Shown: one piece after another, positions 1 through 64,000 of the stretch
Numbering within the stretch: the stretch's first letter is position 1
Layout: every line of letters starts with the position of its first letter
Origin: Haliotis asinina
Lineage: Eukaryota; Mollusca; Gastropoda; Lepetellida; Haliotidae
DNA: 64,000 nucleotides
Direction of reading: 5' to 3'
Assembly: GCF_037392515.1 (NCBI RefSeq)
Contig: NC_090287.1
Coordinates: forward strand, 9,593,501-9,657,500
Position numbers and translations under genes: made by a program
Notes under the pieces: generated by a model
Told to the model about the DNA's origin: nothing
The model's database searches: none
What the model saw: only the letters and a program-made list of their open reading frames with translations

Positions 1-143
1 ATGATACAACAAAACAATTGTTTACGTGTCAATACGCGGTGAATAGTCTTTCAGTTTCCGGGAATCTAATACCATTTAATCATGTTTTTCAACCAATCAG
101 ATTACAGAACACAGTAACTTTTGGTTTACAATGTTTCATAACC

Positions 144-305
144 TGGGTGGTGGGGTAATCTAGTGGTTAAGGCATTTGTTCCCCACACCAAAGACCCGGG
201 TTGCTTTCCCTACATGGAAACAAAGTGTGAAGCCAGTTTCTGGTGTGCCTCATTGTGGTTTGGCTGGAATATTGCTAAAAGCAGCAAAAAACTCAACTCA
301 GTCTC
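144..305 (+). repeat. tRNA-derived SINE, family A
   Basis: The tRNA-like head contains an A-box-like taatctagtggttaagg and a B-box region after 'agacccgggttgc'. The body has 'gaagccagtttctggtgt' and the tail 'ggctggaatattgctaaaagc'. The same order recurs at 8915-9035, 9511-9645, 21163-21320, 33820-33960, 46640-46812, 48176-48310 and 56590-56692. Confidence 0.8.
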
Positions 306-1136
306 TATACAGTGAGATGGTTCAACCTAGATTTGATGACACTGACATTTTAAGGTTTAGTTTTATAGAGAAGAATATGCACTACAGTTGTAAACTTTGT
401 GTGCTTGTTTGCATTGCATGTGCAGTTCTGCAGTCAGGTTGGTGGAAAACAGGGAAAAAACAATTTTGGAAGGTTTTTCATCTGGACATTACAAATGTAG
501 GAGTCATCATGATCAATGATGATGCCCTGATGTTATGGATGGCTGTCATGGACATGTTTTTGGGAGTCAAATACGCAGTTTTTCTGCATCCATGTTTAAA
601 AGTTTAGGAGTCATCATTACACCTTGTGTCATGAGAGGAAGTCATGGACATGTTTTGGGGAGGAGATATGCAGGTTTTCTATGTCGTGGGAAACACTGGT
701 ATAATCATGTTTCTTGATGCTTGTCTTTTTGTCCTTCAGTAATTGCTTGAAAAAAAAATGATTTGGCAAGATTGTTATCTCGTTAGTTATGAATTAATTT
801 TAAACTGTTACTAGTGTTAGAAGTATGTTGTTTTAGCTTTTGCCAAAGATATGTACATGTACTGTTACAGAACAGTGTGTCAGGAAAGGTTTGATTATTT
901 TTGTCTTAAAGTGTTTTTTATCATAATGTATTTTCAAATTTGCCAGTCTGACTGATTATTTGATGCCCAGATATTTTTATTTTTGAAGCATCATGCTTGC
1001 AGGTAGCTTACAAGTTACATCTTTTGGTTTAGCCATCAGAAACTGTATAGCACCTGCGAAAGGTGTGCGAGCGTGTGATATTTGTCTGCTGGAGTAGTGA
1101 GGGATAGGTTCTGAGCCTGTTGCTATGATGTTGTAG
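304..1136 (+). other. BROX intron sequence with a diverged two-copy repeat
   Basis: No exon was found here. At about 500-700 two diverged direct copies share gtcatggacatgtttt-like and aggagtcatcat-like blocks, so open frames there reflect repetition and not coding. Confidence 0.4.
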
Positions 1137-1209
1137 TCCGGACATGGATGAAGCCAAGGAAGTCCACAAGTGTCTGAGGATCGCTGCTGGAATCTTCACT
1201 TACATCAAG
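1137..1209 (+). CDS. BROX: BROX coding exon (first in window)
   Basis: The exon follows ttgtag and ends before gtatgt. It encodes PDMDEAKEVHKCLRIAAGIF and a few more residues in the BRO1 helical domain. It enters in the last base of a split codon and leaves in phase 0. No preceding BROX exon was found between 1 and 1130. Confidence 0.88.
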
Positions 1210-4200
1210 GTATGTCTCAACACCTCTGACATTGATTTTAATGGTTTGAGCAAATATTGCTAAGAAATGTATTTATGGTTTTACAAATTAAAACAGATTT
1301 GTGCAAGTCAATATTTGTACATCTTATTGCTTGTTCAGTATGATTGAATAGCTTAAGATGTCATGCAACATAACCGGTTTACCAGTATTTACCGGTTCCA
1401 ACATGAAATCAGTACGCATTGCAATATCCTGATGGAGAACTATTTTTGTTACATGCATTTGGAAAACTCTTTTTACGTCGGAAATCAAGTTAAGTTTGGT
1501 TTGAAGTTGTCTTGATTTTTGTTCAAGTGTTTCGCTGTGTTTTGGATCTGAATGTTATAAATATTTACTCATTAATGACCAGTGGTTTCTGACATGTCTT
1601 GACCAGGTCAAGTTACAGTCTAAAATCCCAGGGCTTTATTGAGAGTGGCGAAACTAGTAACAACTGTGTTGACATTAGATTGTTCTTTTCCTTGTATCTT
1701 TCATTTTGCCATGATTAAAAGTTTTTGTTAAAGCTTAATCAAGCATAGTAATTTTGTTGTATTTGTGTTTTATAAATCAAGCATTAGCTGCTACAGTTGT
1801 GTAGTATGTGTACATGTGATATTATGTAAGCACTGTTAGATACACCAGTGCAATATTACTGGTAAACCGGTATATACTGGTACAGTATCTCGCAAAACAA
1901 ATATCGTGGTATGGTTCAGATTCTACAGTTGTTGCTTCATCCAGATTTAGCTCCCTTTGAATTATCTGCCCTTGATTTCCACAACAACAAAATGTGCTCA
2001 AAACATGTCAAATATACTTTTATTTCTGTTGGTTTCATGTAACAAGTGGAAGTATCTTTATTACTGGCTCCAAAAGTGCCAAATATTCTACCAAATGTGT
2101 TAAGTTTTGGGTGTTTGATTGGTTTCATATGTGACATTTTGGAGGAATTATGTGGCTTCAAATGGACCAGTTTTGTATTTGGACTGATTAGGAGAGCCTT
2201 TCACCGAGACAGACATTTCACAATTCAGTTCCAGTCAATATATCACAAAACATATTGCAATATCTCTTAAATTATTGCAGTATATCGCAGGTTGAGAGTC
2301 AGGACACTACTGTCAAAATGTTGAAATGTATACAGTATTTAGTAATATAAATCTGGTGTCATATTGGTTTAAATGGTCCATGGGTATGAGATATTCAGTA
2401 CAATATGTTCTATATTAGAATGACCTGGTGGGCCAGTTGTCAACAGATGAGGAGGTGAAGGGTGGAGACACCGACACACGGGTATTGGAGGCGTACATCA
2501 ACCAGTGCACAGGGGAGGCGCAGGAAGGTCAGTATCACACTGCAGGTAGTAGGATAACGCTGGTAGAATATATGTTTTATGGGAATTATATTTAGTCAGT
2601 TTACTGGTTCCATAATCCATAGACCTGTGAAGGTCCAGGGTAGAATAGGCCTTCAGCAACCTATGCTTGCCATGAAAGGTGACTATGCTTGACTAACAGG
2701 ATTGGGTGCTGAGGCTTGCTGACTTGGTTGACAAATGTATCGGTTCCCAATTGTGCAGATCGATGCTCATGCTGTTGGTCACTGGATTGTTGGATCCAGA
2801 CTCAATTATTTACAGACTGCCACCATATAGCTATAATATTGCTGAGTGGGGTGTAGAACTAAACTCACTCACTCATAATCATCATATGTGCTTAAGTAGC
2901 CCATGCTTATCAACTTGTATCTTAATCTACAAGTAATGTTAATATGTACTCATGCTAAAAGTAAGATTTGTTTATGCATTACTGCTTTGTCTCAGAATAT
3001 GGTTTTATTAAGCTCTTCTCTCTCTGTCTATCCCTCTCTCCTTTCCCCCCCTGGTCTTAAGTGTCATTTTGAATATGGTGCATATTTATTTCAGTGAATA
3101 ATAATGTAAATCTCAATGATGTTTAGAGTTAAAAAGCAATATTATCCTACTTTAAATATTATTACATTATGACATTAGAATAATTACATGGTAAATCCTC
3201 GTGTTAGATTGCAAACTGCTATTTACCTTATTTACATTTGATTATTGAATCCTGAAGTTATCTCTGGTGATGTTTGTCTTTTGCAGTGACGTTAGCCCGA
3301 GCCATCGAGATGAAACACAATCACAGCCTGATAGCAGCACTGGCAGCGGAGACAGGCCAGATGTACCAGAAAGCTGGTGCGTCTGTATACTCAGTTTCTC
3401 CATTCAGTTTCATGCAGACTTCTCAAATCCATGGTCCTATTTAAACCTGCTTTCTCTTCCCTCTTTCACATCTCATTTAGAGATTGAGAGAAGCATCATT
3501 TTCACCAAAAAGACGTTTTTATTCATAGCAGAAAGTGTTTTTTTTCCCTGAAGGACCCGTTTCTGTTGCGGTATGTTTATCCTGAATGATTCTGTGTTCA
3601 TGTATGAATTCTGCTGGTGGATGAAGCATGTTTTGACATGTTGCAGACGATGCCCTGGCTAGCCTTGACGTCAAGGTAGTTGGCAAGTGGAGGAAATACT
3701 TTCAGCTGAAAAGTAACTTCTACCTGGCTTATGTGAGTGTTTCACTTAAGTGTTAATGACAAAATCAGTTGCAGTGTCCTTTATGTGATTGGCATTCTGA
3801 TACGTATAGCAATCTTAGTTCTAAGTTGATAAGTGTGTGTCACAGTGTGAGAGTGCATCACAATAATCTTATCACTAAGATGATTTAAAGTGTGTGTCAT
3901 ATTGTGAGAGTGCATCACAGCAATCTCAGTGCTAAGATGGTTTAAAGTGTGTGTCACAGTGTGAGAGTGCATCAAAACAATCTTAGCGCTAAGATGATTT
4001 AAAGTGTGTGTCACAGTGTGAGAGAGCATCACAGCAATCTCGGTGCTAAGATGGATTAAAGTGTGTGTCAGTGTGAGAGTGCATCAAAACAGTCTTAGTG
4101 CTAAGATGATTTAAAGTGTGTGTCACAGTGCAAGAGTGAATCCTAACAATGTTAGTACTAAGGCTGTTGCCTTTGATGACAGTAAATTGTTCACGAGTCA

Positions 4201-6632
4201 CATTGATGGTGATTCTAATAAAAACCACTTACTTTTTTTAGATTTTATCACATTACCACATGACCTGACTTTGTGACCTTTGATGATGTTTCAGTGTGAA
4301 ATGTTGACTTTGTGACCTTTGATGATGTTTCAGTGTGAAATGTTGACTTTGTGACCTTTGATGATGTTTCAGTGTGAAATGTTGACTTTGTGACCTTTGA
4401 TGATGTTTCAGTGTGAAATGTTGACTTTGTGACCTTTGATGATGTTTCAGTGTGAAATGTTGACAGTTTTACAGTTTTCTGTTGGCCCATATGATGACTT
4501 GTTGTTTCATGTAGGCTCACTCTTACAACGGGGAGACCTTGCTGGCCTCAGACAAGTGTGGAGACGCTATTCGTGGACTGAAAGAGAGTGTCACATGTAG
4601 GACGTTATTGTAAATCTTTGACCATAAAGTGTTTCCAAAACACATTGTTATGCACATCTTGTTTTTTTTGTAAATGTTTTCCAGGACAAATAGTCACTTT
4701 ATTTAATCTGGCATGATATTTTCATATCAAAATCAATTGTGTCCAGATATTTACTGAAGAATGAATGTTTTTCCTCTTTTATGTCTACTGAGTAGGAAAG
4801 GGAATACTTCTAACCTTGTCTTGTTCATGATGAGGTTCTGTTATGAAACTGTTCATGATGGATGTGTTTAATATTAATGGAAAATATTGTTACTATAACC
4901 AGCACCAGTAATTCAGAGATAAATGCCCATAATTCATGTGGAGTTCTGTGACATAGTTACGTAGCTTGTGTCTAATGACAAATGTGAAGTTCTAGTCTAT
5001 GTTGCTGCAGTGTACGAGAAGGCATCGGTGCTGGCTAAGGAGTACGCAAGCACCAAGGGCCCTGGGACAACAGCCCGGCCAGCTGAACACCTGTTCTTCC
5101 GCCGCCTTGGACCAGTTGTGAAGAGGACTCTGGAGAAGTGTGAGAGAGAAAATGGGTTGATGTAAGTGAGATCCATGTCATTATCAATGTCTAAATATTA
5201 GTTGAATGGGTTTTTTTATTTCATTTGACTTTGTTGTTGTTTATCCAAGATGTTAAAAAAAAATTAAAATAAACGGCATGTATATAGTGGTCAGACACAT
5301 TTTGCCATTTTGATTCTTTCTTGGAAAAATGTTGATAAAAACAAGTGTTTTGCTCAAGGGTTGTAAGGGTTGTATTATTTTCTATGTGTGTCAATGTTTT
5401 TCCCCTTCCAAGATATCACCAGAAGGTGTCGTATGACCCCCCACAACTTGAGTTGAAGGCCACCTATGGACTGGTCAGCCCAGAGGAGTACCAGCCTCCC
5501 TCTATGAACCCACTGTGGACTGTCGATACATACAGCAAGTTTAATGTCCAAATGGCTCCCAGACCAGAAAAGGTAGTTTGAATTTTACAGGCTTTCTTTT
5601 TTATGAACAGCTGATTGTGAAAGTTTAGTTTACTCTCTTATTGACCTGTGATGGTCCCGGGGTAGAATAGGCCTTCAGCAACCCATGCTTGCCATAAACG
5701 GTGACTATACTTGTCGTAAGAGGCAACTAACGGGATCGGGTGGTAAGGCTTGCTGACTTGGTTGACACATGTCATCAGTTTCCAATTGCGCAGATCGATG
5801 CTCATGTTGTCGATCACGGGATTGTCTGGTCCAGACTTGATTATTTACAGACCACCGCCATATATCTGGAATATTGCTGGGTGTGGCGTAAAACTAATCT
5901 CACTCACTCACTCACTCGCTCACCCACCCACTCACTCACTCACCCACCCACTCACTCACTCACTCACTCACTCACTCACTCACTCACTATCAAAATATAA
6001 ATTAGAAGTTTCTTGTGTATTGGCAGAAGTAAAAGTTTATTTAAATATACAAAAACAACATCTACATCTCAAACTTGCTTATGAATTTAATAACACTGCA
6101 TTCGTTAGCAGCATTATTATTGTGCTATATATTCTGGTGCTAAGGTTGATGTTTTGATTTGAGCTATATTATTTAGGTTGGAACGTGAAGTGAGTAAATT
6201 TAGTAATGTGCTGCTTTTATCAATCTTCAAACAAAATCACTGCAGGAAAGACATAAAAAGACAAATCACACATTGTAGCATATCAATTTTGTCATGTTCA
6301 TAAACAATCAGGGGCAGATAACCCTCAAATTCATGTGCCTACTTTCAAAATATTTTATTACCCTTTTATCACTTCATTCAATTTAGACAATTACTGTTTT
6401 CATGTATTTTTAAAGTTCCTTCTACCATTAAAATTACTTAGAACATCATACTGTTTTACAGTAAAAACAATATGATCAACTTTGGTTTCACATAAATTTC
6501 TTTGCCATAAGAGAATCCATTGTATGATTACAGACAGATGGTAAGGAAGAAAACCTCCCTCCTGTTAAAGAAAAAGAAGTCCCGATGTCAGACAAGGACC
6601 CGAAGAATGTCAGTGGCTGTGTTGTGTCATAG
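1137..6632 (+). CDS. BROX: BROX-like BRO1 domain protein, 3' eight coding exons (5' part lies outside the window)
   Basis: Seen: eight exons (1137-1209, 2419-2527, 3287-3376, 3647-3732, 4515-4596, 5011-5161, 5413-5572, 6534-6632) with AG/GT borders and matching phases join into about 282 codons. The product includes EAKEVHKCLRIAAGIF, TLARAIEMKH, KWRKYFQLK, YNGETLLASDKCGDAIR, ENGL-IYHQK and PPQLELKATYGLV, and ends in CVVS before TAG. Known: this order of motifs is the C-terminal two thirds of the BRO1 domain of BROX, which binds ESCRT-III CHMP4 proteins and acts at membranes, including the ruptured nuclear envelope. BROX, unlike ALIX, ends in a farnesylated CaaX box, and CVVS fits. Inferred: the N-terminal third (about 130 residues relative to the roughly 410-residue family) is upstream. 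The alternatives ALIX or HD-PTP are excluded by the short tail with a CaaX box. Confidence 0.93.
2419..2527 (+). CDS. BROX: BROX coding exon
   Basis: The acceptor is tatattag and the donor gtcagt. The exon encodes NDLVGQLSTDEEVKGG followed by VLEAYINQCTGEAQE. It leaves one base (g), completed to Val in the next exon. Confidence 0.88.
2622..2878 (+). repeat. SINE-like repeat, family B, ending in the common SINE tail
   Basis: It starts gacctgtgaaggtcc, continues with cttcagcaacctatgcttgcc, cagatcgatgctcatg and ctcaattatttacagac, and ends in the tail ctataatattgctgagtg plus ctcactcact. It lies in a BROX intron. Other copies are at 5643, 9676, 32033, 37573 and 51277. Confidence 0.8.
3287..3376 (+). 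CDS. BROX: BROX coding exon
   Basis: The acceptor is ttgcag and the donor gtgcgt. It encodes VTLARAIEMKHNHSLIAALA and ETGQMYQKA, one of the best conserved BRO1 stretches. It ends with one base of a split codon. Confidence 0.92.
3647..3732 (+). CDS. BROX: BROX coding exon
   Basis: The acceptor is ttgcag and the donor gtgagt. It encodes DDALASLDVKVVGKWRKYF and LKSNFYLAY. The exit phase is 0. Confidence 0.92.
3820..4170. repeat. 57-bp minisatellite, about six copies
   Basis: The unit contains gtgtgtgtcacagtgtgaga, gtgcatcac and ctaagatgatttaaa. The 57-bp period is a multiple of three, so it yields spurious 19-residue repeats on the minus strand. It lies in the BROX intron between 3732 and 4515. 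Confidence 0.85.
4263..4464. repeat. 39-bp minisatellite, five near-identical copies
   Basis: The unit contains tttgtgacctttgatgatgt and ttcagtgtgaaatgttgac, repeated five times almost without change. This near-identity suggests recent expansion. It sits about 50 bp upstream of the BROX exon at 4515. Confidence 0.9.
4515..4596 (+). CDS. BROX: BROX coding exon
   Basis: The acceptor is catgtag and the donor gtagga. It encodes AHSYNGETLLASDKCGDAIR and GLKESVT, matching the BROX segment around HGETLLASDKCGEAIR. The final base t joins tg of the next exon as Leu. Confidence 0.92.
5011..5161 (+). CDS. BROX: BROX coding exon
   Basis: The acceptor is gctgcag and the donor gtaagt. It encodes YEKASVLAKEYASTKGPG, EHLFFRRLGPVV and LEKCERENGL. 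An open frame from 4968 runs into the intron upstream; the acceptor at 5010 and family similarity set the true border. Confidence 0.92.
5413..5572 (+). CDS. BROX: BROX coding exon
   Basis: The acceptor is ttccaag and the donor gtagtt. It encodes IYHQKVSYDPPQLELKATYG and a proline-rich stretch (PEEYQPPSMNPLW) ending RPEK. This is the end of the BRO1 fold and the start of the low-complexity tail. Confidence 0.9.
5643..5990 (+). repeat. Family B SINE-like repeat with long (CTCA)n tail
   Basis: A near-complete copy begins gacctgtgatggtcccgggg and ends with ggaatattgctgggtgtggc. An imperfect ctca/ccca microsatellite follows at about 5900-5990, which shows how the SINE tail seeds simple repeats. 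It lies in the last BROX intron. Confidence 0.85.
6534..6632 (+). CDS. BROX: BROX terminal coding exon with CaaX box
   Basis: The acceptor is attacag. Thirty-two codons, rich in Lys, Glu, Asp and Pro, end CVVS then TAG. The cysteine four residues from the end is the expected farnesylation site in this family, so the protein is probably membrane-anchored. The C-terminal position and charged linker match the vertebrate layout. Confidence 0.9.
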   Translation, partial: TDGKEENLPPVKEKEVPMSDKDPKNVSGCVVS

Positions 6633-8870
6633 GTTGCTTTTCTATGTAATGTGTACTCACACTGAAGCACGGCAGTATCGTTCAGTTGTTGCCATGGTTA
6701 CTGTGTTGTCGACATCATCATTTCAGGCTCGAAGCCTCGTTTTGTACCTATATTATTATCATTTTTACTTCTTTACCTGATATACTTTTAAAACTCACAA
6801 TTTCAGTGAGTAATTCTTACGGATATTCAAAATTTCCTGGAGAGATACTTTCTTAATGATGGATAGTATAGGAGCATTTTGGGTACATATTGTTTCAGAC
6901 ATGGAGCTGTAACTTATATTATTATTTCATGTTTGTATTTAAACAACAACTTTTATAATGCTCTATAATCAGTCAACTGATGAAAGTGTATATTTTGTAC
7001 ATAGTTATGAGACATCACCACACTATGACTTAAGGATACGTCACAGACTGCAGGTGTTTGTCATGGTTGTGTTATTTTCAACACAATAACGACAGTGTAT
7101 TCTTACAAAGATTGGTTTGTAGATTATTTTGCTAATTGTGTACCCTGAGATAATTTGTTGACAGAGACAACATGGCACAGATATGTTTTTGTTTTTTTGT
7201 ATATTTATTAAAGTAGATACTTCATCACTGAATGCCAGCATTATCATCAAATTCTCTGGTGTGGATAGGAAAACACCTTGTGAATAGTGAAGCTGGTGTT
7301 GTAGAAATAATTAATTATATGTGTACACTAGCACTGTGTGATTTGGTATATACATACCTCTCTGCATTTTGTCCCTATGAATCTGTTAGACCACATTCAT
7401 CCAGCCCTTGTTCATGTATTACAGGTCAGTGTGGGGTTCTAAACCCAGTCTAACATTTAGATTTTTCTTCTACAGTCGATTTCAGGAATGCTTAGAGCAC
7501 TAACATGTCCATTACGTCCATTGTTCAGTGACCGTACCTTGAATGTTGACACCCAAAAGTCTTTTTAACAAAGTGTAATTTTTATCAATATATTGAAAAG
7601 TAATTGATTAACAGAATTTGATTAATGTTATTACTATGGTTATTGTTGATAATAAAACACTGCATCCTTACTCAGCATTTTAACCGAAGTATGTAATTAC
7701 CTGTTCCAAACAAAACCTTCTCAGATAGGTTGTGTTTTTCTCACGAAGGTCTGAATCGTCTTTGATACTCCTGGATGGGATTTTGACAGTAGAAATGCAA
7801 GGAGCATTCTCTTGCCACATATTTCTCCAGTGGAATTGTCTTTGTAAATATTATAATTATTTAAACCTTCCAAAAGTGCTAAGAACAGGGTAGTTTAATT
7901 ACCTATAGATTATTGTTAAAGTTGATGTGTTATACTATGTTATCCAGATATAAATAATGTCTTGCATTGATAAATGTTTGGAAATTTAATACCCTTATGC
8001 AAATTATTTTTCGGCCCTCTTTAAGTTATTGCCAGAGACATTTCTTCTCTATCAACACTTGCAAATGGGAGATGAGTCATCTTCACCATCAAAACTCTAG
8101 TACATTAACAGTGCTTTCAGGATGTTTTTCAAGTCATATCCAGTCAGTAGGTTGTAGAGATCAGAGGACCTGGAAAATCTGGGTATGTAGATGTTTAGGG
8201 TCACATTTAAAACTGAATGATTAAAGTCATGTATGTGTAATTTGAAAAAGCATGAAGCACATATCCTTGGTCCCTAAAATAATTTATTACAGGAAACTTA
8301 ATTCTTTAACTTGAGAACACTTTTTGTGCAAAGGCTTGTATTGGATGTCATTAAGTTATAACAACTGGGAGACTACATGTTCCACACCAGTGCTGACTGG
8401 TATTTTATGTCAATACTCATGGTCACTTACAGTGAAAACAAGTCACTATTGTAATTATCCCTTTTGTCACTGGTGATAGAAGTGACAAAAATAGATATGG
8501 TGATATTTTGTTAAATTCTCTTGATTTGACGTTTAACAAGTCCACAGTATGTAAATGTATTCCTTTTATCATTTTATGACACCCAAAGTTATCATCTATG
8601 GAAAAAAAGAAGTATTACATGTGTGAATTAGCTCTCAGTATAATGTTATTCTTTGATGTCTTGTGTCAAACAGTGAACTTTGTTAAACATCTTTCAAGTC
8701 TCCGTGTTTAATTACACCAACATTACTTGCATATGGGTCTGCAGTATGTGGATTGGTGGTATTGACGATTGTACATACCTTTAGAGAGATACATGTGGTT
8801 GCTGTAGTGTCATTGTGTACATATACCTGTGTATAGTGCAAGAAATAAACACCATCATAAACTGTATGCT
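6633..8870 (+). other. BROX: Probable BROX 3' UTR
   Basis: The sequence is AT-rich, free of SINEs, and has no credible exon after the BROX stop. AATAAA occurs at 7651-7656 and 8844-8849; the latter is followed by a t/g-rich stretch and then by a SINE from about 8915. The poly(A) site choice is inference. Confidence 0.5.
8844..8849 (+). terminator. Candidate BROX polyadenylation signal
   Basis: A canonical aataaa lies at the end of the SINE-free tract, with 'tatgcttacttgtccctcctttt' 20-40 bases on as a possible downstream element. An alternative signal is at 7651-7656. Confidence 0.4.
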
Positions 8871-8914
8871 TACTTGTCCCTCCTTTTACTTTGCTGCCTG
8901 AGGATTGCATTGGG

Positions 8915-9035
8915 AGTGGGTGAGTTTAGTTTTACGTGGCTTTTGACAATATTCCAGCAACATTGTACTGATATGGATCTACGACGTTACAAGCAAATGC
9001 TTTAACCATTGGGCTACCCCACCACCCCTGGATCA
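8915..9035 (-). repeat. tRNA-derived SINE, family A, minus orientation
   Basis: On plus it reads gtgagtttagttttacgtgg, the shared tail, then ttgacaatattccagc, and ends gctttaaccattgggctacc, the reverse complement of the A-box head. It lies between the BROX and kinase 3' ends. Confidence 0.75.
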
Positions 9036-9510
9036 CATTAGTATTTGTCATGCTTTTAGCCAGACATGACCAATGGGGTCTTAGACTTTGCTGATGCATT
9101 TCATTGTATCTGATTTCCATTTATCAATAACTAGACTCTTTAGTTCAGGCTAGATTATTGTTTCATGTGACTGAAATAATGAGTTTGACAGTCACCAACA
9201 AACATTAGGACAAGCTGGTCATGTTACAATTGTATCCAGGGTCTCCACTTTTGTTGGGGATTCTGAATTGTCAGGCTTGGAGACTGATTGTTGATACACA
9301 GCTGACTCGAGCTTTTTATTCTGTGATATGTTAACATGTGTATCCTTGACCCAGGTGAAGGTTCATAACAATAATATATTTGTAATGAAGACAGCAATCT
9401 TGAGTACAGAATGAGAAACTATAGGTGCTGATAAGAAACCATCACACACAATCCGGGGACTTGATCCAAAAAGCATTCATAGTGCTACGACATTCATAAC
9501 CCTCCAGGGG

Positions 9511-9645
9511 AGGTGGGGTAGCCTAGTGGTTGAAGTGTTCACTCGTCACGCCGAAGACCCACATTCAATTCCCCACATGGGTACAATGTGTGAGGCCCAT
9601 TTTCTGGTGTCCCCCGCCTTCATATTGCTGGAATATTGCTAAAAG
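9511..9645 (+). repeat. tRNA-derived SINE, family A
   Basis: A well-preserved head, ggtggggtagcctagtggtt, is followed by a B-box-like ttcaattcccc, gtgaggcccattttctggtg and ggaatattgctaaaagc. Confidence 0.85.
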
Positions 9646-9675
9646 CTCACTTATAACCCTCCATTTCCTAGACAG

Positions 9676-9850
9676 GAGATTCTCGGAATTGGGTGATCAG
9701 GCCTGCTGACTTGTTTGACATATTGTATCCAAATGCGCAGATAGATGCTCATACTGTTGACCACTGGATTGTCTGGTCCAACCTCGATTATTTACAGACC
9801 ACTGTCATATAGCTTAAATATTGCTGAGTGCAGCGTAAAACTCACACTGC
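9676..9850 (+). repeat. Family B SINE-like repeat, 5'-truncated
   Basis: It contains attgggtgatcaggcctgct, a cagatagatgctcatactgt segment, tcgattatttacagaccact and the tail taaatattgctgagtg. It abuts the family A copy and marks the edge of the intergenic block. Confidence 0.75.
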
Positions 9851-9869
9851 AACTCAAAGAATCAACTCA

Positions 9870-12800
9870 ACACAGGATGATCAGTATTTATTCTAGTGAT
9901 ATAATCAACAACAGAAATTATTACCCTTTGCTAGAAATTGGAATAATTGAGAGGAAAAAAACCAAATGATTTGACAAGTATTATGATGCAAACAGTTTTG
10001 GCCATTTGACAAACATATTGAACATAATTATATGATGAGAACACAGGACGGAATGAGTGGACGAACATGAATGAAATAATGAGCGACATGATGACATGCT
10101 CATAACAATACATATTTGTCGTGGTAACACAATGTAGGGGGAGGTAGAATACTCCACTTCCATGGCCCTAATATCAACACCTCCAGATCAGGCCTTGACT
10201 CAATTATGTCCTTTGTTAAACTGGCTCAAAAAAAGTTAAGCATGTTCTGCAAGGTTTAATGCTACACTTTACATCACTAAAATGACAGCACTCACTGATA
10301 AAACATAGGACACAGTCTGATATCCAAAAACGTCATACTTGACGATCTTTGTTATTACCTAACTTGCTGATTTCTATTGTGATTCTACTCAAAATGTATT
10401 GCCATACATACTTTGAATACTGTAACATATTCAAAATCTGAGAAAGAAATAAGGATATCAGTCAGAAATATTTACCTGATTTGAAACCTGTGACCAATAA
10501 AAATTTAATATTTTCCACTTTCATGGTAGAATACACATTAACATGATCAAACATTGCTATCATAAGTTTTAGTTCACAACAGAATATTATAAGTATCTTG
10601 GATGGTATGTGAAATAAACACAAAACATTCTTTTCTACTCCATCAAAACGGAAAAAGAATAGGAACACAAGAATTCCATATGTTTGTGTTCCAAAAGTGT
10701 TTGTGAAAAGTTAGAAAATATGTTTTTAAGACTGATTTTACAGCTGAATAAGCTATGGTAGAGAAATGATCTTTAAAATATAAAATAAAAATAAAAAATA
10801 AAAATATTGTATACAACTGCCTCAATAAGGTTGTCTTGTGATGTACAACAAGAAGCCTTTTGAACTCTGTATTAACACATCCATAAACTTGATGATGTGA
10901 CCGGGAAATATGACAATCATGATAATGGATTAATGATCAAGATAACAATTTGACAAAACCATGACAATATCATGCATTACTGACACATTGTCTCCTATTT
11001 CCAGAAGTCCAGCTTGCAGGTGACGATAGCACAGTGTGATGATGCATACTCTTGACACAGTGATAGTAACATGATTCAATGAAATGGTAACCATAGTAAC
11101 AGAATAACAACAGGTGACATAACACAACAGTGAAACAAAGAAGCACTTTCATTTTAATGGGACATGTTCCAAAACCCAACAAAGTATACTTTATTCAGTA
11201 AAATCAATCCTCCAAAATTTGTCAAACAATTACTACAAAACAATCTGATATCAGTCTATGAAAGTGCAAGAAAATACCCCAAAATTTGTTCGTGTTAAAG
11301 TAAACACAGATATGGATGAGATGTAAATGACCAGACAACATCAAATACATACAGAAATATTGACCAAAGTAGAGATAACACATCATTAGTCATACATAAT
11401 GAATACATTCTTTCAACTAAAACATTTCTTTCCCTTACAAAATTCATAACCAAGAAAAAAAATTTAAACAGAGACATCAAATAAAATATTTCATGAATTC
11501 ATACACATCAAGTGAAAATGTCCACAAGGAAAAACCTTTACTGGCTTTGAAAGGTTACCACTGTTTTTCTGATATATTATGTCCTTATTTTCCAAATAAA
11601 AAACATAAAATACAATCCAAATTTAAAATGCAGATCCATATTGTAAAACAGTAATGTAGGAACAGAACCTGAGCAGAATCAAATTCACCATGCTTCATAC
11701 TCCTCAATGACAGGTACACTCAAATGTACGTACACAACAACCAAGTAAAATGGAAAGGAAAGTACAAGGTGAGCAAAATGCCCTGACAGCTGCTTTGTCC
11801 CTACCTATGTCTGTACAAAGTTGGAGGTCTCCAAGACAACACTGAATAAGGGTAAGGATTACGCCCCAGCTGCCATACAGTGTGTTGAAGCACTCTCCAA
11901 TTCTGCATCAGTGTACATGACAACCTCAGTAAAATCGTATCTGTTTTTCTGACATACCAAACATTCCGTCATGTCAGTCTGGAGCCAACTTCGACAGCCC
12001 AGTCTAAATAAAGGATGTGTGGATAATTCAGGCATTGTCAGCTTTTTAAAACCATTGGGCTTCAGTACATTCTTATCTCTTCCAAGTGATCCTAATTCTG
12101 TTCCAGTTTGGCAAATCACTTTATTGTCTGTATCTGCTCAGTGTCAACAAGAAAACCCACATTAAAGCAAATATTAGCCACATACTACACAGAAAAAGTA
12201 AAATAACCAGGATGAAGCCTTAACCTTATTCTCCCTTTGTAACTGCCTGTTCATATTCCTTTTCAACACACAGAAATCAGACGCTGTCTAAAATGTCGCT
12301 CCAGTTCACACCAACAGTTCAGAAGCCTACCCTGCACATGGCCGATTTGGAAATTCACTTGCTGACTTTACTGAGATTGACACCAAACAGGAATCTGAGA
12401 CAGGATGTAGCAACAACATCACAACAAATTTCAATGATAACAAATATTAAACAGAAGATTTTCTTCACATGAATTATGAATGATGCTAATGATCAAGAAT
12501 CTTTAAAACAGTGCTTCTTATTATTAACAGTATTGTGATTTGAGCAGTGTAGAAGTCATACATTGTGATTTCCTTTACAATGATAAAGTGTTCCAGTGAA
12601 TTTGTGAACATTTCTGGACATTCATCAACAATAAATACAGATGTCCTTGGAAATTCAACATAGTATAAATGCTATAACACCTAAGGTTGAGACTGAGAAT
12701 TATGTACCTTACATGGACCTTGATCCTTGTCATGAGGGAGACAACAGGTTGTTGATGGGTGAGAACACGTGCAACAAGCCAGCTTCCTTGCTGATATACA

Positions 12801-14444
12801 TACACCCCAGATAGCCAGCTAAGTGCCATACACATCAAAGTACACATTCGTGAGATACAGCCAGAAAAAGACATAAGAAACATTTCAAATCATAAAAAAT
12901 ACATATATTCAAATTACTAATAGTGGATTTCAAAGATGAACTTCGAAAGTGGTCCCTTTTGTTAATCATGAAAAAGATTTCTCTTACAAAAAAAACAACT
13001 GATAAAATTCCATGTGATTATGAATAAATATTACAGTAATGTGAAGTGTGTCTGCATCTCAGATTAATTCAATTCAGATAATCTGTCATGCTATCATTTA
13101 AATCATAAAGAGCAAAACAAATATTCAATCACCTGTGACAATGATCAAACCCTGTTGATCAATTCAGGCACAGTGGTTACTACCCGCATTGAGAATTAGC
13201 CATAGGGAAACACAAGCATAACACAACTATAGCACATGGAAACACAAGCTAGATGAAATGGACTGGAAGTGCCTCTAAAATTGAAAACTGTCAGTTCATG
13301 AGATTTGATGTTTGTAAGCAAACTTGTGAATGCATAAGAGGAATGAGGATCCTCGTACAAATAGACGTGCATGTGGACCACAGAATTGGACATTAGCTAG
13401 CAACATTTCCACATACAGTCACAAAATAATCCTGTTTGATGCTCTGCCTTGCTACACAATCACCTGAGTACAACAAAATATACCTCTATCTAAACCTACA
13501 AGGATAATTTAATAAAAATATTTATATTTGTTGCAAGAGGGTTTGTACAAGTCGGGAGTCCATGTGTTCTTTGCATAATTAATATTACAATCAGATTGAG
13601 AAATTCACTGTCTTCACATAATGGACAGTATTGAATAGTTTTAATATACGCCTATTTTGACTAACCATTTCAAAAATACATAAGCTGTGCCTAAATCCTA
13701 AAAGTTAGAGTTAAACTGATTACAATATGATCTTTTTATGTTTAACACAGGTTAATATTTCAGACACTTTCGCAGGATTATTTACTTCAAACATCTGAAT
13801 AAAAATGTCCAGAGAGCAGTGAACCAGGAATGTCCTGACAGACCATCCATATTTTGTGTGTGTCTCATATCCAGCTGGACTAACATTTCAAAATATATGC
13901 TGTATTTATTAGTAACGCTATATATAGAAGGGAAGTAACTTCCATTTTAATGCTCTAAAAAATTATAACACAGCAGTCGTTAGATGTTAAATTTACACAA
14001 GATATCAGTAATTTTCTCAAAACAAAGTATCTTTTTGCTATTTATTTTCTCAAAACAAATTATCCTTTTGCTATTTCTTCTGCCCACCTGCCCACTCCAC
14101 CTGAACTTAAGCTTTGATATGGGAAATACACAAACATAACGGAAAGTCTGATGTCAGTCTTTTTCGTTCAACATGAAGCCACTGCTGTCCTGTATAATCC
14201 TGACACACCCTGTGCAGGACGAACCGCCGACATCTCCCTGAAGCCCGGATATGTAACACCTTCAGAATATCCTAGTGCGTAGAGTAAGAAGTTAACAAGC
14301 AAAACTCGGTCCTTTTTTTAAGCAAAAAAGTGCAAAATAACACATGCTCTGTTGCTCCCAGACAACAGGACATGGCCACCAGGAGCTGACCAGACAAACA
14401 ACCCCTCAGTTGCCGTCTGGACGAGTGCACCCTTGGCCTAAAAT
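9870..14444 (-). other. Probable long 3' UTR of the CDKL-like kinase
   Basis: About 4.5 kb of AT-rich sequence runs from the kinase stop to 9887-9892, where tttatt gives AATAAA on the minus strand, just before a SINE block. No SINE, minisatellite or plausible exon lies inside. Long SINE-free tracts also follow the other two coding ends in the window. The UTR assignment is inference. Confidence 0.5.
9887..9892 (-). terminator. Candidate kinase polyadenylation signal
   Basis: Plus tttatt is AATAAA on the minus strand and is followed downstream by a t/g-rich stretch. The SINE array begins immediately beyond it. Confidence 0.35.
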
Positions 14445-27804
<13,360 letters not shown>

Positions 27805-28320
27805 CTAGAAAATTCAAATGAAAAATTTGGCACTTATTCACAATAAATAGCTGATTCAAAATAATGAAGACGATGAATATATCATCTAAGATTATGAATC
27901 ATTCATTGACAAACTCTTTCCTTTCTGTGCATTCCTTGTTCATAAATCCAGTGTAGGTTAATAAAATATCCGGTATGTCTCCAATCAGCATATCCACCGA
28001 GTGTAAGTGTTCCTTTCTGGAAGAATTATTAATATCCCGATGTTGTCTTTTTCTGATTCTTCTGTTTTAATGGTGCCATGTCTAGTTTCTTGGTGAGAAG
28101 TAGCCTTGATATTCAGCCGTTCAATATACAATGACAGTGCTCATGAACGCATTAAAACATATCCTCTTAAAGAAAGATATCCAAAATACAAAACATACAG
28201 TCTTAATAAACAATCACTTTTTCGGAAAATGAATGTTAAACCTGTGTTACACAATTAGGCGAAATGCCGCCTCGCATTCTACATTTTCAACACGATATGG
28301 AAGCCATTAGGAGAAATTCC

Positions 28321-28385
28321 GTCAACAACATCCGCCATTTTGTATTTGTAACTATTGTCTCAATGCGCAAAGAATATATAACAAG
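28321..28385 (-). promoter_or_regulatory. Candidate CDKL-like kinase promoter: TATA-like box and YY1-like motif
   Basis: On the minus strand gttatatattc (about 28372-28382) precedes caaaatggcgg (28332-28342) by some 35 bases. CAAAATGGCGG resembles the YY1/initiator motif found at many animal start sites. It lies about 550 bases upstream of the kinase ATG. A 19-codon upstream frame (MADVVDGISPNGFHIVLKM) starts in this motif. A 5' UTR intron ending near 27807 (ttttctag) is possible. Confidence 0.45.
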
Positions 28386-29190
28386 GCCACTGTTTTGTGT
28401 AATAACACCCACTTAAATACTTCAAAGAAGTGTTTTCGGCAATATTTGTCTATGTCATAATGAACCCTCCCTAATTAATCTTTGTAGTGTTTGTTAATAT
28501 TGGAACTACATTTTCTTGCGTCAGGTGAAAAGAGTGCGGAGGTTTCTGTTTGTTGTCAAAAGGTCGTCACCTTAGCAACGTTATGCTAAACGTGAAAGGC
28601 CACAATTGCTATCAGTCATCAGCGAGCACTTGTGATAGTCATTGCACCATTGTTAACTGCGAACATATCACGATATACAGAACAAAATTGCTTTTTATTG
28701 AATGTGACTAATAGGCTGTTTTCAGTTAATTCTGATACTCGAAAAATGACAAATACCGCGTAGACAGCTGCCTTACTATTCGTACTGAATTAAGTCATTG
28801 GTTGACAGACATTAATGATTGACGTGACCAAACAACAAAATAAATTTTAAGTCGTTTGTTGATTGATACTGTCATTCTGATTTTATGAAACTCCTGACAA
28901 AATTCTTCTTTTTTTCTAGTACAGGAATTCCTTTCACTATAAATTATCATTTCTCAAATAATTTAATCAGAATTACGTCAGCTGACGTCGTAATAGTCGT
29001 GTGTTACACATTGTTGCCATTTTTATTTTTAATTTTTGCGCCCAGCAATAATTCATCCTTATGACGTAGGCCTACAGTTACAAAGTGACTGAGCATCGAT
29101 CCACGGAATTGGAATACGATCATAAGCTAATCTGACCATCGGATCTTGCGACTGTCTTTACGGCAAGCAGAGGCCTCAAACGATAAGTTA
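28386..29190. other. Intergenic sequence upstream of the kinase
   Basis: AT-rich, with no exon, SINE or tandem array seen. A cre-like tgacgtcg sits at 28983. Confidence 0.4.
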
Positions 29191-29197
29191 TATCCCT

Positions 29198-29253
29198 GGG
29201 TCTAGATTTTTGAAGCTATCTTAGCGCTAAGGGGGCCTAAAACGTCTAGGCCC
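29198..29253. mobile_element. MITE copy 3, internally deleted (56 bp)
   Basis: It starts gggtctagatttttgaagct and ends aaaacgtctaggccc around tcttagcgctaag. The ends match those of the copy at 33590, but the centre is missing. Confidence 0.55.
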
Positions 29254-29693
29254 AGAGTTTCTGCAGTGGTCGCACTTAAGTTGACATGTAGCATTCATCA
29301 GCTGGTAACGCCCCTAAAGCGCAATTTGGCGAGGCTGAGTTGACTAGTGCCAGTATTAATGGCGACACTTCTCCATTTCCCCATCATGTCATTTGTCCGT
29401 TTTCCCCTTCCTCCAGTGAGAAAATAATAATGTTCAAGAGGAAAAAAAAACCCAAATGCATTATTTCTTTTAAAATAAGTGAAGTTTGGTTTTCCATTTC
29501 TTAGGCTGAAGTGATCGTATATGTTGTTGAATTTAACTGTTGTATTATAGGGGTTAATAGCTATAGCTACTGATTTAGCAATGGAGATCCACGTGATATA
29601 TGCTGTGGTTATATGCACAGTTTTGTCACTGAAGGTAGCTAGAATAATATTGTGGTGTACTGGCGTTATCATACTGAATGAGGGCCGCAGTTG

Positions 29694-29790
29694 TGTTTGT
29701 TTAACGCTGCTGCAATATTCCTGCAATATGACGTCGATCTGTAAATAATCGACACTGGACGTGACAATCCAGTGATTGGCTTCATGGCGC
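29694..29790 (-). repeat. Decayed common SINE tail, minus orientation
   Basis: Plus 'gctgcaatattcctgcaatat', then 'gtctgtaaataatcgacactgg' and 'gacaatccagtgattg', is the inverted 3' part of family B. It explains the start of a 164-codon minus frame here. Confidence 0.65.
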
Positions 29791-29812
29791 AAATGAAATC
29801 ATGGTTTTGAGG

Positions 29813-29885
29813 ACAGACGGGGTAGCCCCGTGGTAAAATCGCAATGGACCTATGTTAAATTTCCTCGAAGGACACCAAATGAGAA
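29813..29885 (+). repeat. Fragment of a family A SINE head
   Basis: gacggggtagccccgtggta is the A-box portion, and the aaggacacc at the end is a weak match to the body. It is truncated. Confidence 0.4.
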
Positions 29886-30048
29886 GCTTATTGCTTGAAT
29901 GATACAAGAACGGAGTGTTCCTAAGTTCATCCACTATTGTCCTCATGTTGTTCAAATACTTCTATAGACGTGTAATTGTTTTACAAATGACTGAATCGGA
30001 CTCCTATAAATAAAATATATTTGCCAAATTGTCAAGATTTATTAGTTG

Positions 30049-30209
30049 TGTAGCGGCCACAAAATTTCCGTGTTCCGTGCTGGGATTCGAACGACGGACC
30101 CTCCGATCCGAGGTCGGACGCCTTGTCCACATGACCAAAGAGGTTACACACGTGAGCAAACTGACAAGGTAAGGATGTCATCTGTGGGATGACTCCACGC
30201 CCTGCTACA
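30049..30209 (-). repeat. 3' terminal direct repeat of the TRIM-like element, with tRNA-like segment
   Basis: This is the same 161-bp sequence, about 96% identical to its partner. Here the anticodon stem is perfect (TCCGA/TCGGA) and the loop reads TCG at the anticodon position, an Arg anticodon. No acceptor stem is formed, so it is not a working tRNA gene. Confidence 0.75.
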
Positions 30210-30220
30210 TACTCCCCCTT
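30210..30220 (-). promoter_or_regulatory. Polypurine-tract-like sequence
   Basis: Minus AAGGGGGAGTA directly precedes the TG start of the 3' repeat, the position where plus-strand synthesis is primed in LTR elements. Confidence 0.6.
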
Positions 30221-30296
30221 CAACAGAAGGCACGTCCCGGGCCGCATAGTTGGGTACTGAGGCTTATTTTGTTCAAATATGATATGGACGTGCACA

Positions 30297-30314
30297 GCCC
30301 CACGTTGGGCGCCA
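30297..30314 (-). promoter_or_regulatory. Primer-binding-site-like sequence
   Basis: Minus TGGCGCCCAACGTGGGGC starts one base after the CA end of the 5' repeat. The TGG start is complementary to a tRNA CCA end, as in Gypsy-type LTR elements. The primer tRNA was not identified. Confidence 0.65.
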
Positions 30315-30315
30315 A

Positions 30316-30476
30316 TGTAGCGGCCACAAAATTTCCGTGTCCCGTGCTGGGATTCGAACGACGGACCCTCCAATCAGAGGTCGGACGCCTTGTCCACATG
30401 ACCAAAGAGGTTACCCCCGTCAGCAAACTGACAAGGTAAGGATGTCATCTGTGGGATGACTCCACGCCCTGCTACA
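30316..30476 (-). repeat. 5' terminal direct repeat of the TRIM-like element, with tRNA-like segment
   Basis: On the minus strand TGGTCATGTGG (A-box-like) and GTTCGAATCCC (B box) stand 45 bases apart, as in a tRNA. Between them GACAAGGCGTCCGACCTC resembles the tRNA-Arg D-arm and anticodon region. The five-pair anticodon stem TCCGA/TTGGA includes one G-T pair and closes a 7-base loop with TCT at the anticodon position. Confidence 0.75.
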
Positions 30477-30480
30477 GTTG

Positions 30481-31356
30481 TATAAATCATTCAGCATGGC
30501 TTGGGGTTGAACGGAAATATTGTACCCCAAAAGTAAACAAAATCAACAAAATCTGCCCTGGATGAAAGATGACGGCCACGCCTTTACTAACACCTAACAC
30601 GAATAGTTGTTTTTGTGATCGCGTATACCCCCAGCCTTCTGTGTATTTTCATTTCTCACATCGCGAACCTGTTCTCGGCTGTTAAACCTCGGACTGTTGT
30701 GTTCGTGGGATCAAAACGCCTATGTGAAATATTATCCGACACGACTTTACACTCTTTTAATTCCCAAAGATCATTGATTAATTTCAAATGCAAGGCCTCT
30801 GGAGCCATTTTCATTCAAGATAATACCAATTCCAATTTCAACAAATATCTGCCGTAAATGGGAGCAACGACCCTCTAAATGGTTCTTTTGTAATCCGGGC
30901 TTTGAAGCGAAATGCTTGCACGGAGGGTAGGAGTGATAGGCTCTTATGTTATGAAACTGATATGTATGATAGCACCAGATGGTGGTGAACTCACGGGGAT
31001 GTATTTACCTCGCTACTTGAAGACGTCTGGATGAAGGGTTACACATATGTGTAATTATCGGGATCATACTTGCTCCACATATTCCCTGACAGCGAGATGT
31101 CACGTGAGGCATGACAAGACTGTTGTAAGCGTTACGAAGGCACTGACGTGCGAGGTATGTTCTCGGGCCTGCTTGTATTGGATGCTTGAAGGTATGGAAT
31201 CAATTACCCCGTGATGATGCCACCTGTACGTATTGAAATGACGCCTTACGTCTAAATAGTTACGATAGCATGCCATTAGAGGACTTTTTGCCATATAATT
31301 GAATAAACTGATACTACATATAGTTAGATGAAGAGCGCAGTATTGAATCAAATGCA
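30481..31356. other. Intergenic sequence without identified features
   Basis: No splice-consistent exon or repeat was found. Short frames are open on both strands at 30615-30857, without family similarity that I can recognise. Confidence 0.35.
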
Positions 31357-31440
31357 TACACACACGCGCGTAACACACACTTACACACCAGCACGTGCGC
31401 GCGCACGCACGCACGCGCACACGCACACACACACACACGC
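31357..31440. repeat. (CA/CG)n microsatellite
   Basis: Alternating purine-pyrimidine tract, acacacgcgcg to gcacacacacacac, with cgcgcg stretches that could adopt Z-DNA. Translated frames here are artefacts. Confidence 0.9.
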
Positions 31441-32032
31441 TCATCTTAAAACCTCTCTCGATGTCAAAACGTTATCCACAGTTATTAACTCAAGCTGTCA
31501 AAATTCATCCGGAATTTGATGGCTTTCAAATTATCATTTTCCCAATGTTTAAATGTTGGAGATTTTACACACCGAGTATGCTTGTCAATGACAATGATCA
31601 TCACATACACCCCACCCTCCACCCGAAATTGTAACCCGCACCTTAGTCGCTTCATATTGCTGTTTAGAAACTGAAAACGTTAATCGGTTGATGTTAACTA
31701 CATATCTTGCCTCCTCACATTCCATATATCTACATTTGTCAAATATGCCGTGAGTCCATATCGAACTTGCTTGACATATTTCATATCTAATCACGTGAGT
31801 AGGAGATTCTACATTTATTCTCTATTGAGCGTAATGACGTTATGTACTTGTTGAAACTGTCATGTTACCCTTAATATTTTTTCTTACAATATTTCTATAC
31901 GTGTAACTCATACATAGTAACCTATTTACGAGATGAAAACTGACGTAAAACAATAAATTCTTACATGGGAACTAAATTTTAACAGACGTTAACGGAAGTT
32001 AATATGTTGGGACCCCATGGTGGGCAAGGTAT

Positions 32033-32320
32033 CAGGGATCCGTGAAGGTCCGGGGTAGAATAGGCCTTCAGCAACCCATGCTTGCCATAAAAGGCGACTA
32101 TGCTTGTCGCAAGAGGCGCGTAACGTTGTAGGGTGGTCAGGCTGGCTGACTTGGTTGACACATGTCATCGGTTCCCTGTTGCGCAGATCGATGCTCATAT
32201 TGTTGATCACTGGATTGCCTGGTCCAGACTCGATTATTTAGAGACCTCCGCCATATAGCTGGCATATTGCTGAGTACGGCGTAAAACTAAACTCACTCAC
32301 TCAGTCAGTCACTCACTCCC
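32033..32320 (+). repeat. Family B SINE-like repeat, near full length, with target duplication
   Basis: It starts near cagggatccgtgaaggtccg and ends in ctcactcactcagtcagtca. The 8-bp caaggtat occurs on both sides (32025-32032 and 32320-32327), the mark of retroposition. Confidence 0.85.
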
Positions 32321-32329
32321 AAGGTATTA

Positions 32330-33585
32330 GGATTGTGCGAATGTTCTTTGGAAGTAAACAAAAGTACAAAAGCACAAAGAATCAGTTACCACACTAAACA
32401 TATTTGAGAAAACAGTCAATGGGCGACGCTGAGGATTCTGGGTTCAAACTGACCAGAAGTAAGTAGGGCTTCAAAGTTTGATCGAGTGCGCGTGACCGAA
32501 TCCTTTTGGGTAAAGGAACCAATGGTTGCATTTTCTGCTGGATTTTAGGGTTTCTTTAACTGTCCAATCAACAAATGTCTTTTAAAACAGCGCAAACCTG
32601 CTTTCCTATGTTACGGCGACGACATGCACTTTTATACTCTTAACTTGGAGCTGTAAATATGTATTATACATCCCATATTCGTATAGTTCTGTGGTTTATA
32701 TGTTGTATAGTCTCTCATAAGTCTGTAAAGATTGGCTCAACGTTATAGTATTTTGTTCTATGTACATATGAAGATGCTAAGGTGATGAGGTGAGACCCAA
32801 ATATATTATCTGTCTGTTTGTCTATCTGTCTGCAGGTGACTGAATGGTTCGATGGTCAGGCGTGGACTTGCTGCCACTCTCGTTACAGAACTTACAGAAG
32901 GATGGGGCACCAGTGGCCCTGTGGATTATGCAGAGTTGCGTCCATTGGTTGAAGCTAGCATGTCATGGTGTAACTGAAGTATTGTTCTAGGCGTCATAAA
33001 ATACTAATCACTCATTCTTTCTACATATAATGTACATTGCAACTTCTGAAAACTCATATTACCTTTTCAGAAATGATTCTCCTTCTCTCTCAGCGTACTC
33101 CTGTTACCCACGCGCTCTTTGGAATTCTATTCTTTATCCTACAGTGTATGTGCTGTTCTTCTATCGGTCGTCGTATGACTGTCATAGTCTGCCTTACCAT
33201 TATATAACGTAAAGCCACTTAGCCGATTAAATATAGGTTATTGTTCTTGCTGTGAATAATCACCAGCATGATCTCTGCTAAGCATGCGTTGTTTTCCTAA
33301 TCCACCGATAATCTCACGTGTCAAGAGAAGAGGATGTGCCGTTTACAAACGATGCACTTGTTAACTTTCGTGCTATAGTTGGTGACTGATACTTGCTAAC
33401 ACTCTTCTCGAAATAACCATACAGTTTGGCCATACACAGCATCGTTGCTCATGCTATCAATCACTGGTTTGTGTGGCACGGACCTAAATGTATGCACACG
33501 CCGGTTTGAAGGGTCCCAAGAGTGGTGTTAAATAGAAAAAGGACCAACGAACGAACACTAGCGGGCTTGCATTAAAATGTAAATG
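32330..33585. other. Intergenic or intronic sequence, nothing recognised
   Basis: No exon with consistent splice signals, SINE or tandem array was seen. Confidence 0.35.
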
Positions 33586-33589
33586 AACA

Positions 33590-33696
33590 GGGTCTAGATT
33601 TTTTAAGCTCTCTTAGTTGAAAGTTTGTCGTAAGTTATGTTAATGTATGGCAGTTACGACTGTCTTAGAGCTAAGAGAGTTTCGAAATATACGCCC
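33590..33696. mobile_element. MITE copy 2 (107 bp)
   Basis: It starts gggtctagattttttaagct and ends gagtttcgaaatatacgccc. The end blocks are inverted (aagctctcttag / ctaagagagttt), with a hairpin-forming centre holding atgtatggcagttacgac. Confidence 0.65.
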
Positions 33697-33819
33697 AGAA
33701 ATGAGTGCTATTCACAATCCAAACATGACGGAGTGGGTGATTCGGTTGCACACAAGAGAGGCAATTTCACAAATTCCCAAGATTAATTTTTACGTAGTCG
33801 GAAGAATTATCATGCTTCT

Positions 33820-33960
33820 ACTAGCCTAGTATAAAGCTGTCACTCGTCACGCCAAAGACCCAGGTTCGATTCCCCATTACATGATGTGAAGCCGATTTCT
33901 GGTGTCCACCGTTGCTGGAATATTGCTAAGAGTTTTGTAAAACTAAAGTCACTCACACTT
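33820..33960 (+). repeat. tRNA-derived SINE, family A
   Basis: It contains ctagcctagtataaagc, cactcgtcacgccaaagacc, the B box ggttcgattcccc, tgaagccgatttctggtgtc and gctggaatattgctaagag, followed by a short ctcac tail. Confidence 0.85.
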
Positions 33961-34584
33961 TGGTTTTACATATTCCAGTACTTGATATGTGGCATTACCG
34001 GGACAACTGCTCCGTGGTGCAGAGGAATGAAAAATATGTCTTTGATAAGTTTATTTTGTTTAAGTTCATGTCAATACGCGACATCCCTCTTTGAGTACCG
34101 ACGGTAGTGTTCGAGCCTGAACCACGACAGTCTACGATCCCCGGCCACGCTGCCGAAGGTCATATTCACCGGTGTTCTCCCTGTAGTCACTGTGTTAGAG
34201 AATATGCTGTTGCAATGCATGGGTATTTCTCGGCTCAACATATCTTAGTTTCCATGTCGGTGTTATAGTTTGTATGTAACCGATCAATGGTTGTTATGTG
34301 GTTTGCTACAGATATAGCCTGCATTTCTAGGGTAACCCCTCAACTCCAAGTGTGCGGACAGGCGCAAATATTTGCCTACCTATTGCCGTACCAAAGATAA
34401 GAATATTCGCGTTTGGACCTGGTCTGTATTTTTTATATTATTTAAATAGGATTATATATCTGAAAGTGGAAAAAAATGTTTAAAGACGCATTAATATGAG
34501 ATTCTATCTTTAATGGTAATGATGCATAGGAATCAGGCTCTACAAGAAGACTGTCGTGTATGGTATTATGTTTTTGTGACTGCG

Positions 34585-34682
34585 TGAGTGAGTTTAGTTT
34601 TCCGCCGCACACATCAATATTCCAGCTATATGGCGGCGGTCTGTACATAATGGAATCTGGACTAGACAATCCAGTGTACACG
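34585..34682 (-). repeat. Family B tail fragment, minus orientation
   Basis: Plus gtgagtgagtttagttttcc, tcaatattccagctatatgg, cggcggtctgta and gacaatccagtg form the inverted 3' 100 bases of family B. Confidence 0.8.
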
Positions 34683-34689
34683 TGAAATA

Positions 34690-35170
34690 GGAATTATATC
34701 ACATATCCGTGGAATCTACATATAATATACTTCTTGTCTTGATACATGAAGAATTGTCTTCCTTAACTGGCGGTAAGAGGTTTTTTTTCGTTTTTTTTTG
34801 TTTTAAAAATTCAAATTAAAGTATTAACAATATAATAAAGATGCTATGAAAACATTCACTGCATTGTGATATTTTTCAATACTTTCATAAACTACGTATT
34901 TTATTTTTATTTCTATCTTCACTTTCCGTTTCAGTCAACAGTTAAGCGGTTTATTGTAAATTATTGTTTTATCAACCTATTTCGACTACAAAGTAACAAT
35001 AACTAATGTCTTGAACACGATAATCTGCAATTACAAGCCTTTCTGAGGAAAATAAATATTTGTTCTTGCGAAAGTTAATTGCGAAAACTAACAAAGGTTT
35101 CAACAAGCTGTCTTAACGAATGTATCTCACACAGACTAAATCCACCTGAGAAGCTTAAGTCGACCTGTTT
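34690..35170. other. AT-rich spacer, nothing recognised
   Basis: Contains t-rich runs near 34780-34805 and no coding or repeat signal. Confidence 0.35.
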
Positions 35171-35377
35171 CAATATATACCTTGTGTTCCAACGTTGTGC
35201 AATGTGCTAAAGGGCTGTAATGCATGGCTCTCTGTGCTGCGGGGCGCCTACTGTACACTGTGTGTTATAAGAATCGTGGTGTAAGGGCGCGTTTAGAGAA
35301 AGGTCAGAGTTCAACAGTGACACCGGCTACAAGAGCGACTGCATTCTACAAGTCTTTCACTGAACGGTTTCAAGAGC

Positions 35378-35704
35378 ATGGCTGATTGTACGTTACTTAA
35401 CGCTGACGGCTTATCCTTAGATTTATGCCTTGCAAATATTGTTACAAATTTTATTATCGACTTTAAAGAAGTGTTTAGTGGTGGAGGAGTTGTACAAATC
35501 ATGAAGGTGAATTATAACGTTTGTCATGTATACACTGAATATGCCGTTAAACTGTCAAAGGAAGTCGACCTCGATATAACGCTACGGTTTAATCCCCGCT
35601 TGATTGTCGAATATGCCACTATCATATATATGTACTACTACTCACTAGTAGTTGAAGTAGGAAGCGAAAACACATTCTCAATGGTTGAATTTTTTAAGGC
35701 ATGA
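35378..35704 (+). CDS. Possible small single-exon gene of unknown function, 108 aa
   Basis: The frame begins MADCTLLNADGLSLDLCLAN and ends SMVEFFKA. It starts at an agcATGG context and stops 17 bases before an aataaa (35721-35726). A tatata lies about 205 bases upstream (35171-35180). The composition is protein-like (hydrophobic helices, balanced charges), with no signal peptide. An alternative is a first exon ending ...VVQIMK at the gtgaat after 35505. No family is recognised, and chance remains quite possible. Confidence 0.28.
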   Translation: MADCTLLNADGLSLDLCLANIVTNFIIDFKEVFSGGGVVQIMKVNYNVCHVYTEYAVKLSKEVDLDITLRFNPRLIVEYATIIYMYYYSLVVEVGSENTFSMVEFFKA

Positions 35705-35720
35705 TCATTTATCGGCTGAA

Positions 35721-35726
35721 AATAAA
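35721..35726 (+). terminator. Candidate polyadenylation signal after the 108-codon frame
   Basis: aataaa lies 17 bases after the stop. It supports, weakly, a compact transcript ending near 35745. Confidence 0.25.
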
Positions 35727-35749
35727 CGTGATTATTTTGAATCTTGATT

Positions 35750-36280
35750 GAAGTGTACGCGTCATGTGGTTATATTAAATTTGTTTGCCCGTGCGTGTTG
35801 AAAAATTAGACTGTCTTATTATATACAAGTGAATGGTTGAATTTCTGTCGCACCGAAATAACTTCGTGCCTTAATTAGATCAGCTTATATATCTAGCAAA
35901 TCACATACAAGTCACATACATGGAAGCAAGCCGTCATTGAATTCGGAATATTTCCAACAGAATGATTCATGTGAATTTATATATTAAGACCAAGATAGGC
36001 TGAAACAGATTTTCACCTTGTTATCGCTGAAGATTTTTCAACGAGAAGTAATTTAATAAATATATGGTGCCTTATTATACTTTTAGAGCTGAGAGATATG
36101 AATCTGATAGGGAATCAATGTTTGTGTGATCCATATGTGATGGCACTTGTGTAGAATGGCTTTATAAGCCCAAATTCAGGAAACTGTTGCTTGCACGGTA
36201 CCGCTGATGGTAACGATGGTGTACAAATACCAGTCCAACTGTAAACATTTTAGATCTCACAAGTGAAGTGCAAAAGCGCA
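35750..36280. other. AT-rich spacer, nothing recognised
   Basis: No exon, SINE or array is visible before the minisatellite begins. Confidence 0.35.
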
Positions 36281-36299
36281 TTCAGCCAGTTTCTCAAAA

Positions 36300-37485
36300 T
36301 GAAACACGAATCACTGACGTCACAATACTCGTTCATTCATTAACTCCCGCTCAAACAGTCATCACCAACGTCACAATGTTCACTCCCAATACACAGGCAC
36401 ACCAACGTCACAATACTCACTCCCAATACACAGGCACCACCTACGTCACAAAATTCACTCCCGATACACAGGCACCACCAACGTCACAATATTCAATCCC
36501 GATGCACACGCACACCGACGTCACAGTACTCACTCCCAATACACAGGCACCACCAACGTCACTATTCACTCCCGATACACAGGCACCACCAACGTCACAA
36601 TAGTCACTCCCAATACACAGGCGCCACCTACGTCACTACGCACTCTCGATACTCAGGCACCACCAACTTCATAATGTTCACTCCCGAAACACAGGCACAT
36701 CGACGTCACAATATCCTGATACACAGTCATCACCAACGTCACAATATTCACTCTCGATACACAGGCACCACCTACGTCACAATACTCACTCTCGATACAC
36801 AGGCGCCACCAACGTCACATTATTCACTCCCGAAACACAGGCACACCAACGTCACAAGATTCACTTCCAACACATAGGCACCACCAACGTCACAATATCC
36901 CAAAACACAGGCACCACCTACGTCATAATACTCACTCCCGATATACAGGCACCACCAACGTCACAATATTCACTCCCGAAACACAGGCACACCGACGTCA
37001 CAATACTGACTCCCAATACACAGGCACCACCAACGTCACAATATCCCGACACACAGGCACCACCTACGTCATAATACTCACTCTCTATATACAGGCACCA
37101 CCAACGTCACAATATTCACTCCCGAAACACAGACACACCGACGTCACAATACTCACTCCCAAAACACAGGCGCCACCAACGTCACAATACTCACTCCCGA
37201 TACACAGGCACACCAACGTCACAATACTCACTCCCGATACACAGGCACACCAACGTCACAATACTCACTCCCGAAACACAGGCACCACCAACGTCACAAT
37301 ATTCACTCCCGAAACACAGGCACACCGACGTCACAAGACTCACTGCCAACACACAGGCACTACCAACGTCACAATATCCCAACACACAGGCACCACCTAC
37401 GTCATAATACTCACTCCCGATATACAGGCACCACCAACGTCACAATACTCACTCCCGATACACAGGCACACCAACGTCACATCAT
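36300..37485. repeat. 35-38-bp minisatellite, about 30 copies, each with ACGTCA
   Basis: The unit is built from actcactcccgatacacagg and caccaccaacgtcacaat. Units with 'gcacaccaacg' are three bases shorter. Copies differ at cccgatac/cccgaaac/cccaatac, and groups of several units recur. Nearly every unit has ACGTCA (TGACGT on minus). Confidence 0.92.
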
Positions 37486-37572
37486 GCCCTATGACATGAC
37501 TGAAAATAACTCATTGATCATTGATCAACAATAGACTCGACGTTATATGTGATGTTATCCTACTCAGACAGG

Positions 37573-37841
37573 AGTGAGTGAGTGAGTTTAGTTTTACGCC
37601 GCACTCAGCAATATTACAGCTATATGGCGGCGGTCTGTAAATAATCATGTCTGGACCAGACAATCCAGTGATCAACAACATGAGCATCGATCTGCGCAAT
37701 TGGGAACCGATGACATGTGTCAACCAAGTCAGCGAGCCTGACCACCCGATCCCGTTAGTCGCCTCTTACGACAAGCATAGTCGCCTTTTATGGCAAGCAT
37801 GGGTTGCTGAAGGCCTATTCTACCCCGGGACCTTCACGGGT
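37573..37841 (-). repeat. Family B SINE-like repeat, full length, minus orientation, with 13-bp target duplication
   Basis: On plus it runs from gagtgagtgagtttagtttt through cagcaatattacagctatat to ccccgggaccttcacgggt. The direct repeat ctactcagacagg flanks it at 37560-37572 and 37842-37854, exactly conserved, so the insertion is fairly young. Confidence 0.92.
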
Positions 37842-37859
37842 CTACTCAGACAGGAAACA

Positions 37860-39214
37860 ATGACTGACAAGAACCCAAGGACAGAGTTACACAGATAGTG
37901 TCGTTATAAATATTTAGGTATTCCATCAGCAACGGCGCAGTGGAGTCAATGCCAGGCTCTGAACTCGGTTGAACCCGGACGTATTCAATAACAGTTATTT
38001 CATGTGTTTATATAAGTGTCGTATCAGTTATAACCGATTGTTACAGTGCTACCCTTGTGTATGGATCAATATCCAAAATAGGATCAGATAATAAACAGTA
38101 TTTATATAAATATTCCCTGACCTCTCAGCGTGTAGGATGAAAAATGACATATATATTTATTAATATATTGTATTTATTTATCAAGCTGTTCACTAAACAT
38201 TTACATTAAAATCACACGGCATATCAAGTTTAATTGTGTGGTCAGCGGTCTGACATAAATCACTGCAATTATTCTTCCTGTGCCGCGTTCCCAGTGCATC
38301 AGTTCGTGACGAGCAGACAATCATTTTCCACAGCTGACTGTCATTCTGTCGTCTGCTGCGTTTGTTACCAAAGTTGTATATTAACATCAAACCAAATACC
38401 CCCAAGAAGATTATTCACTGTAGTTTTTTTTAATCCAAATTGAAACTATACTGCCAATTCACGTCGATATATCTGCAGGTCAGCCCCATTGTGACGAGTA
38501 CAACAAACCATATATATTGTCTGAAACAAGATAATCCCAGTTCTTCCATCAGAGCTGTACCAGTGTCTGGCGTCCCTGTCTCTAAACGCACTGGGCGTGA
38601 AACGCGGAGATTAGGATCAGGAATTACTCCGACTGACGACGTGTGCAAGGTGTTGCATGAAATTATTTCAGATATCTGTCTGTTGTCATAACATCCCCGT
38701 GGGGGTTCTGAAACAACCCATATCAGCCACGCGACATTTCAACCTTGGCATAAACCTGCATGACATGGCTTTATATTATCCATTCAATTGTCGTTCGCCA
38801 CTTCTTATTTAAGAATAAAGAATGAAATATCTGACGCTCAATACAGACGGCACCTTTTATGACGTTGTTAATCCAGGTACTACACGACAGGCAAACAAAG
38901 GGTATGTTTAGATGGTCATTATCGCATTGACGACATATATCTATTTTGGTAATCAACTACATTTTAGTTTTAATCGACTGGATACATCTAACCAGAAGGA
39001 TCTAACACGAAAACAGTAACTTTATAGTGACGTCGACGACCTTCTGCAGACCTTCTGCAGATGAATTACACGAGGATCATGCATCGAATTGCTGAAATGC
39101 ATGTGCAAATATCATGCGTGTAAACAGCTGCGTTTTTGTGTAAGGTTTTGTTAAGAATTCGCCAATGTTCACCGAGTTTTATCTATACGAATTTGTTTTA
39201 CATTACACAGGATA
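37860..39214. other. Intergenic or intronic sequence with one unresolved two-strand open segment
   Basis: No clear exon. At 38510-38650 both strands are open and less AT-rich than the surroundings, with no consistent acceptor and donor pair. Confidence 0.35.
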
Positions 39215-39219
39215 CATGT

Positions 39220-40285
39220 GTTGGGATCCTACCGTAGTGATGTTCTGGGATCTTGCAGTAGTCAAGTATTGTGATCCTACCGTAGTGCTGTACTGGGATC
39301 CTACTGAAGTGATGTACTGGGTCCTACAGCAGTTATGTCACTATAGTAGTGATGTCCTGGGATCCTACAGTAGTGATGTCCTGGGGTATTACAGTAGTGA
39401 TGTACTGGGATCCGACCGTAGTGATGTGCTAAGATCCTACAGTAGTGATGAACTGGGATCCTACAGTAGTGATGTCCTGGGGTCCTACAGTAGTGATGTA
39501 CTGGGATCCTACAATAGTGATGTCCTGGGGTCCTACAGTAGTGATGTACTGGCGTCCTGAAGTAGTGATGTACTGGCGTCCTACAGTAGTGATGTACTGG
39601 GATCTGACAGTAGTGATGTGCTAAGATCCTACAGTAGTGATGAACTGGGATCCTACAGTAGTGATGTCCTGGGGTCCTACAGTAGTGATGTACTGGGATC
39701 CTACAATAGTGATGTCCTGGGGTCCTACAGTAGTGATGTACTGGCGTCCTGAAGTAGTGATGTACTGGCGTCCTACAGTAGTGATGTCCTGGGGTCCTAC
39801 AGTAGTGATGTCCTGGGATCCTACAATAGTGATGTCCTGGCGTCCTACAGTAGTGATGTTCTGGGATCTTGCAGTAGTCAAGTATTGTGATCCTACCGTA
39901 GTGCTGTACTGGGATCCTACTGAAGTTATGTACTGGGTCCTCCAGCGGTTATGTCACTACAGTCGTGATGCCCTGGCGTCCTACAGTAGTGATGTTCTGG
40001 AATCCTACAGTAGTGATGTGCTGGCGTCCTACAGTAGTGATGTCCTGGGGTATTACAGTAGTGATGTACTGGGATCCTACAGTAGTGATGTCCTGGCGTC
40101 CTACAGTAGCGATATACTGGGATCCTACAGTAGTGATGTCCTGGCGTCCTACAGTAGAGATGTATTGGGATCCTACAGTAGTGTCGTGCTAAGATCCTAA
40201 AGTAGTGCTGTACTGGGATCCTACTGCATTGATGCACTGGGATTCTACATTGGGTATGGAATCCTAGAGTAGTAAAGTACTGAGA
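39220..40285. repeat. 24-bp minisatellite with higher-order repeats, about 44 units
   Basis: The unit is (g)tcctacagtagtgatgtactgg with variants. A block from gttctgggatcttgcagtag at 39242 returns at 39858, about 616 bases later. A block with gtgatgtgctaagatcc near 39421 returns about 192 bases later. The 24-base period makes octapeptide frames on several strands, which are not genes. Confidence 0.93.
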
Positions 40286-42755
40286 TCCTTGATAGATATT
40301 TCACGGAAAAAATGGTCACCTGCGAGGTTTAAATTGGCTTATTGCACGAAGCCAAAGGCACCTACCGTAACGCGAGAGTGTCGGCACTGGACAACAACAC
40401 GACCATGCCCTGCTGTCTTAGTTTTGAACACAATGTCAACATTACGAAATTGGACCGTAAAAAACATTGATTATTTTCTCTGGATACGGTAGCTCTTTTC
40501 GTTTACATCAAAACGTTCTAGGTTATTTTGTTTAACAAGCGTTTGTCCTACTGGTTCCAAACATGTCATTAAAATGTCTTTAATATCCTGCTAATGTTTG
40601 TACAAGATCATCTTGTGGTCTGTCTTACAGTTCCCGAACCAAAATTCCCCTTCGGTCTATCACTTACTGTACTGACAATTGAACCAGGTTCATATTTCCC
40701 ACATGATCAGAAGTTCCCATTTCACTTGGGCGCCTTTTCTGGTGACATGGACATTTTGTTTCTGCAAATATAATTATTATTTCAGAGAATGTTAGTCTGA
40801 AGGTCTCTGGATATTACAAAACCACATCCCAGTTGTCATGTACTGTAATTTCTGAAATTATGAATAATGATGATTAATTTATATAGTGTTATTAATATAT
40901 TTATTCACTGACATAGTCATGAAATATCAGCCATAAAAGTACCAATATCCCTTAATTATTTTGTCGAGTATTGTATCCCAACTAATTTACATCTAATTTA
41001 ATCCACATATTGTATGCCACATAAATCAACAATGTCCGATTGAAATTGTCTTATTTCTTTTTATTAACTTTTTGAAAAGTATTAATTGCGAGGCTATGAG
41101 TTCCCTCATCAATCTTCTTTGCCCCGGTGTCAAGAGCAACTGTACATCACTCAAGGTCTCTACAATATTGCTAATTTTTTGTTGTATGATTTGATCCCGC
41201 AGATTTAGGGTGTAGTAATCACACTGTTGTTACTGCGTTTGAACGTCTGTGTTCGTGTTATGCTTAAATATGCTTAATTGGTTTTGCTAAACCCAATAGA
41301 ACAATAGTAAAATTATATTACAGTATATTGAAAGCAATATCGCGATTATTGAACAAATTGACAACATTCTGTTGGGGAAATAAGGCAGTAAACACTATCG
41401 ATTAATGCGCTGAATACGGTAGCTTGTTTGTTTTCATAAACATAATCTTGGTTGTATTGCTTAACAAACGTTTCACGTGCTGATTCATGGCATATTAGGG
41501 ACGTTTAATTGTTTTATCGTGGCCATGAGGACAGTGGCGAAAAACAAACATTAACAACATTTATCCTGCTAATATCATGCAGAAAACTCGCTGATTTACC
41601 TGCACAGGTTCCATAACGCTAGGAAAATATTTACCTGTAATTAAGGACCTTGTGTGCAGTAAGCATGTTTGTATGTGTCATTTGTGTAAACATTAGACCA
41701 TAACAAAATTAGTATTTGTTTATCTATGAATTTCTTGTAGTGTTTTCTTGTTTGTGTTTTTTTGTTTTTGTTTGTGAACCAGGCATTCACGCTTCATGAA
41801 GTCTGCGTGCATACAATCAAATTTGGACCGGACAAAATAGTGATTGATAGTATGAGCAACGACCGGAGAAGAACATGTTATGAACATGCATTCAGAGCCT
41901 GATTCCCGATCCAGTAAACGCCTGGTATATCATGATCGGTTCTTTTGGAGCCATATATAACAAGAATACCCATGAAACATATTTCGCTGCTAGCAATAGC
42001 AATCCAAACGCCAGCATTCGTCCCAAGATATGATAATTGAATAGAACAACATATATAACGTTTTTCTCTATTTTTGATAGGCTCTTTCGCATTTCAAAAT
42101 AGAATCTACAACTATTAAACCAAAAACAAATTCATAAAACTAACTAGCATATTTACCAATAATTTTGGAAGGTTTTTGAAAGATCACATCGGACACTGAT
42201 AAATTGTGATTAATGACTTTAGTGGCACCGATGCCTCATTGAAAATGTGTCCTTTCCAAGATGTGCAGAAGACCTGTGATGATGTTGTGGAGGCAATTCC
42301 AAAAGTTGTCAAATTGATTTTAGACCACTGAACAAGTACAGAACCGACGGTGTTTGTTTCCGTCTCTGTCTTTAAGCATTCCCAACTGCATATGTAAGCT
42401 AATTTAGGTAACACAGATACATTGCCTGTAAGGAGCGAAATAAATAAATTGTTCAAAACGTGTTACTTTGCAATCAAAATGTCGACAACTGTATATACAA
42501 ACAACTATTCATTCCTCTTACGAACCATTGGTCATGATGACTCCTTTCAATCTTCCTTTTGACAGAATGAGCCCTTTGGCTAAAACAGCGATCCTTCACA
42601 TTGAGAATCAGTGTAAATGATCTGTTAACAGTTGAAAGTAATTCAGATTTAATAACTGCTAAAGATTTTCCCTGTGAACGAGATAGTAAGTTACTTGATC
42701 TGGAAAGGATTTCCAAAATAAACGCCATTTACAAAATAAATAGGCAGTGATTATC
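40286..42755. other. AT-rich sequence, probably intron of the unidentified minus-strand gene
   Basis: No second exon of the gene starting at 42963 was found, nor SINEs or arrays. Confidence 0.35.
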
Positions 42756-42759
42756 GTAC

Positions 42760-42963
42760 CTGAGAATGCACGCGATGGTCTGTGTGTGAAGGCGCCACGT
42801 GATATGTCTTTGGTTTGGCAGGTGCGCGTTGCAACTCCATTAATCTGTTTTCTTGCAGTTTCTTCTGCAGCAGGAGCGACATAGCTTGTTCCGACCAGCT
42901 TCCAGACACTTTGGTCTGCATATTGGCCTGATCGGACCAACTTCCATTTCCGAGTAACACCAT
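42760..42963 (-). CDS. First coding exon of an unidentified minus-strand gene
   Basis: From ATG (context caaaATGG) 68 codons run to a gtacga donor in phase 0: MVLLGNGSWSDQANMQTKVS, then GSWSEQAMSLLLQKKLQENR, then a basic, proline-containing end (QRAPAKPKTYHV). The motif GSWS(D/E)QA occurs twice, and a short helical or coiled segment follows. The frame continues 40 codons upstream (to 43083) but looks non-coding. I do not recognise the family. Later exons must lie left of 42.7 kb and were not found. Confidence 0.55.
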
Positions 42964-45480
42964 TTTGAAATTATGTTGCACACTGTTATCCAGAAACACC
43001 ACACTATTATACTGAAAATGAATGTTACATTCAACTAATCCCCATGTCACTGTCAGCTGCAGAATGTACCAAAATAATTTCAAGTCTGGATACTCGAGAA
43101 ATATAATTCAGGAAAGTTCCAAAACAGTAAAAGATAGAAATACTCCCCTTGGCGCAGTCCACACAATGGCATTAATAGATTATCATTGTCATCACTTGAT
43201 TTCTATATCCGGTTCCGAAAACCAGTTTCACGTCTTGTCAAACATGTCAAACGCTGTATGAAATTGTTTGTAAGTCATGGAACCGAAATCAACCACTTGA
43301 GTTACGTCACATTTCAAAGAACAGTTTGTCAGTCATGACATTTGAAATTTAACCTGTAAAAACCTTTATCCTCTCACAGATTGTTATCCAAACAACGGGA
43401 AACAAGCAAGTGTTGCCAACACGGGCCTTGTCAACGAAGTGTCCCTCTCACGACTCCTAGGATATCTAACATATCCCTCAATAAATCTGTTTGCCCCCGA
43501 CTACCAAAACGCGCTCGATCGGGGTACGGGTAGATAACAAGACGTCTATCGCTGCGGCTATGCGATGGATATGGGTTGTACTATCCCCTGTATGCTCAGG
43601 GTGGGAACCGTAATTCATCACCGTCTATTCACACCCAAGCTCTGCTTGTGCCATGTGTAATGTCGTTGATAGGGGCAGCGACCAATAACACCCTCACAGA
43701 AGTGGACGTGTCTATCCATTGGCATTAAATCACGCCAAAATGAAATATTCGAATTCCATATTAATATACTATGTTATTGTCCCGTGTATGTTATCACAGT
43801 CTGTTTCAACGGATCACGTGGAGCCTTTTGGCACCTATCAGGGTGAACGGGAGAGTCGTGCACGAGAGCTCACGGCGGCAATGACAATTTGTTCTTAAGT
43901 CAGAATGAAATGCCCATGCAACAACGCGCTGTGTTAGGAGACATTACGCTCAAATTGTTATTTATCACAGGGGAAATCAACTCACCAGAACAATTTGAAT
44001 ATAGTAAATAAAATCATTCAAGCATAAATGTAAAATTGGATCAAACTATTGCCTAACTACGGCGTTCAAATAAAATGAGTAGATGGAATAGTGTTCAGTG
44101 AAGTAAAACGTTTCTCTCAGCATAGAACTAAATGACATCGCCCTCACTAAGAGTTTTGATGATAAAATTTATGGTTGGTGATTAGGAAAAATAGATTTGC
44201 CGTGAGCGGGACTAGGCTGTGCTACTTCATGCCTAGTTCATATATTTCAGCTATGTGATTAATTTATTAGACGATTCGGTTTGCATTGTGAAAAAAAACC
44301 CAGATCGTTGTTGTGAATATTTATTGGAATAATGCACTGAGGCATGGCTAACGGATCATGTCGGTGTATTGAACTTATTGTCGTTTTCGACGTCTGCGGG
44401 CTTAATGTGACAGAATGCCAACGTTGACAATACAACGTTACAAGATCAAACACTTAAAAAAATTATTGTACACAGGAGAAATGTTTCAGGGGAATCACAC
44501 ATATACACGCATGCGCGAAGGAAAATTGTTAGTCATCAAATGCAGTTGAAACAAAAACAGACAAAAACCTCAATCAAATTCATTCAAGAAACAGAGCAAC
44601 CGTTTACCATCCTGCATATTGAGTAATAAAAGAGCTAATATATTTGTTCCAGACGTTTCTTGAACAAACCTTTTTCAAAATGTTATGTCATTAATATTTG
44701 TTTCTTTTGTTAGATCCTGTTAATTTCATTATTATTATGTTGCTGTTAATATTACCAAGGGGTGTGTATTTCCTTAGATATACTCAAAGTTGTTGTGAGA
44801 CACCAAACACAAACAGATTCAGTGTTAAACGTTTACTGTTGCGAAGGAAACTATAACACATGAAGACAAATGTTTCGCTGTATGGTAACGATGTACGTTC
44901 CAAGAAAGGAGTATCTGCCATATGCAAATGAACCACAACACAAAGGGTTTCACCTGCAAGTTCACAGTCAGTTGCAAGTGGCTCCACTTTGTGCATTGGT
45001 GCAAACCTGACACCCGCTAGCCCATCCTACTAAACATCTGTAAGTAATGTAGATGGTCATTACAGATAAGAGGAAGTAGTTGGTGTAGGTCCTACATCGT
45101 TGTGGAGATCTGGGTGACGTCGGGTACGTTGCTCCTTTTATTCCAGATGTATTCTGAATACGTTACTTCTGTACAACTCGAAGCAAAGTGCGATCTGGCA
45201 TTATTATGTTGAAACATCAACCCGGGCTTTCAAGTTGCAAACATGGCAAAGGCAAACCTCGCCTCCGCACCTCTCATCACTTAAGTTTAATAACAAAACT
45301 TTGCATCCATGCAACATCAGTTATATGACCCAATATCATAACGCGGTCTCCTCCTAAACCACCTCAGTCAGAGCGTAGAGCCTCATGTGACCTACAGAAA
45401 TGAGGAAGGAGACTTGACTCAACGGCTTCGAAAACTCTTCACCACTTACGAGCTCCACGTCGTAAATGTGTTCTGCTCCA
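42964..45480. other. Upstream or intergenic sequence without identified features
   Basis: No convincing exon, SINE or tandem array was seen. It includes the presumed promoter region of the gene starting at 42963, with no recognisable TATA box. Confidence 0.35.
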
Positions 45481-45481
45481 T

Positions 45482-45778
45482 CTACATCGGGCTGGACCTT
45501 TTGCATGCACGCTGTAGTCGTAAGGACACCGTCGAAGTGTTATGGCACGGGCCGTCTGGGTCTACCGGCTTCAACCTGTGTTCAAGGTGTGTTGTACGTG
45601 GTCCCATCAGTTTTGACTTTGGGTCGTTAAGGGTGGTCATCACGTGGACGGTCTCAAACTTGATTGTTTTACAGCATGTCCCAACCAACGTTTCTGTGTA
45701 GATGAATGAAGGTACAAGTTGAAGCATACCTACAGCTCTCCATCTGTCATTTTCGAAATCATGTCGAGCCTGGTTCAA
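45482..45778 (-). pseudogene. Possible Tc1-like transposase relic
   Basis: The minus frame begins NQARHDFENDRWRAVGMLQ, resembling the N-terminal helix-turn-helix region of Tc1-like transposases. Shifting frame gives DRPRDDHP and RPKVKT, reminiscent of the linker DRPRSGRP. The remainder is scrambled, and no DDE domain follows. Confidence 0.35.
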
Positions 45779-45804
45779 AACGATAATTAGAACTTGTTTC
45801 TTAA

Positions 45805-46145
45805 GACCGCAGCTAGACAGTACAACTAGAAAGTAACTGGTACAGCTAGTGATTGGTACAACTAGATAGTGAATGGAACACCAAGACAGTGACTGGTACA
45901 GCTACATAGTGATTGGTACAGCTGGATAGTGATTGGTACAACTAGATAGTGACTGATACAACTAGGCTGTGATTGGAACAACACGACAGTGACTGGTACA
46001 GCTAGATAGTGACGGTACAACTAGACAATGTTTGGTACAACTAGACAGTCACTAGTACAACTAGATAGTGATTGGTACAATTAAACAGTCATTTGTTCAA
46101 CTACACATTAACCAATACAACCAGATAGTCACTGGTACAGTCAGT
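45805..46145. repeat. 20-bp minisatellite, about 16 degenerate copies
   Basis: Units look like gtgattggtacaactagata and gtgactggtacagctagata, with many substitutions and some one-base length changes. Confidence 0.88.
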
Positions 46146-46214
46146 ACAATAACGGATGCATAATAAAGCTTCTATTGGGACCGTTGGATGGCGTCCTGCG
46201 AATCTCCTACACTG

Positions 46215-46480
46215 AATAGGGTAAGTACTGGATGGCAAGCGGAAGGTCCGTGTTCGATCTCCTCGTAGTGTCATACCAATATGTTAACACGTGCCATTTG
46301 TTGTTACCCTGCCTGGCGCTTGGCACTAACGGGATAACACGGGAACTGGACGGTGCGTATTGTGACTGAGTTGGGTATCCATGATACACTGGTATCTCAG
46401 AAGTTTCGCACTATAAATCAGGCTCCCATCCAGACCAGGTAGCCACTCACATGCGTGCTCTATAGAGGTATTAATCCCGA
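46215..46480 (+). repeat. tRNA-derived SINE of a third family, resembling a common molluscan SINE
   Basis: A head with the B-box-like gtgttcgatctcc is followed by ctgcctggcgcttggcacta and then gtgactgagttgggtatcc and cgcactataaatcaggc. The 'ctgcctggcgct..gca.taa' block is, from memory, a hallmark of a SINE widespread in oysters and other molluscs. Confidence 0.55.
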
Positions 46481-46639
46481 ACGCGCCGTTCACCCCTACT
46501 TCACCGCACGTCAACAGGTCGGAAATACCTGAAGTGCTTTCTGGACAGTCGCCAACACCACTGCTGGGGAATCCACGACTATTGATCATATTCTATCTCC
46601 CCCAGTGAACCTCTCTCCCGAACCACATCCCGTTCAACC

Positions 46640-46812
46640 TTCGTTATGCCGTGTTTGGCTGTGCCCTGTCAAGAAAGGGGTGTATAGGTTTATTGTCATA
46701 CGGAAGGTCTGGTTCGATTCCTCACATTGGTACAATGAAGCCTTTTTCTGGTGTTACAGTTGTAATGATGTTGGAATATTCGGTACAGTGGCATAAAACG
46801 CGACTCACTCGC
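46640..46812 (+). repeat. tRNA-derived SINE, family A
   Basis: It has the B box ggttcgattcctc, atgaagcctttttctggtgt, ttggaatattcggtacag, and a ctcactcgcacactc tail. Confidence 0.7.
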
Positions 46813-46819
46813 ACACTCA

Positions 46820-48170
46820 TGATCAAATTGTGTTTATGTTCAATGTATTGTCAAAGTGAGTTCCATCGGTTTCGCTTGGAGAAGTGTGTGTATGAGACTG
46901 CATACAACTGTTTCCACCAGAATACTGGCTTAGTATCTGTGTCAGTAGTGGTACAGCGGTTCTAAAGTTACTTTAGTAACATTTGGAGTATACAAATGTG
47001 CAAACAGGGGAGGATACGTCTTTTTGGGAAAGGGTGTTTGCACAGTCCAGAGGGAGGGGGTGGACAGTTCATTTGCATCCGTTTTCAGGCGATTGTTTCA
47101 ATGGTCATTTAATAATGCGTAGCCATTCTTTCTATCTCACACATACACACATTCACACACACTCTCTCTCACACACACTCATACACACATGGATGCTCCG
47201 ATAAATGATTGCGTGTATTTTAGGTCGCATTTCATTGTCTCAGTGTTTAAATATGCACGGTGCACCGTTTCATCGAGTTTACACCGCCAGGTGTTGCTCA
47301 TAAATCAGGTCATTCTGACCTTTTTACGAGCACCTGTATAAAAGAGCATCATAAAGTGTTAACCAAAACCGTGTATATCTGAAGAATACATCACTGTTTT
47401 GTGTGAGAACTCAACTAATGCACAGTTCCAGTTCTCGGAGATGCAGGATCCAGTCTTCAGCACATCCAGCCATCCTTCCGGTTTCTCGAACTATCCTCTC
47501 CCGAGAGAGGCGTTTGCTTGGACGACCGTTTTAATCTCATGCTTTACCACTAATGCTAATTCTAAAAAAGGTAGCGAATTGGTCCACGGTATTAACCACA
47601 CTGTGATGGACATACCCTGGATTAGCGAGAACCACTGTAAGACCCTTGTGTACGTGACGATTATCACCACAAGTGCTCCTTTCCACAGGAGGAAACCGCT
47701 ATGCCTGGCGAGGTAGCTCCGAACGAAAACAAAGCAATATTGTGACTTCATTAGTTTACTACAAGGTTCATGACGTACAGAACCAAGGTCAGGCATTTTG
47801 TTTATACTTGGCCACAGGTCGTTATGAATCAACCGTGCGATGGTGTCATGTCGGCCAAGGTTTGGGAGAACTGTCTCCATTATCACTCTGATTTATGTGG
47901 TCACGTTAAAGAACAACGCACCAAGATAACAGACGCAGGCAAGTTAAGTCCAGGCGAGAACTGCCGATAGCCAGGACATCACGTGACCTCGAGAACTTTC
48001 TCTAAAGAGCTTATGATGGATTTTTATTACAGTATAGATTAGTTGATCCGCGTTCTTGTCGAGACAACTGACGACTGAAGCCAGGTTATTAATGGATATA
48101 TGACAGCCCATGGAATGATTAATTCAAGAGGAAAACGTCAACGCAGCTGTCAGGGTTTTTTGGTTCCGAC
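46820..48170. other. Sequence with open frames but no recognised gene
   Basis: Frames are open on both strands at 47399-47886 without splice support. A cacacac/ctctct microsatellite lies at 47140-47190. Confidence 0.35.
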
Positions 48171-48175
48171 TGTGT

Positions 48176-48310
48176 TGAGTGAGTGAGTGTAGTTTTACGT
48201 CGTTCCTAGCAATACCACACGGGTGTGACCGGAAATGGGCTTCACACATTGCCTCCACGTGGGAAACAGAATCCTGGTCATCAGCGTGACGAGCGACTGC
48301 TTTGAAAACT
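48176..48310 (-). repeat. tRNA-derived SINE, family A, minus orientation
   Basis: On plus: gagtgagtgagtgtagtttt, then ccggaaatgggcttcacaca, a B-box complement near gaaacagaatcctggtc and gcgtgacgagcgactgcttt. Confidence 0.75.
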
Positions 48311-48439
48311 CTGACGTCATGTGCCAAAGTACGTACTGGCAGTGGTACGTCATGTATAAATACTCTCTTACTAAACGTTAACCGAACAACTATCTATAGG
48401 AATATGCTGCAGATACTACGGCTTTCGAAAATGACAGTG

Positions 48440-48765
48440 CAATGACCTCTCTTCTCTGGTTGGTTTTAACAAACAATATAATGAGTTCTCTTCTATGGTT
48501 GGTCTTAACAGACAGTGTGATGACCTCTCTTCTCTAGAAGGGCTTAACAGACAGTAGGATAACCTCTCTTCTCTGGCAGGCATTAACAGACAGTATAATG
48601 ACCTCTCTTTTTTGGTAGGTCTTAACAGACAGTATAATGACTTTATTTGTCTGGTAGGATTTAACAGGCACTGTGATAACCTCTCTCTAGTAGGTATTAA
48701 CAGACAATGTAATGAGTTTATGTGTCTGGTAGGTCCTAATTGAAGGTAAGATAACTCTTTTCTCT
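48440..48765. repeat. 39-bp minisatellite, about eight degenerate copies
   Basis: Units contain gacagtataatgacctctct, tctctggtaggtcttaaca and variants, losing similarity at the right end. Confidence 0.85.
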
Positions 48766-48769
48766 ATTC

Positions 48770-49600
48770 TTTTTGTTTATGCCATCTGTGTGTGGCGGAT
48801 TAAATCTGTATGGCATGAGATTCTAAGCCTTTTCTTAGACTAACAACTAGTCTCTGAAATGAACACATTTTACAGAAAAAAACAGTTCACAATAAAAATG
48901 CATACATAAAAAGAACCCTGAGATTTTCTTCAATCTAGACTTGCCTCATTTTCTAAACTTACGTGTGCTTTCTTGGATATCTTTGTTTCAGGGTCTGTAT
49001 GACAAACTAGATATCAACCAGGCTCTTATTTTCAATCGATAAAGATTTCACTGTACGAATGGATCACTGAGAATAGTGATGACACCACGTGTTCTCTAAA
49101 GGGTGAGCACCTCTTTTTAGGTTTGTTTGTTATGTAGGAACTAAAGGGTAGGAGAACGAAGACGCTGGACTAACTCGAGTTTTGTAACCCAAGCTCAGTA
49201 TTCTACACGTAAGCCTTTTTGACGGTCGCGGTAAAATTTTATCTGGGAAAAGACCCATCATATACAACTTGAATCCACGCTTTAAGTCCAAGATTACAAA
49301 TTCCTGATCAGATATATCTCCGTGTTTACGACAGACATAGCCACATTTTGCTGACTCAGATGGTACACATTGTAAGCATATTTGTGAAATACATGAGGGC
49401 TTGAAAGATAACCTTGTCTGACACTGAGTGAATGGCGTTTATTCATGTTTTATGACTAACTGTAATCACCTGAGTCTCACCTGAGTCTCACCTGAAAAAG
49501 AAACAGTGACTGGATGCAACAGCAACCATCACGATGACGTCATGACGCCGAGTCACAAACCAGTTGACTCCAGTGAAGATACAGGATGAAACTGGTTTTC
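48770..49600. other. AT-rich spacer, nothing recognised
   Basis: No coding or repeat structure was found apart from a short doubled 'cctgagtctca' at 49480. Confidence 0.35.
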
Positions 49601-49602
49601 AG

Positions 49603-49725
49603 TAAAACCTGCTTGTCGTAAGATGCTCATGATTTTGGTCACTGTATTGACTGGTCCAGACTCGATTATTTACAGAAAGCTACCATATAGCTGGAATATT
49701 GCTCAGTACGGCGCTAAATAACAAA
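49603..49725 (+). repeat. Family B fragment
   Basis: It contains ctgcttgtcgtaagatgctc (internally deleted), ggtccagactcgattattta and ccatatagctggaatattgc. Confidence 0.75.
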
Positions 49726-49734
49726 CCTACAACC

Positions 49735-51260
49735 AACAACACAAACCATTCCCTTTAAATGGTTCTAGCCACGCGCATCTTGAGACCTATTCTGACTCCC
49801 AATCCTAGTATACATCATACATACATTATACCGGAAGTACAGCATGTTTACTTGATGTTTACTGATATGGTCCAATAACAGAGTCAAGGTATAAACTACG
49901 TCCGTGAGCTACATGCAGCCAGTGTTAAACGAGGTACTTAATGTTCACTATGTCGCTTTAAATCAAATATCCATCTCGTCATGATTATTGTCCTCATTGA
50001 TGTTCCTATAGCAACCGACATATCGCACTCTGTATACACTGCAACACTCCAATGTATTATATGCGTTCTTCTGTCCTCTGACACCATCAGTGTTCACTGA
50101 CGGGGCGGCGTTCGTTGGTGGCATTTGTCCACTAAATGTCAATGAAATATGTTCAAGCTAATTACAATGTATGTGTTAGGTGTCAGTAATTCAACAAACC
50201 CATTCCCATAACAAATCGCTGCTAAAAGCAGAATGTCCCTTTAAGACATTGTATGGTTGCTAAGATATAGTACGGTCAAACACCTTGCGGTTGTCTCAGA
50301 TAAACGCTTCGTGTCTTCCTATTGCTCATTTATTCAATATTTTCAGGGGAACCTTGACGGTATTTACGCCTGTCCCTTCAACTTAGGTGCCCGAGTGTAC
50401 ATTTGGTTAGGCTGGTCTGGTGTTCAGTCACAGCAATGTAAATAATCTCTCTATTATTCCCAGTAATCCAAGATTTTAAGGTATTCGAAGGTGTCAGTTT
50501 AACAATAAGTTGTGCAACAGATGATAGCATGTGAAGATGAGCTATGTTAACAGGAAACTGGAACTTCAACAATGCTGACGAATCTTCGTATGAAATCATA
50601 CCAATCAAAAACAACCTCTTCATTGCACTCTATATCAGTGTATATCATATAGTGGGACTTTACGTTATATATCATCCATACGTGACACGCTACATATGGC
50701 AGCGTTGGTGTCCGCTGAGTGCGATTCCTTGAGGAGGTAGGGTCAAACGGTCAAGACGCAGATCACGTAAAACGTCGGGAGATAACACGAGATTTCAACA
50801 TGTATCCGTGTTTGCGTGAGTGACAGCCTCCTCCTGTGACGTTTATCGTTCAGTAAGGAGACTCCACCATACTTGACAGACTATGGGATCACAGAGCGGA
50901 CTTAGAACAATAAGCAGATGGCTTTGTTGATCTCTGTCACGGAGTTCAAACACATTGTTCAAACGTAAAGTTCAAGAATTATTGTCGATGGAAATAATTT
51001 GCAGAATATTTTGCTCTCTGTGTATTCAATCACATGTTTTACAATATTTTACGAGAACGTTGATTTATTATTACAGATTTGGCAGATTAACATAACAAAT
51101 TGAGCAGTGATAAAATACACCTGCTGGCACTGCCTGCCTTACCAATTTCACGAACATTGGCCTTTTTAGTATTGCGATATTACTGCGATGGATAAAACCC
51201 CATCACACACACTTTACTTCCTCAGAAGCAAGCTTACAGGACCTCATACACCCTTTGCTT
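49735..51260. other. Spacer, nothing recognised
   Basis: Short frames at 50257-50732 show no splice or family support. No SINEs were seen. Confidence 0.35.
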
Positions 51261-51276
51261 CTTCAGGACCAGTACG

Positions 51277-51541
51277 ACCCGTGAAGGTCCCGGGGTAGAA
51301 TAGACCTTCAACAACCCATGCTTGCCATAAAAGGCGACTATGCTTGTCGTAAGAGGCGACTAACGGGATCGGGTGGTCAGGCTGGCTGACTTGGTTGACA
51401 CATGTCATCAGTTCCCAGTTGTGCAGATCGATGGTCATATTGTTGATCATTGGATTGCCTGGCCCAGACTCGATTATTTACAGATCGCCGCCGTATAGCT
51501 TGAATATTGCTGAGTGCGGCGTAAAACTAAACTCACTCCAC
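51277..51541 (+). repeat. Family B SINE-like repeat, full length, with 14-bp target duplication
   Basis: It runs from acccgtgaaggtcccggggt to gtaaaactaaactcactcca. The exact direct repeat tcaggaccagtacg flanks it (51263-51276 and 51542-51555). This copy gives the clearest element boundaries in the window. Confidence 0.95.
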
Positions 51542-51624
51542 TCAGGACCAGTACGCTGTACCTTCCGAGAGGAACTGAGAACTAAGAGATAAAGACTCTG
51601 CACGTTGCGAAAGGAAAACAGTTA

Positions 51625-51730
51625 GTGAATACAGTTTTACTCTGCACTCATCAATATTCCAGGGGTCCGAACATAATCCTGTCTGAACGAGATAATCCAA
51701 TGGTGTTGGATTATCGCAAGTTCCAACACA
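51625..51730 (-). repeat. Decayed family B tail, minus orientation
   Basis: Plus gttagtgaatacagttttac, tcatcaatattccagg and gagataatccaatggtgttg resemble the inverted 3' region. It lies 80 bases from the full copy. Confidence 0.55.
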
Positions 51731-52076
51731 GTTATTGATTCATTAATCTGTGCTGTGCCGTCTAGATCCTTTCTCTCTCACCTGATTGTCCCTTACTGTC
51801 CCTTTCCTTGACCAGTTCTAACCCGGATCGTAACGGGTCCAGGAATATAGACCTCAACGACAACTATATTGCACTTTCTGTTGTGCAAATAGAAGCGTCA
51901 AACACACTGCACCATCTGACTGGAATTTTTATAAATCACATAGAGTACATAGTGACACTGTAGCTTCGGAAATGAATAATTATCCTCATAACAAACGCAT
52001 AACACCTTCTGACAGGAGTATAACATCATACAAGGACATTGTACCAACTGACATGTTTAAAGATCCTCACATGAAG

Positions 52077-52378
52077 CACATTGCACCTTCTGAAAACCAT
52101 ACATAACTTCTCGACAAGCACATTGTACTTTCTGAAAACCATACAGAACCTCGCGACAAGCACATTGTACCTTCTGAAAACCATACAGAACCTCGCGACA
52201 AGCACATTGTACTTTCTGAAAACCATACAGAACCACGCGACAAGCACATTGTGCCTTCTGAAAACCATACAGAACCTCGCGACAAGCACATTGTGCTTTC
52301 TGAAAACCATACAGAACCTCGCGACAAGCACATTGTACCTTCTGAAAAACCATACAGAACCTCGCGAACCTCGCACGT
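52077..52378. repeat. 42-bp minisatellite, about seven copies
   Basis: The unit is cacattgtac(c/t)ttctgaaaac plus catacagaacctcgcgacaag. The 42-base period is a multiple of three, so several frames on both strands appear open with 14-residue repeats. Confidence 0.93.
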
Positions 52379-52394
52379 TGTATCAGCTGAATAA

Positions 52395-53290
52395 GTGATT
52401 GATATTAGGAAGAAAGGCCTGGACTTTCAGGGTATGGGGCCCTGTATCACAAGGTCAATTCATTAGGACCACTTTTTTAACAGACTGGTGGAGACCAATT
52501 CTTGTCCGGACTACCCATGTTGCTACAGACATTGAAGTAAAAAGGATGTAAACATACACCCTTTGTTCTCCGTCTTTTGCCCTTAATTGAGTACATTGAT
52601 TATCATTTTCACCTGGGCTCAGTCACCTCGCTCTAGGAACTCATCGTTTACAAGTGGCCGGTTGAAGAGATCGTGAGTACCCGTCTCATAGACAACAGGA
52701 GTCCCCACTGATTACAGTGATCCATTCATACTATGTCTTTTTCCCCTCTAGTTTGTCTTTCACCCCCAGTGGAAGCTGTTTTAATTCAATACTGGTGATC
52801 CGTTATGTGGTCTAGTGATGTCTGAAGTTTATTTCAAGAATCCCCCGCAGTGACATTGCTTGAATATTGCTAAAAGCGGCGTACTCACTCATTCAATCAC
52901 TCACTTATTTTCTGAATAAGGTAATGTTGCCTAATGCCTAAGTCTAATTTGAAAAGGGTCTATGTTCCACTGTTTAACGTACTTGCCTGGCTTTTGTCTT
53001 GGTCTTAAACAAACAAGAACGACAAACCCCTTTTCAAATTCTATGGAAAGCTCTACTAGAAACACGGTTCAATATTACTCAGCCAGTGGCATCTTTCACA
53101 AATACACACAGAGGCTGGTCAATTGTTCACGTGAACACACGACACAAGGTACAGGCCAGCACGGGAACTGAATTGGACACTTTGGTAAAATGTCTAAAAT
53201 AAAACGTTTTGGGAGTTGTACTCAAACTTTGAATGTTGTAACCCTAATCGCACAGCTTTGTATCTGCAAAAAAACCCAAGAAAAAACAAG
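52395..53290. other. Spacer with a short family A tail
   Basis: At 52855-52910 tgaatattgctaaaagcggc and then ctcactcattcaatcactca is a SINE tail fragment. Otherwise no support for genes. Confidence 0.4.
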
Positions 53291-53309
53291 CATCCAAAAA
53301 TTATACTTT

Positions 53310-53390
53310 TTATACTCGACATTTGTATAGCGCCGATATCCCTTTCGCCAGTTCAACTGCTCAAGGGCGCTTTGTGTTTTCAGAGATCAG
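53310..53390 (+). repeat. Fragment of a dispersed repeat carrying the 'tatagcgc' motif
   Basis: tttgtatagcgccgatatcc and ctcaagggcgctt resemble a repeat seen in many marine animals. A related copy starts at 55605. Confidence 0.4.
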
Positions 53391-53399
53391 TGGATGTCC

Positions 53400-54755
53400 A
53401 TCACAACGGCACATCGTATTTTCAATCTCAACTCCCTGGGGAATATACAACTCAAAATATACCCATGTAAACGAATTAGGGAACATATGAAGTACAAGTG
53501 TTCCTTTATTTATTTCCAGAAAAGCAACCCACATTGCAATACATACCTTGTGAAGAAACTTGGAAAAGAATATAGGTAGTTTTGTACTTCCACGTGGTGT
53601 TCCCGTATTCTTTTCCAGGAGTAAATACTGACAAGGGGTCCTCATGAGATGGGACTTTCAGGAACTGAAGGAAATCCTGCCACTTAGGGGCGATAGACTG
53701 CATTAAGGGTTAGGAGGATATGAAATAATATGGTTCAGCGTGACAGCCTACATATAATACTCGGTAAGCTGATTTCCCTTAAGGGCCTATGTGACTCATC
53801 AGCTTTTGGATATTGATCTAAAGTATTAAAATAGATATTCCATCGAGAAGCATAAATAGAAACCATCAACAGTCATCATGAATTCTGATCAGGTTCAAAC
53901 TGTGTCAGTCAATATGTTCCATGCGCCATTACTTCACAAAACACACTGCTGTTTGTACATCGGTCTCACTTGGTTGAACGGTATAATGAGGCTTTGTTGT
54001 AGACACAGCTGATTGGGTTCAGCAAGTACAATCAGATGGCCAGGGGATAAACACGGGGCGCTAGGTGCACTCACATGTTTACACGTTAAGAAAAACATTT
54101 CTCATTTTTAATCAAACAGCACTCTGGCTAGACCCGCGGTGGGGGATTGTGATTAAATTATTCACACATGGAATAAAACACTTTGAGGTCTGTTTACTGG
54201 GGACATGTTTTTGTTGTTTGTTTGTATTCAGGCTGCATGGATTCGTTCAATATGTAATTGGTACTTGTGTGTACGGAGACAAATACATGCAAATAATTAA
54301 AAACCTTGGTAAATGAACACTCGTGGAAAGACACACAACAAATATATAGGCATAAACAGGAAGATTATTTTCCCGATGTATGTCTGGGTTTACAAAACTT
54401 TGGACAGAATCAACAGCGAGATGATGAATCTGTTCACATCTAAGGAGAAGAAATACTTTAAGAAAGGCAATGTCGAATAAATTTAACATGTCAAGGACAG
54501 AGAATAACCAGTCTCAAATACCCCGTGCAATAGATTCTACTGGTCACAGAAGGCAAAAGTGCGAAGAAAGTCTGTGGTGACACCAGGTGTTCATGTCGTG
54601 TCTTGTAGCTCACATTTTGCATGAAAGAGTAAAAGACTTTAATGCGTGACGCCACACAAAAGCATCCCCGTTCCTGCGACTGCGGCCTGTTAGCAGATTA
54701 TACAATCAAGTGATGGATTTACTGATTTTGTCGAATCTTTCACTGTTTATTTTCG
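53400..54755. other. Spacer, nothing recognised
   Basis: AT-rich, with short frames only and no consistent splice sites. Confidence 0.35.
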
Positions 54756-54759
54756 CAGA

Positions 54760-54880
54760 CATCAGGTCGGCGAGTAATACAAGCAAAACGTTCTCCTGGA
54801 CGCCTGTAGACCCTTGCTATTTCACCAGAACAGTATGGATGAAACCTAAACTCATCTGAACAGAATGCTGTCCTAGTTTT
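54760..54880 (-). pseudogene. Tc1-like transposase DDE-domain fragment
   Basis: The minus translation contains FCSDEFRFHPYC and then RVYRRPGERFACI. This matches the pattern F-DE-RF ... RVWRR-GERF around the second catalytic region of Tc1-like transposases. In-frame stops lie on both sides, and no further domain is readable. Confidence 0.55.
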
Positions 54881-54899
54881 GCTTTCTAAACCTCAGATG

Positions 54900-55595
54900 C
54901 TGTCTACACATGCCGGTCCTAATTGTGCAAACAATATGCCGTGTTATCTCGACTGGTGTCTGCCACTAACTTGTTTCAACCACGGAATTGTCCGGCTTTT
55001 TAATGGGACATGTATTTAGTAGATGAACCAAACGAATGTGGCTGTCTCGGTGATGTGATGCCACATGTGGACGACCGACCAGTTGCATGTCATGATTACT
55101 CCAACGGTGTTCTAGTATTACCAGGGTTTGCCAGATTCGTGTGGGTGGAAAGTTCGGAGGAATGTCGGTCTGAGATGTTCACTTCCTTGATGAATCCAAC
55201 ATGTTCTGGTATGGAGCAAGACACTCTTGGAAACGTTGGGGCTGAACTGCTATTCCAACCCACAATCTGGTGCGTAGCAAGCCGATACTTTCGTGTAAGC
55301 CCGACAGGTTGCAAAGTTTTATATTACACAGTATTTTGGGGCTTGCCAAACCTGTTTAGAAACAATCATATGTAAGTCTGGGCTTTTTTGGAATGGTTGC
55401 TACACCACTGACAATCCAAGGGTTTCGCCATAGAAAAAACCTTCAACAATTCGGGAAGTCATAAGTGTTGCCCTGTTAGGATCATTGTGTGCAGTCCTTG
55501 TAAAAACGAAAACAGCATGTGTATAACTGTCGTGCTCCCTACATAGACGTAATCATCCACCTGCACCTCCAACATTAACATCCAGTACACATTTT
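54900..55595. other. Spacer, possibly more transposon debris
   Basis: A 121-codon plus frame at 55010-55375 overlaps a 72-codon minus frame. Neither resembles a known family, and both may be remnants flanking the Tc1-like fragment. Confidence 0.3.
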
Positions 55596-55604
55596 CAGTA
55601 TATG

Positions 55605-55850
55605 CCATCAATCAATATATACATTTGTATAGCACTAATATTCATCCTTCGGAAGGTTGCTCCAAAGCGCTGGTGGGTGTGGTGGGCTGCCAAGAATAAA
55701 AGAGTCTTTAATTTTGTTTTAAAGTACTCTTCTGATGGCAGAGACAGTGGTAGCTTGTTCCATGAAGATGATCAGCCAGATTAGAAGGACCGGTCTCCAA
55801 ATGTCTTTTTTCGACCAACAACTGACGATCTCAGGTTCCTTGGCGGCTGA
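55605..55850 (+). repeat. Dispersed repeat with the 'tatagcac...caaagcgct' motif
   Basis: atttgtatagcactaatatt and gctccaaagcgctgg are followed by a region with gtctttaattttgttttaaa, cagagacagtggtagcttgt and aggaccggtctcc. This order recalls a repeat common in marine genomes. Confidence 0.4.
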
Positions 55851-56585
55851 CATTCATGCACAAAATGAGACAGATATAGTGTGGTCTTATTTTTAATTTT
55901 GACCTTAGAGATCTTATCTAAATATGTATTGAAAGACTCATAACTTAATTCAAAATATTGGTTTTTAACTTGAATTTTGATATGAATGACATTCGTGACA
56001 ATAAACATTTTGCACTTAATGATATTACAAACCTGGATTCGTTTATCAGTTACTTAACATTTAGCATCACGTGTAAAGAATTATGTATACATGCCTGTGT
56101 ATTGTATGCTGAAGCTTGACCCTCACACACCAGGAACCAGACCAAACCGATTCCTGCTAATGAGCTGCCGTAGAGCATGGTGACATGTACACAATATTCA
56201 TGCAGCATTCAGAGTGTGACTATTGATTGACAGGCACACATTAACACTGAGTGCGGTTGTTTAGTGGTGACTTAACGATCACCTACCCAGAAGGGGAGTG
56301 GGTACACAGCACTCAATCGACATTCCGCAGGGAAGAACATCTGACGAACAGCTCCCATCACGAGAATTCTCAAGGGATGATGAAAAATGGGGAACAGACT
56401 TTTACTGAAACTTTTCACTACAAACGTTATAGATAGTATGCATGAGCTGTCAGTACATGGAGCATGTTCAATATGGACAGCTTGTGAAGGTGACTCAGCA
56501 AACATTATTTCTGATCATGTTCAGCTTGAGGAGTCTGTTAAATGGGTACTAGAGTCTTCATTGTACATTTGGCCTAATCCGTATC
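55850..56585. other. Spacer, nothing recognised
   Basis: AT-rich, with overlapping short frames on both strands at 56251-56665 and no splice support. Confidence 0.35.
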
Positions 56586-56589
56586 AAGC

Positions 56590-56692
56590 TACAATAGAAG
56601 CAGGCTTCACACACTGTAAACGTGGGGAGTCAAACACAGGTCTTCGGCATGAGCAAACGCTTTAACCACTAGGCTACCCAACCATCCCTGTT
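56590..56692 (-). repeat. tRNA-derived SINE, family A, minus orientation
   Basis: On plus: caggcttcacacactgtaaa, ggggagtcaaacacaggtct (B-box complement) and gctttaaccactaggctacc (A-box complement). Confidence 0.8.
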
Positions 56693-56763
56693 GCATGTGG
56701 ATGAGTTTGTGATCAGAAGCATAATCTACATCAACAACACGTGGAAGTGCAATTATACAGTTC

Positions 56764-56769
56764 TTTATT
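56764..56769 (-). terminator. Candidate polyadenylation signal of the minus-strand gene
   Basis: Minus AATAAAGAACTG is followed by a t/g-rich cacgtgttgttgat-like stretch within 40 bases, at the boundary with SINE-containing DNA. Confidence 0.35.
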
Positions 56770-57705
56770 CATAAAGTTACTAATACATGCATTTTAGAGC
56801 AATATAGCATCACATTACTCAATATACACAATCACATCATGGCTGTAGATGCTTTGTGCCTCCTGGGTGACTGGGGCCTTTCAGAACTTGTTCAACAAGG
56901 TATTAAGTATACACACAAATCATCCAGTTACATGTGTAACAGTTTCCAAAACCCTTCAATAATCCAGTATCTGAGGCAGGATAAAAAAGGACCTCTTCCA
57001 CTTCATGTAAAATATAATCATGAAAACATATTATTTTCAAAATCATATCAGTTTCATTTCACATAGATTATGGACATGATCACAGTAAATTTAACACAAA
57101 ACATCCTATGTTTATAGGGTTACCTAGCAATATTCAAGGACATGTTACCTACACTTGGTGATATTGTCAAAGATCCCCAGTCACTACTTTTATAGCATCC
57201 ACAGATTAACACAAGCAACAAAATGTCAACAGTTTAACAGTACACAACCCATGAAATTGTCATTACCAGAACATACGTTCTAAATCATTACTTCTGTAAA
57301 AACAATTATAATGTTCTCTTAACCACTTGGTCTTTCCACCAATAACTGTTGCTCTAGAAAAGATAGGTTTGAGAATCATTAGCAGTACTTAAGAATTTGG
57401 TATTGGATTACAACAACACTTCGCTCTCTATAAGTCATTGTCATAAACCATTCTAAATCAGTGCTTTCAATTACTGTTATTTTTAAAATCATTAAGCGCA
57501 ATAATTCAAGTTTGGACGAAAACTGCTAATTTCTGGAATATTGGTGAAACTTACATTTCCACCATTAAACTGCACATATGGAATACAAGAACATTAGGCA
57601 TTGACAGTCGACACATCAACTCAGCGCTGGACACTATAATGAACATGGCTATGAACATGCCTGTATGATATACCTGCAAAGTAGGAACTTCTGACCAAGC
57701 ATTGT

Positions 57706-57765
57706 TGTTTAACAACACACTCAGCAATATTCCAGCTACATGGTGACTGTCTGTAAATAATTGAG
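57706..57765 (-). repeat. Decayed common SINE tail, minus orientation
   Basis: gtttaacaacacactcagca, atattccagctacatgg and ctgtctgtaaataattgag match the inverted tail. Confidence 0.65.
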
Positions 57766-60700
57766 ATGGCAGAAGACTGGAACCAACTTTAAGAAATGAT
57801 CCTGTATTATATTTCTGAAATATCAGTAACTTTGTATGGTAATATTTACATATAAAACACAAGTACTTCTGAAATTTCACAATTAGAACAAAACAGAGAA
57901 TTTAAAAACATTTTTCAAAAGTGTTCTTTTGGCATTCATCTAACTGTTCCAGTGGTGTACAGCATGATAGTTAGAATGATGTGGGTTTCCAAAAGGAATG
58001 TGTCATTGTCACTTCAAAAGCAAACCTCAGTAACCAGAAGAATCATAAATAAAGGAAATAAGGAAATATACAAGAGAAAAGTGACTGACAAATATAACTG
58101 CGACATGCATATCGAAGCCAAAAGCTTATGCTAGTATCACATTAAGTAAACATAGTAAGATACAATGAAATATCTACAATAAGAACATAAAGGAAAGGAC
58201 TGGAACTCAAACAGAGCAATTCTCTCCTTAGCAATGGGTAAATGGAAGCCTCATGGCCAGCATTCATATTGCTTCCTGGTTTTACAAATGATCAGTGAAT
58301 AATTTAAGTCTTCTACCAAAGTTTCATTATTAACAAGATTGCTATCATACCTATCAACAGCATTAAACAGTGGCACATCTACAAGGCAGGCTATTCACCC
58401 CACTGTCAGCAAAAATCCAAGTGGACCTTTGATCTGACAAAGCTGAAATGTATAGTTGATCATCAGTGTATTTACAGAAATGCTATACACTGACTTTCTT
58501 ATACTCTGTGTGTGTTTCATGATATACGCTTAACATTGTAACTGCAGCAAAATATATGGATCAAATTGTCACTTGAAGTAAATTTTACAATCTGGTGGAT
58601 ATTAAATGTTAAAATAATAAAAAGAAACAACAATATATACTTCTGAAGATATATATTCTTAACATCTATGATTAAGCATAACATAATATAATATAAATGT
58701 TGGTAAGTTCATTCTAAGTATGAAGTACCTTGAAACATAGGTCGTACATGTGTGTCAATATCAGAAAATATCATTAGTGTAACAGTGTTACTGTAACTTT
58801 ACAGGCAATATGTTACAGGCTGTAGCCAGTCTGTAACCCAAATTAGCAACAACTTACATACATTCACTTATGTTGAGAAAATATGGCACAGAGTTGTGAA
58901 GTGACGAGCTTTTCTGTACATGCTTGACAATCAGTAATAAATGGCCAAATCAGCAATGTCAAGAGAGATGATCAGTACTGAGCCTATTTATATTATACAG
59001 CCTTTTCTACTAAGTGCAAGTCAAAGTACAAATCATATTCCGTTAGGAACATTTTCAAAGCTGTTCCTTTGAATGTTCTACAGTTGTAAAGCATGTTTTT
59101 CACAAATCTGTTGCACAGTGCCATTACACGTCATGGTATAGGACTTCTTATACAGAATATATACAACTACGTGTGTATGAACTATACTCATCAGGGGAAC
59201 TTTCACCAGCAGCAGCAGCATTAAACAACCTGACTAGAAGCACTGCTTATTGAAGGACCATCTACTCTTCAAACAACTCATCTCCACAGAACGTACAACC
59301 TGACCAGATTCATTTCTTTCATGGGAAGTTCCAGCTGGGGAAGGGAAATAAACCCTGGAAATTACTTTTTCTCAGAATGTTGATATATTATGTGGTACTT
59401 CTGCTGGTGTAACAATGGTACCATAGCCTCTCTAGCATTCACAACTCTTATGTGGTCAACAGAAGTTTGTAATCAATGGGATAGAACATAAAGCAGTTTA
59501 TATCCTTGCTACAACACTCTTAGGCTATAATTTTGGCCAGATAAAGATGGATGCCAACTTAAAAAAGAAGAAGCTGAGCTTGAGTCAAGCAGTAATGACT
59601 GAATAGTCAAATTTCCAATCTATTTTAAAGACCAACTTGTCAAATGCTTCTCCTTTTTTTTCAATGATCTTCGTTGGTACAAGATTACCACAATTGCAGA
59701 GACTGGGTACATTTTTCTACAGTGCATAATGAAAATATTAGAAAACTCTGAAACAGGAATCTTATTTACAAACTACAAACATAAAATACCTAAGTTTTAT
59801 AGTTATTATGAAAAATAGACATTTATTTAAGCAGTCAGAGGACAGCACTATGGACACAAGCTGTGGCTTGGCAATGTACAAACACATTGGTATAAAGACA
59901 CATGCACATACTTTCATAAATATTTCACAAACTTCAAACTTCAAGGTTTTTCAGTTTTGAAAACAATATCCCAAAATATGAATGTGTATGAGGATGAATG
60001 GATTTGTTCCCAGTTAAAATTGGAAATAATTTACTCTGAGACCTAAAAACAATACTTAACAATGAATATTTTCCATTCAGAAGAAAACACAATTCTTCCA
60101 CATGACAGCACTTAATCTGTGATTACATGACAGAATAGCCTCATGAGAAAAACAGGTGCTTTTTAACATATTTTGAGAAGTATAGTTCTAAACATAAGAA
60201 ATCTATGGTATCTGACTGTCAATACAGAACTAATGTCAAAGGCAGGGTATTGTAATGAGGTGAGGTGATTGTCTCTAATTGGTTGCCTTTGGGAAAATAT
60301 GCACTTAAATCTTAATGCTAAGACCATGTTAAGGTACAACTACTAAGGGGAAAACAGCCAGAAACTAACATCGGCGCCATTTGGACAAAATATCACCATA
60401 ACTAAGGGCTTATTCTGAAGCACTGTAATACCTGGTTGGCATGGCGATGTCATCAGAACTGGACTACACTGTTTTCATGGGGGAAATTTTCTACAAAGTG
60501 AAGTTTTACATGTACAAAAATTGCAAAATATCCTTGTGACATTTGCGAGGACAACAACATTGTAAGAAGGACCTCATGTGAAACCTGTTGTGAGACTCAT
60601 ATTGACTATTTTCTGACATAGAGAGACTTTCAATCAAGATCAACATTATAAGGATCGTTTGAAAGAGTTTGAAAGACTTCTTCATTCTGGTGTAGCATGA

Positions 60701-63258
60701 GTCATGTCAGACACAATCTCAGTCTGGTTCAACTGTTTACAAAGCATCTCCACGACTACAAGGACAACTTTCAAACACTTCAAAATAATATTTCACTTAA
60801 ACTTATGGAAGCCATACAGCAATTCATTATAGAAGACAAATACTGATCGAAGGCATCAACATCTATATTCAAAGCTAATTCATACACTGTAAATCATGTA
60901 CGAATATGCCAGTACAGTTAAAGATACGTTGCATACATTATGTACACCTTTCTCTAGAGGGACTTTCAGCGTCACTTGGAATATTGTGGAGAACATTGCA
61001 CAATTGTTTACTGGCCTTCAAGCAGCCTTTCAGGATAACCATCAATGTTTTCAGTTATACTATTGTTTGAAGGAGAACATTTGGAATATTCAGTGTCTCA
61101 GATACATGTTATTTACACACCATTTCAGTAAATGAAAAACATATTACTTTGCCACAGAAAAATATACTGTTCACTGTGTGCGTATTCTTGTAATTTGATA
61201 ATGCTGTTTTAATAAGTAGAGAGGAGAAGAAAGTACCAGTTTATAGTTGATAAGCATGGAAACGGAATAGATAGAGAAGTATGTCCGTCATAAGCATCCA
61301 TTACACTGGCTGAACATATAACTTCGGACATTAGTATCATTGCTGATGCATTGTAGTCCAGTAGTTGTTGGTTTTTTTCATGAAAAATGAATGTTCACAT
61401 TTAATAACTCTAAAATTTAACATTCAAATATAAAAAAAACAATGGAACTAAAAAGAATATTAATTTACTAGGTTAAACACAAATATATTTACAAATCTTT
61501 ATATTGTGGGTGACTCGAACATGAAGAATGCATGGTGTTCAATAAGATTACAAAAAGTAAAATAATTACCCCTCTCACACTCTCATCCATCAATATTAAA
61601 ACAGGAACCACAGAACATCCTGAAGCACACAAGTACATGAAACTATACAATAACTGTTTACATATTTACATAATTAGCAGTGCCAACTGTACAGAACTAA
61701 ATATGAAAAACGGCAAATTAGTCACTCTGTGACATCATCACCATGGACTATGAATGCAACAAATCCATTACAAGGCATCTAGTGTTAGCTTCCAGTTAGC
61801 TATCAATTAACTTGAATAATGGCAAACATATTTCATCAAGCATGGCTGACCCTTTTCATGAATTATTAACAAATCAAAGTTTAAAGGTAACTTAAACATC
61901 AAGGTCATTGCTGGAAGCAAAGTCTTTCTTCCTTAAGACAATATCTGGGTACATTGATAAGTACATAGGTATATTAGAACACAGTGTATCACCTGAGCAT
62001 AATGAATCATCTTGTTTTTCCACTTAAATGTTCAGAATTTAACATGTTTCTTTGACAATTATCACAAATGCTGACGCATTTCTTGAAATCGTGCAACTTC
62101 CATAAATGCATAAAATCCATGTATAGATTTGGACTTGAAAATTACAGATTACATCTGTATGTTATATTTTTCACCAAATATTAAACATATTTTGTGTTTT
62201 TTATTCATCTATTACACCAGCTACTAGTCCCTAATTTTTTAATGATATACTGATTTATAATGACAACTTAACGCATGCATTACATAGTTTGAAAACCTCA
62301 TACACTATCCTTTCAACACAAAAGGGTGAGAGTGTAGATTAGCAGAGAATCAGCTCGTACATTTTCACGACAGCTAAAAAGCTAGTTAGCTGACCTGTAA
62401 GCAGTTCAAGGTCTGATGCACAAAGTCTTCATCGTATTGTGACAGTCATAGGACTACGTCATAACAAAGTCACAACAGTCATAACACTTTGAACACTTTG
62501 TAGATAAGGCCTGTTGCTTCATTTCATAAAGCCAATTGTCCAAGATCCCCTACATCAACACAGACTCAACAATTTCTGTGTAGAAAGCCCTGGGTTGCCT
62601 ACAGAAGCACCTTGGTAAGTCTACAGATTCTCAATGCATCACATACATACACCGCTCATCGTGACCTTTGAATATGATTGTACAAATAATCAAAACAGTC
62701 TTGAGCATACCTGGAAAAGCATTTCAGCACACAATAAATCTATGACTTGAAGTGTTGATCACAAAGACTGGCTGAACCAGAGGATGTCCAATCATCCTCC
62801 AAACTGGGAGAAGCCTTGCGTTACAGATTCCTTAACACATGGTATACTTATCTTGTCATCCAGTTCTTTGACCACTTTCAACTTGACAACATGGTCTCAG
62901 CTGCAGAGGCTGTATATTTTTAAAACATTTATTTAGCAACAATCCATGAAAATGTGAAAAGTGAACATAAAAAACCTGAACAATGTGCCATAAAAGTGAT
63001 AATGAGTACATATTTCATAAAGGGCTTCTCACACAATTGTCAGTTTAACAGACACGTTTCCTCATTGCTAGTGGCTGTGGCATAGGTGGAAGAGCTTGTA
63101 GGTGGAACCAGGCAGTCTTTCTTGTTTGATGGTCACTCTGCCCAGTGTCTGCAGGCTGTGCTAGTTTTAACAGAGGCTTGCTGGCAGAATATGAAAGACT
63201 AGCCAGTCAGCTGGACATAGCCAGGTGGACATGATGGCGTTCATGTCGTGCTGACCTA

Positions 63259-63346
63259 TCAGTATGTGTTCTCATGGCCAGCCAGAACATACAGATTGGA
63301 ATTTTCACTTGGGGAGTCTGTGGCCCTGCTCTCCAGAAGGATCACC
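63259..63346 (-). CDS. Terminal coding exon of an unidentified minus-strand gene
   Basis: The acceptor gtgtgtttcag precedes one base completing a split codon, then 28 codons beginning VILLESRATDSPSENSNLYV and ending LAGHENTY, then TGA (63259-63261). The long polypyrimidine-like acceptor, the lack of alternatives and the protein-like composition support it. The hydrophobic VILL start may end a strand or helix, and the rest looks like an exposed tail. The family is not recognised; preceding exons are beyond 64 kb or in 63.35-64.0 kb, where none was found. Confidence 0.6.
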
Positions 63347-64000
63347 CTGAAACACACAAATAGATCAAATTCAACAGTAATTTATTAGAACAGGATTGGA
63401 GAGTGTCAATAGATAAATGCTACTTTCAGCTGACTGCAATATTACAGTTATATCACAGAATGTTGTAAAAAGGTCAAACGGTGGTAGACTTAAATGTCCC
63501 AAACTGCCAAATGACTATAAGCAATAGATAAGTCAGCAAATTCGTAGTCTTTTTCTTCATGCAGCTATTCATGGGATCAGCTCTATACATGAATCCCCTT
63601 GTAGCCCAATACTGGAATATGCTATTCACGTATGTAGGGATTTTAAAGTAACTTTACTCTTATATGCTAACATAACTAATCATAATGAATGAATGAATGA
63701 ATGAATGAATGAATGAATGAATGAATGAATGAATGAATGAATCTTCTTGCCATATTCTTCATGTGGGGATTTGACTGCACTGTTAGAGTGGGACAAGCAG
63801 ATGCTTTGCCCATTACCCTACCTAAGATTAAACTAAGCAGTAAATTTGTCAGTGGTACGATGACCAATCCCCCAAACACTACAAGACCACAAAACCAGCA
63901 TTACTAATGTTACTAGCTCCAAAGGAAATATATTCGACTTATATCAACAAACCAATGTTAATGTTGGTGCCCATTATTTGTTCAAACTATTTCTTCAGAG
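63347..64000 (-). other. Intron of the gene ending at 63259
   Basis: No exon was found. It holds the (AATG)n-tailed SINE at 63683-63830. Confidence 0.4.
63683..63830 (-). repeat. (AATG)n microsatellite joined to a decayed tRNA-derived SINE head
   Basis: About fourteen units of aatg (63683-63740) adjoin tcatgtggggatttgactgc (B-box complement region) and gctttgcccattaccctacc (A-box complement). The tail unit differs from the usual ctca. Confidence 0.65.

Follow-up and report, generated by a model that had tools for sequence, protein, structure and literature searches.

Two direct repeats around a short centre, at positions 30049–30476 of a 64,000-nt stretch of Haliotis asinina DNA (NC_090287.1, 9,593,501–9,657,500; hereafter the window), raise the question of whether an animal TRIM can carry a tRNA-like Pol III promoter in its LTRs, and of how such an element would be transcribed and moved. 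We consider it very probable that this feature is a copy of a Helenus-type TRIM, i.e., a non-coding LTR retrotransposon of 428 bp whose LTRs both carry an A/B-box region derived from tRNA-Arg and which would be transcribed by Pol III and mobilised by a Gypsy element. This is in line with a preliminary description of the locus, which had proposed a miniature LTR element whose terminal repeats contain tRNA-Arg-like A and B boxes.

Anatomy of the element and its surroundings

The two 161-bp direct repeats with TG...CA ends named in that description were recovered at 30049–30209 and 30316–30476. They are 96% identical and differ by 6 substitutions (155 of 161 positions the same), and their termini read TGTAGC...GCTACA. 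The tRNA-like sequence, the primer-binding site (PBS) and the purine tract of the TRIM all lie on the minus strand. Read in this direction, the element consists of a 5′ LTR (30476–30316), an internal region of 106 bp (30315–30210) and a 3′ LTR (30209–30049). The target duplication of 4 bp that had been claimed is present as GTTG on both flanks. The PBS- and purine-tract-like sequences were also found in the places described: the PBS is an uninterrupted 19-nt match to the 3′ end of tRNA-Lys-CTT, compared with matches of 3–8 nt to nine further tRNAs, and the purine tract of this copy, GAAGGGGGAG, stands ahead of the 3′ LTR. The open reading frame list of the window (minimum 130 aa) contains no frame of at least 130 aa in the TRIM. 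The features are as follows.

30045–30048, no strand: target-site duplication, downstream copy (GTTG on the plus strand)
30049–30209, minus strand: 3′ LTR, 161 bp, TGTAGC...GCTACA
30061–30064, minus strand: TTTT in the 3′ LTR (LTR 146–149), candidate Pol III terminator
30072–30142, minus strand: tRNA-Arg(TCG)-like region of the 3′ LTR (LTR 68–138)
30083–30093, minus strand: box B-like CGTTCGAATCC, 3′ LTR
30126–30137, minus strand: box A-like TGGTCATGTGGA, 3′ LTR, 2 mismatches to the consensus
30210–30315, minus strand: internal region, 106 bp, no coding sequence seen
30212–30221, minus strand: polypurine tract (PPT) GAAGGGGGAG, just before the 3′ LTR
30296–30314, minus strand: PBS TGGCGCCCAACGTGGGGCT, 19 nt, one base after the 5′ LTR (tRNA-Lys-CTT 3′ end)
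30316–30476, minus strand: 5′ LTR, 161 bp, 155/161 identical to the 3′ LTR
30328–30331, minus strand: TTTT in the 5′ LTR (LTR 146–149)
30339–30409, minus strand: tRNA-Arg-like region of the 5′ LTR, anticodon triplet TCT
30350–30360, minus strand: box B-like CGTTCGAATCC, 5′ LTR
30393–30404, minus strand: box A-like TGGTCATGTGGA, 5′ LTR, 2 mismatches to the consensus
30477–30480, no strand: target-site duplication, upstream copy (GTTG on the plus strand)

The window further contains three exons of a CDK-like gene (approximately 20870–27790, minus strand); one exon was searched and gave CDKL1 (4agu) as the best PDB match, and the others were assigned by eye. The TRIM shares the strand of this gene and is located around 2.3 kb upstream of its start-codon exon. 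SINE-like repeats with tRNA heads, together with another dispersed repeat, occur at 21310 (−), 33822 (+), 46667 (+) and 56676 (−), and at 2739, 5774, 9721, 49599 and 51407. Some of these repeats have tails of CTCACTCA runs, a type which we take to be one present in abalone genomes. Large minisatellites are found at 36343–37481 (38-bp unit), 39222–40289 (24-bp unit) and 14897–15702 (35-bp unit), and the long open reading frames in the latter two are probably due to chance. An inverted repeat of 257 bp (32050–32306/37572–37828, 92% complementary, 5.3 kb apart) probably represents two copies of a dispersed repeat. No protein families were found in five open reading frames of the window.

The tRNA-like region and its Pol III-type boxes

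LTR positions 81–128 match tRNA-Arg-TCG at 36 of 48 positions in the 3′ LTR (score 48) and at 34 of 48 in the 5′ LTR (score 40), while the commonest LTR of the family reaches 38 of 48 (score 56). In 500 dinucleotide shuffles of the 3′ LTR, the mean score was 19.6 and the maximum 34, compared with the observed 48 (z 8.0), and the antisense strand scored 15. The next-best tRNAs were Arg-ACG (z 6.2) and Arg-CCG (z 5.7), with z of at most 4.2 for the remaining seven. When the whole window was scanned, the two LTRs gave the top tRNA-Arg-TCG matches, and a SINE-like head near 56700 scored 38, close to the 5′ LTR. The local SINE heads were also considered as the source of the tRNA part and rejected, as they align poorly with the LTR, with scores up to 37 and many gaps.

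The starts of box A and box B are 44–45 bp apart in both LTRs, in agreement with the 45 bases reported earlier, and the boxes deviate from the consensus by 2 (box A) and 1 (box B) mismatches. With at most 2 and 1 mismatches, respectively, five A/B pairs occur in the window, two of them in the TRIM, compared with 0.7 on average and never more than 3 in 20 Markov sequences. When one mismatch at most was allowed in each box, no pair was found anywhere in the window, the TRIM included.

The anticodon stem-loop matching tRNA-Arg in layout, as previously described, was borne out only in part. The anticodon-loop triplets TCG (3′ LTR) and TCT (5′ LTR) and the match to tRNA-Arg are present, but the tRNA fold is not recognised: Rfam gave no tRNA match to the TRIM at the gathering threshold and only a weak snoRNA match at E up to 10, ARAGORN at default settings made no tRNA call in the TRIM, and the fold z of the tRNA-like segment is −0.21. 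A functional tRNA gene was rejected on these grounds. With relaxed settings, ARAGORN called a tRNA-Arg at LTR 68–138: at -ps80 the call fell in the 3′ LTR, and at -ps70 both LTRs were called; the commonest LTR gave no call at -ps95 or -ps85. Letter-shuffled LTRs were called in 1 of 400 cases at -ps80 and 24 of 400 at -ps70. However, -ps80 yielded 32 calls in the window, 31 of them outside the TRIM, and the relaxed calls were therefore discarded as evidence. Because the A/B match is present but the Rfam, default ARAGORN and folding results are negative, the LTR has kept its promoter-like boxes and largely lost the tRNA fold.

Of 82 LTRs of 161 bp in the family, 80 have an identical box A and 72 an identical box B. 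The A/B-box columns do not significantly exceed the rest of the LTR in conservation, since 18 of 104 equally shaped column sets are as conserved, and conservation of the boxes was therefore rejected as a sign of selection. The only sense-strand T4 run of the TRIM lies at LTR 146–149, once per LTR. It is intact in 76 of 82 LTRs, and at least one T4 run arises by chance in 47% of shuffles.

These data also bear on a reading in which the element is an ordinary Pol II-driven TRIM, and the captured tRNA or SINE piece is now a passenger that no longer drives transcription. The lost fold, the two mismatches in box A and the lack of significantly higher box conservation all speak for it. Against it stand the near-uniform boxes across LTRs and their tRNA-like spacing, together with the absence of AATAAA and ATTAAA from both strands of the TRIM. 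Overall, we regard loss of promoter function as unlikely and prefer boxes that would still direct Pol III.

Genome-wide copies and target sites

The family was searched for in the source genome (1.143 Gb, 159 contigs). For the LTR query, 40 of 1325 first-look candidates were scored and yielded 42 matches; for the centre query, 40 of 222 were scored, with 40 matches. The exact 20-mer spanning the LTR junction and PBS, CATTGGCGCCCAACGTGGGG, had 89 matches in the genome, while its reversed control had none. The analysed loci comprised 49 from the LTR and centre queries, 39 from the junction-PBS motif and the window; 11 were without a TRIM, and 82 chains were obtained. As the loci were chosen as best matches or by the exact PBS motif, conservation and youth are biased upwards. 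The 29 loci from the LTR query comprised 17 full copies, 7 solo LTRs, 2 partial copies, 2 LTR-centre-LTR-centre-LTR arrangements and 1 inverted LTR pair, and the proportion of solo to full copies reflects this choice of loci rather than a genome-wide ratio.

Among the complete chains, 48 of 52 LTR-internal-LTR copies lie between exact 4-bp duplications, as do 7 of the 10 solo LTRs and 4 of the 6 tandem copies; the other 4, 3 and 2, respectively, have none. The remaining 14 of the 82 chains are incomplete, and none of the 82 has a 5-bp duplication. By chance, 4-bp flanks of different loci agreed in 18 of 2652 pairings. The centre is conserved among copies, with the PBS identical in 23 of 24 internal regions, and the purine tract is usually shorter than in the window copy, reading TGTTGACGGGGGAGTA (GGGGGAG) in 21 of 24 copies. 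Tandem arrays with a 267-bp unit were also found, one with 11 LTRs and 10 centres (L083 2772–5602, G000:C13) and one with 4 LTRs and 3 centres (L121). At one further locus (L120), the TRIM LTR and PBS are followed by sequence unrelated to the known centre, which may be a truncated copy or another internal region. Beyond this genome, no TRIM copies were found in the plasmid collection. Four viral-contig patterns found no locus, two others found 5 and 14, and a genome-contig pattern found 10; in the best 30 BLAST rows of the TRIM against these 29 loci, the alignments extend over 17–27 bases.

Two head-to-tail units of a tRNA-derived SINE, moved by a LINE, could provide a tRNA-like region in each repeat, and several tRNA-headed SINE-like repeats are indeed present in the window. 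In contrast, the family has TG...CA ends, a PBS, a PPT and exact 4-bp duplications around nearly all complete full copies, no A-rich or SINE tail was seen at the end of the TRIM, and the local SINE heads align poorly with the LTR. A SINE dimer was rejected on the LTR anatomy and the 4-bp duplications, and we judge it extremely improbable. The preliminary description had named simple SINE dimers, or a centre not conserved between copies, as findings that would speak against an LTR element; the copies analysed are TG...CA elements with 4-bp duplications and a conserved centre. At the level of sequence, the LTRs, PBS, PPT, 4-bp duplications, solo LTRs, tandem arrays and many near-identical copies firmly support an LTR-type life cycle.

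The LTR pairs are identical in 8 of 27 full copies with two 161-bp LTRs, in a sample biased to close matches; the maximum is 7 differences, and the window copy has 6. The TRIM is a real, recently active retrotransposon. Furthermore, a palindromic target preference was observed outside the duplication, first noticed on 41 sites and described here for 59. T occupies the sixth base to the left of the insertion in 43 of 59 sites, and A the second base to the right of the duplication in 43 of 59. At 16 of the 59 sites the duplication is preceded by ATG, whose frequency across the loci is 0.022 overall, and at 13 it is followed by CAT.

Mobilisation and comparison with known systems

The 11 junction-PBS loci without a TRIM (of 39) contain a different family with the same TACA-T-PBS stretch. 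The ten others are 98.9–99.6% identical to locus L119 over 1.35–2.4 kb; the alignment of L136 to L119 begins 242 bp before the PBS, and the match of L132 ends about 155 bp after it. One copy could be delimited at G000:C6 5854433–5868233 (L119, L142, L143, L146, L147 and L148). Its first LTR starts with TGTAAAGG at 5854433, an edge common to two other loci, and its second LTR follows AAAGGGGGGGAGAG and extends from 5866136 to 5868233. From these edges, the LTR measures 2098 bp within a total span of 13.8 kb. Over the 1.6 kb compared, the two LTRs show no difference, and CTCA on both sides forms a 4-bp duplication (one copy with both flanks). Between the LTRs, PNMA gag, RVT_1 and RNase H domains were found, with a below-cut-off match to Integrase_H2C2 at the end of the piece. 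A further open reading frame of at least 194 aa follows pol.

On sequence grounds, this Gypsy element with a PNMA-type gag is the best candidate helper seen. A Gypsy element with the same ends, which the preliminary description had suggested looking for, was found as far as the TGTA...TACA ends and the one-base spacer before the PBS are concerned, but only 23 identical bases, the LTR end plus PBS, are shared with the TRIM (L119, L132 and L142 compared). Beyond these, the sole match in the same three loci is 15 bases long (E 5.5). The T preferred by the TRIM is seen in 4 of 6 helper 5′ flanks, judged by eye and assuming a 4-bp duplication for five of them, which are too few to decide. Since the 23-bp link is largely PBS, unrelated Gypsy families using the same primer could have it. 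Moreover, the helper scan covered the exact 20-mer rather than other tRNA-Lys Gypsy families. Another Gypsy lineage as the true helper is therefore quite conceivable, even if we lean slightly away from it. The PNMA-gag candidate is favoured by its youth (identical LTR stretches in one copy), the 4-bp duplication which it made in that copy, and the terminal TACA, spacer and PBS in common with the TRIM.

In the favoured reading, Pol III would initiate in the 5′ LTR around LTR position 60, shortly before box A, read through TTTT at LTR 146–149 of this LTR and terminate at the TTTT of the 3′ LTR. The resulting RNA would be about 350 nt long with a terminal repeat R of about 85–90 nt. tRNA-Lys would then prime reverse transcription at the PBS, with reverse transcriptase and integrase presumably supplied by an autonomous Gypsy element. 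As a counter-argument, the T4 run in the 5′ LTR would end many transcripts early. According to a passage of PMC10886601, transcripts of Cassandra begin within the 5S portion of the 5′ LTR and stop within the corresponding portion of the 3′ LTR. Because they run from 5S to 5S, similar start and end logic is plausible for the TRIM, with a longer R. The fullest version of this reading is a still-active Pol III-driven gastropod LTR element that captured its tRNA-Arg independently of bivalve Helenus. A tRNA-type terminator TTTT, bypassed in the 5′ LTR and effective in the 3′ LTR, would define the ends of its RNA. It would be moved by the young PNMA-gag Gypsy, mimicking this helper at the LTR end and PBS only. 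Taken as a whole, we regard this version as possible but rather doubtful. If true, it would provide the first directly testable helper/parasite pair for an animal TRIMp3.

The preliminary description had viewed a tRNA-bearing animal TRIM as a separate, undescribed invention. This claim does not hold, because Kojima 2024 describes this kind of element and named TRIMs with tRNA-like LTRs “Helenus” (TRIMp3) (PMC10886601). Helenus is reported from six animal phyla, including 51 bivalve families, and has a PBS, a PPT and, in animals, 4-bp duplications (PMC10886601). It is unlikely to encode a functional tRNA, though tRNAscan-SE recognises some families and seven bivalve families could encode a tRNA-Thr, and its transcription by Pol III is described as unproven (PMC10886601). 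The molluscan hosts in Table 1 of that paper are pteriomorph bivalves only, and its main text does not contain the word gastropod. Among the matches listed, the titles and abstract openings of literature on Helenus/TRIMp3 and on gastropod or Haliotis TRIMs included no gastropod Helenus.

The parallel with the plant TRIM Cassandra drawn earlier is apt in that both carry Pol III promoter sequence in their LTRs (PMC10886601). Cassandra has a 5S rRNA sequence, a plant host and reported Pol III transcripts, whereas the present element is tRNA-like, animal and known from sequence alone. The 5S rRNA promoter that marks Cassandra and Ajax was not found in it, as Rfam gave no 5S match at the gathering threshold or at E up to 10. 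The biv-TRIM of bivalves resembles it as a molluscan TRIM with solo repeats and tandem arrays (Satovic 2019, PMC6934838). In excerpts of that paper, no canonical PBS is identified, in contrast to the 19-nt match here, and tRNA is mentioned for PBS searches, not as a promoter; this comparison is one of descriptions. tRNA-derived SINEs share the tRNA-derived A/B boxes but are without LTRs, PBS, PPT and fixed 4-bp duplications, all of which the TRIM has.

The closest counterpart is Helenus, with which the TRIM shares a short non-coding LTR-internal-LTR structure (161/106/161, 52 complete copies among 82 chains), tRNA-derived A/B boxes inside the LTRs, PBS and PPT, and the 4-bp duplication. It differs in its host, which is not in Table 1 of PMC10886601, and in its tRNA-Arg-TCG-like sequence, compared with the tRNA-Lys-TTT to which a legend in that paper aligns representative molluscan Helenus. 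By its defining features the TRIM fits Helenus, set against the published families by description, not by sequence. It is a new family of a published kind rather than a new invention; new here are a host outside the PMC10886601 list, the palindromic target preference and the candidate helper. A gastropod host extends the known hosts of Helenus past the bivalves in the 2024 list. Through its youth and abundance, the family lends itself to testing Pol III transcription and the identity of the mobilising element for TRIMp3, and concrete, checkable predictions are offered by the T4 terminator position, the target preference and the candidate helper.
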